Shown: piece after piece, positions 1 through 44,190 of the stretch | Layout of the letters: the number at the start of each line of letters is the position of its first letter | Numbering within the stretch: position 1 is the stretch's first letter | Origin: an uncultured Candidatus Melainabacteria bacterium | GTDB lineage: Bacteria > Cyanobacteriota > Vampirovibrionia > Gastranaerophilales > Gastranaerophilaceae | Assembly: GCA_950096985.1 (NCBI GenBank) | Contig: CATNBA010000013.1 | Coordinates: 1 to 44,190, forward strand | DNA: 44,190 nucleotides | Reading direction: 5' to 3' | The notes under the pieces: model-generated | Databases searched by the model: none | Seen by the model: the letters and a program-made list of their open reading frames with translations, nothing else | What the model was told of the DNA's origin: nothing | Made by a program: the position numbers and the translations under genes

Positions 1-2
1 TC

Positions 3-1475
3 GGTCATGATAATGTTTCAATAGGTAGAGAGAGCTTAAAAAATAATACGAGTGGCAATTATAATGTATCTTTGGGCAATGGTTCCGGCTCAGGTATAAC
101 AACTGGTGGTAATAATACAACTTTGGGTAATGGTTCCGGCTCAGGTATAACAACAGGTGGTAATAATACAACTTTGGGTAATGGTTCCGGCTCAGGTATA
201 ACAACAGGTAGTAATAATATTTCTATAGGCTATGATTCTAATAAAGAAGAATTTGATTCAAGTAATACAATAGCAATCGGCAATGGTACAATTTCAAATT
301 TAAATGGTACTATTGCTATTGGTTTTAGCGCCGAGGCATCTGAGGAAACAGGTAATATAGCTATTGGTAATGGAGCACAATCAACAGGTCAATTAAATAA
401 TGGTACCGGTTCATATCCCGGGGCAATAGCAATAGGTAATTCAGCAGTTGCAAGTGGAGCTCAGTCAGTAGTATTAGGCTTTAATGCAGTAGCATCAGAC
501 TATAGAGGTATAGCAATCGGTGCAGAAGCAAAAGCATCTAAAGGTGACTGGTCAAGTTATTCAATAGCAATAGGTAATTATGGAACAGAAGCATCAGGCT
601 TTAGTTCTATTGCCTTGGGAACTAATGCGAAATCATTTGTTATGGATAGCATTGCAATTGGTTCCGGAGCACGTGCTAACGGAAAAAATAATGTCGCGCT
701 TGGCACTTCTGCTTGTGCGAATGTTAAAGGCTCAAACAAGGTTTGTATAGGAGCTAATTCCGGACCTCCCGTAAATAGTATATATGCTAAATCTGAAGAT
801 AATTATGAACGTATATTTATAGGCAGTCAATCTAAATTTAATGGTGGCGATGCAGTTTTAGAAGTTCATAATCTTGATACAAAACGTACAACGGCAGGTA
901 GCGGTTATAGTGATAATTTTGGAACAGCTCACAGTTATTTTTGTAACTTTGGTAATTCTTGTAACAGAGGTAATAACTCAACTGTTTATATTAATGGAAA
1001 CTTAGTTGTTAGAGGAACAACATTTGTTACAAGTAAACACCGAGGTGGAACATCTTTTACAATAAAAGCTATAGAACACACAGGTGGACAACTCGAACCT
1101 GGACCTGATGGTGATGGTTGGGATGATTATGCTTGGTGGATTCCGGATTTATCTTCCGACCGTCGTTTGAAATATGTTGGTAAAGAAAACAATGACGGTT
1201 TAGCAAAACTTCGTCAACTAAAGATTTTCAACTACACCTTTAAAAAAGATGAAACAAAAACACCTCGTGTTGGTGTGATGGCACAAGATTTGCAAAAAAT
1301 CTTTCCAAACGCAGTAAAAAAAGCTGCTGATGGTTTCCTAACCATCCGTATGGAAGATATGTTCTATGCTGTAATCAATGCAATTAAAGAACTGGATGCG
1401 AGGGTTAGCAGATTGGAAAAAGAAAATGAAGCTTTAAAATTACGCTTGGAAAAACTAGAAAGCAGATTAAAATAG
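3..1475 (+). CDS. YadA-head-like surface protein with C-terminal S74 chaperone (5' end missing)
   Basis: The frame is open from the first bases of the window, so the gene starts upstream; the TTG at 72 is only an in-frame codon. About 490 residues are visible. The first half is Gly/Asn/Ser-rich with many short IAIGxxAxASG-type repeats, as in the head of trimeric autotransporter adhesins and in phage-tail-like proteins. The last ~110 residues look like a Peptidase_S74 intramolecular chaperone: SSDRRLKYVG, then LKIFNYTFKKDE, then GVMAQDLQKIFP, then a terminal coiled coil of Glu/Lys/Leu heptads. In that family the chaperone trimerises the protein and cuts itself off just before the SD of the SDRRLK motif. 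I infer a secreted or surface trimeric fibre. The missing N-terminus prevents a check for a signal peptide. Two hairpins follow the stop. Confidence 0.8.
   Translation, partial: GHDNVSIGRESLKNNTSGNYNVSLGNGSGSGITTGGNNTTLGNGSGSGITTGGNNTTLGNGSGSGITTGSNNISIGYDSNKEEFDSSNTIAIGNGTISNLNGTIAIGFSAEASEETGNIAIGNGAQSTGQLNNGTGSYPGAIAIGNSAVASGAQSVVLGFNAVASDYRGIAIGAEAKASKGDWSSYSIAIGNYGTEASGFSSIALGTNAKSFVMDSIAIGSGARANGKNNVALGTSACANVKGSNKVCIGANSGPPVNSIYAKSEDNYERIFIGSQSKFNGGDAVLEVHNLDTKRTTAGSGYSDNFGTAHSYFCNFGNSCNRGNNSTVYINGNLVVRGTTFVTSKHRGGTSFTIKAIEHTGGQLEPGPDGDGWDDYAWWIPDLSSDRRLKYVGKENNDGLAKLRQLKIFNYTFKKDETKTPRVGVMAQDLQKIFPNAVKKAADGFLTIRMEDMFYAVINAIKELDARVSRLEKENEALKLRLEKLESRLK
72..224 (+). repeat. Three tandem 51-bp units (17 codons)
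   Basis: Three head-to-tail copies with a period of 51 bp start at 72, 123 and 174. They are nearly identical at the DNA level; the third diverges at its end. Each encodes a 17-residue unit starting GNGSGSGITTGG. The near-identity of the DNA suggests recent duplication and likely length variation between strains. Confidence 0.9.
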
Positions 1476-1487
1476 ATTTCATACGTG

Positions 1488-1513
1488 TAAGCATCTAAAA
1501 AAACAGATGCTTA
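1488..1513. other. Perfect 9-bp hairpin after the surface-protein gene
   Basis: TAAGCATCT (1488-1496) pairs with AGATGCTTA (1505-1513) across an A-rich 8-nt loop. It has no T-run of its own and lies just before the true terminator. It may protect the 3' end or be a remnant terminator. Confidence 0.5.
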
Positions 1514-1522
1514 TCATTCCTT

Positions 1523-1550
1523 CTCCCGCATAATTTGCGGGAGTTTTTTT
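1523..1550 (+). terminator. Rho-independent terminator
   Basis: CTCCCGCA (1523-1530) pairs with TGCGGGAG (1536-1543) over a 5-nt loop, followed directly by seven T. It ends the surface-protein transcript. Confidence 0.9.
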
Positions 1551-1580
1551 GTGCTACGAGCGTAGATACTTTGTTTTTGA

Positions 1581-1609
1581 TTGATTTTCACAGCTAATTA
1601 TGTTATATT
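1581..1609 (+). promoter_or_regulatory. Sigma70-type promoter of nadK (leaderless)
   Basis: TTGATT (1581-1586), a 17-bp spacer, then TATATT (1604-1609) with an extended TG element at 1601-1602. The predicted start of transcription is about 1616, the A of the nadK ATG. Confidence 0.65.
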
Positions 1610-1615
1610 TCGCAT

Positions 1616-2416
1616 ATGAAAAATTTTGCAATTTGTTGTAATCATAAAATACCAAATTCGGTTCAAGTAAAAGACAAACTTGTTAAAATTCTAGATAATA
1701 ATAAGATTAAAGCTGAAATTCTTGATATTGATGAACTCAAAAATGGATTTGATTTTGTTTTTGTAATCGGTGGTGATGGCACTATTCTTAAGGCTGCAAG
1801 ATTTTATGCCAAATCTCAAACGCCCGTCTTTGGAATTAACCTTGGAAGATTGGGGTTTTTATCACAATCTTCAGAACAGGAAATTGAAGATGCAGTTAAA
1901 AAAATTCTTGATAATAAATATATATTAGAAAACAGAATTATGCTAAAAAGCGGGAGTTATACTGCATTAAATGACTTTGTTATAAAAAGCTGCGACACAG
2001 GAAGAACAGCAAAGTTTTCTTTAAAAATTAATGACAAATTCGTATGTGACTATCTTGCTGACGGAATTATAATCAGTACTCCAACAGGCTCTACGGCATA
2101 CGGACTTTCAGCAGGCGGACCGGTTTTAAATCCCGCATTAAATGCGTTTGTAATAGTACCGATTTGTCCTCATACACTTACCGCTCGTCCAATTGTAGTT
2201 CCTGATAGTGAAAGAATAACTGTTTGTACTAATGGAACGAATCTGTTATCAGCAGACGGACAAGAGTTTTACGAATTTAATAGTGAAGTTTGTATTGAAA
2301 AAAGTGATTTTAATGCAAAATTAGCACTTTTAGATTGCTGTAATTTTTATTCAATTCTTAAAAGTAAACTTAATTGGGCAACAACACCAACTTATATGAA
2401 GCATGCTGATTTTTAA
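1616..2416 (+). CDS. nadK: NAD kinase
   Basis: Phosphorylates NAD to NADP in the cytoplasm. The 266-residue protein has the hallmarks of the family: GGDGTILKAARF near residues 52-62 (nucleotide-binding GGDGT), GRLGFLS near 80, and TPTGSTAYGLSAGGP near 155-170, which carries the substrate-binding segment. Length is normal to slightly short. The ATG at 1616 has no Shine-Dalgarno sequence; the -10 box ends only 6 nt upstream, so the mRNA is probably leaderless. It stands alone between the terminator of the surface protein and the ftsZ promoter. nadA and a probable NrtR regulator are elsewhere in the window. Confidence 0.93.
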   Translation: MKNFAICCNHKIPNSVQVKDKLVKILDNNKIKAEILDIDELKNGFDFVFVIGGDGTILKAARFYAKSQTPVFGINLGRLGFLSQSSEQEIEDAVKKILDNKYILENRIMLKSGSYTALNDFVIKSCDTGRTAKFSLKINDKFVCDYLADGIIISTPTGSTAYGLSAGGPVLNPALNAFVIVPICPHTLTARPIVVPDSERITVCTNGTNLLSADGQEFYEFNSEVCIEKSDFNAKLALLDCCNFYSILKSKLNWATTPTYMKHADF

Positions 2417-2495
2417 TCTATCAGCCTATTTTGACGATTTATATTAACTTTTGTTCATAATTTGACTGAAATTATTGTACTTTTTTTCTATTTAA

Positions 2496-2517
2496 AATAG
2501 TATGTTATTATACTATT
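2496..2517. promoter_or_regulatory. 8-bp inverted repeat over the likely ftsZ -10 region
   Basis: AATAGTAT (2496-2503) and ATACTATT (2510-2517) are perfect inverted arms separated by 6 bp. The second arm overlaps TATACT (2509-2514), the best -10 candidate for ftsZ; no good -35 is visible. This is a candidate operator or just AT-rich symmetry. Confidence 0.4.
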
Positions 2518-2557
2518 GTAGTAAGTCAATCATACAATTACATAAAGAGGTAACAAA

Positions 2558-3733
2558 GTGGAAAATTTCGTATCAGATATCTTTGCGAAAAAAGATGAAA
2601 CAACAGACAGCAATCACAGGTCTCCGGTAAATCCGACTAATATTAAAGTTATTGGTGTTGGCGGCGGCGGCGGAAATGCTGTTAACCGAATGATTAAAGC
2701 AGGACTTTCAGGTGTTGAGTTCTGGTTAATGAATACAGATTTACAAGTTTTAGAATACGGACAAACTAAAAACAGAATTCAATTAGGTACAAAATCTACA
2801 TCTGGTCTTGGAGCAGGTGGTGATCCTTCAGTAGGTGAAAGAGCAGCAGAAGAAGCTCAACAAGAAATTACTCAAGCTTTAGACGGTGCTGATATGGTAT
2901 TTATCACAGCAGGTATGGGCGGCGGAACTGGTACAGGTGCTGCTCCGGTTGTGGCTAAAATCGCTAAAGAATTGGGGATTTTAACAATTGCTGTTGTTAC
3001 TAAACCGTTTACTTGGGAAGGTCGTAAAAGACAAAATCAAGCTAATCAAGGCTTAGACAAGCTTAGAGAAGCTGTTGATGCTGTTATTGTTGTTCCTAAT
3101 GATAAATTGTTGCAAGTTGTTGATAGACAAGTTTCATTGACTGAATCATTTATTATTGTTGATGAAGTTCTTTTAAGAGGTGTTCAAGGTATCTCTGATA
3201 TTATTACAGTTCCCGGACTTATTAACGTTGACTTTGCGGATGTTAAATGTGTTATGCAAGCATCCGGTTCAGCTCTTATGGGTATCGGACGCGGTCAAGG
3301 TGAAGGAAGAGCTGTTAAAGCGGCTGAAATCGCTATTAATTCTCAATTGCTTGAATCCTCAATTAACGGTGCTACTGGTGTAATTGTTAATATTACAGGC
3401 GGACCTGATATGACATTACATGAAATTTCTGATGCTGCAAATATTATTCACGATGCAGTAAACGATGATGCTACAGTTATTATCGGTACAGCAGTTAATG
3501 AAAATATTCAAGGTGAAATTCAGATTACTGTTATTGCTACAGGTTTTGAAATGAAAAACCAGTTGCCGGAACAAAAAACAGAAGTAAAACAATTGAGCGC
3601 ATCTGATTTCTTTGCAGGTACATTCAATTCTTCTATAGGTTCTCAACCGCAACAAACAATTAGAAGAACTTCAATGCCGGAAGTTTCATCTAGTTTTACA
3701 AATATCGAAATTCCAGATTTCTTAAAGAAATAG
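2558..3733 (+). CDS. ftsZ: Cell division protein FtsZ
   Basis: Tubulin-like GTPase that forms the division ring. The 391-residue protein has [13 protein letters not shown] near residue 33, NTDLQVL, the tubulin signature [15 protein letters not shown] near 125, the T7-loop-type [11 protein letters not shown] that completes the GTPase site of the neighbouring subunit, and a C-terminal tail ending [10 protein letters not shown], the usual docking peptide for FtsA, ZipA or SepF-type partners. The start is GTG at 2558, with AAAGAGG (2544-2550) 7 nt upstream. It is unaccompanied by ftsA or ftsQ, unlike the dcw cluster of many bacteria. The TAG stop is followed by 25 in-frame sense codons before TAA (see findings). 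Confidence 0.97.
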
Positions 3734-3755
3734 CGCGAACGAGCCGAGGCTGGAA

Positions 3756-3795
3756 AACTTTCTTTGAAACAAGCAAAGCTTGAGAAAAGAAAGTT
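3756..3795. repeat. Two-tier hairpin downstream of ftsZ
   Basis: Outer arms AACTTTCTTT (3756-3765) and AAAGAAAGTT (3786-3795) enclose an inner stem CAAGC-AAA-GCTTG (3770-3782). It lies in the ftsZ 3' untranslated region, before the terminator. The stretch looks like a small interspersed palindromic element, but a second copy is not visible in this window. Confidence 0.5.
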
Positions 3796-3880
3796 CGGAA
3801 TTGCCGTTTAAGGCGAGTGAGTAAGAAGTAAGACGTAAGTCAGAAGCAATCACACAAAAGCTGGAAGATGAAAAAGATTA

Positions 3881-3906
3881 AGAGGACGTAATTGTCCTCT
3901 TTTTTT
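3881..3906 (+). terminator. Rho-independent terminator after ftsZ
   Basis: AGAGGAC (3881-3887) pairs with GTCCTCT (3894-3900) over a 6-nt loop and runs into a T-tract to 3906. It ends the ftsZ transcript. Confidence 0.9.
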
Positions 3907-4239
3907 AATGTGCGATTGTAAAGTATTGTAAAGTTGGGTTTAGAATAGGCTGAAATCAAGCTATACTCAGAGATATGATATCATTTGATATGATCCAGGG
4001 TGGGTTAGTGATGACAATTTTTTAATTTGCAATTTGTTTATAAAAACATAGGGGATATTTAATCACTTAATGGAAGAAATGGATATAACAAAACGCTAAT
4101 CAGTATTCGCTGAAGGGTTTAAGTTGGTCTGCAAAAATTGTTTAAATGACGGCGGGATATACAAATTTCGTCAAACAGACAAATCCGTGAAAAAATATAC
4201 TCTAATGGTTAAACAAAAAATGAGGAAAAGGGGAAATTT
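3907..4239 (+). other. 333-bp non-coding leader region, content unclear
   Basis: No convincing ORF. A possible -10 TATACT at 3962-3967 has only a weak TTTAGA 17 bp upstream. The perfect palindrome ATGATATCAT (3975-3984) follows, with a direct repeat of GATATGAT beside it. AGGAAAAGGGG just before 4240 is the ribosome-binding site of the next gene. If transcription starts near 3974, the next gene has a leader of about 265 nt. I recognise no known riboswitch. Confidence 0.4.
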
Positions 4240-5253
4240 ATGAGTGAATTTGATGTAAGATTTGCAGCTTATGAAAAAATGATGAAAGCAAATAATAATT
4301 TTGGTATGACCGGTGAGAAACTGGCAAAATATTATGGTGATTATTCTACCAGGTTACAAGAAGCTCTTAATGTTAAGGCAGATAAAGCTTTGAATAAAGA
4401 ATATGGTAAATTAAGAGCCAAAGAAATTGCTCAAGCGAGAGCTGAGCAGGCAAATATCTGGCAGACAAGTGTTCCGGAAAGAACATCTGTAGTACCACCT
4501 ACAATTCGTACTTATGAGCCTTTTAATTACTCTACTTTTGAAGAGCCAGAGTTAATAATACAACCAGATGAAACAAAGCCTACAAAATTAAGTAAAGCTG
4601 AAAGATTAAAACAAAATCCTGGATTAAAAGCAAGGTATGATAAATTTTCTAATTTCAAAAAAATGAAAGGTTTGAAGAAAGCTGGTAAATGGGGCGCAAT
4701 TGCGGCTTTGGCAGTTGGAGCAGGTGCACTTATGTTTAATAAATGTTCAGATAATAAAAAAGTTGTACCGCCAACTCAAGATAAGCAAGTTTCTCAGGCA
4801 GATATAAACAATTCGCCTGTAAATGGAGCTAATCCTCCAGCAGCAGAGGAACAAAAACCAATAGAAGAAACTAAAGTACCAGTTTCAGAGGAAACTTCTG
4901 AACCGGTGGCTGAACAACCTACATATGAACCAATCGTTAAATTAAATGATGATGGAACTTATACAACTAAAAGAAATGATAATTTCTATAAACTTGCAGA
5001 AAATTTATTGAAAGATTACTGCGCACAAAATAACATTGATAAGGAAATAACAAATAAATCTCCGGAAGTTCAAGTATTAGCAGAAAGAATTATGAGACAA
5101 AATGAATACTGGTATGATCCAAATTGTACAGTGGCAACAAAACGTTACTCAGCTCCTATGCTTTATCCAAACGTAACTCTAAATTTGGTTGAGTTCAATG
5201 ATTTAGTCAAAAAAGCTGAAGAAGTAAAAAAAGAAGAACAAGAAGCAGCATAA
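4240..5253 (+). CDS. Membrane protein with divergent LysM-like C-terminus
   Basis: I do not recognise this 337-residue protein as a named family. Residues 1-145 are charged and mostly helical. A single hydrophobic stretch, GAIAALAVGAGALMF (about 152-166), looks like a membrane segment. A Pro/Glu/Thr-rich linker (about 170-230) follows. The C-terminal ~85 residues start YTTKRNDNFYKLAENLL and contain MLYPNVTLNL, resembling the start and end of a LysM peptidoglycan-binding domain but with a long insertion. A cytoplasmic N-terminus tethered to a periplasmic, wall-binding tail is an inference. The start is ATG with a strong AGGAAAAGGGG site. It is monocistronic, with a terminator just after the stop. 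Confidence 0.6.
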   Translation: MSEFDVRFAAYEKMMKANNNFGMTGEKLAKYYGDYSTRLQEALNVKADKALNKEYGKLRAKEIAQARAEQANIWQTSVPERTSVVPPTIRTYEPFNYSTFEEPELIIQPDETKPTKLSKAERLKQNPGLKARYDKFSNFKKMKGLKKAGKWGAIAALAVGAGALMFNKCSDNKKVVPPTQDKQVSQADINNSPVNGANPPAAEEQKPIEETKVPVSEETSEPVAEQPTYEPIVKLNDDGTYTTKRNDNFYKLAENLLKDYCAQNNIDKEITNKSPEVQVLAERIMRQNEYWYDPNCTVATKRYSAPMLYPNVTLNLVEFNDLVKKAEEVKKEEQEAA

Positions 5254-5272
5254 TTAAATAATTCAAAGTAAA

Positions 5273-5302
5273 AAGACCGTTCCTTTTTGGAACGGTCTTT
5301 TT
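5273..5302. terminator. Bidirectional terminator between convergent genes
   Basis: AAGACCGTTCC (5273-5283) pairs with GGAACGGTCTT (5289-5299) over five T. An A-run on the left and a T-run on the right let it serve both the LysM-like gene (plus) and fba (minus). Confidence 0.88.
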
Positions 5303-5349
5303 TATTAAGTCTATCCAAAACTAATTTGGCGGATGCAACGGCACGTTGC

Positions 5350-6309
5350 CTAGTCTTGAGCGTGTCCAGCTGTACCTAATACATCGCGCATTTTGTGGAT
5401 AACCATTTCTTTAACAGCAGTTCTGCCAGGTCCCATGTATTCACGTGGGTCGAATTTTTCAGGATGTTCAACAAAGAATTCTCTGATTGTTGAAGTCATT
5501 GCAAGTCTTAAGTCTGTATCGATATTGATTTTTGCAACACCGTGTTTAGAAGCAAAGTTCAACATATCTTCCGGAACACCTTGAGCGTTAGGTAATTGAC
5601 CACCATATTGATTACATTTAGCAACAAATTCAGCAGGAACTGAAGATGAACCGTGTAATACTAACGGGAAGTCATATCCTACAGCTTCGTTAACAGCTTT
5701 TTTAATTTCAGCAAGTCTTTCGAAATCCAATTTAGCTTCACCAGAGAATTTGTATGCTCCGTGAGAAGTTCCGATAGCAACAGCCAGTGAATCACATCCT
5801 GTTTCTTTAACAAATCTTGCAGCTTCTTGAGGATCTGTGTAAGTAGAATCAGCGGCAGAAACTTTTACATCATCTTCAACACCGGCTAATTTACCCAATT
5901 CAGCTTCAACAGAAACTCCGCGAGGATGAGCGTAATCTACAACTTGTTTAGTTAATTTGATATTTTCTTCTAACGGGAATCTTGAACCGTCAATCATAAC
6001 TGAAGAGAAACCACCATCAATACAAGCTTTACAGATTTCAAAATCAGCACCGTGGTCTAAGTGAAGTGCGATAGGAACTGTAGTTGTAGCCAAAGCAGCT
6101 TCAACAAGTTTGATTAAGTAAGTTTGGTTAGCATATTTTCTAGCACCTGCTGAAACCTGTAAAATAATAGGTGATTGAGTTTCTTCAGCAGCTTCTGCAA
6201 TACCTTGTAAAATTTCCATGTTGTTAACATTGTAAGCACCGATAGCGTATCCACCTTCTAATGCTTTTTTGAACATTTCATTTGTTCCAACTAGTTTTCT
6301 TTCACTCAT
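5350..6309 (-). CDS. fba: Class II fructose-bisphosphate aldolase
   Basis: Splits fructose 1,6-bisphosphate into dihydroxyacetone phosphate and glyceraldehyde 3-phosphate in glycolysis, and the reverse. The 319-residue protein has the class II zinc-site motif ALHLDHGAD (His83, catalytic Asp85, His86), VEAELGKLAG, GTSHGAYKF and LVLHGSSS with further metal-binding His, and NIDTDLRLA that binds a substrate phosphate. A tagatose-bisphosphate aldolase cannot be excluded by motifs alone, but the housekeeping role is more likely. AAGGAGAAC stands just before the ATG. The gene is alone on its strand and ends at a shared terminator. Confidence 0.93.
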   Translation of the reverse strand: MSERKLVGTNEMFKKALEGGYAIGAYNVNNMEILQGIAEAAEETQSPIILQVSAGARKYANQTYLIKLVEAALATTTVPIALHLDHGADFEICKACIDGGFSSVMIDGSRFPLEENIKLTKQVVDYAHPRGVSVEAELGKLAGVEDDVKVSAADSTYTDPQEAARFVKETGCDSLAVAIGTSHGAYKFSGEAKLDFERLAEIKKAVNEAVGYDFPLVLHGSSSVPAEFVAKCNQYGGQLPNAQGVPEDMLNFASKHGVAKINIDTDLRLAMTSTIREFFVEHPEKFDPREYMGPGRTAVKEMVIHKMRDVLGTAGHAQD

Positions 6310-6409
6310 TTGAGTTCTCCTTTTTAATGTAACATTTTGTACATGTGTAAATTACAACAAACAAAGATACTGTGCAAGTGTAAAGAATTATTAATATTGT
6401 ATATACTAT

Positions 6410-6439
6410 TTTACAAACAGTCGTTTAAGCTGATATAAT
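6410..6439 (+). promoter_or_regulatory. Promoter upstream of the 6533 gene
   Basis: TTTACA (6410-6415), 18 bp, TATAAT (6434-6439), with an extended TGA before the -10 box. Transcription would start near 6446, leaving an ~87-nt leader to the ATG at 6533. Confidence 0.65.
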
Positions 6440-6532
6440 CAATGAAAAGGGTTAGTGAATATTAAAACAGAGGGCAAAAAATATTTTGCTTGGTTTTGAT
6501 ATAAAAAAGTAAAAAAATAGGGGTAAAACAAT

Positions 6533-7612
6533 ATGGCAATATCACCAATCAATAGTGTGTCTTTTAGGAATAATTACAATCAGGTAAATTTTGAAGGAAA
6601 AAAGCATGAAAAATCAGACGGTTTGCGTGTATCTAACTCAATAAAAGCAATACCTCTTGCCACATTGATTGCATTAAGCCCGCTGAATAATATAGAGGCG
6701 GATGCTCAGGTAAAAAATACTCATGCAAACAGAATAGAAGTCGTTCAGGCAAAAACATATGACAAAATATTATTTGACGGCGACTCGTCAATTGGATTAA
6801 AGTTTCGTTATTTAAGTTCAGATTCAGATAATCAAACTATTGAGAAAATTGATGCGGAATCGCAAGAACTTTTATCTTTTGTCGCAGGTAGCAGCAGGCA
6901 AATTGAAAATGCAGAGGTTAAAAGCATAAATAATTATCAATTAAGCTTAGTTGGAGCTGATGGTAATGCTGTAGGCTCAATAAAACATTCACAATTAGAA
7001 TTGCGAGGAGTAGCCAATAATGAAGGCAGAAGAAAGTATTATCCTATTGCAAATGAGCAAATAGTTAATGATTTTACATCTTTTGCAAATTCTGACAGAA
7101 ATAATGGAGCTATACAAATTCGAAGTGTAAAAAATACATTATATGCCGCACCTGGTAAAATGCCTTCAACTTATAATAAGGTGAATACATCTTGGATGGA
7201 TAAAACGAAAGAAGGTAATTTTAATTTTGGAACTCTTTTAAAAGAGGATAATTTATCCACACAAAAAAATAATTATACATTAAAATTCTATTCATCAGAT
7301 AATAAGGATAATGATGTTGAAACTATTTTATGTGAACGTGAAGATGGGGTGCGTTTTAAAATAGACGGATTAAGAGTTCTTAACTTAAAGGTTGTAGCTG
7401 AAGAAAGCTATGATGATTCCCCTATGTCATTGGGTTGTATTGATATAAGTTGGCCGAATGTTGGTAAATTTACTATTTTTGATAATGACTTGTTTACTTC
7501 TTTAGCCAAACTTGGGCAATATAGTAATTTTACAAAAGCTGTAAATTTGTCACAGTCCAATTATAATATTATGATAAATTCAGATGGCTCTATATCTAAA
7601 GTTAATAAATAA
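6533..7612 (+). CDS. Unrecognised 359-residue protein with short N-terminal F-x-G motif
   Basis: I do not recognise the family. The protein starts MAISPINSVSFRNNYNQ and continues VNFEGKK. It has no positively charged signal peptide, although IPLATLIALSPL (about 43-54) is a mildly hydrophobic stretch followed by EADAQ, which could act as an internal or atypical signal region. The rest is Asn/Ser/Lys-rich, mixed alpha/beta, without obvious catalytic motifs. An F-x-G type N-terminus recurs in the 95-residue protein at 23883, suggesting a lineage-specific tag. The start follows AGGGGT. It has its own promoter and no clear partner; the next gene begins 92 bp downstream on the same strand. Confidence 0.55.
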   Translation: MAISPINSVSFRNNYNQVNFEGKKHEKSDGLRVSNSIKAIPLATLIALSPLNNIEADAQVKNTHANRIEVVQAKTYDKILFDGDSSIGLKFRYLSSDSDNQTIEKIDAESQELLSFVAGSSRQIENAEVKSINNYQLSLVGADGNAVGSIKHSQLELRGVANNEGRRKYYPIANEQIVNDFTSFANSDRNNGAIQIRSVKNTLYAAPGKMPSTYNKVNTSWMDKTKEGNFNFGTLLKEDNLSTQKNNYTLKFYSSDNKDNDVETILCEREDGVRFKIDGLRVLNLKVVAEESYDDSPMSLGCIDISWPNVGKFTIFDNDLFTSLAKLGQYSNFTKAVNLSQSNYNIMINSDGSISKVNK

Positions 7613-7704
7613 TTGTTAACGCATGTAACAAATTTTTGTGTTAATGAATATAGGTCTTTTTTGAATTTTTTACATGAATATGAAGTAAAAATAAGAGATT
7701 GTAT

Positions 7705-9894
7705 ATGGCATCATTAGACGGAAGTATTAATAATTTAACTAATATATTACCTTCAAATTCTGAAAATACCGGTCAGTTAAGTTCAGCAACCATTGGAACT
7801 ACCTTGGATAATGTTCCCTTGGTTAAAAAAGTAAATTTGACTGATGAACAAAAAGCAGAGATGAATTTGTTAGGAATGAACCCAAGCGATCCGGAGCAGG
7901 TTAATGCTTATATTAACATGTCTAGTGAAGATAAACAAGCTAAAAAAGATGCTTTATACACCCAAATTGAAGGTAATTCAAATAATTCTAAAGATGAAGA
8001 AGTACACGAACATGTCCATAATTTTCAAGTAGATACAAATTCTGCTGAATGGAAAAATATGTCTAATCAAGAGCGTATTAACACTTTCCTTGTAAATGGT
8101 ACAAAGGCTCATTATTCCGAGGATGAGTGGAATAATATGACCAAACGTCAACAAAATAAAGCTATTGAACGATTTACAGAAAAAGAATTAAATGAACATT
8201 TTCCGAATTTTAGCAGAATGTCGGAAACAGAACAGCTTGAAATCGGCAGTGAGTTTTTAAATCTAATGAATATAGCTGATGCTCATGATATGGACTTAAA
8301 AGACTTATTAGCATTAAAAAAGAATTCAAATGCTGAATTTGAAGAAATTGCTAATAAGTATTATGAGAATAATGAAAAAATTGATTTAGTCAAAAAAGCT
8401 CAGGATGTTAAAGAAAAACGTATGCAAAGAACACGTGAGCAGTTTGACGAAATTTATTCTGAATTTCAGGCATATATAAAAGAGAATAATTTAAACGTTA
8501 ATGACGAAAACAAGATTGCATATATGTTTGAATTTCTTGATAAACAAAAAAAAGATGGCAAGTTGCAAAAAGGTGTTGCAGAAAGTACATATAATGCTTT
8601 AAGTAAAATGAAAGCATACAATAACGGAAACCTTTTTGATTTCAAATCTGGTGACCGAAAAATAAGTGATTTGTTTGATGATACTTCTGTTTTAAAAAAA
8701 GATAAAGATGGCAAAATTTTATTAGAAGATCCGGATAACCGTAAATTAATAACCTCTTTACTAGATAAAGAATTTGAAAACTGTAAAACCGACGAAGAAA
8801 AACTTAAGTTACTTCAAGAGTTCGATGGATTTTCTCAATTATATATTAATTCTGCCTATTCTCATACTGAAAAGACCTCTGGTATAAGTAAGAGTTTTTT
8901 AAGAAGTCTCCATGGCGGGTCAATGTATGCTGCAACTATTGATGGTAAAGCTGCTGATGAAGATCAACAATGGTATGCTAAAGATGGTATTCGTGCCATA
9001 CATAAGCATAATAACGGTAATATTTCTGAAGAAGCAAGAAACGCAATTGCGGATACTGTTAAAGAGTTGAAGGCTGAACCGGCAGCACAAGCCAACGTAA
9101 CAGCTTATGAATTACAAGATGAAAATTTAGCAAAAGATGTTACATCAGCTATTGGAGAACGTGAAGATGCTGTTGATGTATTTAATTTGGCTAACCCTTT
9201 GATTGCGAATTCTGAAAATATTACCGATGAAATGAAACAGTTTTATGCCCAGAATTCTATAGAAGTATTGAAGTCTCCTGAAGACAGACAATCTCAAGCT
9301 AACAGTTTGGGTAAATATAATCTCGATTCTTTTAACAAAGGCGTTCAAAAGGGTTATGAGAATATTGCAAACGGTACTGCATCAGGAGCAAAAAATTCTT
9401 CGGATTCATCAAAAAATAATGTGATAACAAACCCAATTACAAATAATTCACATAATACTCAGCTATTATCACAAAATTCACAGTTGGCATTTAATGACTT
9501 TAATAATAATTATATAGATGGTAAGCCAATTCCGCATGATGAAGCTGTCAAAATGTTTAAAAAATTAGAATTAAGTGAACAAAGAGAGTTATTAGCATCT
9601 TTAACTCCTCAGCAAGTTCAACAAATTCCTATAACAGTATGTAATTCATTTCCTGAATTAATAGGCACATTTATTGATTTGGGTAAAGGTATTGATATTA
9701 TTCAACAATGTAATGTCGGTACAGGAAATAAAGCTATTCAAACTATGGCAAAAAGCAAAGGCGCAGCTAAGAAACAATTTAATGAATGGGCAGCTAATCA
9801 TATTGATAGATTAGCAAAATGTACATATGATGATTTGGTTTCTCAAGGCGCAATTCAGGTAAATAAAAATAAAGCGTTTTCTATGAAAGGTTGA
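7705..9894 (+). CDS. Large hydrophilic helical protein of unknown function
   Basis: Unrecognised 729-residue protein. I place the start at ATG 7705 (MASLDGSINN), 7 nt after AAGAGA, rather than at TTG 7699. There is no signal peptide or membrane segment. The composition is Asn/Lys/Glu/Asp-rich and strongly helical, with a long charged middle (about 220-400), a Ser/Asn-rich linker (about 555-590) and a C-terminal domain (about 600-729). A His-containing HEHVH stretch lies near residue 100. It could be a scaffold or a secreted effector-like protein, but nothing in the sequence decides this. It follows the 6533 gene on the same strand and may be co-transcribed. Confidence 0.55.
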   Translation: MASLDGSINNLTNILPSNSENTGQLSSATIGTTLDNVPLVKKVNLTDEQKAEMNLLGMNPSDPEQVNAYINMSSEDKQAKKDALYTQIEGNSNNSKDEEVHEHVHNFQVDTNSAEWKNMSNQERINTFLVNGTKAHYSEDEWNNMTKRQQNKAIERFTEKELNEHFPNFSRMSETEQLEIGSEFLNLMNIADAHDMDLKDLLALKKNSNAEFEEIANKYYENNEKIDLVKKAQDVKEKRMQRTREQFDEIYSEFQAYIKENNLNVNDENKIAYMFEFLDKQKKDGKLQKGVAESTYNALSKMKAYNNGNLFDFKSGDRKISDLFDDTSVLKKDKDGKILLEDPDNRKLITSLLDKEFENCKTDEEKLKLLQEFDGFSQLYINSAYSHTEKTSGISKSFLRSLHGGSMYAATIDGKAADEDQQWYAKDGIRAIHKHNNGNISEEARNAIADTVKELKAEPAAQANVTAYELQDENLAKDVTSAIGEREDAVDVFNLANPLIANSENITDEMKQFYAQNSIEVLKSPEDRQSQANSLGKYNLDSFNKGVQKGYENIANGTASGAKNSSDSSKNNVITNPITNNSHNTQLLSQNSQLAFNDFNNNYIDGKPIPHDEAVKMFKKLELSEQRELLASLTPQQVQQIPITVCNSFPELIGTFIDLGKGIDIIQQCNVGTGNKAIQTMAKSKGAAKKQFNEWAANHIDRLAKCTYDDLVSQGAIQVNKNKAFSMKG

Positions 9895-9972
9895 TTTTTG
9901 GATTTGTTTGATGTTCAATGAAGTAACAGCGAGGATTTCTCGCGAGTTCTTTAGAAAGCAGACAATTTTAAA

Positions 9973-10842
9973 TTGCCAAAAAATATTAAACTAGCTAAAT
10001 TCGCAGGATTTTGTTACGGTGTTAAAAGAGCCGTTGAAACTGCTAAAAAACTTAAATCAGAAAACCCCGATAAAAAGGTATTTGTTCTTGGTGAACTTAT
10101 TCATAATTCTGATGTGATTAATGAATTGGAAAGTTTAGGGATTAAGACTTTAACAGAAATTCCTGAAAAGGGTGATGGTATTTGTGTTATCAGAAGCCAT
10201 GGAGAAAGTCCTCAGGTTATTGAAAAGATTAAGAAGGCTGGGTTTGAACCCGTTGATTTAACCTGTCTTGATGTAAAAAAAGTTCAGCAAAAAGCTATTG
10301 AACTTGCTAAAGACGGATATTTTGTTGTAATTGTAGGTAAATCGGAGCATCCCGAAGTTGTTGCTATCAGAGCAAATGCTGAACTTTGGAGCGAAAATGT
10401 AGTTGTTGCTACAAATCCTGAACAATTAAAAGATTTTGAAAAGCAGATTAAATCTCATAAACGGGTTGGGGTTGTTGTTCAAACTACCCAAAGAATTACT
10501 ACTTTAAATGCTATCGTTGAGTATTTAACTTCAATTGCTAAAGAATTGCATGTTGCAAATACAATTTGTCAAAGTACCTCTATGCGCCAGACAGAGGCAA
10601 AAGAATTAGCAAAGGAAAGTGATTTAGTAATTGTAGTGGGCTCTAAAAAAAGTGCCAATACAACTCATTTAGCTGAAATTTTGAAAGATATTACGAAAAC
10701 AATTCACATTGAAAATGACAGTGAATTGGTTAACTATAGAGATTTGATTGAGAACTCTCAAAATGTTTCAATCACTGCCGGGGCTTCAACTCCGCAAAAT
10801 ATTATAGAAAAAGTCATAGAAAAATTAGAAGGAGATATTTAA
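9973..10842 (+). CDS. ispH: 4-hydroxy-3-methylbut-2-enyl diphosphate reductase
   Basis: Last step of the non-mevalonate (MEP) isoprenoid pathway, making IPP and DMAPP with a 4Fe-4S cluster. The three cluster cysteines are visible: Cys14 (GFCYGVKRAV), Cys98 (LTCLDV) and Cys199 (NTICQST). His44 (GELIHN), His76 (RSHGE), and His126 with Glu128 (SEHPEV) match the substrate and proton-relay residues. The usual TCP after the second cysteine is TCL here. The 289-residue length is normal. The only sensible start is TTG at 9973, with no clear Shine-Dalgarno. The stop lies one base before the rpsA ATG, so the two are one operon, a pairing also known from Clostridia, where the two are even fused. Confidence 0.93.
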   Translation: MPKNIKLAKFAGFCYGVKRAVETAKKLKSENPDKKVFVLGELIHNSDVINELESLGIKTLTEIPEKGDGICVIRSHGESPQVIEKIKKAGFEPVDLTCLDVKKVQQKAIELAKDGYFVVIVGKSEHPEVVAIRANAELWSENVVVATNPEQLKDFEKQIKSHKRVGVVVQTTQRITTLNAIVEYLTSIAKELHVANTICQSTSMRQTEAKELAKESDLVIVVGSKKSANTTHLAEILKDITKTIHIENDSELVNYRDLIENSQNVSITAGASTPQNIIEKVIEKLEGDI

Positions 10843-10843
10843 A

Positions 10844-11908
10844 ATGACACAAACATTAGAAAAAATGGATGAATTCGAAAGATTATTAGAAGAATCTTTC
10901 TCAAAATCTTTTTCTGTAGCTGATATCGTAGAAGGTACAGTTATGAAAAAAGAAAACGACGGTTACCTTGTAAGCGTAAAAGGTGCTAAAACAGAAGCCT
11001 TTTTACCTGAAAAAGAAATTTCTTCAACTGATGAAACTCTTGAAATGGGTGACGAAAGAGAATTTTATGTATTAAAAGAAGAAAATGATGAAGACGGTAT
11101 GTTACTTTCTCTTAAAAGACTTGCTTTTGCTCAAGCTTGGGCACAGCTTAATGATGCTAAAATCCAAGGTGATACTATCTTAGCAAAAGTTGTTTCAATT
11201 GTTAAAGGTGGTGTTTTAGTTGACGTTGCTGATTTGAAAGGTTTTATTCCTTCTTCTCAATTAAGAACCGGTACTCCGTTTGACGGTTTAGTTGATACAA
11301 AAATCGAAGTTAAAGTTTTAGAGGCTGATCCTAAGAAAAATAAACTTATCTTATCTCAAAGACAGGCTGTAGCTGAACAAAGAGATCAAGTTGTTGACAA
11401 TATTTTGTCTGAACTTCAAGAAGATATGGTTGTAAAAGGTGAAGTTGTAAGAATTGCTGACTTCGGTGCTTTTGTTGATATCAACGGCATTGACGGTTTA
11501 TTACCGATTTCTGAAATTTCTTGGTCAAGAATTAAACACCCTTCAGATGTTATTTCTTTAGGCGAAACTATTGAAGTTAAAATCATCAAAATTGATAATG
11601 AATTGAAAAGAATTTCATTATCTTTGAAAAGAATGGGCGAAGATCCATGGCAGCAAATTGAAGGTCAATTTGAAGAAGGTCAGGTAATCAAAGGAACTGT
11701 TAATAAAGTTACAGGTTTTGGCGCATTTATTAACATTTTCCCAGGCGTTGAAGCTTTGCTGCCTGTATCTGAAATGTCTGATGAAAACATCAATCCGTTC
11801 AATACATTCAAAGTTGGCGACAGTGTAGAAGTTCTTATCAAGAAATTTACTCCGCAAGAACACAGAATTGCATTGAGCATTAAAGACATCAACAAAGATG
11901 CTGAATAA
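10844..11908 (+). CDS. rpsA: 30S ribosomal protein S1 (four S1 domains)
   Basis: Binds mRNA on the 30S subunit and helps translation start. The 354 residues hold four OB-fold S1 domains, beginning near residues 21, 105, 192 and 277. The last two carry the sharp motifs ADFGAFVDI...GLLPISEIS and TGFGAFINI...ALLPVSEMS. Four domains match the short S1 of cyanobacteria and Gram-positives rather than the six-domain Escherichia coli form. AGAAGGAGAT overlaps the end of ispH and gives strong translation. A terminator follows at once. The prevalence of mRNAs without a leader in this genome makes the S1 type of interest. Confidence 0.93.
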   Translation: MTQTLEKMDEFERLLEESFSKSFSVADIVEGTVMKKENDGYLVSVKGAKTEAFLPEKEISSTDETLEMGDEREFYVLKEENDEDGMLLSLKRLAFAQAWAQLNDAKIQGDTILAKVVSIVKGGVLVDVADLKGFIPSSQLRTGTPFDGLVDTKIEVKVLEADPKKNKLILSQRQAVAEQRDQVVDNILSELQEDMVVKGEVVRIADFGAFVDINGIDGLLPISEISWSRIKHPSDVISLGETIEVKIIKIDNELKRISLSLKRMGEDPWQQIEGQFEEGQVIKGTVNKVTGFGAFINIFPGVEALLPVSEMSDENINPFNTFKVGDSVEVLIKKFTPQEHRIALSIKDINKDAE

Positions 11909-11926
11909 TATAAAAGCAAACATAAA

Positions 11927-11954
11927 AAATCCCGCATAGCGCGGGATTTTTTTT
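11927..11954. terminator. Bidirectional terminator between rpsA and sigma factor gene
   Basis: AAATCCCGC (11927-11935) pairs with GCGGGATTT (11941-11949) across a 5-nt loop; A- and T-runs on either side allow both directions. The stop codon of the minus-strand sigma gene overlaps the T-run. Confidence 0.88.
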
Positions 11955-12948
11955 ATTCTCCGAAATAGTTTTTTAAGCCAACCGAAAGCTTTTTGTTTTT
12001 GCACAGTTTTTTAAGTTTTGCGATTGCACGGTTTTCAATCTGGCGGATGCGTTCTCTTGATACACCGTATTGTGAGCCGATTTCATCCAGTGTCTTTTTC
12101 GCACCGTTATTATCCAAGCCGTAGCGTAAAATGAGAACATCGCGTTCTTTCGGGCTTAGCTGGTTAAGCATTTTTCTTATATCTTCAAAAAGATTTTCCT
12201 GCGAAACTCTGTTTTCAGGAGCAATTGAATCTTCATCAACAATAAAGTCTGCGATTTTTGAGGAATCTTCCGAGGAATTTGCAGGAGTTTCCATACTGAT
12301 TGTTGATTGGGCTGATTTTACAATTGCTGTAAGTTTGCTTACGGGAACACCTAAGCGGTATGCAATTTCCTGTTTTGTAGGAGCGTGTCCTAGTTCTGTT
12401 GTCAGATCAATTGTTGCACGGCGAATTTTACCCAGTGATTCAATCATGTGTATTGGAAGTCTGATAATTCTTGCTTTATCAGCTATTGCACGTGTAATTG
12501 ATTGTTGAATCCACCATGTCGCATAAGTTGAAAATTTGTATCCTTTAGTGTAGTCAAATCTTCCCGCAGCTTTCATCAACCCCATATTTCCTTCTTGAAT
12601 TAGGTCAAGAAAAGAGAGCCCGCGTCCTATGTATTTTTTTGCAATACTTACAACAAGGCGTAAGTTTGCATTAACAAGAAGATTTTTAGAAAATTTATCT
12701 TTGTCTTCATAGATTTTTTTAGCTAAATCATATTCTTCTTCAGATGATAGAAGCGGAATTTTACCGATTTGTTGAAGGTATATTCTAACACTGTCATCTG
12801 AATTTACGGATGTCAAATTTTCCTGAACCTTAGGGTCTTCAACGGATTCTAAAACATCTTCCCCGTCAGAATCAAGTTCATGGAAATCTATATTTTCATC
12901 AGAAATGTCTTCAGATATAAGTCCGTATTTTTCAAGTTCTTTTTTCAT
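11953..12948 (-). CDS. rpoD: RNA polymerase sigma-70 family factor (RpoD/SigA-like)
   Basis: Directs RNA polymerase to promoters. The 331-residue protein has region 1.2 ([16 protein letters not shown], about residue 50), region 2 ([38 protein letters not shown]), region 3, and region 4 ([28 protein letters not shown]). The long acidic region 1.1 of large RpoD proteins is absent. The -10-reading helix [18 protein letters not shown] is intact, and the promoters in this window are TTGACA/TATAAT-like, so it is probably the main sigma factor; a group 2 cyanobacterial-type factor is the alternative. AGAGAGA precedes the ATG. It has its own strong promoter overlapping the end of rlmB. Confidence 0.9.
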
Positions 12949-12973
12949 TTATTCTCTCTCTTCTGTTATAATT

Positions 12974-13002
12974 ATTATAATTAATTTTTGAGTTTTTGTC
13001 TA
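12974..13002 (-). promoter_or_regulatory. Promoter of the sigma factor gene, inside rlmB end
   Basis: On the minus strand, TAGACA (13002-12997), 17 bp, TATAAT (12979-12974). Predicted start near 12967, with a leader of about 19 nt carrying AGAGAGA before the ATG at 12948. The -35 box lies inside the last codons of rlmB. Confidence 0.75.
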
Positions 13003-13715
13003 ACTGTTTCAAAAATAATTGCGCTCAGCGCATTTGAAACATTCAGTGAGTTAAAATTCTTTAACATAGGAATTTTTACAATGAAGTCAGAAAGTTTCAA
13101 CAGCGATTTTGAAACTCCTGCGTGTTCCGCGCCCATAATTAGTGCAAAATTCATATCATTATATTTAACATCATAATAATTATCTTTTGCACTTGCATCA
13201 GTTGCAACTACCCACCAGTCGGAATTTTTTAACTTTTGGACTGCATTCACAAGGCTGTTTACTTTAATGATTGGGATATGATTTATAGCACCAGCACTTG
13301 TTTTTTCAACTATTGCATTAACTTGCACATTGCGTCTTGATGGGATTATAATTCCTGCAACTCCTGCACATACACTTGTTCTTATAATTGCCCCCAAGTT
13401 ATGAGAGTCTTCAATACCATCAAGTATTACGACAGATGCATTTTGATGTTCTTCTTCCAAAAAGTCATCTAAATCTTTATATTGTATCGGTGAAATTTGT
13501 GCAATTACACCTTGATGATTGTATTCTGCATATGGCAAAAATTTTTCTTTTGCAACGAATTGGAAAACTATCCCGTTTTCGCGTGCAAGGTCTTTAATTT
13601 TGTTTAATTTAGCATCAGAATGAATATTTTTAGAAATCAGAATTTTATTGATTTCTCTGTCGCCTGCAATTAAAGCTTCTGTTACTGCATTTTTACCGAA
13701 AATTATATCATCCAT
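12981..13715 (-). CDS. rlmB: TrmH/RlmB-family rRNA 2'-O-methyltransferase
   Basis: SPOUT-class methyltransferase, most likely methylating the 2'-O of a guanosine in 23S rRNA. The 244 residues show the N-terminal substrate-binding domain (IIFGKNAVTEAL), then the knot region: VVILDGIEDSHNLGAIIRTS near 95-115, ALIMGAEHAGVSKSLL near 190-205, and IPMLKNFNSLNVSNALSAIIFE, the cofactor-binding deep knot. A tRNA target (TrmH) is the alternative. The start overlaps the stop of nadA by one base (TAATG), so the two are translationally coupled. Confidence 0.88.
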   Translation of the reverse strand: MDDIIFGKNAVTEALIAGDREINKILISKNIHSDAKLNKIKDLARENGIVFQFVAKEKFLPYAEYNHQGVIAQISPIQYKDLDDFLEEEHQNASVVILDGIEDSHNLGAIIRTSVCAGVAGIIIPSRRNVQVNAIVEKTSAGAINHIPIIKVNSLVNAVQKLKNSDWWVVATDASAKDNYYDVKYNDMNFALIMGAEHAGVSKSLLKLSDFIVKIPMLKNFNSLNVSNALSAIIFETVRQKLKN

Positions 13716-14623
13716 TATTTTGATACCTCAAGCATTCTGTCTATACAACATAAAGCTTTTGACGCTATTTCTTCATCTACATTAATTTCATGTTCTTCAT
13801 TTTCCAAAGCATTATAAATATCTATAAGAGTATGCCATTTCATATTCGGGCATACAATATTTTCTTTAATGAGAATAAATTCTTTTTCCGTATTATCTCT
13901 GGTAAGTCTGTCAACAACGCCTTTTTCGGTAGCAATAATAAATTGTTTTTTATCGCTTTCAACTGCATATTTCATAATTCCTGTAGTTGAACCTACGTAA
14001 TCTGCGAGTTTAGTCACAGATTGATGACATTCGGGGTGTGCAAGAACAAGGGCGTTCGGGTATTCTTTTCTTGCTTTTTCTATATCTTCAGGTCTGATTT
14101 GAAGATGGGTAGGACAGAAGCCCGGATATGTAATAACTTCCAAATTTCCGAGTTGTTCTTCAACCCATTTCCCTAAATATGTATCCGGTAAGAATAAAAT
14201 TTTATCGGCATTTAAGCTTTTTACTATTTTAACAGCATTTGAACTTGTGCAGCAAATATCGCACTCTGATTTTACTTCTGCTGTTGAATTTATATAACAT
14301 ACAGTAGGTATTCCGGGGTTTTTGCTTTTGAATTCTCTAAGTTGATTTAGAGAAATCATATCTGCCATTCGACAGCCTGATTCTAATCGCGGTAATAATA
14401 CTTTTTTATCAGGGCATAAAATCTTTGCAGTTTGAGCCATAAAATACACACCTGCAAAAAGAATAATATCAGCATCGGTTTTTGCTGCCATTTGGCTTAA
14501 ATATAACGAGTCGCCAACATAATCAGCAACTTTATCGATTTCTTCATTCTGATAACAATGTGCCAAGATGACCGCATTTTTTTCTTTTTTCAGTTTTTTA
14601 ATCTTATCAATCAGCTCATTCAT
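13715..14623 (-). CDS. nadA: Quinolinate synthase
   Basis: Condenses iminoaspartate with dihydroxyacetone phosphate to quinolinate, an early step of de novo NAD synthesis, using a 4Fe-4S cluster. The 302-residue protein is the short type. Likely cluster cysteines are Cys84 (ESGCRMADM), Cys170 (PGFCPTH) and Cys258 (VCPNMKW). AHCYQNEEIDKVADYVGDSL near the N-terminus and AHPECHQSV near 195-203 are family motifs. nadB and nadC are not in the window. AGGAGA precedes the ATG. A 23-bp palindrome stands in the upstream region (14646-14668), a likely operator. Confidence 0.94.
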   Translation of the reverse strand: MNELIDKIKKLKKEKNAVILAHCYQNEEIDKVADYVGDSLYLSQMAAKTDADIILFAGVYFMAQTAKILCPDKKVLLPRLESGCRMADMISLNQLREFKSKNPGIPTVCYINSTAEVKSECDICCTSSNAVKIVKSLNADKILFLPDTYLGKWVEEQLGNLEVITYPGFCPTHLQIRPEDIEKARKEYPNALVLAHPECHQSVTKLADYVGSTTGIMKYAVESDKKQFIIATEKGVVDRLTRDNTEKEFILIKENIVCPNMKWHTLIDIYNALENEEHEINVDEEIASKALCCIDRMLEVSK

Positions 14624-14645
14624 CGGGTAAATCTCCTACGTTTAG

Positions 14646-14668
14646 TGTAAATTTATGTTAAATTTACA
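14646..14668. promoter_or_regulatory. Perfect 10-bp-arm palindrome between nadA and pilM
   Basis: The left arm TGTAAATTTA (14646-14655), TGT, and the exact inverted right arm ending at 14668. It lies 23 bp before the nadA ATG on the minus strand and touches the -35 region of the divergent pilM promoter. Its size and symmetry fit a dimeric repressor site. A NAD-related regulator such as the NrtR-like protein at 43424-44116 is the first candidate, but this is inference. Confidence 0.6.
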
Positions 14669-14693
14669 AACTTTATGAAAATTATTGTATAAT
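14663..14693 (+). promoter_or_regulatory. Probable promoter of pilM-pilO
   Basis: TTTACA (14663-14668), 19 bp, TATAAT (14688-14693). The spacer is longer than ideal. The -35 hexamer is the end of the palindrome at 14646-14668, so a repressor there would also affect this promoter. Confidence 0.45.
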
Positions 14694-14734
14694 AAAAAAG
14701 GAATATAGTAAATAATTAATAAGAAAAAGATGTT

Positions 14735-16429
14735 ATGGATTTAAACAATATTTTAGCTCAATTAGGTGCAGGAAAGAAAAATACCGTATATTTATCAGTT
14801 ACTCCGAGTGTTGGTTTGGAACTTATTGAAGTTGATACGCAAGCGAAAGTTGTAAAAAATTACGCTTACAGACCGCTTGAATACAATGATTCTCTCCGAG
14901 AAATTGTAAATATGGAAATGTTTAAAAATGCGGTATCAGAACTGTTTGACGAATTAAAAATTAATATTAAAAGTAATATTGTATTAAACTTACCTATGGT
15001 TCTGCTGGGAAAGATGGATTTGTCGATATTACTTTCTGATGATGCTATTACAGAGGCTTTAACTTCTGAAGTTGAGCAGTCATATATTTTTAGAAGATAT
15101 GAACCATTAATAAGCTGGATTGATGCGGGTGGACAGCAAACCGGTGATACCAGAAAATTATTTTATTCTGCTGTTCAAAAAAATGTTGTTGATGATATCA
15201 GAAATGTGCTTACTGAACTTGGTGCAACACTGGTTGGTGTAGAAATTTCTTTAACATCAATTTTGAAAGCTCTTGCATTCTCAGGTTTGTCACAAGAACA
15301 GATGAAAGACGGCATATCTTGGAATTTGATGATTGTATCCTCAAATGGTTATTCTATCTGTTCAATGCTTGGTAAAAATTTGATAGATTATTATGAAGAA
15401 CCTCTTGCCATAAAATCATTTGAAGGCGAAGAAATTTATAATGCGATTAATGCATCAGCTCAAATTACTTTAATGAGTTATCCTGCAAATTATTTATATA
15501 TAGTTTCGGAAACTGATCTTGTAAGTGCAGAATTGCTTGCTAACAGACTTCCTGTTGACGGAGTAGTTAATTTCCTTGAAAATAACAGCTTTAAAAAGCA
15601 GGATGTAATACCTACAAGTTTAGAGGTAATTGAAGAAACAGCTCAAAAAATTTCCCTTGAAGCGATTGGTATTGGTATAGGAAATGCAGTTAATCTGCCT
15701 GTAAAATTTAATTTTGGCGGCCAATCAGGCGCCGGAGAAGGTTCTGCTGAAAACCCGGATGAACCTGTACATGTTGTGTTAGGCTCACATGAATTTGATA
15801 TTTCTCCAAATAATGCTCGAAATATTGCATTGATATTTGCCCTAATAATTCTTGTTCCGGCTTTGATATTATTTCTTGTTGTACCTATGATTGCCAATAA
15901 GAAACAAGCTCATTTAGATGAACTTAACTCAAATCTTCAACGTGTTGAGAGTGAAGTAAAAAGACTGGAAGATGAGCAAAATAAAGCAGGTAATTTTGAC
16001 GTAAATGCAGAAATTAAAAAAGTATTAGGTACAAATAGATCAAAACTTATGTCTTATACGGCATTAGGAGAATCTGTTCCGAAAAAATTATGGTTGACTT
16101 ATTTTGTAGCCAAAGACGATGGAAAACTTGATGTTAAAGGAGAGGCATCAAATGTTGAAGATGTTTATACTTTCTATAGAAACATGAAGGATTCATTGAT
16201 TGATACAAAGTTAAGACTTCATAAATTGGAAATGAAATCAAAATCTGTAGATGAGGCAGTTACAATCGACCCAAATCAGCCTTCTGAATATGAATTTGAA
16301 ATTACCAATATGACTTCAAGTGAACTAAATCCGGCAGCACAACCTGCGGAACAGCCGCAAGAACCGGCGCCTGAAGAAAATAAAGGCGGGCCTGTTAAGC
16401 AAACCGTTATTAAACTTTGGAAAAGATAA
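14735..16429 (+). CDS. PilM-PilN fusion, type IV pilus inner-membrane complex
   Basis: Part of the platform that links the cytoplasmic pilus motor to the periplasm. Residues 1 to ~310 are a divergent actin-like PilM domain (VYLSVTPSVGLELIEVD, GVEISLTSILKAL). Residues ~363-385 form one membrane segment (IALIFALIILVPALILFLVV), followed by a coiled coil (about 388-420) and a PilN-like periplasmic domain ending near 525, then a Pro/Glu-rich tail. PilM and PilN are normally separate proteins, with a short PilN N-terminus binding PilM; here they are one 564-residue chain. The next gene is PilO-like, 15 bp downstream, supporting the assignment. The usual neighbours pilP and pilQ do not follow. Confidence 0.75.
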   Translation: MDLNNILAQLGAGKKNTVYLSVTPSVGLELIEVDTQAKVVKNYAYRPLEYNDSLREIVNMEMFKNAVSELFDELKINIKSNIVLNLPMVLLGKMDLSILLSDDAITEALTSEVEQSYIFRRYEPLISWIDAGGQQTGDTRKLFYSAVQKNVVDDIRNVLTELGATLVGVEISLTSILKALAFSGLSQEQMKDGISWNLMIVSSNGYSICSMLGKNLIDYYEEPLAIKSFEGEEIYNAINASAQITLMSYPANYLYIVSETDLVSAELLANRLPVDGVVNFLENNSFKKQDVIPTSLEVIEETAQKISLEAIGIGIGNAVNLPVKFNFGGQSGAGEGSAENPDEPVHVVLGSHEFDISPNNARNIALIFALIILVPALILFLVVPMIANKKQAHLDELNSNLQRVESEVKRLEDEQNKAGNFDVNAEIKKVLGTNRSKLMSYTALGESVPKKLWLTYFVAKDDGKLDVKGEASNVEDVYTFYRNMKDSLIDTKLRLHKLEMKSKSVDEAVTIDPNQPSEYEFEITNMTSSELNPAAQPAEQPQEPAPEENKGGPVKQTVIKLWKR

Positions 16430-16444
16430 GTAAGGAGAAATACA

Positions 16445-17128
16445 GTGTCAGAAGATTACAAAGTATATTTGCAAAAGTTTAAAATTGCCGTAGCTATTTT
16501 TGTCGGATCTATTGCGCTATTTGTATTTCTTGTTTCTAAAATTGTGCCTGAAATACAAAGAATTACAAATATTCAAAATGATTATAAATCTCAAACTGCT
16601 GCATTAGCAGATGCCGAACGAAAATTACAGGGACTTAAAGATAATATTGAAGCCAAACGAATAGAAAATGAAAATATGGTAAAAGCATTTTTCAAACCCA
16701 TTAACGGCGGTACAGATACAGAAAGTGTTATTTCTGATGAGTTTGGAGAGATTTTACAGATTATACGTGAAAATAAAATTAAAACTCGTTCTATACAATA
16801 TGATTATGATCCGCAAGATGATAATTTTGTAAAAAATGTTGGTAATAAGTATCACGTATGCAGAATTACAGCAGAAATGATTGCTAACTATTCAAGTTTT
16901 GCAAATTTCTTACGTGAACTTTATAAACATGAACATTTCTTGGAAATTTCCAAAATAGAAATATTACCATATCAAAAAAATAAAAAAATATTGCTTGTAA
17001 ACTTGCAGATCAAGCTTTATGCTCAGAGAGATCCTTCATCTGTAACAGAAACACCGACTCCGACTCCGGAAAACCAGCCTGCTGGTCCAGAACAGATGCC
17101 TAATATTGCACCTGAAATGCCCCAGTAG
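16445..17128 (+). CDS. PilO-like type IV pilus assembly protein
   Basis: Partner of PilN in the inner-membrane alignment complex. The 227-residue protein has a short cytoplasmic N-terminus, one membrane segment (about 12-33, AVAIFVGSIALFVFLVS), a periplasmic coiled coil (about 40-75), and a ferredoxin-like domain containing YSSFANFLRELYKHEHFLEISKIEI, the most typical PilO stretch. A Pro/Thr-rich tail ends the protein. The start is GTG at 16445, after AAGGAGAAA. The stop abuts the stop of the convergent radical SAM gene with no spacer and no visible terminator. Confidence 0.78.
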   Translation: MSEDYKVYLQKFKIAVAIFVGSIALFVFLVSKIVPEIQRITNIQNDYKSQTAALADAERKLQGLKDNIEAKRIENENMVKAFFKPINGGTDTESVISDEFGEILQIIRENKIKTRSIQYDYDPQDDNFVKNVGNKYHVCRITAEMIANYSSFANFLRELYKHEHFLEISKIEILPYQKNKKILLVNLQIKLYAQRDPSSVTETPTPTPENQPAGPEQMPNIAPEMPQ

Positions 17129-17983
17129 TTATTTGAATAGATTATAGTTTATACCAAACATTTTTTCTTTATTTTTCATGCAAATTGTACAGTATGAAGT
17201 TTCAAGAGTATTGTGTTGAGCATAATCTGAAAAATCAGATCCGCATCTACCGCGATGGTCATTAGCCAGCAGAGGACAGCTGTAAACCCCTTTTGCAGTC
17301 AGTATTCTGCCATATTCGCAGTCAAGATTTTCCCATGAGGTGATTTCTGGTTCTTGCGGTGAGTTTTTATCTATATATTCATTGATTGTAAAGTTGCTAT
17401 CTTGAGCATCAAATCCTGCATTTAGGCAAATCTTTTTAAATTCGCTTATTAATGTTTGCTCATCTTCTTTATAATAATTTGTTATACATAGAATAGGATT
17501 AAAACCGTATTTTGCAAGACTTTTAATTGCGTGCACCACTGTTCTGTATGAACCTCTGGCTCTAATTTCATCATTTTTCATTTCATCATAATGGTCAATA
17601 CTCAGTTTGAAGATAATTTCGTTTGACCCTTCATCTTCTACACGTTTTAAAAAACGGACTTTCTTTTCGTTGATAAATGTTCCATTAGTAAAAATGCAGA
17701 CATTTGAACGTTTAAGACAAGCTCTTAAAATATGATTAAAGTCAGGGTGTGTCATTGGTTCTGCACCTGTTAAATATATACATTCAACCGGTTCATTTTT
17801 GGTATCGTTTAAAGCTTTTTTTACTGCATCAAGACTTATAAAATCTTTTACATTTTTGCTTAACGGAAAATCAATATAGCAATTTTTACAGCGTAAATTA
17901 CAATTTTTAGCTGTAAGTTCTATAAAAAGATTATTTAATTCTTTCATACGACAAATTGGGGTTTGAAAAATTGTATTATTCAT
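17129..17983 (-). CDS. Radical SAM protein with C-terminal cysteine cluster
   Basis: The 284-residue protein has the radical SAM cluster motif CNLRCKNC near residues 29-36, in ELTAKNCNLRCKNCYIDFPLS, then LTGAEPMTHPDF (the GGE-like SAM-binding motif, TGAEP) and CIFTNGTFI. The C-terminus has further cysteines (CPLLANDHRGRCG and YCTICMKN), resembling a SPASM/twitch auxiliary cluster region, with YSCP as a substrate-side element. Such proteins often modify peptides or act in cofactor assembly, but no precursor peptide lies next to it, so the substrate is unknown. AGGAGC precedes the ATG. It is tail-to-tail with pilO. Confidence 0.8.
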   Translation of the reverse strand: MNNTIFQTPICRMKELNNLFIELTAKNCNLRCKNCYIDFPLSKNVKDFISLDAVKKALNDTKNEPVECIYLTGAEPMTHPDFNHILRACLKRSNVCIFTNGTFINEKKVRFLKRVEDEGSNEIIFKLSIDHYDEMKNDEIRARGSYRTVVHAIKSLAKYGFNPILCITNYYKEDEQTLISEFKKICLNAGFDAQDSNFTINEYIDKNSPQEPEITSWENLDCEYGRILTAKGVYSCPLLANDHRGRCGSDFSDYAQHNTLETSYCTICMKNKEKMFGINYNLFK

Positions 17984-18068
17984 AAAAAGCTCCTATTAAT
18001 CTATTTCAAAGCTATTTTATAACTACAAAATTTAATTGAAATTCCCCGCCATGGCAGTTTAAAAAATT

Positions 18069-18383
18069 TTAACGGTTAAAGTCTTCAGGATTTTTATCAA
18101 TGAGCCATTTACTCATAATATATTGTTCATAACTCAAAGCAAAATTATAAAGAGCATTTACAAGCACTCTGCCGCTTTCTGACTTGCCAACAATAAAAAA
18201 ATCGCCGCTTTTATTCTGTGCAAGCATAATTTCTTTGTGTACAATTTTGTCAACATGATTTTTGGGGTTTTTGTTAATGACAAATTTTATCCATTCACAA
18301 AGCAGTTTCGTCGTGGAAGTTCTGTTTGAAATTATGTCCCGGTTTCTTTCTTGTAAATATATTGAAAATTCTTTAAGTATCAT
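18069..18383 (-). CDS. Small protein of unknown function downstream of comF
   Basis: A 104-residue protein without recognised domain. It is soluble, mixed charge and mostly helical, with a central beta-like stretch (GDFFIVGKSESGRVLVNALYNFA). It begins 2 bp after the comF stop on the same strand and is surely in that operon. Its downstream side (17984-18068) is AT-rich with no clear terminator. It might be a nucleic-acid or competence accessory by position, but nothing in the sequence shows this. Confidence 0.55.
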   Translation of the reverse strand: MILKEFSIYLQERNRDIISNRTSTTKLLCEWIKFVINKNPKNHVDKIVHKEIMLAQNKSGDFFIVGKSESGRVLVNALYNFALSYEQYIMSKWLIDKNPEDFNR

Positions 18384-18385
18384 TT

Positions 18386-19030
18386 TTATCCAAATGGTGT
18401 AGTGGCACTAAGACATATTATATCCGTTATGCCGTTTTTTTGCAATTCTTTTATCATTTCTTCAAAGGTTGTTCCTGTTGTGCAAATATCATCAATAATT
18501 AAGATTGTTTTACCTTGGTAATTTTCTTTTTCTACTTTAAACGCTTTTGATAGATTTTGTATTCTTTGGTGACGTTTTAAGTTATATTGAGGTTTGGTGT
18601 CTTTTATTCTTTTGATAAGTCCCGTATTTAAGGTTGAAGATGTAAGCCTGCAAAATTCTTCAGCAGCCAAATTCATATGATTATATTTTCGTTGCTTTTC
18701 GCGTTTGGGGAAAATCGGGACAGGAACGACTTCAAAATCATGTCTGTCTGTAATTTTTTCAAAATATTCTGCCATAAATTTTGCAAGATAAAATGCTAAG
18801 TCGCGTTGGTTATGATATTTTAAACCTCTGATAAGTTTTTGAAGATTTTTGTTATAAATTCCTGCACAATAAACTTTTTTGCCCTCAATTATTCTGTTTA
18901 CATTAACCGGTAAAAAGTCCATTTCATTGTAACACTTAGAGCACATTTTAACAGCTTCTTTTGATGAACGGCAAAAATAGCATTTTTTCTTATAAACCCA
19001 GTCAAGCAATCTATCAATAAATTTTATCAT
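18386..19030 (-). CDS. comF: ComF family phosphoribosyltransferase-like protein
   Basis: Late competence-type protein linked to DNA uptake and processing in naturally transformable bacteria. The 214 residues hold an N-terminal zinc finger (CYFCRSS...CSKC, about 18-42) and a type I phosphoribosyltransferase fold with VVPVPIFPKREKQRKYNHMNLAA near 100-122 and the PRPP loop ILIIDDICTTGTTFEEM near 175-191. The length is usual. It starts a few bases after the histidine kinase stop on the same strand. Type IV pili (pilMN-pilO) and ComM in the same window fit a transformation apparatus, though the key uptake genes are not here. Confidence 0.9.
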   Translation of the reverse strand: MIKFIDRLLDWVYKKKCYFCRSSKEAVKMCSKCYNEMDFLPVNVNRIIEGKKVYCAGIYNKNLQKLIRGLKYHNQRDLAFYLAKFMAEYFEKITDRHDFEVVPVPIFPKREKQRKYNHMNLAAEEFCRLTSSTLNTGLIKRIKDTKPQYNLKRHQRIQNLSKAFKVEKENYQGKTILIIDDICTTGTTFEEMIKELQKNGITDIICLSATTPFG

Positions 19031-19037
19031 TATAACC

Positions 19038-20309
19038 CTACAATGGAATTTTTACACAAAATTCAGTTCTGACATTTTCTTCACTTTCTACAGTGATTTC
19101 GCCGCCATGAGATTTTATTATTTGTTGTGACAGATATAAACCCAACCCTGTGCCTATTTTACGGAATTTTTTAGCGGCTGAATAATATTTATTAAATATT
19201 AATTTAATTTCTTTAGGCGATATACCTTGACCGTAATCAATTACAGAAATTGTAATAAACCCTGGAATTTCACCTGTTTTGATATCAATTTTTTCTTTTG
19301 TATTGCTGTGTGATACAGCATTTGATATAAGATTTTTTACAACTCGTTCCAATTGTATAGGGTCTGCTGTAACCTTAATGTCGCGAGAAGTGGTAAAATT
19401 AATTGTTATACCTGAATTTTTGGCAATTGGCTGGGTCTCGTTCACAACATCGGTCAAAAATTTATTCAGCATTATATTTTCTTTGAGCAGCTTAATTCCT
19501 GTTTCTTTAATTTTATATGTATCAAGAATAATTTGAACAAGTTCAACAAGTTCTTGATTTGAATTTTTCATATTTAAAAGAGCGTATTCTTGTTTTTCGG
19601 TAATTTCACCGAATTTTCCGTCCAGAAGAAAATTTATTATGTTGGATTCTGCTACAATCGGCACTTTAAGGTCATGAGTTAATGTTGCAACGAAATCTTC
19701 TTTTAAAGTTTCGATTTCCCTTTCTGTAGTTACATCTTTTACCAGAATTACATATCGTTTTTTATCGTCATCAAGAGGGAGTTTAATTGTATTCATTACA
19801 AAGTTGTTTGTGGGAGTATGTTTGATGAAAATGTCTTTATTTTTCAGTTTTTCTATTGGTGTTTCATCACTTATTTGGATAAAATCAAATATATTTTTGC
19901 CGATAAGTTCGTGACCTTTAGAACCAAACCACTCTCCAACTTGAGGAGTTACACGCAAAATATTATATTTATCATTAATAATTAAAATGCCGTCTGAAAG
20001 AGAGTTTATAACTGATTCCAATAATTTGTTCTGGCGCATAAGTTCTGTCTGGTATTCTATAATCATTTTTTCTCTGTCATTAAGAGTTTCGACCATTCTA
20101 TTAATACTATCTGTAACATTTTGATATGTCGGGTGGGTTATTTCATCAATTTTTGTTGATAAATTCCCGTAACGTACTGAATTTACAGTGTTTGTTACCA
20201 TGCCTAAATAGTCGTTAATTTTTGACCAGCGTCTGTTTGTCTGCCTTGTTATTAAAAATAATATGATGAATACAAGTATTATACTAAAGTTGAGCAGATA
20301 CCACAGCAT
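19038..20309 (-). CDS. Sensor histidine kinase with one membrane segment and a PAS domain
   Basis: The 423-residue kinase has an N-terminal membrane segment (about 3-20) with no periplasmic loop, a HAMP-like helical linker (about 30-85), a PAS domain (about 98-195; LLESVINSLSDGILIIND), the phospho-acceptor box ATLTHDLKVPI with His212, and an HATPase_c domain with N box NLISNAVSHS, G1 DYGQGIS and G2 GTGLGLYL. It senses a cytoplasmic or membrane signal, judging by the absent periplasmic domain. No response regulator adjoins it, so it is an orphan; comF follows in the operon. AGAGAGG precedes the ATG. Confidence 0.92.
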   Translation of the reverse strand: MLWYLLNFSIILVFIILFLITRQTNRRWSKINDYLGMVTNTVNSVRYGNLSTKIDEITHPTYQNVTDSINRMVETLNDREKMIIEYQTELMRQNKLLESVINSLSDGILIINDKYNILRVTPQVGEWFGSKGHELIGKNIFDFIQISDETPIEKLKNKDIFIKHTPTNNFVMNTIKLPLDDDKKRYVILVKDVTTEREIETLKEDFVATLTHDLKVPIVAESNIINFLLDGKFGEITEKQEYALLNMKNSNQELVELVQIILDTYKIKETGIKLLKENIMLNKFLTDVVNETQPIAKNSGITINFTTSRDIKVTADPIQLERVVKNLISNAVSHSNTKEKIDIKTGEIPGFITISVIDYGQGISPKEIKLIFNKYYSAAKKFRKIGTGLGLYLSQQIIKSHGGEITVESEENVRTEFCVKIPL

Positions 20310-20362
20310 GCGTTTTTCCTCTCTTTATGATACAATTATATCAGATAAGGGATAATTTGTAT

Positions 20363-20839
20363 ATGCTTAATTTACCGGAAACAATAAAAATGGTTATTAC
20401 TGATTTTGACGGAGTAGTTACTGACAACTTTGTCATAATTAACGAAGATTTTACAATGAGTAGAAAGCTTAATTTCAAAGATGTTATGGCATTTTCTATT
20501 CTCAAGAAAAACGGGTACAAAATAGGGATAATTTCCGGCGAGAAAAATTCTGCAATAGAAATACTTGCAAAAAAATTTCAAATAGAAGAAGTTCACCAGA
20601 ATATCAGAATAAAAATTGATGTTTTAAAAGACATAGTTGAAAGATACGGGCTTTCAAAAGACCAGTTTGTATATATCGGTGATGATATTAACGATATTGA
20701 ATGTCTTGAATTTGCTAAATATAAAATTACTGTCCCTCATTCTGTTCAAAAAGTTAAAGATGTCAAAAATATTCAAGTTACGCACAGCAATGCCGGTGAC
20801 GGAGCTTTCAGAGAGGTGGCAGATTGTCTGATTGGTTAG
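20363..20839 (+). CDS. kdsC: KdsC-like HAD phosphatase
   Basis: Likely removes phosphate from KDO 8-phosphate in LPS inner-core synthesis. I start it at ATG 20363 (MLNLPETIKMV), giving 158 residues, because KdsC proteins begin 10-15 residues before the first motif; an ATG at 20327 would add 12 residues without a ribosome site. Motif I is DFDGVVTD, with the two aspartates at about 15 and 17; motif II ISGEKNS; motif IV YIGDDINDIECL. GDGAFREVAD near the end is typical of the KdsC tetramer tail. GATAAT ends 6 nt before the ATG, implying a leaderless mRNA. It overlaps the next gene by 16 bp. A related sugar phosphatase is the alternative. Confidence 0.85.
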   Translation: MLNLPETIKMVITDFDGVVTDNFVIINEDFTMSRKLNFKDVMAFSILKKNGYKIGIISGEKNSAIEILAKKFQIEEVHQNIRIKIDVLKDIVERYGLSKDQFVYIGDDINDIECLEFAKYKITVPHSVQKVKDVKNIQVTHSNAGDGAFREVADCLIG

Positions 20840-22308
20840 CAAATGTAATTGATAAAATAAAAACATTAAGCAGCTCTGTTGATAAATACAAGAAAGATAC
20901 TGTTATTCAATCTCTGCCTTCTCTTACGTATGTTAACAGAGCAAAAAAATTAATCGAACAAAACAAATTCTTTGATGCAGAAGATATTTTATTGAAAGCT
21001 CTTGAACTCCCTCAAAAAGATGCTCTTGTATATAAATATTTAGGGGTGGTTTATGAAAAAACCGACAGAAATGAGCTTGCAGTAGAAAGTTACCAAATGT
21101 CTGCCGATTTAAATCCGCAGGATAAAAATATATGGCAGCGTCTTGGATTTGCTTTGATTTCTATAGGAAAATTTGAGCAGGCAGAAAAATCTTTTGAGAA
21201 TTCTGATAGAGTTCATTCAGGTGTGTCCGAAACTTTTGCAGGCTGGGGAATGTCTTTGATGAAACAGAAAAAATATTCTGATGCTCGAGAAAAATTTACA
21301 CGTTCTGTAAAATTGAATAAATATAATTTTTCAGCAGTATTTTTATGTGCAGTGATGGAAATTAAACTCGAAATGTATGATAAAGCCGATGCAAAATTAT
21401 CATTCCTTTCAAATGTATGTCCTAATGAGGGTAATACTTATGAATATGCCAGATTAAAAGCAATTAAAGACGATTATGAAAATGCAATTCATTATGCAAA
21501 AAAAGCATTGGAATACAATTCCAATATGTTGCCAGCATATATACTTCTCGGACAGGTTTATTCAACAATTGCTGATAAAGATAATGCGTTGAAATCTTTT
21601 GAAACAGCATTTGAAAAAGAACTTATTTCATTATCTTTATTTTTGGAGTGGGGTAAAGTGCTTCAAAAATTTGAAAAATATGATGAGGCTCTGGAAAAAT
21701 TATTGAAAGCTTATGAATATGATGCTGAAAATTATGATGTTCTTGCAACTCTTGGTTTTTGTTATGCGTTGAAAAAAGATTTTGTACAGGCTGAACCTAT
21801 TTTACAAAAGGTTTATGAAAAAGAACCGGAAAATAAAAAAGTTAAACAAGCACTCGCAATTATAGCTTACGAAAACGAAGAAACAGATAAAGCAATTTCC
21901 ATGTTCAAATCAGATGATGAGGATGCAGTTAACTGTTATTATCTTGCAAAATGTTTTGAACGAAATAACGATTATATAAGAACAATTGATTACTATGAGG
22001 CTTGTCTCAGATTTAATCCTCAATATATAACTGCTTATATTGATTATGTAAAATATCTTATTTTCAAAGAAGAATATGCAGATGCGCAAAGGAAACTTCG
22101 AAAAGCATTGAAAATAGAAGAAAATAATGTTATTTTGTTAAATTTAATGTTTAATGTAAGTTACATACTTGTCAAAGATAACATTTATGAATATAATGTA
22201 AAAGAAACCCTGGCGGTAGCAGAAAAAATTGAAAGCATAAATCCGGACTTGTTTGAATACCCCGGGCAAAAGCAGGAATTAGTGAAACTTTTGCAAGAAA
22301 GAGATTAA
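20824..22308 (+). CDS. Tetratricopeptide repeat protein
   Basis: A 494-residue cytoplasmic protein made almost wholly of TPR helices, about ten repeats from residue ~40 onward, for example DALVYKYLGVVYEKTDRNEL and NMLPAYILLGQVYSTIADKD. There is no signal peptide. It probably acts as a protein-binding scaffold; its partner is not shown. The start is TTG at 20824, after GAGAGGTGG, and lies inside the end of kdsC, so translation is coupled. lysC starts 4 bp after the stop. No envelope gene follows, so the link with kdsC could be only transcriptional. Confidence 0.85.
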   Translation: MSDWLANVIDKIKTLSSSVDKYKKDTVIQSLPSLTYVNRAKKLIEQNKFFDAEDILLKALELPQKDALVYKYLGVVYEKTDRNELAVESYQMSADLNPQDKNIWQRLGFALISIGKFEQAEKSFENSDRVHSGVSETFAGWGMSLMKQKKYSDAREKFTRSVKLNKYNFSAVFLCAVMEIKLEMYDKADAKLSFLSNVCPNEGNTYEYARLKAIKDDYENAIHYAKKALEYNSNMLPAYILLGQVYSTIADKDNALKSFETAFEKELISLSLFLEWGKVLQKFEKYDEALEKLLKAYEYDAENYDVLATLGFCYALKKDFVQAEPILQKVYEKEPENKKVKQALAIIAYENEETDKAISMFKSDDEDAVNCYYLAKCFERNNDYIRTIDYYEACLRFNPQYITAYIDYVKYLIFKEEYADAQRKLRKALKIEENNVILLNLMFNVSYILVKDNIYEYNVKETLAVAEKIESINPDLFEYPGQKQELVKLLQERD

Positions 22309-22312
22309 AAAA

Positions 22313-23581
22313 TTGAAAAAGGTAATAGTTCAAAAATTCGGCGGAACATCAGTAGCCGATACAGATAAAATAAAAAATGTCGCAAAGACTGTTATTAGAG
22401 AAAAAGAAAACGGTAATGATGTAGTAGTTGTAGTTTCAGCAATGGGGCATACTACTGATTATCTCGTGAAAATGGCAAAGGATTTAAGCCCAGAACCTTC
22501 AGGCAGGGAAATGGATATGCTGCTTTCTACAGGAGAAGGCGTTTCTATTGCACTTCTTGCAATGGCTATTCAGGCGCAAGGATACGATGCCGTAAGTTTT
22601 AATGCTATGCAAATAGGTATAATGACGGAAAATGTTCACTCAAAAGCCAGAATTGTTGATATTAAAACCGATAAATTACGTAAAAACCTTAATGAGGGTA
22701 AAATTATAGTAGTTGCAGGTTTTCAGGGTGTTACAGAAGATGGGGAAATTACAACTCTTGGTCGCGGTGGCTCTGATACATCTGCGGTTGCACTTGCAGC
22801 TGCGTTGAATGCAGAAAGATGTGACATTTATACTGATGTTGAAGGAGTGTATACAACAGACCCCAGAGTTGTTCCAACTGCATCAAGATTAGACGAAATT
22901 TCTTATGAAGAAATGCTTGAACTTGCTCATGCTGGTGCTAATGTTCTTCATCCGCGCAGTGTTGAAACTGCTAAACAGTTTAATGTCCCAATGAGAGTTA
23001 GAAGCAGTTTTAAACTTGATAATTTAGGTACTTTAATTTTAGGAGTTAATAAAATGGAAATTTATAAACCCGTTGCAGGCGTTGCTGCCGATTCATCTCA
23101 AGCAAGAATTGTTGTTTGCGATGTCCCCGATAAACCGGGTGTTGCTGCAAAATTGTTTACAAGACTTGCTAAAGAAAATATTTCTGTAGATATGATTATC
23201 CAATCTTATGCAAGAAAAGTTTCTAATACAAATGACATTGCTTTTACAGTAGATAAAGGTGATTTACCGAAGACTATCGGAGCACTTGACGCATTGAAAG
23301 ATGAAATCGGACTAACAGGTGATATTCAAGTAAATGAAAGTATAGCAAAAGTTTCAATAGTCGGTGCCGGTATGATTGACCGTCCGGGTGTTGCATCAAC
23401 AATGTTTGAAACTTTGGCGCAGCAAGGTATCAATATTAGGATGATTTCAACCAGTGAAATAAAAATTAGCTGTCTTGTTGATAAAGATGATGCCCAAAAA
23501 GCTGTTAAGGCTTTGCATGAAGTTTTTGAGCTTGACTGTGATGTTGTTGCCGATGTAAAAGGCGATTTGCCAAACGTGTAA
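22313..23581 (+). CDS. lysC: Aspartate kinase with two ACT domains
   Basis: Phosphorylates aspartate, opening the lysine/threonine/methionine pathway. Of 422 residues, the N-terminal part is the kinase (KKVIVQKFGGTSVAD at the start, LGRGGSDTSAVALAAALNA near 150-168, HPRSVETAKQFNVP near 220). The C-terminus holds two ACT domains for allosteric feedback, around 265-335 and 345-410 (VVCDVPDKPGVAAKLF; VGAGMIDRPGVASTMF). The start is TTG at 22313, with AAAGAG about 10 nt upstream. Inside the gene, AGGAG (23041-23045) stands 8 nt before the in-frame ATG of Met248, predicting a separate ACT-domain beta subunit as in Bacillus subtilis LysC. Confidence 0.94.
   Translation: MKKVIVQKFGGTSVADTDKIKNVAKTVIREKENGNDVVVVVSAMGHTTDYLVKMAKDLSPEPSGREMDMLLSTGEGVSIALLAMAIQAQGYDAVSFNAMQIGIMTENVHSKARIVDIKTDKLRKNLNEGKIIVVAGFQGVTEDGEITTLGRGGSDTSAVALAAALNAERCDIYTDVEGVYTTDPRVVPTASRLDEISYEEMLELAHAGANVLHPRSVETAKQFNVPMRVRSSFKLDNLGTLILGVNKMEIYKPVAGVAADSSQARIVVCDVPDKPGVAAKLFTRLAKENISVDMIIQSYARKVSNTNDIAFTVDKGDLPKTIGALDALKDEIGLTGDIQVNESIAKVSIVGAGMIDRPGVASTMFETLAQQGINIRMISTSEIKISCLVDKDDAQKAVKALHEVFELDCDVVADVKGDLPNV
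23041..23056 (+). promoter_or_regulatory. Internal ribosome-binding site for a lysC beta subunit
   Basis: AGGAG (23041-23045), 8 nt, then ATG at 23054, in frame with lysC (codon 248). Translation here would give a 175-residue product holding only the two ACT domains. The position is nearly that of the internal start known in Bacillus subtilis aspartokinase II. Confidence 0.7.
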
Positions 23582-23597
23582 TAAGTGTAATATATAC

Positions 23598-23645
23598 AAT
23601 ATAAGCATGGGTTTTCGAGGTATTACCCATGCTTATATTTTTTTT
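23598..23645 (+). terminator. Strong rho-independent terminator after lysC
   Basis: A 15-bp stem, with left arm 23598-23612 and right arm 23625-23639 (ACCCATGCTTAT core), over a 12-nt loop, followed by a T-run to 23645. It ends the kdsC-TPR-lysC transcript. Confidence 0.9.
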
Positions 23646-23758
23646 GAATTTAACGAAAAATATGGCCGAAAGTCGAATAAGTGTAAAATGGGCACTTTAT
23701 GGCAAAATGGTTATAAATTCTGTATTTTAGCCTGCTTAATAAAACTTTATAATAAGGG

Positions 23759-23787
23759 TTGACAAATGGAAGATTATAGTTTATAGT
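23759..23787 (+). promoter_or_regulatory. Near-consensus promoter of the 95-residue protein
   Basis: TTGACA (23759-23764), 17 bp, TATAGT (23782-23787). Predicted start near 23794, with a leader of about 89 nt. One of the best promoters in the window. Confidence 0.85.
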
Positions 23788-23801
23788 AAAAATGTTAGAT
23801 G

Positions 23802-23875
23802 AAGTGTTAAATGAACACTTAATAACAACCTCAACTGAGGCAAACCTAAAATATCACTCGCGTGATAGAAAGGAG
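23802..23875 (+). promoter_or_regulatory. Leader with three consecutive hairpins
   Basis: Within the predicted leader are AAGTGTT/AACACTT (23802-23808 with 23814-23820), CCTCA/TGAGG (23829-23833 with 23836-23840) and TATCAC/GTGATA (23852-23857 with 23862-23867). The last is directly before AAAGGAG (23869-23875). The ribosome site itself stays single-stranded, so the structures may stabilise the mRNA or bind a regulator. Confidence 0.55.
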
Positions 23876-23882
23876 AAAAACA

Positions 23883-24170
23883 ATGTTAACAGTAAATCCA
23901 GTAAAATTTAATAATATAAAAACTATAACATTCGGCGAAGGCAACTTGAACAATATTACCCCTAATTCAGCTATATTGTCGCTTCAAAATCCAAATGCGA
24001 AAATTAATTTTGAAAACGATTTAAACCGTACAAGAAAAGCTGATGTAGTTCAATCTAATAACATGTTTGGTGCTTTAGGCGCTAAACTTCGCAAGACTTA
24101 TAATATACTATTTTCACCTAACTATGACAAAAAAGCTCTTACCCCCGGGCAAATAATGTACATGGCTTAA
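23883..24170 (+). CDS. Small unrecognised protein, probably highly expressed
   Basis: A 95-residue protein starting MLTVNPVKFNNIKTITFGEG. I choose ATG 23883 because AAAGGAG sits 7 nt upstream; the in-frame GTG at 23862 lies in a hairpin. It has no signal peptide or membrane segment, a basic Arg/Lys-containing middle (NRTRKADVVQ), and a C-terminus rich in aromatic and polar residues. Its promoter is close to consensus and its leader is structured, so it is probably abundant. The N-terminal pattern of two aromatic-containing strands, VKF and ITFGEG, resembles the start of the 6533 protein. Function unknown. Confidence 0.6.
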   Translation: MLTVNPVKFNNIKTITFGEGNLNNITPNSAILSLQNPNAKINFENDLNRTRKADVVQSNNMFGALGAKLRKTYNILFSPNYDKKALTPGQIMYMA

Positions 24171-24213
24171 TTATCAAAAAATATAACCAAGTTGCTGAGT
24201 ATTTATTTAATAA

Positions 24214-24251
24214 AATAAGATATCCTTTCTTTTAAGAAAGGATATCTTATT
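24214..24251 (+). promoter_or_regulatory. Perfect 18-bp hairpin burying the rhodanese ribosome site
   Basis: Arms 24214-24231 and 24234-24251 are exact inverted copies with only 2 bases between them. The right arm contains AAAGGA (24237-24242), the only Shine-Dalgarno-like sequence before the ATG at 24252, 9 nt away. In RNA the site would be fully paired. It lacks a T-run, so it is not a classic terminator. Confidence 0.75.
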
Positions 24252-24632
24252 ATGTGTGACAAAATTAAAGAAATCAGATTTAATTCTGAAAAAGCTCAAT
24301 GTTTTTTTTCAAAGTGTCTTGCTTTTACGCTTGGTCCTGTTGAATTAAAAGATTTACTTGATGAGGGTAAGGTTACAGTTGTCGATGTAAGACGTTCAGA
24401 AGATTATGAAATTTCGCATATTCCTTCTGCAATATCTATACCTAAAGATGAACTTGACAAAAATTTAGACAAACTCTCAAAAGATGAAGTTACTGTTGTG
24501 TATTGCTACAATCAGCAATGTCATTTGGGGGCAAGAGCCTGTCTGATTTTGGCAGATTACGGCTATCCGGTTATGCTTTTAGAGGGCGGGTTTAAAACGT
24601 GGACTGAAGATTTCAGATTTGCGGTTAGTTAA
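24252..24632 (+). CDS. Rhodanese-domain protein
   Basis: A single-domain sulfurtransferase-like protein of 126 residues. The rhodanese fold shows VTVVDVRRSEDYEISHIPSA near 41-60, the active-site loop YCYNQQCHLGARA with Cys85 as the likely persulfide-carrying residue and a second Cys90 in the loop, and the C-terminal VMLLEGGFKTWTED. The loop differs from the usual CRxGxR. Additional cysteines at 2, 17 and 22 (QCFFSKC) could bind metal or form disulfides. The start directly follows the hairpin above. It ends at a terminator. Sulfur trafficking or detoxification is the likely area; the substrate is unknown. Confidence 0.88.
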   Translation: MCDKIKEIRFNSEKAQCFFSKCLAFTLGPVELKDLLDEGKVTVVDVRRSEDYEISHIPSAISIPKDELDKNLDKLSKDEVTVVYCYNQQCHLGARACLILADYGYPVMLLEGGFKTWTEDFRFAVS

Positions 24633-24636
24633 AAAG

Positions 24637-24659
24637 GGCGGAGCTATCCGCCTTTTTTT
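24637..24659 (+). terminator. Terminator after the rhodanese gene
   Basis: GGCGGA (24637-24642) pairs with TCCGCC (24647-24652) over a 4-nt loop, followed by seven T. The upstream A-run makes it able to work in the other direction too, for the convergent gene that stops at 24658. Confidence 0.8.
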
Positions 24660-25356
24660 AAATACTAGCTCCATCATTCTGCATTTTTTCGAGAACTTTT
24701 TTTGAGCCCTCTCGGTGTTTTGCAAGAAACAGGGCAAAGTCTGTTGCTTCCTGATCGCGATTGATTGCTTCTTTTAACCCTGTCATTTCATCTAAATTAA
24801 GGTTAGAAAGCAATGCTCCGTCAGAATTTAGGTAAATTTTAAATATTTTTTGCGACATGTAATCAAACCCCGGGAGCTTCATTTGCAGTGCATACCATTT
24901 ATAAAACTGGTGCGCCATGTAATAAGGGTCGATTTCGCCTTTTCTCATTATAAACATCGGTTTAGATTTAAAAGAAAAGCCTGAACCTGTTACAATATTT
25001 ATATAAATAGCCTCAATCCCTTCGAGCTGTGTGATTAAGCCTTCTTCTTCTTTGATTACGTTTAAGATTTTATCTGCATTGTCAAATTTGCAGACTTTTG
25101 TTCCTTTGCTTTGTATATATTGAAGCAGTTTTTCAGGGTTATTTGCACAAGAATTTACGATATCGGTGACATTTTTTCTGACGAGTTCTTTATTTTTTTC
25201 GGTTTCTGCATTCAAGGTGATTGTGACGCCTTTGCCGATAACCATTTTAGATGTCGAGTTTGTGCTTGAAGATTTAAGATGTTTATATAGTTTTTTTGTT
25301 AAAGTTTTTTCCTGCATTTCCAGAAAAAGATAGATAATTTTTTGCAATGTATTCAT
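24658..25356 (-). CDS. Unrecognised 232-residue cytoplasmic protein
   Basis: No family recognised. There is no signal peptide or membrane segment. An N-terminal helical, basic region (about 1-35, with a Ser/Thr-rich patch SSSTNSTSK) leads into an alpha/beta part (EAIYINIVTGSGFSFKSKPMF around 125-145), then an aromatic stretch (PYYMAHQFYKWYALQMKLPGFDYM) and a charged helical C-terminus. On the minus strand TATACT (25368-25363) ends 6 nt before the ATG, with no Shine-Dalgarno, so the mRNA is probably leaderless. It lies divergent to adhE. Confidence 0.55.
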   Translation of the reverse strand: MNTLQKIIYLFLEMQEKTLTKKLYKHLKSSSTNSTSKMVIGKGVTITLNAETEKNKELVRKNVTDIVNSCANNPEKLLQYIQSKGTKVCKFDNADKILNVIKEEEGLITQLEGIEAIYINIVTGSGFSFKSKPMFIMRKGEIDPYYMAHQFYKWYALQMKLPGFDYMSQKIFKIYLNSDGALLSNLNLDEMTGLKEAINRDQEATDFALFLAKHREGSKKVLEKMQNDGASI

Positions 25357-25442
25357 AAGTACAGTATATATTATATTTTAGTGAGCTTTTTCATCCAAAC
25401 AAATGAATTATTAAAAATGTATAAAGATTGTAAAAATTACAC

Positions 25443-25471
25443 TTGCTTTTGAATTTTATTTATTTTATAAT
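25443..25471 (+). promoter_or_regulatory. Promoter of adhE
   Basis: TTGCTT (25443-25448), 17 bp, TATAAT (25466-25471). Predicted start near 25478, inside the Rex-like site that follows. The leader of about 60 nt carries AGGAG before the ATG. Confidence 0.8.
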
Positions 25472-25475
25472 GTAA

Positions 25476-25493
25476 TCGTGATTTATTTCACAA
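25476..25493. promoter_or_regulatory. Probable Rex operator over the adhE start of transcription
   Basis: TCGTGA-N6-TCACAA matches the Rex consensus TTGTGA-N6-TCACAA at 11 of 12 fixed positions. It lies 4 bp after the -10 box, where a bound repressor would block initiation. Rex is an NADH-sensing repressor and adhE is among its classic targets. No rex gene is in the window. Confidence 0.72.
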
Positions 25494-25537
25494 ATACTTT
25501 AAGAAGTACATTTACTACTTTATAGGAGAAAATCAAT

Positions 25538-28210
25538 ATGACAACAAAAAGCAAAAAGACTGTTGAAAACCTTGAAAAGAGTTTGAGCAAATCAACTCTG
25601 GTTGACAACGCTGAACAATTAGAATTGCTTATCGAAAGAGCTAAAAAAGCTCAAAAGATTTTTGCAACATTTACTCAAGAACAAGTTGATGCAATTTTCA
25701 AAGCAGCAGCAACTGCTGCAGACAAAGCACGTATTCCTTTAGCTCGTATGGCTCATGAAGAAACAGGAATGGGTGTTTTAGAAGATAAAATTATCAAAAA
25801 CCACTTTGCATCAGAATATATCTACAACAAACACAAAAATGCTAAAACTTGCGGTATTATCAAAGAAGATAAAGCAAACGGTATTAAAGTTGTTGCAGAA
25901 CCTTTAGGTATTATTGCCGGTGTTGTTCCAACAACTAACCCGACTTCAACTGCAATTTTTAAATCATTGATAGCATTGAAAACAAGAAATGCAATAATCT
26001 TCTCTCCACACCCTCGTGCAACAAAATGTACAATTGAAGCTGCAAGAATTGTTCTTGAAGCTGCTGTTAAAGCAGGTGCTCCTGAAGATATTATCGGTTG
26101 GATTGATGTTCCTTCAATTGAATTGTCTAACCAATTGATGAAACATCCTAATATTGCTTGTATTTTAGCAACAGGCGGTCCGGGAATGGTTAAAGCGGCA
26201 TACTCATCAGGCAACCCTGCATTAGGCGTAGGCCCAGGTAATGCAGCTGCAGTTATTGACGAAACTGCTGATATTAAAATGGCTGTTTCTTCAATCCTTA
26301 TGTCAAAAACTTTTGACAACGGTATGATTTGTGCTTCTGAACAATCAGTTGTTGTTGTTGATAAAGTTTATGAAGAAGTTAAAAAAGAATTCATATACAG
26401 AGGCGCTTATTTGTTGAACGCTGCTGAAGAAAAGAAAATGATTGCGTTGCCGTTTATTGATCCAAAACGCGGCACTGCTCATCCTGATATTGTTGGTCAA
26501 AGTGCGCATAGAATTGCTGAACTTTCAGGGTTTGAAGTTCCTGAAACTGCAAAAATCTTGTTAGCAGAAAGACCGTCAGTAGATTGGGAAGATCCGTTTT
26601 CACGAGAAAAATTATCACCGATTTTGACAATGTATAAAGCAAAAGACTTTGAAGAAGCAACTGAAATGACATATGAACTTGTATCAAAAGGTGGTGCAGG
26701 TCACTCTGCAGACCTTTACACTGATACCAGAAGTCAGGAAAGAGTTGACAAATTTGCAGAAAGAATGCCGGCTTGTCGTGTTTTAATTAATTCACCATCA
26801 GCTCAAGGCGGTATCGGCGATTTGTATAACTTCAAACTTGAACCGTCACTTTCATTAGGATGCGGTTCTTGGGGTAAAAACGCTGTATCAGGTAATATCG
26901 GTGTTGAAAACTTATTGAACTACAAGACAGTTGCTGAAAGGAGAGAAAATATGCTCTGGTTTAAAGTTCCGCCAAAAGTTTACTTTAAAAGAGGTGCGGT
27001 TGACCTTGCGCTTCGTGAACTTCAAGGCAAAAAACGTGCTTTCATTGTTACAGACAGATTTTTATTCAACTCAGGCGCTGTTGACAGCATCGTAAAAGTA
27101 TTAGATGAAATTGGTATTGACCATCAAATCTTCTTTGATGTAAAACCGGATCCAACATTATGTACAATTAATCAGGCTATGGAAATAATTAGACCTTATG
27201 AACCTGATGTAATCATTTCATTAGGCGGCGGCTCACCTATGGATGCTGCTAAAATTATGTGGTTATTGTATGAACAACCTGATACAGTATTTGAAGATAT
27301 CGCAATGAGATTTATGGATATCAGAAAAAGAATTTGTTCAATTCCTGAATTGGGTAAAAAAGCTACTATGGTTGCTATCCCGACAACATCAGGTACTGGC
27401 TCTGAAGTAACTCCGTTTGCAATCATTACTGATGATGAAACTCACGTAAAATATGCAATCGCTGATTACGCATTAACACCTAATATGGCTATTATTGACC
27501 CTAACTTCGTTGACGGTATGCCAAAAGGCTTGACTGCTGCATCAGGTATTGACGCATTAGTTCACGCAATTGAAGCTTACGTATCAGCATTGGGTACAAA
27601 CTTCACTAATTCAAATGCATTAGAGGCTACAAAACTTGTATTTAGATATTTAGAAAGATCATGGACTGAAGGTGCTAATGATCCTATCGCAAGAGAAAAA
27701 ATGCACTATGCTGCAACAATCGCAGGTATGGCATTCGCTAACTCATTCTTGGGATTGTGCCACTCTATGGCTCACAAATTGGGTGCAATGTTCAACGTAC
27801 CTCACGGTGTTGCTAACGCATTGTTAATTAGACAGGTAATCAAATACAACGCTGTTGATTGTCCTGCAAAACAATGTATCTTCCCGCAATACAAGTTCCC
27901 TAACGCAAAAGCTAAATATGGTCAAATTGCTGACGAACTTGGTTTGGGCGGTAAAAATGACGATGAAAAGGTTGAATTGTTAATTTCAGAAATCGACAGA
28001 TTAATGAAAGCAATTAACTTGCCAAATTCAATTAAAGACTTTGGTGTTTCAGAAGCAGACTTTAACGCTAAGTTAGACGAAATGGTAGAACTTGCATTCG
28101 ACGACCAGTGTACAGGTGCTAACCCTGCATATCCGTTGATGAAAGATATCAGAGCAATCTATGAAGATGCATATAAAGGTATCGTAAGAGATTACTATCC
28201 GTCAAAATAA
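25538..28210 (+). CDS. adhE: Bifunctional acetaldehyde-CoA/alcohol dehydrogenase
   Basis: Reduces acetyl-CoA to acetaldehyde and then ethanol, regenerating two NAD; it is the main fermentative electron sink. The 890-residue protein has the usual AdhE length. Residues 1 to ~450 are the aldehyde dehydrogenase, with the catalytic Cys265 in DNGMICASEQS and the GGPGMV and GVGPGNA nucleotide-site motifs. From ~460 on is the iron-dependent alcohol dehydrogenase, with GGGSPMDAAK, then GIDALVHAIEAYVS and CHSMAHKLGAMFNVPHGVANA carrying the metal-binding Asp and His residues. AdhE normally forms spirosome filaments. AGGAG precedes the ATG. It is monocistronic, with its own promoter, operator and terminator. 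Confidence 0.97.
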   Translation: MTTKSKKTVENLEKSLSKSTLVDNAEQLELLIERAKKAQKIFATFTQEQVDAIFKAAATAADKARIPLARMAHEETGMGVLEDKIIKNHFASEYIYNKHKNAKTCGIIKEDKANGIKVVAEPLGIIAGVVPTTNPTSTAIFKSLIALKTRNAIIFSPHPRATKCTIEAARIVLEAAVKAGAPEDIIGWIDVPSIELSNQLMKHPNIACILATGGPGMVKAAYSSGNPALGVGPGNAAAVIDETADIKMAVSSILMSKTFDNGMICASEQSVVVVDKVYEEVKKEFIYRGAYLLNAAEEKKMIALPFIDPKRGTAHPDIVGQSAHRIAELSGFEVPETAKILLAERPSVDWEDPFSREKLSPILTMYKAKDFEEATEMTYELVSKGGAGHSADLYTDTRSQERVDKFAERMPACRVLINSPSAQGGIGDLYNFKLEPSLSLGCGSWGKNAVSGNIGVENLLNYKTVAERRENMLWFKVPPKVYFKRGAVDLALRELQGKKRAFIVTDRFLFNSGAVDSIVKVLDEIGIDHQIFFDVKPDPTLCTINQAMEIIRPYEPDVIISLGGGSPMDAAKIMWLLYEQPDTVFEDIAMRFMDIRKRICSIPELGKKATMVAIPTTSGTGSEVTPFAIITDDETHVKYAIADYALTPNMAIIDPNFVDGMPKGLTAASGIDALVHAIEAYVSALGTNFTNSNALEATKLVFRYLERSWTEGANDPIAREKMHYAATIAGMAFANSFLGLCHSMAHKLGAMFNVPHGVANALLIRQVIKYNAVDCPAKQCIFPQYKFPNAKAKYGQIADELGLGGKNDDEKVELLISEIDRLMKAINLPNSIKDFGVSEADFNAKLDEMVELAFDDQCTGANPAYPLMKDIRAIYEDAYKGIVRDYYPSK

Positions 28211-28231
28211 TAAGTGACAGATAAATAAAAA

Positions 28232-28262
28232 AGAGCCGTTTTTAAAACGGCTCTTTTTTTTA
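28232..28262 (+). terminator. Terminator after adhE
   Basis: AGAGCCGTTT (28232-28241) pairs with AAACGGCTCT (28245-28254) with a short loop, followed by a T-run to about 28261. With its left A-run it can also act on the convergent pilin 1 gene, whose stop codon lies at the edge (28260). Confidence 0.88.
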
Positions 28263-29045
28263 TGGTTTTTTGAAAAAATAATAATTTTTGCTGAATTTCA
28301 TACCCTCGCTGACAAATCTGTAATAGCACTGATAGGTATTCCAAGCAGGATCTCCGGATTTGTTTGTGCATAAGGTATATACATCTTTTGAATCTGAAGG
28401 TCGATTTTTAGCCCAATCCTTATCTCCATCATAATAACCATCTCCTGTAAAACCACAATAATAAGGACTATAATCGCACCTATACTTCATATTTTTAAAA
28501 TTGAAAAGTGATAATTCAAAATCATTTCTTCCTGAAATAATTTTTTTAAAACAGCTTGTATTAATATGCCAATAATATCCTTTAATACTATTATCACTGT
28601 CATTTTTTCTTAAAAAAACACAATTACCGTCGTTCAGAAATAAGTAATGAGTTTTGTAATTATCATATTTTCCACAGTTAGTAAATTTATTATTAGATAT
28701 ACATGCTACACGATCGATTACTAATTGGTCTTTATAATATTTTTCATAAAATGCATTAGCTGATAAGCTATAATCCCAAGTACTCCAGTCACCGTGTGTA
28801 AGCATAGCTTTGTCTGTTGCATTTGATATAACATTATAAAACTTCTTTAGTTTCGTTTCGGTTGTAACTTTTTCTAAATGCGGGATTAATGTTCCCATTG
28901 TTAATGCTGCAACGACCCCTATTATCCCCAGAGTGATTAAAACCTCAGCGAGAGTAAATCCCAATCGTGCTGTTTGACATGCCATACCAGTTTTGCACAA
29001 TGCATCCAAATTACTGTCTACGCGGGCATTCTGGGGGGGGGGCAT
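28260..29045 (-). CDS. Type IV pilin-like protein 1 (prepilin-type N-terminus)
   Basis: A secreted, pilin-like protein: the RLG/FTLAEVLITLGIIGVVAAL motif contains the prepilin peptidase cut (G before F), Glu at mature position 5 and the hydrophobic assembly helix. The mature part (~230 residues) is Tyr/Asn/Lys-rich and has several Cys, probably disulfides. As an ORF from ATG 29045 (MPPPQNA) it has 261 residues, but the strong GGAGGT (29081-29076) faces ATG 29068, which is out of frame by one base across a run of ten C. An internal Met (MACQTARLG) could also start it. Homologous in layout to the gene at 41687-42412. Confidence 0.75.
   Translation of the reverse strand: MPPPQNARVDSNLDALCKTGMACQTARLGFTLAEVLITLGIIGVVAALTMGTLIPHLEKVTTETKLKKFYNVISNATDKAMLTHGDWSTWDYSLSANAFYEKYYKDQLVIDRVACISNNKFTNCGKYDNYKTHYLFLNDGNCVFLRKNDSDNSIKGYYWHINTSCFKKIISGRNDFELSLFNFKNMKYRCDYSPYYCGFTGDGYYDGDKDWAKNRPSDSKDVYTLCTNKSGDPAWNTYQCYYRFVSEGMKFSKNYYFFKKP
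29033..29042 (-). repeat. C10 homopolymer at the start of pilin 1
   Basis: Ten G on the plus strand, ten C in the coding strand, just after ATG 29045. With 8 or 11 C the better-placed ATG 29068 would be in frame with the pilin; with 10 it ends at a TAG (29020-29018) after 16 codons. Candidate slippage site, or a sequencing error. Confidence 0.7.
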
Positions 29046-29094
29046 TTCTGAGTAAATAATTTTAACATAATAAATACCTCCAAATTCTGTAATT

Positions 29095-29123
29095 ATTATT
29101 TATTATTTTTTAGCATTTGTCAA
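29095..29123 (-). promoter_or_regulatory. Promoter of pilin 1
   Basis: Minus strand TTGACA (29123-29118), 17 bp, AATAAT (29100-29095); start near 29088, a few bases before GGAGGT. It is back-to-back with the tRNA-Cys promoter. Confidence 0.65.
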
Positions 29124-29126
29124 GTA

Positions 29127-29155
29127 TTGACATTTTATTATGTCTTTTTTATTAT
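29127..29155 (+). promoter_or_regulatory. Promoter of tRNA-Cys
   Basis: TTGACA (29127-29132), 17 bp, TATTAT (29150-29155); start near 29162, 2 nt before the mature tRNA 5' end. Confidence 0.75.
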
Positions 29156-29163
29156 AAGAATAC

Positions 29164-29235
29164 GGCGACATGGCCAAGTGGTAAGGCAGGAGCCTGCAAA
29201 GCTCTTATCCCCCAGTTCGAATCTGGGTGTCGCCT
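29164..29235 (+). tRNA. tRNA-Cys (GCA)
   Basis: GGCGACA (29164-29170) pairs with TGTCGCC (29228-29234); discriminator T at 29235, as expected for tRNA-Cys. Anticodon loop CTGCAAA with GCA at 29196-29198; the T-arm contains TTCGAAT. CCA is not encoded. A run of seven T starting at the discriminator could end transcription. Confidence 0.96.
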
Positions 29236-29242
29236 TTTTTTA

Positions 29243-29271
29243 TTGACAAAGTTATATAAACATTATATAAT
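29243..29271 (+). promoter_or_regulatory. Perfect consensus promoter, leaderless TPM gene
   Basis: TTGACA (29243-29248), exactly 17 bp, TATAAT (29266-29271). The ATG at 29278 is 6 nt after the -10 box, at the predicted start of transcription, and no Shine-Dalgarno sequence is present. Confidence 0.88.
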
Positions 29272-29277
29272 TTACGT

Positions 29278-29961
29278 ATGAAAAAATGGCTGGTTATATG
29301 TTTTTTGCTCTTTGTTGCTTTACCTGTAAATGCTTTACAACAGCTTAATTTTAAAGGTTTTATAGCTGATGAAGCTAATATTTTGTCTGAAGAAGTCAAG
29401 AATGATTTGAACATGACCTTATGGGATTTGCAAAAAAAATCAGGTGCTGATATTGCAGTTGTAACTTTGCCGTCTTTAGATGGCAGATCTGTTGAAGAAA
29501 CTGCTTTAGAAATCGGCAGAACATACAAAATAGGTTCTAAAGAAAAAAATAACGGTGTTGTGTTTTTGACAGCTTTAGCTGAAAGAAAAATGCGTATTGA
29601 ACTTGGTTATGGACTTGAAAATAAGATAGGTATCAGCTCGTTAGAGGCTGTTAGAGATAATGATATTTTACCATACTATAAGAAATCAAATTATCAAAGT
29701 GGTATTGCCAGAGGTACTTACTTGTTAGCTGATGTTGTAGCTCAAGCAGAAGGTGTAACTATCAAAAAACAAGGTAGTTGCCCATCTCGAATTTCAAGTT
29801 CTTCAAGCGGTTCTGAAGACAATTATCCTTGGTGGATTTGGCCTTTTGCCATAATTATGAGTATATTTTGTCCTCGTAGACGCAGGTTTGATTATGGAGG
29901 CTTCGGCGGTTTTGGCGGAGGCGGAGGCTTTGGCGGAAGCGGTTGTTCAGGAAGTTGGTAA
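29278..29961 (+). CDS. TPM domain protein with signal peptide and Gly-rich tail
   Basis: A 227-residue envelope protein of the YgcG/TPM (TLP18.3/Psb32/MOLO-1) family. Residues 1-19 are a signal peptide (MKKWLVICFLLFVALPVNA). The TPM domain (about 25-155) shows FIADEANILSEEVKNDL, GADIAVVTLPSLDGRSVEE, NNGVVFLTALAERKMRIELGYGLE and the DILPYYKKSNYQSGI helix. Near 182-196 is a second membrane segment (WWIWPFAIIMSIFC), then RRRR and a Phe-Gly-rich tail ending GCSGSW. TPM domains bind metal and some have phosphatase activity; the psb32 homologue supports photosystem repair, but its role in a non-photosynthetic bacterium is unknown. A close ATG follows a perfect promoter (leaderless). Confidence 0.85.
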   Translation: MKKWLVICFLLFVALPVNALQQLNFKGFIADEANILSEEVKNDLNMTLWDLQKKSGADIAVVTLPSLDGRSVEETALEIGRTYKIGSKEKNNGVVFLTALAERKMRIELGYGLENKIGISSLEAVRDNDILPYYKKSNYQSGIARGTYLLADVVAQAEGVTIKKQGSCPSRISSSSSGSEDNYPWWIWPFAIIMSIFCPRRRRFDYGGFGGFGGGGGFGGSGCSGSW

Positions 29962-29975
29962 AGGAAAGGTTGAAA

Positions 29976-30677
29976 ATGAAAAATTTAGATAGATTTATTG
30001 ATGAATTAAAAGAAAATTTAGGTGACAACCTTAATTCAGTTATTGCATTCGGTTCACAGGCAAATGTGGAGAATGTAAAAAATAATCTTAACTTGATGAT
30101 TGTAACTAAAAAATTGGATGCAGAAGATTTGTATGCTATTTCAAAACCTGTTCAAAAATGGGTTAAAGCTAAAAATCCGCTTCCTGTAATTATGAATATT
30201 GACGAATGGTATTCATCATTTGATGTTTATGCGATTGAATATACCGATATTAAAAGTAATTACAGAATGATTTACGGTGAAGATTTGGCACAGAATATTT
30301 CTGTAAATAAGTATTTCTTGCGCCTGCAATGTGAATCTGAATTGAAAGCTTTATTGTTAAAATATAAAAATGCGTTTTTAATGAATATCAGGTCAGATAA
30401 AGATATGAAATATCTTCTTTCAAACGTAATCAAAAGTCTGCTTGTAATATTTCGTTCAGTATTAAAACTGCACGATAGTGAAGTTCCATACAGAGCAGTT
30501 GATATTATTGAATTTGTTTCAAGATATTTGTCATTTAATAAGATTGTTATGACGAAACTTGCAAAAGTCAGGTATGAAAATGATGATTATACTAAACAGG
30601 AACTGATTTTTATCGAAGCAGAACTTTTGAAAGATATTCAAAATATATTAAAACAAGTTGATGCTATGAAATTTTAA
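29976..30677 (+). CDS. Nucleotidyltransferase-fold protein lacking catalytic acids
   Basis: A 233-residue protein. I use ATG 29976, after AAAGGAAAGG, not the upstream TTG at 29943. Residues ~14-45 (NLNSVIAFGSQANVENVKNNLNLMIV) look like the GS-x-DxD strand of minimal nucleotidyltransferases, but the two Asp are replaced by Asn (NLN), so it is probably inactive or a divergent regulator. The rest is helical, with ESELKALLLKYKNAFLMNI and SRYLSFNKIVMTKLAKV, resembling the HEPN-like helical half of some such proteins. It follows the TPM gene by 14 bp and may share its transcript. Function unknown. Confidence 0.6.
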   Translation: MKNLDRFIDELKENLGDNLNSVIAFGSQANVENVKNNLNLMIVTKKLDAEDLYAISKPVQKWVKAKNPLPVIMNIDEWYSSFDVYAIEYTDIKSNYRMIYGEDLAQNISVNKYFLRLQCESELKALLLKYKNAFLMNIRSDKDMKYLLSNVIKSLLVIFRSVLKLHDSEVPYRAVDIIEFVSRYLSFNKIVMTKLAKVRYENDDYTKQELIFIEAELLKDIQNILKQVDAMKF

Positions 30678-30682
30678 ATATT

Positions 30683-30705
30683 TGTGGTAAGATTATCTTA
30701 CCACA
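30683..30705. other. Perfect 10-bp hairpin before tRNA-Val
   Basis: TGTGGTAAGA (30683-30692) and TCTTACCACA (30696-30705) with 3 bases between. No T-run, so a poor terminator. It sits 7 bp before the tRNA 5' end and could be a processing signal, or an operator between weak -35 and -10 boxes of the tRNA promoter. Confidence 0.5.
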
Positions 30706-30711
30706 TTATAC

Positions 30712-30787
30712 GGGCGATTAGCGCAGTTGGTAGCGCATCACATCGACATTGTGGGGGTCACGTGTTCGAGTCACGTATCGCCCACCA
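30712..30787 (+). tRNA. tRNA-Val (GAC), CCA encoded
   Basis: GGGCGAT (30712-30718) pairs with ATCGCCC (30777-30783), discriminator A, then encoded CCA (30785-30787). Anticodon loop TCGACAT with GAC at 30745-30747; T-arm TTCGAGT. Unlike tRNA-Cys in this window, the CCA end is in the DNA. Confidence 0.96.
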
Positions 30788-30790
30788 TAA

Positions 30791-30818
30791 AAAAGACCGC
30801 TTTTAAGCGGTCTTTTTT
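30791..30818. terminator. Terminator shared by tRNA-Val and gcvPA
   Basis: AAAAGACCGCTT (30791-30802) pairs with AAGCGGTCTTTT (30805-30816). The stop codon and last codons of gcvPA on the minus strand lie inside the stem. Confidence 0.88.
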
Positions 30819-32044
30819 ACATACAAGTCAATATCTTCTTCACTGTTCATTTCTGTTGCGGCAACAAGAATTTTTTTATTATCAAGTTTCAAGCCGCCGA
30901 TAATGCCGTTATTTTTTAAGTTTGCAAGGAATCTATCTGCGTTTTCAACTTCTATAACAAATTCGTTAAAGAAGTTTTTGTTTAGTGTTTTAATCCCTTT
31001 TTGTGCAAGTTTTTCAGATAATTCATGTGCATGTTTTGTTGATAAATATCCTGCTTGTCTGAACCCTTTTTCACCCATAACAGTCAAATATAAAGTTGCA
31101 CAAAGTCCCATCAAAGCCTGATTTGAGCAAATGTTACTTGTTGCTTTTTCTCGTTTGATGTGCTGTTCGCGGGTTTGGATTGTCAGGCAGTATGCAGGTT
31201 TGCCCTCTGCATCAACAGTTCTTCCTGCAAGACGTCCCGGAATTTGGCGCATAAATTTTTCTTTGCAAGCAATAAATCCTGCGTGAGGTCCGCCAAAGCT
31301 CATTGGAATACCTAAAGGCTGAATATCACCGACAACGATGTCTGCATCTGTTGGAGGTTCTAAAATTCCCAATGATGAAATGTCAACACAAACAATTTTT
31401 AAACAATCAACACTGCCAAATTTTTTAATTTCACCGTAAAAGTCAGGATTTTGAACTAGGACGCAGGCAAAATCCACTGTATTTTCAGGAATTTCGTCAA
31501 ACAAAATAAGTTCAATATCGTTTGACCAACAGTAAGTTTTGATTACGTCAATGTATTCGGGATTAAGCTTGTCAGATACAAGAACTTTGTTTTTCTTGGA
31601 AATTCTGACAGCCATCAAAATGGCTTCTGCGCAAGCTGATGCACCGTCGTACACTGTCGCGTTTGAAATATCCATACCTGTTAAACGGCATATCATGGTT
31701 TGGAATTCGTACATAACTTGAAGTGTGCCTTGAGAAATTTCAGGTTGGTATGGTGTGTACGCTGTAAGAAATTCAAATCTGTTAGCGACTTGTGAAATGC
31801 ACGCAGGAATGAATTTGTTATAAGTTCCTGCTCCCAAAAAGCTTATAAAATCTGTATTATTCTTTTTGGAAAGAGCTTTAACTCTTTTCTGTGTTTCCAT
31901 TTCGCTGATTGCATCTTCAAGCTTTAATTCGTCCATTCTCGCATTTGCGGGAATTTGTTTAAACAAATCTTCAATTGAGCTAACACCAATGCTTTCAAGC
32001 ATTTCTTTTTTAACTTCGTCACTATGTACTAAAAAATTTTTCAT
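30803..32044 (-). CDS. gcvPA: Glycine dehydrogenase (decarboxylating) subunit 1
   Basis: N-terminal half of the glycine cleavage P protein, which releases CO2 from glycine with pyridoxal phosphate and passes the aminomethyl group to GcvH. The 413 residues contain SFLGAGTYNKFIPACI near 65-80, TAYTPYQPEISQGTLQVMYEFQTMI near 92-116, and FGGPHAGFIACKEKFMRQIPGRLAG near 250-274, all typical of GcvPA. The PLP lysine is on subunit 2 (GcvPB), which is not next to this gene: the operon ends here in a terminator. It follows gcvH by 3 bp. Confidence 0.95.
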   Translation of the reverse strand: MKNFLVHSDEVKKEMLESIGVSSIEDLFKQIPANARMDELKLEDAISEMETQKRVKALSKKNNTDFISFLGAGTYNKFIPACISQVANRFEFLTAYTPYQPEISQGTLQVMYEFQTMICRLTGMDISNATVYDGASACAEAILMAVRISKKNKVLVSDKLNPEYIDVIKTYCWSNDIELILFDEIPENTVDFACVLVQNPDFYGEIKKFGSVDCLKIVCVDISSLGILEPPTDADIVVGDIQPLGIPMSFGGPHAGFIACKEKFMRQIPGRLAGRTVDAEGKPAYCLTIQTREQHIKREKATSNICSNQALMGLCATLYLTVMGEKGFRQAGYLSTKHAHELSEKLAQKGIKTLNKNFFNEFVIEVENADRFLANLKNNGIIGGLKLDNKKILVAATEMNSEEDIDLYVKKTA

Positions 32045-32047
32045 TTA

Positions 32048-32425
32048 TTATTCCAATTCTTCTTTGTAATCTTCGTATTCCAAAAGGTCGTTTTGTTCTT
32101 CAGCAGCACCTGTAAGTTCAATTTTAACAAGCCATTCAAAAGCGTTTTCATTTAAAGTTTCAGGAGCATCAACTGCTGTTTCATTAATTTCAACGATTTT
32201 ACCGCTTACTGGCATATAAATTTCTGAAGCTGCTTTAACAGATTCGACAGTTGCAAAAGTTTCACCTTTTTTGAATTCTGAACCGACTTCAGGCAATTCC
32301 AAAAATACGATATCGCCTAATTGCTCAACTGCATAATCAGTCAAACCTATTGTGTGTGTTCCGTCTCCGTTATCCAATAAGAATTCGTGAGATTTTGAAC
32401 ATAGAATTTTTTCTGTGATACTCAT
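32048..32425 (-). CDS. gcvH: Glycine cleavage system H protein
   Basis: Lipoyl carrier that shuttles the aminomethyl group between the P and T proteins. The 125-residue protein has the lipoylation motif ESVKAASEIY with Lys64 as the modified residue, IGLTDYAVEQLGDIVFLELP upstream, and PVSGKIVEIN downstream. The length is typical. Second gene of gcvT-gcvH-gcvPA, with an 11-bp gap to gcvT. AAGGAG-like bases precede the ATG. No lipoate ligase or synthase is in the window. Confidence 0.96.
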   Translation of the reverse strand: MSITEKILCSKSHEFLLDNGDGTHTIGLTDYAVEQLGDIVFLELPEVGSEFKKGETFATVESVKAASEIYMPVSGKIVEINETAVDAPETLNENAFEWLVKIELTGAAEEQNDLLEYEDYKEELE

Positions 32426-32436
32426 TTTATATCTCC

Positions 32437-33540
32437 TTATATTGTGACCTTGTTTCTTTTTTCGATAAACGGTCTTTTTACAACTTCCGCATCGTGAAGT
32501 TTCTCCCTAATCATAACCTGAACAGTCGCGCCTGTGCAAATTTCTTTATCATTTTTAACATAAGCAAGTGCAATATTTGCCCCAAGCATTGGTGACGGTG
32601 CTCCGCTTGTGATGTGACCGACTTTTTCGCCATTAAAATAAACTTCATATTCATGGCGGGCGATTGATTTGTCGAGCATTTTAAGACCGATTAATTTTTT
32701 TGAAGTCCCGTTTGCGATTTGTCCCATAATAACTTCTTTACCGTTGTAATCTTCTACTTTGTCTTTTGGAACAGACCAGCTTAAACCTGCTTCAATGGGT
32801 GTTGTGTTTTCATCCAAATCATTGCCATACAAGTGTAAAGCTGCTTCAAGTCTTAATGTATCTCGTGCACCAAGCCCAATTGGTTTAATGCCGAATTCTT
32901 CACCTTGTTTAAGGATTTCATCCCACAGGAATTCAGAATGGAGATTTTCGACCATAATTTCATAGCCGTCTTCGCCAGTATACCCTGTGCGTGAAGCGAG
33001 AACTTTAATCCCAGCGATTTTTGCAGGTTTAATAGTGAAAGACTCCTGATGAGTGTCAAGTCCCATTTTACGCATCAGAGAATCAGCTTTTGGACCTTGT
33101 ACAGCGAGAAGTGAGAACTCATGCGAACGGTTGTCGATTTTAACATCATATCCGCGGCTGTTTCTGACCATCCAGTTCAAATCTTCATCAATTCTGGATG
33201 CGTTGCAGATTACAAGATATTCCAAAATACCCAATTTATATATGATTAAATCATCGATAAGTCCGCCGTTTTTGTTTGGTAACTGGCAATAAACAGCTTT
33301 TTCATAATTCAGTTTTGAAATATCTTGAGGAACAATTTTATTTAAAAAATCTAAAGCATCTTTTCCCGACACAAAAACTTCGCCCATGTGAGAAACATCA
33401 AACAGCCCGACATTTTCTCTGACAGTTTTGTGCTCCTCAATAATTGATGTGTACTGTACAGGCATATGCCAGCCTGCGAAATCTACCATTTTTGCATTCA
33501 ATTGAACGTGTTTATCGTGTAAAAAAGTTTCTTTAGTCAT
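32437..33540 (-). CDS. gcvT: Aminomethyltransferase (glycine cleavage T protein)
   Basis: Moves the one-carbon unit from the lipoyl arm of GcvH to tetrahydrofolate and frees ammonia. The 367 residues include VDFAGWHMPVQYTSI near 18-32, GLFDVSHMGEV near 46-56, YTGEDGYEIM near 190 and IGLGARDTLRLEAALHLYGNDL near 225-245, whose Asp belongs to the folate site. First gene of the operon; GAGGGGG precedes the ATG, and a TTGACA promoter lies 22 bp upstream. No glycine riboswitch fits in the 64 bp before it. Confidence 0.96.
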   Translation of the reverse strand: MTKETFLHDKHVQLNAKMVDFAGWHMPVQYTSIIEEHKTVRENVGLFDVSHMGEVFVSGKDALDFLNKIVPQDISKLNYEKAVYCQLPNKNGGLIDDLIIYKLGILEYLVICNASRIDEDLNWMVRNSRGYDVKIDNRSHEFSLLAVQGPKADSLMRKMGLDTHQESFTIKPAKIAGIKVLASRTGYTGEDGYEIMVENLHSEFLWDEILKQGEEFGIKPIGLGARDTLRLEAALHLYGNDLDENTTPIEAGLSWSVPKDKVEDYNGKEVIMGQIANGTSKKLIGLKMLDKSIARHEYEVYFNGEKVGHITSGAPSPMLGANIALAYVKNDKEICTGATVQVMIREKLHDAEVVKRPFIEKRNKVTI

Positions 33541-33561
33541 TCTAACCCCCTCGCTAAGTTT

Positions 33562-33590
33562 ATTGTGACTGTAAAGGGGGCTGTTGTCAA
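33562..33590 (-). promoter_or_regulatory. Promoter of the gcv operon
   Basis: Minus strand TTGACA (33590-33585), 17 bp, CACAAT (33567-33562); start near 33555, leaving about 15 nt to the gcvT ATG. Confidence 0.65.
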
Positions 33591-33604
33591 TATATTATTG
33601 AGTT

Positions 33605-34633
33605 TTATAACTCAGCAATTTTTTTATAAAGTTCGATTTGTTTATCAGAAATATTTTTGGGGATTACGATTTTAATTTTGGCGTTTAGGTTTCCGTAACC
33701 GCCTTTTTTGGGCAAGCCGAGTTCTTTTAATCTTAAACTTTGACCCGATGAGGTTTTTGGCGGAATTTTTATTGTAATTTTGCCGTGTAATGTTTCAATT
33801 TCTTTTTTTGTGCCTAAAACAGCCTCTGGCGGAGTAATTTCAACTTCTTTTGTTAAATCGTAGCCGTCAATTTCATATTCGCTGTCTTTAAAATGGATTA
33901 TGAGATATAAGTCGCCTTTGCGTCCGTAAGCATCGGTTTGCCCTTCGCCTTTGATGCGGATTTTTTTGCCCTCTGTAATGTCTGGCGGAAGTTTTACTTT
34001 AATAGATTTTGGCTCAGTTTTAATCCCTGTTCCACCGCAGTTTGAGCAGTAACCGCCATTTGGAGGGCACTGCGTACAGCGTTCCATGTTGTTATATTTT
34101 ACTGAAATCGGTTCTTTTGAAAATATATCTTTTGCTGTTATGTTAAGGGTTTTGGTTATATCCAAATCTTCTGACGGCGGTTCTTGACGACGTCTTTGAC
34201 TTTGCCTTGCTTGTTGTGCTCCGCCGAAATCAAATCCGCCAAAATTCATTCCTTGAGAACTTCTGCCTCCGCCCATCATATCACCGAACAGAGAGCTGAA
34301 AAAGTCTGAAAATCCGCCCATATCCTGACCGTTGAAGTTAAAGCTTTGATAACCTTGTCCGCCGCCAAAACCGAAATTTTCAAATCCAGGAGGCGGAGTG
34401 TAGTTTTGACCGCCCTGCCAGTTTGCGCCAAGGCTGTCGTATCTTTGGCGTTTTTGTTTGTCGCCTAGAACTTCATAAGCTTCGTTTATATCTTTAAATT
34501 TTCCTTCTGCTTCTTTTGTTTTATTAACGTCAGGGTGATATTTGCGCGCGAGTTTTCTGTAAGCTGATTTAATTTCCGCATCAGTTGCATCGCGTTTTAC
34601 GCCTAATATTTCATAATAGTCTTTGTATTCCAT
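33605..34633 (-). CDS. DnaJ-family co-chaperone with a reduced zinc region
   Basis: Hsp40 partner that stimulates DnaK. The 342 residues have a J domain (1-70) with HPD at 33-35, a Gly/Phe-rich linker (about 75-135), and two beta-sandwich substrate domains (about 155-335; [29 protein letters not shown]). Between them is a single CxxC pair set, [18 protein letters not shown], about 187-204, so one zinc centre is possible. Full DnaJ has four CxxCxGxG motifs and CbpA none, so this is intermediate. The dnaK/grpE neighbours of a classical dnaJ are missing. AGGAGAT precedes the ATG. Confidence 0.88.
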
Positions 34634-34708
34634 TTTGATATCTCCTATATTAATAATAATATAAAAAACGCTTATTTAGCTGATAATTAATATTTTTTTA
34701 ATGAATAC

Positions 34709-34737
34709 TTGACAAATTGTAGAAAATCGTAAATAAT
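34709..34737 (+). promoter_or_regulatory. Promoter of a likely antisense RNA
   Basis: TTGACA (34709-34714), 17 bp, AATAAT (34732-34737). Predicted start near 34744, directly at the AGTAGGGC that closes the structured region, and opposite to the small peptide gene. Confidence 0.6.
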
Positions 34738-34743
34738 GAAAAA

Positions 34744-34950
34744 GTAGGGCGAGCCCTTAACAACTTAAGCGATACTGTTAAGAGCTTCTTTGCACCCTAT
34801 AGTTTAACTTTTAATGCTATTACTGCTATTGCAAATGCCAGTAATAGCATTGTTATTTTGTTAACCATAGTTTTCAACCCTCCTTTCGTCCAATTTCTTT
34901 GTAATTGTGTGTGACGAGGGATGTCGAGTGTGCCCTACTCTTTTAAGAGT
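34744..34950 (+). ncRNA. Candidate structured antisense RNA over the 23-residue peptide gene
   Basis: The ends pair: AGTAGGGC (34743-34750) with GCCCTACT (34932-34939). Inside are CTTAACA/TGTTAAG, a 13-bp hairpin (AATGCTATTACTG with its exact complement) and a CCCTC/GAGGG arm. ACTCTT/AAGAGT (34937-34942, 34945-34950) with TCTTTT could terminate it. It spans the whole peptide gene and the 3' end of XRE gene 1. The layout recalls antisense antitoxins such as Sib RNAs. A 6S-like RNA is the alternative, but the fold is branched rather than rod-like. Confidence 0.45.
34797..34868 (-). CDS. 23-residue hydrophobic peptide, type I toxin-like
   Basis: Too short for ordinary gene callers. The ATG at 34868 is preceded by AAAGGAGGG with a 9-nt gap, the strongest ribosome site in this part of the window. 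The peptide starts MVNKIT, has the hydrophobic core MLLLAFAIAVIAL and ends in KVKL, so it is one membrane helix flanked by basic residues, like Ibs or Ldr-type toxins. The ribosome site can pair with an upstream CCCTC (34920-34916). It starts 66 nt after the stop of XRE gene 1 on the same strand, and an antisense promoter faces it. No homologue was searched. Confidence 0.6.
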   Translation of the reverse strand: MVNKITMLLLAFAIAVIALKVKL

Positions 34951-35264
34951 TCTTTTAAATCTTTTATTGATTTTAGGATGTATTTCTGCGTATCTAGCTC
35001 TAAACCATTAAGTTCTCTAATAATTGATTTTTCTATGCTGTTAGAGGTATGTGTTTCTTCAAAGTCAAATAGTTCGTAATAACTAATATCAAGTCCATTT
35101 TTTATATTTTCAATTGCTTTAAAAGAAACTCCTTTTAAACCACATTCAACCTGACCTAATGAATTTGTTTCAAAATCCATTAAATCTGCCAGTTCGTGTT
35201 GTTTTAATCCTTTTTTTATTCTTAATTCTCTAAGTTTTTTCCCGAATAATTTTTTCAAAGCCAT
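34935..35264 (-). CDS. XRE-family regulator 1
   Basis: A 109-residue DNA-binding protein. I start at ATG 35264 (MALKKLFGKKL), which aligns with MSLKKEFGKRI of regulator 2 and lies after the predicted transcript start (TACAAT 35283-35278); the ATG at 35276 would precede it. Residues ~8-62 form a helix-turn-helix (LRELRIKKGLKQHELADLMDFETNSLGQVE). The C-terminal ~45 residues are helical (YILKSIKDLKELL), probably for dimerisation. It is divergent to LuxR-type gene 1, and a palindrome lies between. It is a full-length paralogue of regulator 2. The peptide gene follows on the same strand. Confidence 0.85.
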   Translation of the reverse strand: MALKKLFGKKLRELRIKKGLKQHELADLMDFETNSLGQVECGLKGVSFKAIENIKNGLDISYYELFDFEETHTSNSIEKSIIRELNGLELDTQKYILKSIKDLKELLKE

Positions 35265-35304
35265 AATAAATAGCATAATTGTAAATAGAAAAAGTATCTA
35301 TTGC

Positions 35305-35330
35305 CTATTTGGTAAATTTTTACTAAATAG
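35305..35330. promoter_or_regulatory. 26-bp near-perfect palindrome in divergent pair 1
   Basis: CTATTTGGTAAA (35305-35316) and TTTACTAAATAG (35319-35330) are inverted with one mismatch and a TT spacer. It lies upstream of the XRE gene 1 -35 region, between the two divergent genes; a likely operator. Confidence 0.65.
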
Positions 35331-35387
35331 ATTATAAAAAGGAAATATTATTAAGGAATTGGAATATAAGTAGTTTAGAATATAAAT

Positions 35388-35627
35388 ATGAACGATATTT
35401 ATTCAAAGTATTATAATTTACCACATAGCGAGATGTTGTCATATTTGTTGTCCGGCAAGACTTATGCACAGATTGCACAGGAATATTACTTTTTTAATTT
35501 GAATAAGGTGTTATATAAGGTTAGAAAACTCCGTGAAACATTATGTTTGAGAAACCGCCGTCAGCTTGCATATTTTGCACTTGTGAACGGGTTGGTGGAT
35601 GTGGATAGGATTAGATGTAATCTTTAA
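35388..35627 (+). CDS. LuxR-type (GerE) helix-turn-helix protein 1
   Basis: A 79-residue protein formed almost only by a GerE-like DNA-binding domain: LPHSEMLSYLLSGKTYAQIAQEYYF, then KVLYKVRKLRETL and LRNRRQLAYFALVNGLV, which matches the end of LuxR-type domains. No receiver or ligand domain. TAGAAT ends 6 nt before the ATG, so a leaderless mRNA is possible. It is divergent to XRE gene 1 and overlaps the end of XRE gene 2 by 17 bp, tail to tail. A small activator or adaptor is likely; the target is unknown. Confidence 0.75.
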   Translation: MNDIYSKYYNLPHSEMLSYLLSGKTYAQIAQEYYFFNLNKVLYKVRKLRETLCLRNRRQLAYFALVNGLVDVDRIRCNL

Positions 35628-35931
35628 TATATGTATCAAGTGTTGCATTGATATAATCAAGTGTATTGTCGTCAACTTTTTTGAGTTTCATTATAATATT
35701 GTCAAGTTTGTTGCTTGTACTATTCCCAAAATTGAATAAATCTTTATAATCTAAGCATAGAGCTTTTGAAAGTTTTTCAATAGTTTCATCGCCTGCAAAA
35801 TTTATCCCTTTTTCCAGTTTGTATAGGGTGACTGTGTTTATGCCCATTCTGCCTGCCAGTTCCTCTCTGGATAAACCAAGCTCTTTTCTTATTTGTTCTA
35901 TTCTTTTCCCAAATTCCTTTTTTAGGCTCAT
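35611..35931 (-). CDS. XRE-family regulator 2
   Basis: A 106-residue protein with a helix-turn-helix near residues 8-62 (IEQIRKELGLSREELAGRMGINTVTLYKLEKG) and a helical C-terminus (KLDNIIMKLKKVDDNTLDYINATLDTYI). It aligns along its whole length with regulator 1, so they are paralogues. On the minus strand TGGATA, 17 bp, TACAAT (35943-35938) ends 6 nt before the ATG, with no Shine-Dalgarno, so leaderless. It is divergent to LuxR-type gene 2, with a separate palindrome between. Its own operator probably differs from that of pair 1. Confidence 0.85.
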   Translation of the reverse strand: MSLKKEFGKRIEQIRKELGLSREELAGRMGINTVTLYKLEKGINFAGDETIEKLSKALCLDYKDLFNFGNSTSNKLDNIIMKLKKVDDNTLDYINATLDTYIKDYI

Positions 35932-35983
35932 ACTAAAATTGTAGTCTATGGTTTGTTATTTATCCACTGCTTTTTAGGCTTGT

Positions 35984-36008
35984 AAATATTACACATTGTG
36001 CAATATTT
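35984..36008. promoter_or_regulatory. 25-bp near-perfect palindrome in divergent pair 2
   Basis: AAATATTACACA (35984-35995), T, TGTGCAATATTT (35997-36008): 12-bp inverted arms with one mismatch. It covers the -35 area of LuxR-type gene 2 (-10 TATAAT at 36013-36018). Sequence differs from the palindrome in pair 1. Confidence 0.65.
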
Positions 36009-36025
36009 GTTGTATAATTTTTTTT

Positions 36026-36226
36026 ATGGATAAACTTACTCCGTTGGAATTAGAGGTGATGCGACTGCTCGCTGAGGGGTTAGATGCATATTCTATTATG
36101 AATTGGCTCGGTATCGACTATCCTGAGTACGTCAAATGTAAAAATTCCATACTCAAAAAACTCAAAATCAAAAGAATTACTCAAATACTGCCGACTGCTG
36201 TCAGTCTTGGTCTGATTGACTTTTAA
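36026..36226 (+). CDS. LuxR-type (GerE) helix-turn-helix protein 2
   Basis: A 66-residue protein starting MDKLTPLELEVMRLLAEGL; the ATG at 36026 is preferred over the upstream in-frame ATG because TATAAT (36013-36018) ends 7 nt before it. The GerE-like domain continues with SIMNWLGIDYPEYVKCKNSILKKLKI and ends ITQILPTAVSLGLIDF. No sensory domain. It pairs divergently with XRE gene 2. Its stop lies inside the atpD promoter (TTGACT 36216-36221), so transcription from here may run into atpD. Confidence 0.78.
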   Translation: MDKLTPLELEVMRLLAEGLDAYSIMNWLGIDYPEYVKCKNSILKKLKIKRITQILPTAVSLGLIDF

Positions 36227-36244
36227 TATGCTTGATTGTATAAT
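36216..36244 (+). promoter_or_regulatory. Promoter of the atpD operon
   Basis: TTGACT (36216-36221), 17 bp, TATAAT (36239-36244); start near 36251. The -35 box overlaps the last codons of the LuxR-type gene 2. AAAAGGAGAGG follows as ribosome site. Confidence 0.82.
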
Positions 36245-36254
36245 TAAGGTATAA

Positions 36255-37679
<1,425 letters not shown>

Positions 37680-37681
37680 TT

Positions 37682-38074
37682 ATGCACCTGAAAATTATTA
37701 CACACGAAAGAGTTGTTTTCGACGAGGACGTTGATGAAATCTACACAAAAGCAATTGACGGTGAAATCGGTATTTTGAAAAATCATGTCCCTTTGATGAC
37801 AGCTCTGGATATAGGTGTTACAAAGGCGGTAAAAGACGGTAATGTCAAGTTTTTTACGACTATGGGCGGGGTTTTTCAGTTCAAAGATGATGAGGCGCTA
37901 ATTCTCACAACAACTGCCGAAAGCGGTGATGAGATTGATGTTACTCGTGCAAAAGCGGCTCTGACACGGGCACAGGCAAAACTTGCCGAGGCTGAGGCAG
38001 AAACAGATGCTAAGCGTGCGGAAGCTGCCATGGCACGTGCTATGGCAAGGTTAAAAGCCACATTAAATAATTAG
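37682..38074 (+). CDS. atpC: ATP synthase epsilon subunit
   Basis: Central-stalk subunit that couples rotation and inhibits ATP hydrolysis. The 130 residues show the N-terminal beta-sandwich (MHLKIITHERVVFDEDVDEI, GEIGILKNHVPLMTALDIGV near 29-48) and a C-terminal helical hairpin rich in Ala and Glu (ALTRAQAKLAEAEAE..., RAEAAMARAMARLKA). The start is 2 bp after atpD. The chromate transporter gene starts 1 bp after its stop. Confidence 0.94.
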   Translation: MHLKIITHERVVFDEDVDEIYTKAIDGEIGILKNHVPLMTALDIGVTKAVKDGNVKFFTTMGGVFQFKDDEALILTTTAESGDEIDVTRAKAALTRAQAKLAEAEAETDAKRAEAAMARAMARLKATLNN

Positions 38075-38075
38075 T

Positions 38076-38630
38076 ATGGAAAAGACTTTATATCAAATAT
38101 TTAAAACATTTTTCAAAGTAGGAACTCTGCTTTTGGGCGGCGGTTATGTTATTTTGCCACTTTTGCAGTCCGAACTTATTGACAAGAAAAAGTGGATTGA
38201 TGATGATGAACTGTGTGAGTTTTATGCTCTTGGTCAGAGTGTACCGGGGATTATTGCCGCAAATGTTTCAATATTTGTCGGGTACAAATTAAGAAGGACA
38301 GCGGGTGCGATTGCTGCGGTTATCGGTATTGTTATGCCTGCGTTTATTTCAATCGTAGTTCTTGCAAAAATTCTTGAAGAAATTATTCAATTGAAGTTTG
38401 TTCAAAGCATTTTTTGGGGTGTCGGAATTGGTGTTTTGATTCTGATTTTTCTCGCTGTTAAAGAGATTTGGAAAAAAAGTGTCGTAGATAAATTTTCTTG
38501 TTGGATATTTTTTATTACGTTTATTTTATCAGCTTGTTTTAAAGCTCCGCCCGCATCTTTAATTATTTTTGCAATATTTATGGGACTGTGGCTTCAATTT
38601 TCAAAAAAAATTGAACGGGGAGAAAAATAA
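38076..38630 (+). CDS. Chromate transporter family protein, N-type half
   Basis: A short-chain CHR protein of 184 residues with about five membrane segments. LLLGGGYVILPLLQSELIDKKKW near 18-40 and YALGQSVPGIIAANVSIFVGYKLR near 50-72 are the GGGY and PG signature regions of the family, which exports chromate or sulfate-like anions. The second half is encoded by the next gene, with which it overlaps by one base (TAATG); the pair would form a two-chain transporter. Its location behind atpD-atpC is unusual. The substrate is not shown by sequence. Confidence 0.88.
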   Translation: MEKTLYQIFKTFFKVGTLLLGGGYVILPLLQSELIDKKKWIDDDELCEFYALGQSVPGIIAANVSIFVGYKLRRTAGAIAAVIGIVMPAFISIVVLAKILEEIIQLKFVQSIFWGVGIGVLILIFLAVKEIWKKSVVDKFSCWIFFITFILSACFKAPPASLIIFAIFMGLWLQFSKKIERGEK

Positions 38631-39160
38631 TGATATATATAAAATTATTTTTAGAATTTTTCCATATCGGACTTTTTTCTTTTGGTGGAGGCTATGCAAC
38701 ATTACCGTTTTTATATCATATTGCAGATGTTCAGAAATGGTATACGGCAAAACAATTATCAGATATGATTGCGGTTTCATCAATAACCCCCGGACCTGTA
38801 GGGGTAAACGTTGCAACTTTTGCAGGGTTTACGACATCAGGGATTTTGGGTGCGCTTGTTGCTACGACTTCGGTAATTTTGCCCTCACTGATTATTGTTA
38901 TAATTATTTCAAAACTTTTGGAGCAGTTTAAGCACAATAAATATGTTCAATCTGTTATTTATACTTTAAAACCTGCAGGTTGCGGACTTTTAGCGGCAGT
39001 AGGTGTTGATATGTTCGTAAATAATATTAATTTGTTTGGAATGATTTTGCTTGCAGGTTTGTTTATTGCAAGTTTGACCGAAAAACGCGATCCGTTGTTT
39101 TATCTGGCTGTTTCAGCGATAGTCGGTTTGGTTGCGGGCTTTTTTAATTTGACAGCTTAA
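38630..39160 (+). CDS. Chromate transporter family protein, second half
   Basis: The 176-residue partner of the preceding gene, with about five membrane segments. FSFGGGYATLPFLYHIADVQKWY near 16-38 and SSITPGPVGVNVATFAGF near 48-65 are the matching CHR signatures. GGGGAG precedes the ATG. Its 3' end overlaps that of the convergent comM gene by 17 bp (39144-39160); no terminator is visible there, so the two convergent mRNAs are likely to overlap. Confidence 0.88.
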   Translation: MIYIKLFLEFFHIGLFSFGGGYATLPFLYHIADVQKWYTAKQLSDMIAVSSITPGPVGVNVATFAGFTTSGILGALVATTSVILPSLIIVIIISKLLEQFKHNKYVQSVIYTLKPAGCGLLAAVGVDMFVNNINLFGMILLAGLFIASLTEKRDPLFYLAVSAIVGLVAGFFNLTA

Positions 39161-40676
39161 ACATTCTGTATTGCAAAGCTTGCATAATATGTTTTTGTTG
39201 AATATCTTTTGAACAGTCTAAATCGGCAATTGTTCTTGCAAGTTTTAGAATTCTGTCGTAGCGTCTGCCTGAAAGATGGTATTTCATTGCTGCGGTTTTT
39301 AAAATTTCAGCACTTGCTTTATCTAATTGACAATATTTTTTGATAAGTTTTGAAGTTAGTTCGGAATTTGTTAAAATACCTTCATTTTTATACCGTTCAG
39401 CTTGAATTTTTCTGGCTTTAATAACTCGTTTTCTAATATCGGCAGAACACTCTCCTGTCGGCTGTGTATTCAAAAGTTCTTCAGCCGTGAGTCTTGGTAC
39501 TTCTACCTGTAAATCAATTCTGTCAAGTAATGGTCCTGAAAGTCTTGATTGATAACGGTTTATTTGAAATTCAGAACAGGTGCATTGTTTTTCTTTATCA
39601 CCTAAATATCCGCACGGGCAAGGGTTCATTGCGCCAAGAAGTGTGAATTTTGCCGGGTATTTTATGGAATGTTTTGTTCTGGAAATTGTTATTTCTCCGT
39701 CTTCCAAGGGCTGGCGCAGAACTTCAAGAACATTTCTCGGAAATTCTATCATTTCATCAAGAAATAAAACTCCCCTGTGTGCAAGTGTAATTTCACCTGG
39801 TTTCGGGTTTGAGCCGCCGCCTGTTATGCCGTTTGCAGATGCGGTGTGGTGTACCGAACGAAAAGGTCGTTTTGCCATTAATGGTTCATCTGACGGCAAA
39901 AGTCCGCAAATACTGTAGATTTTTGTTAATTCCAGTGCCTCTTGAAGTTCCAAAGGCGGTAATATTGACGGGAAACATTTTGCCATCATTGTTTTACCTG
40001 ATCCGGGCGAGCCAATCATCAGCATATTATGACCACCAGCTGCTGAAATTTCCAGCGCACGTTTTGCTTTTTGCTGCCCTTTTACATCTTTAAAATCATA
40101 TATAAAATTTGTATTTGCTCCTTTTTCCAGATAATCATTAATATTAACAACAGTTGGTGTTAATGGTTTGTCTGTAAAATGATTTACAACTTCAGAGAGG
40201 CATTCTGCCCCGAAAATGTTCATACCGTCAGCCAAGCCGGCCTCGTAAGCATTGATTTTCGGTACAAAAATGTTTGTAATACCTACTTCTTTCAATCCGA
40301 TAATAAGCGGTAATACCCCGTTCACACCACGAAGGCTGCCATCAAGTGAAAGCTCGCCAATAAATGCGTAATTCCTGATTTTTTCTTCGGTAAGAACTTC
40401 TTCTTCTGTCAAAAGACCTATGGCAATCGGTAAATCAAAATTTGAACCTTCTTTTTTTAAGTCGGCAGGAGCAAGATTAATAACAACTTTTTTAGAAGGA
40501 AACGTAAAGCCTGAATTTTTAATAGCAGAACGAACTCGGTCACGTGCTTCATTAATTGCAGCATCCGGAAGACCTACTATCGAAAAAGCCGGCAGTCCGT
40601 TCAATACGTCTGTTTCTACAGTAACTTTATATGCGTTAAGACCTATTACTGCTCCAGTAGTTACTTTATTTACCAT
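39144..40676 (-). CDS. comM: ComM/YifB family AAA+ ATPase
   Basis: Hexameric helicase-type ATPase that helps integrate transforming DNA by branch migration. The 510 residues contain the N-terminal Lon-protease-like fold (GLPAFSIVGLPDAAINEARDRVRSA near 28-52), the AAA+ domain with Walker A GSPGSGKTMMAK near 222-233, the Walker B-containing VLFLDEMIEFPRNVLEVLRQPLEDG near 302-326, and the C-terminal Mg-chelatase-like domain with CPCGYLGD...CTC (four Cys near 355-372, possible zinc site). The older annotation is magnesium chelatase subunit ChlI-like. TATCAT ends 6 nt before the ATG on this strand, suggesting a leaderless mRNA. With comF and type IV pilus genes it hints at transformation. Confidence 0.92.
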   Translation of the reverse strand: MVNKVTTGAVIGLNAYKVTVETDVLNGLPAFSIVGLPDAAINEARDRVRSAIKNSGFTFPSKKVVINLAPADLKKEGSNFDLPIAIGLLTEEEVLTEEKIRNYAFIGELSLDGSLRGVNGVLPLIIGLKEVGITNIFVPKINAYEAGLADGMNIFGAECLSEVVNHFTDKPLTPTVVNINDYLEKGANTNFIYDFKDVKGQQKAKRALEISAAGGHNMLMIGSPGSGKTMMAKCFPSILPPLELQEALELTKIYSICGLLPSDEPLMAKRPFRSVHHTASANGITGGGSNPKPGEITLAHRGVLFLDEMIEFPRNVLEVLRQPLEDGEITISRTKHSIKYPAKFTLLGAMNPCPCGYLGDKEKQCTCSEFQINRYQSRLSGPLLDRIDLQVEVPRLTAEELLNTQPTGECSADIRKRVIKARKIQAERYKNEGILTNSELTSKLIKKYCQLDKASAEILKTAAMKYHLSGRRYDRILKLARTIADLDCSKDIQQKHIMQALQYRMFKLSN

Positions 40677-40718
40677 AAATTTATGATACTACAAATATTT
40701 TTATTGTATAATCGGGTT

Positions 40719-41690
40719 ATGAACATATTGGCAATAAATTTTGGCGGGATTGGTGACGAAATATTTTTTCTGCCCGCACTTATATCATTAAAAAAAGAAT
40801 ATCCTGAGGCAAAGATTACTTTGGCACTTGAACCGAGAAGTAAAAGCGTTAAGGATCTAACTAATATCATTGATAATTTGTTTTTAATTGATGTTAAAGG
40901 TAAAAATAAATATTTTGAACTGCTTAAATTAGTTTATTTGGCGCGAAGAGGGAATTTTGATATGGTTATTTCCTCAGGTGGTAACAAGCTTATAAGCCTT
41001 TTACTGTTTATGACAGGAATAAAGAAACGTTATGGATATTATACAGGAAGTTTAAGTGAAAAACTGCTGACAAAAGCTGTTCCTTTAAATAAAAACCAAT
41101 ATGCTTGTGCGATGTATCATGATTTGGTGACACCTATTACTGAACATAAGACATATCTCCCTGAAATTGATGTTAACGAGCAGGAAAAAATACCTAATTC
41201 TGTTTTAATCCATCCCGGGGTAAGCAAAATGAGTATTCAAAAAGGGATGATTAAAACAATTACAGCGGAAGTTTGGGCTGAAACTATTGATTTGCTTGTG
41301 AAAAAAGGTAAACATGTAATGTTGGCAGGCGGACCTGATGATGCGGAAGTTATAGAAACAATTCGTAAGAATACCACAGGTTTTGAGGATTATTACGGCA
41401 AAACTAAAAGTTTAAAAGATTTAGCAGTTTTAATCGGAAAAGCTGAGCAATTTATCTGTTCTGATTCAGCTCCTTTGCATGCGGGAGTTGCTATGAAAAC
41501 CCGAACTTATGTAATATTCGGACCAACCGATGATAAAAAATTGATCCCGCAATCGGACTTGGTTACTGCAATTAAAGCGGATGATAATTGTCCGATAAAA
41601 CCTTGCTTATGGGAGCACAGACAGACAACTTGCGAAAAACTGGATTGTTTAAAGATTACTGCTGAAGATATAGTAAAATATATTAACTAA
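40719..41690 (+). CDS. Glycosyltransferase family 9 (heptosyltransferase-like)
   Basis: Adds a sugar, probably a heptose, to a lipopolysaccharide core or similar glycan. I start at ATG 40719 (MNILAINFGGIGDEIF), 6 nt after TATAAT (40707-40712), instead of 40683. The 323 residues show the N-terminal GGIGDEIFFLPAL, then SVLIHPGVS near 164-172, and the C-terminal LIGKAEQFICSDSAPLHAGVAMKTRTYVIFGPTD around 248-280, which is the family's nucleotide-sugar motif region. It is divergent to comM, with promoters overlapping (TATCAT/ATGATA). It overlaps the end of the convergent pilin 2 by 4 bp. KdsC in this window fits an LPS context. Confidence 0.88.
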   Translation: MNILAINFGGIGDEIFFLPALISLKKEYPEAKITLALEPRSKSVKDLTNIIDNLFLIDVKGKNKYFELLKLVYLARRGNFDMVISSGGNKLISLLLFMTGIKKRYGYYTGSLSEKLLTKAVPLNKNQYACAMYHDLVTPITEHKTYLPEIDVNEQEKIPNSVLIHPGVSKMSIQKGMIKTITAEVWAETIDLLVKKGKHVMLAGGPDDAEVIETIRKNTTGFEDYYGKTKSLKDLAVLIGKAEQFICSDSAPLHAGVAMKTRTYVIFGPTDDKKLIPQSDLVTAIKADDNCPIKPCLWEHRQTTCEKLDCLKITAEDIVKYIN

Positions 41691-42412
41691 TTACACTTTG
41701 ACTTTCCGTTCCAGGATAGATCATCTTTACATCTTAAATAGTCCATATTTCCATTAAATATGACCCAAGCAGTGCATCCTGTAGAATTACTATAACAATC
41801 GTTTGGTTCAGACTTTTTTCCTGAAGGTACAAATAAATTATGTTCGAACCTGAATACAAAAATATTTTTGCCGTAAACTTGTTTTTGAGAATTATCGGTT
41901 TTGACGGTTAAATCTGCGCAGGCAAAGTAATCACCGTTTCTAGCACATCCCGTATCATAATAAACACCTGCATTGAACGCAATCATTGTACCGTCATTAA
42001 GTATAGATGTTATTTGTTTTCCGTTATGTATATGATTCTGGGTAGAATCTCCGTTTAAGTATGTAAAATAATTATCTGCATCCCAACATTCAAATCTGTT
42101 ATTAGCATTGCATTCTTTTATAAATTTAAGAGTGGGTTTTAATCTATCCCAAAAAACTTGTGTACGGGATGGGTCAAAATTTATTTCATCCCAAGTGTCA
42201 GGTGTTCCATATTCTTTTATTGTTAATTGGTAAACATTGGAAAAAGTACTATATACCTTTTTTAACTTTGTAATAGTTTGTTTTTCTTTATAATTTGCTA
42301 CTAAATTAGGAATTGTTAAAGCGGCAATTACTCCGATAATCCCAAGAGTGATTAAAACTTCAGCGAGAGTAAAGCCCTTTATAATACGAGACATATAGCC
42401 GGGGTAGGGCAT
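41687..42412 (-). CDS. Type IV pilin-like protein 2
   Basis: Same N-terminal architecture as pilin 1: IIKGFTLAEVLITLGIIGVIAALTI, with Gly/Phe at the prepilin cut and Glu at position 5. From ATG 42412 it is 241 residues (MPYPGYMSRIIKG); an upstream ATA at 42436, in frame and 6 nt after GGAGGT (42448-42443), would give an N-terminus (I/M)FKLISCE like the MLKLFTQK of pilin 1. The mature protein is Asn/Asp/Cys-rich, with Cys pairs probably in disulfides (SNSTGCTAW, NANNRFECWD). No pilB, pilC or pilD nearby; it may be a minor pilin. Confidence 0.8.
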   Translation of the reverse strand: MPYPGYMSRIIKGFTLAEVLITLGIIGVIAALTIPNLVANYKEKQTITKLKKVYSTFSNVYQLTIKEYGTPDTWDEINFDPSRTQVFWDRLKPTLKFIKECNANNRFECWDADNYFTYLNGDSTQNHIHNGKQITSILNDGTMIAFNAGVYYDTGCARNGDYFACADLTVKTDNSQKQVYGKNIFVFRFEHNLFVPSGKKSEPNDCYSNSTGCTAWVIFNGNMDYLRCKDDLSWNGKSKCN

Positions 42413-42470
42413 CTCACAGCTGATTAATTTAAATATATAAAAACCTCCAATAAAAACATTCTTATTTTTT

Positions 42471-42500
42471 ATTATTTACTATAGTATACTTTGTTGTCAA
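42471..42500 (-). promoter_or_regulatory. Promoter of pilin 2
   Basis: Minus strand TTGACA (42500-42495), 18 bp, AATAAT (42476-42471), the same boxes as at pilin 1. TACTATAGTA, a 10-bp palindrome, lies in the spacer. Confidence 0.6.
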
Positions 42501-42501
42501 G

Positions 42502-43203
42502 TTAAATTCCTACGCTTAATCCTGCGCACAGGTTTATTGATTGTCCTGTAATGCCTTTTGCATCAGATGAGATTAAGTATTTGCAAAGTTTCGCAACTTC
42601 TTCCGGTTTAACAAATCTTTTTTGAGGTATGCACTGTAATATTTCATCCTTTGAAAATTCGCTGTCCTCAATAGAATTCATACCTAGTTCAGTTTCTACC
42701 CAGCCGGGGTTAATTGTATTCACGGTAATCTCATATTCTGCGAGTTCAAGAGCAAGTGCTTTCGTAAGTCCTATAAGTCCTGACTTTGATGATGAATAAA
42801 CGCTTGCATAAGCCTCTCCCATTACACCTGATATTGAACCGATATTTATAATTCTGCCCCATCTTTGATCTTTCATGTGAGGGATTGCTTTTGAAATAAG
42901 ATAAGCGGGCGCAACAAGGTTTGTCTGGTAAATTCGTTGAATATCAGCAGTTTCAAGAGTTTCCAAACCGCCATATATATACTCGCCGGCATTGTTAATC
43001 AAAACATCTATATTTTTATCAACAATAAATTTTGCGAGAGTATTAATATCTTTTGAAAGGTCACATACACAGAATCCTTTCGCATTACAAGCTGTAAGTG
43101 CCTGTTCATTTCTACCCGTAACAAAAACTTCCCCAATATCTTGGAGTTCTTTTGCTATCGCGTTTCCAATACCTTTTGAAGCACCGGTAATAAGTATATT
43201 CAT
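42502..43203 (-). CDS. Short-chain dehydrogenase/reductase (FabG-like)
   Basis: NAD(P)-dependent oxidoreductase; a 3-oxoacyl-ACP reductase role is possible. From ATG 43203 (MNILITGASKGIG) the protein has 233 residues; the upstream ATG at 43239 falls inside secG and is not used. TGASKGIG binds the cofactor; NNAG near 74-77, the catalytic Ser in NIGSISG, and YSSSKSG with Tyr and Lys four apart complete the triad; NPGWVETELG follows. The start overlaps the secG stop by one base. No fatty-acid genes adjoin it, so the substrate is uncertain. Confidence 0.88.
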   Translation of the reverse strand: MNILITGASKGIGNAIAKELQDIGEVFVTGRNEQALTACNAKGFCVCDLSKDINTLAKFIVDKNIDVLINNAGEYIYGGLETLETADIQRIYQTNLVAPAYLISKAIPHMKDQRWGRIINIGSISGVMGEAYASVYSSSKSGLIGLTKALALELAEYEITVNTINPGWVETELGMNSIEDSEFSKDEILQCIPQKRFVKPEEVAKLCKYLISSDAKGITGQSINLCAGLSVGI

Positions 43204-43430
43204 TATTTGATAATACCAAAGCCTAAAAGGAATGTACAAATTAAAAAGATTAAAGATACAATTCCTGTCAGTTTATTCAAACCTTTTTCGGCACTTTTTT
43301 GAGATGCAAAAACATGTGATGCTCCGCCAATCCCTGCAATCCCATCGCCTTTAGGTGAGTGTAAAAGAATTAAAATAACCAGTAATAATGCTGAAACTAT
43401 TTGTACAGCCCAAACCAAATTTATTAACAT
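43203..43430 (-). CDS. secG: Preprotein translocase subunit SecG
   Basis: Small accessory subunit of the SecYEG channel. The 75 residues have two membrane helices (about 6-23 and 56-73) joined by a cytoplasmic loop with LLHSPKGDGIAGIGGASHVFAS, the typical SecG signature with GDG and GG. AAGGAG precedes the ATG inside the end of the upstream gene; 7-bp overlap with it and 1-bp overlap with the SDR gene indicate a three-gene operon. Confidence 0.92.
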   Translation of the reverse strand: MLINLVWAVQIVSALLLVILILLHSPKGDGIAGIGGASHVFASQKSAEKGLNKLTGIVSLIFLICTFLLGFGIIK

Positions 43431-44116
43431 TTAATTTTCTCCTTTTTCTTAGAAATAAAGTGGGCTCTTTTTGAATTTAATTTTATATTTTCAAAAGTAT
43501 ATAATCTTGCAGGTCTTTTTGAAGATGATTTTGTATATTCATCAAGTTCAATTAAGCCTTCTGTAGAAAGAGCTTTTTTTCTAAAGTTTCGTTTATCAAG
43601 TTTTTTACGCATAATCAACTCATATGCTCTCTGCATTTCTGTCAGAGTAAATTTTTCGTTTAATAGCTGATATGCAACAGGACAGAGTTCTAATCTTTCT
43701 CTTGTTCTTTTCATTGAGTATTCGATAATTTCTTTATGGTCGAATGCAAGAGGCGGTAAATCCGAAATCTTGTGCCATCCGAGTTCGGGAGTTGTAACGA
43801 TTTGAATATCTTCTGCTCTTACCAGTGCAAAGTATGCACAGGTAATAACTCTTGAATTTGGGTGGCGGAGAGGGTCTCCGAATGTGTATAACTGTTCAAG
43901 ATAAATGTTGTCAACATTTGTACGTTCTTTTAATACTCTTAATGCCGCTTGATCAAGGTTTTCAGATAGTCTTACATATCCGCCGGGGATTGCCCATTTA
44001 TCTTTAAATGGCTCATTTGTACGTTTAACAAGCAATACCTGCAATGCATCATTTTTTAGAGTAACAATTACTACGTCGACCGTAATTTCATGAGTTTTTG
44101 TTTCGTTAAAAATCAT
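43424..44116 (-). CDS. nrtR: NrtR-like Nudix/winged-helix regulator of NAD metabolism
   Basis: A 230-residue protein with a Nudix fold followed by a DNA-binding winged helix. The Nudix part (about 10-150) has WAIPGGYVRLSENLDQAALRVLKERTNV, where the catalytic box is broken: REUxEE has become RVLKER. YTFGDPLRHP and LAFDHKEII follow. The C-terminus (about 160-230) has FTLTEMQRAYELIM, then LDKRNFRKKAL, then RPARLYTF, the NrtR winged-helix pattern. NrtR proteins bind ADP-ribose and repress NAD genes. nadA in this window has a palindrome that could be its target. First gene of the nrtR-secG-SDR operon; AGGA precedes the ATG. Confidence 0.82.
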   Translation of the reverse strand: MIFNETKTHEITVDVVIVTLKNDALQVLLVKRTNEPFKDKWAIPGGYVRLSENLDQAALRVLKERTNVDNIYLEQLYTFGDPLRHPNSRVITCAYFALVRAEDIQIVTTPELGWHKISDLPPLAFDHKEIIEYSMKRTRERLELCPVAYQLLNEKFTLTEMQRAYELIMRKKLDKRNFRKKALSTEGLIELDEYTKSSSKRPARLYTFENIKLNSKRAHFISKKKEKIKC

Positions 44117-44190
44117 AATATCCTGCCCTTAGAACTATAGTATAATAAAAATAATAATTTACATTAGTTAATAGAGGATATTTATTAACA

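Follow-up and report, generated by a model that had tools for sequence, protein, structure and literature searches.

In the 44,190-nt stretch of DNA that was analysed here (the window), a small locus that begins at position 34709 is very probably a type I toxin-antitoxin-like module that belongs to a multicopy and diversified family found, as far as searched, in a single family of the Gastranaerophilales. The source genome of this Melainabacteria representative comprises 1.65 Mb in 48 contigs. The assignment has comparative support of several kinds: the short ORF with its ribosome site is conserved, the promoters are convergent, the stems covary, the copies are multiple or tandem, and the peptides are diversified. 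An earlier note, made from the letters of the window alone, had proposed a type I-like locus at this place, and the core of its idea is strongly backed by the comparison; its description of the antisense coverage and of the XRE neighbour needs to be revised. Judged by sequence, the family is new, belongs to the type I kind, and is unusual in where its antitoxin terminator is predicted to lie.

All sequence elements named in that note were found in their places by direct reading. The toxin-like ORF (MVNKITMLLLAFAIAVIALKVKL, 23 aa) lies on the minus strand at 34797..34868 and encodes a single hydrophobic helix with basic ends; other copies and genomes have related peptides at this position. Its ribosome binding site, AAAGGAGGG, occupies 34878..34886 of the same strand, 9 nt 5′ of the ATG, and is immediately preceded by a 5′ UTR stem-loop (34887..34925, minus strand) with CGUC...GACG closing an inner hairpin. 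On the plus strand, the antisense promoter TTGACA-N17-AATAAT (34709..34737, with TTGACA at 34709-34714 and AATAAT at 34732-34737) scores highest among the promoter-like matches of the region (11/12); it is conserved family-wide and lies inside the family consensus TTGACAAA..AAATCGTAAATAAT. The predicted antitoxin RNA of about 110-119 nt would extend over 34744..34862 of the plus strand and begin with GTAGGGCGAG. Its start was predicted with the help of the promoter and of the conserved (R)YAGGG tag, and its end from a predicted intrinsic terminator (34813..34862, plus strand), consisting of a hairpin (34813-34851) and the U-rich tail GTTATTTTGTT and located in the complement of the toxin ORF. 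Two paired tags mark the ends of the region. The tag AGTAGGGC at 34743..34750 stands at the start of the antisense RNA and forms, as GCCCTACT, the 3′ part of the toxin mRNA; its partner, at 34932..34939, reads GCCCTACT on the plus strand and AGTAGGGC on the toxin strand, where it takes the conserved position of the mRNA 5′ end. The XRE/HTH regulator gene (34935..35276, minus strand; Pfam HTH_31, E 2.5e-5, below the cut-off) ends in this partner tag, the TAG of which doubles in the window copy as the XRE stop codon.

The window locus is one of eight copies in its own genome, seven intact and one decayed, and a DNA similarity search found copies both there and in related genomes. The genome-wide work consisted of pattern and family searches. 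By a strict search for the antisense promoter, the module is present in 95 of 286 Gastranaerophilales genomes, all in its own family, with up to 11 copies per genome and, in some genomes, tandem arrays of 3-7 units about 320 nt apart. The pattern TTGACA-N15-TAAATAAT followed by AGGG gave 51 matches in 33 genomes of the genus versus 0 for the reversed pattern. A hydrophobic ORF of 14-50 aa on the opposite strand, at a fixed distance and with the required ribosome site, was present at 121 of the 148 distinct promoter sites in the fetched DNA versus 49 of 5000 random positions (1%); the first share, 82%, is an upper estimate because some sites had been fetched by similarity to the locus or with the AGGG tag required. 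The motif scan of the own genome, free of both kinds of selection, returned 19 matches: the seven intact modules, the decayed one, seven sites before pilin-like genes, and others that look like chance. The decayed copy (L032, G000:C35:10810-10966) keeps the antisense promoter and the hairpin, while its ribosome site and toxin start region are gone.

A peptide profile gave E 3.1e-10 for the window copy, whose peptide type was included in building it, and a peptide-profile search of 292 genomes of the phylum gave no matches outside the own family (f1). No match was obtained by tblastn of one peptide against phage and plasmid collections. One copy of the module is located on the viral contig IMGVR_UViG_3300010163_000078 (L063:2530-2801), between the genes for a baseplate hub and a tail tape measure protein, and resembles a phage cargo gene. 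The module also occurs in records titled Muribaculaceae (L051) and Brachyspira (L038), which are probably misbinned or mislabelled Gastranaerophilales contigs. As a separate observation, the same promoter motif also stands before genes whose N-terminus is pilin-like (GFTLAEVLITLGIIGVVAALTMPSL; loci L070, L071, L073, L075, L077, L079 and L080), the sites in the own genome being on C11, C13:29095, C13:42471, C16, C20, C26 and C31. In several of these genes the start codon is soon followed by about 10 consecutive C or G, a tract at which slippage would permit phase variation.

The earlier note had predicted that the antisense RNA covers the entire ORF. This does not agree with the terminator-like hairpin on the plus strand, which predicts an end near 34852-34862, among the first ORF codons. 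In the window copy, the antitoxin RNA is predicted to be complementary to the 3′ UTR of the toxin mRNA and to ORF codons ~4-23, and not to the start codon or the ribosome site. In the family as a whole, a terminator at or above the threshold was detected on the antisense strand in 78% of members, versus 0.5% of dinucleotide shuffles and 8% on the sense strand. The loosest threshold gave 85.6% versus 1.1% and a stricter one 25% versus 0%; the scan was not blind, since it was written once a few members had shown the pattern, and the two values differ widely at every threshold. The predicted antisense end falls inside the ORF in all members with a clear terminator (87/87). With such an end, the antitoxin RNA is predicted to measure about 75-115 nt; it would span the 3′ UTR, cover the ORF for a part or most of its length, and stop short of the ribosome site. 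An RNA gene antisense to the toxin mRNA and with its own promoter, as expected of a type I system, is predicted from promoter and terminator searches with controls.

In four peptide types of at least seven members each, the ORF hairpin exceeds in strength what synonymous codon choice would give (mean z -2.6, -4.5, -3.8 and -3.7). For the FNISL type the mean z is -0.9; here the terminator is located at the 3′ end of the ORF, so a central hairpin is missing. Antitoxin terminators within toxin coding sequences were sought in the literature by a narrowly worded and hence weak search, which found none.

On the toxin strand, most copies have a promoter-like pair with N17 spacing a few nucleotides before the (R)YAGGG tag. 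The toxin-strand promoter score reached at least 9 in 77% of 111 non-redundant members versus 27% of shuffles, which came from a first-order Markov sampler and not from an exact dinucleotide shuffle. The partner tag sits a few nucleotides after a -10-like box in most of the other copies. The window copy is an exception with a score of 7. As its toxin-strand promoter is poor, its toxin mRNA would rely on read-through from the XRE gene or on a weak start, and XRE read-through may be the source.

The stems were assessed by covariation, as the earlier note had advised, in an alignment of 19 members. Three helices are backed: one below the ribosome site, one formed by the ORF hairpin, and one that joins GUAGGG after the ORF stop to CCCUAC at the 3′ end. 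Double changes occur at 7 of 19 pairs and 98.6% of the cells pair, a value as high in 0 of 500 shuffles and at most 62% in slid controls, over which the structure has the advantage of being derived from the same alignment. The CGUC:GACG stem of the 5′ UTR covaries at three of its four pairs, and the 3′ tag element covaries with GUAGG(G/A) after the ORF stop. Since the 5′ tag is able to pair with this same 3′ element, an end-to-end fold-back as in hok or aapA is possible; matches within own pairs are longer than in permuted ones (5.9 versus 4.9), by a control that ignores relatedness. The ribosome site had also been supposed to be buried by an upstream CCCTC. This element is indeed there, as CCCUC in the 5′ UTR that can pair with GAGGG (GAGGG on the plus strand at about 34918-34922), but the pairing probability of the ribosome site is near average (mean 0.66 versus 0.63 overall) and lends no support to special burial.

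The peptides of the family have 21-34 residues and are of membrane type, with a best-15-residue mean hydropathy mostly of 2-3.5 (121 sites). Nearly all members have AAAGGAGG or AAGGGGG, an SD-like site having been a selection criterion for them. Each thus combines, as in type I systems, a short hydrophobic peptide, predicted to insert into the membrane, with a ribosome site of its own. At least five dissimilar peptide types share the common layout: MVDKIIMLLLAFxIAVIALKL (the type of the window copy), MDKFNISLLLIFMILFVLKNGSYLNR, MKFxITEKALLLIxxIIIALK, MNRELIKKALLVIELLIRLIITLV, MKRQIIKAAIIAVITALKIALLFL, and rarer ones; the types were sorted by eye and regular expression, so kinship among the last-listed is possible. 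Selection on the coding frame is evident in the second-listed type, FNISL (pN/pS 0.43, codon position 2 least variable), whereas pN/pS is 0.89 in the type of the window copy, so that protein-level selection taken alone is weak there; its synonymous sites are also bound by the ORF hairpin.

Judged from peptide character alone, the products would be toxic. None of six representative peptides matched a curated toxin family above the cut-off (Pfam, NCBIfam), where very short peptides match poorly. It is conceivable, though unlikely, that the same RNA control serves a small non-toxic membrane peptide, which might for instance regulate or modulate some membrane process. The case for a toxin is made up of RNA architecture and hydrophobicity, and the peptides have no relation to known toxin families, which leaves some room for this explanation. 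However, at least five dissimilar hydrophobic peptides use the one RNA chassis, the module is multiplied in tandem and patchily distributed, and a phage carries a copy; all this is more in keeping with selfish or defensive toxin modules than with a dedicated cellular regulator.

The locus folds far more strongly than its shuffles on both strands (z -5.6 and -6.6), a property that would suit also a conserved rod-like structured RNA, such as 6S RNA, without any peptide. We give this explanation hardly any credit, as there are several copies per genome and the Rfam covariance models, including those of type I RNA families, gave nothing relevant at the locus at either gathering or loose thresholds. 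6S RNA itself (RF00013), which the earlier note had named as the finding that would speak against a toxin locus, was rejected here: its only match in the genome, with E 1.5e-7 and below the Rfam gathering score, lies on another contig (C5:19068-19252, L183).

The type I-like module is flanked by dnaJ on one side and, on the other, by a small island of HTH genes followed by the gene for ATP synthase beta; this gene and dnaJ were identified by eye from translations. The small HTH-type ORFs between the module and the ATP synthase beta gene occupy 35388-36226 and encode proteins of 79 aa (no Pfam match), 106 aa (HTH_3) and 66 aa (GerE-like, below the cut-off); the whole block is missing in the relative G010 (L195). 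In a close relative, whose dnaJ protein is 97% identical, dnaJ adjoins the ATP synthase gene without HTH genes and without the module. The HTH island has therefore been gained or lost as a block. The empty dnaJ-atpD site of a close relative, together with multiple copies and the inverted terminal tags GTAGGG...CCCTAC, might point to a small MITE-like mobile repeat with inverted ends and a fortuitous ORF. This origin is very improbable, since the conserved antisense promoter falls outside the inverted tags, dissimilar sequence versions retain the ribosome site and the ORF, one type shows coding-frame selection, and the empty site lacks the whole HTH block, not merely the module.

The position directly behind an XRE gene had been regarded as an unusual part of the locus. 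The adjacency is real and enriched: in the own genome an HTH gene lies within 600 nt of six of the eight copies, against about 0.3 copies expected by chance (37 HTH_3 matches in 1.65 Mb, clustering ignored). An XRE/HTH neighbour was found in 18 of 103 testable members (17%), each pointing toward the module; for all neighbours pooled, 106 point toward it and 64 away. In the sister genome the body of the module is 97.4% identical and dnaJ DNA 87%, whereas the XRE has 41% protein identity and 50-78% DNA identity, about 50% beyond the last 60 nt. The body is thus far better conserved than the XRE, a preferred neighbour that evolves on its own. The idea of a fixed toxin-XRE operon was rejected, as most members have no XRE neighbour and the XRE diverges separately. 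The XRE gene is a frequent neighbour and not a core part.

The following mechanism would agree with these data. The minus strand would give a short mRNA, typically about 200 nt long, for a hydrophobic peptide that probably enters and perturbs the cell membrane. From the near-consensus plus-strand promoter, just beyond the mRNA 3′ end, an antisense RNA would be transcribed as far as the terminator lying in the toxin ORF. It would pair with the 3′ UTR and the coding region, leaving the ribosome site untouched, and, by analogy with TxpA/RatA and BsrG/SR4, would probably lead to cleavage of the duplex by RNase III and/or refolding of the mRNA. The new or full-length mRNA is probably held inert by stems at the ribosome site and between the RNA ends, which covariation backs in part.

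Ibs peptides are 18-19 aa long. The family resembles Ibs/Sib of E. coli in its very short hydrophobic peptide, opposite-strand RNA and several short-repeat copies per genome, but Sib spans the whole ORF and the ribosome site (PMC4147584), while the antisense RNAs described here are predicted to end within the ORF and the peptides have no sequence kinship. The antitoxin is therefore not Sib-like in coverage, since it probably terminates in the ORF, short of the ribosome site. AapA/IsoA of Helicobacter pylori is similar in having a peptide of about 30 aa, an mRNA of ~225 nt, end-to-end pairing and ribosome-site hairpins, and has the -10 box of its antisense promoter within the toxin ORF (PMC6733600); in our family the antisense promoter lies downstream of the ORF and the terminator within it. 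TxpA/RatA and BsrG/SR4 of Bacillus subtilis share convergent transcripts, 3′ overlap and an uncovered ribosome site (PMC4147584, PMC12390103). RatA, however, does not overlap the coding region (PMC4147584), whereas here the overlap would extend through part or most of it, and the peptides are unrelated in sequence. Small hydrophobic peptides are likewise found in Ldr/Rdl, where Ldr has a tandem arrangement, and in Fst/RNAII, which has convergent RNAs (PMC4147584); unlike our antisense RNAs, Rdl overlaps the 5′ UTR. Within the phylum Cyanobacteria, the type I-like MsoT1/MsoA1 of Microcystis aeruginosa is comparable, as the binding target of MsoA1 comprises the 3′ end of the coding region together with the 3′ UTR, but MsoT1 has 63 aa and two predicted membrane helices (PMC12390103) and belongs to a different lineage, the comparison being one of descriptions.

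We lean, with some reserve, towards a new class, in which a fixed RNA chassis carries exchangeable peptides and the antitoxin has its intrinsic terminator within the toxin coding sequence and acts without the ribosome site. If so, the hairpin and the U-run would limit the toxin codons (AAA/ATA runs before a palindromic hydrophobic stretch), and the antitoxin would work via the coding region and the 3′ end. The two strands of one stretch of DNA would then have different roles, one coding for a membrane peptide and the other for the signal that ends its inhibitor. Before the cyanobacterial report of 2025, type I systems had been described only from Proteobacteria, Firmicutes and Tenericutes (PMC12390103), and in the portions of the literature reached by a non-exhaustive search no report of them in Melainabacteria was found. 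A large diversified family in these non-photosynthetic gut relatives of cyanobacteria would broaden the range of type I systems and offer many natural variants to compare, and the DNA signature of the module lets further members be found.
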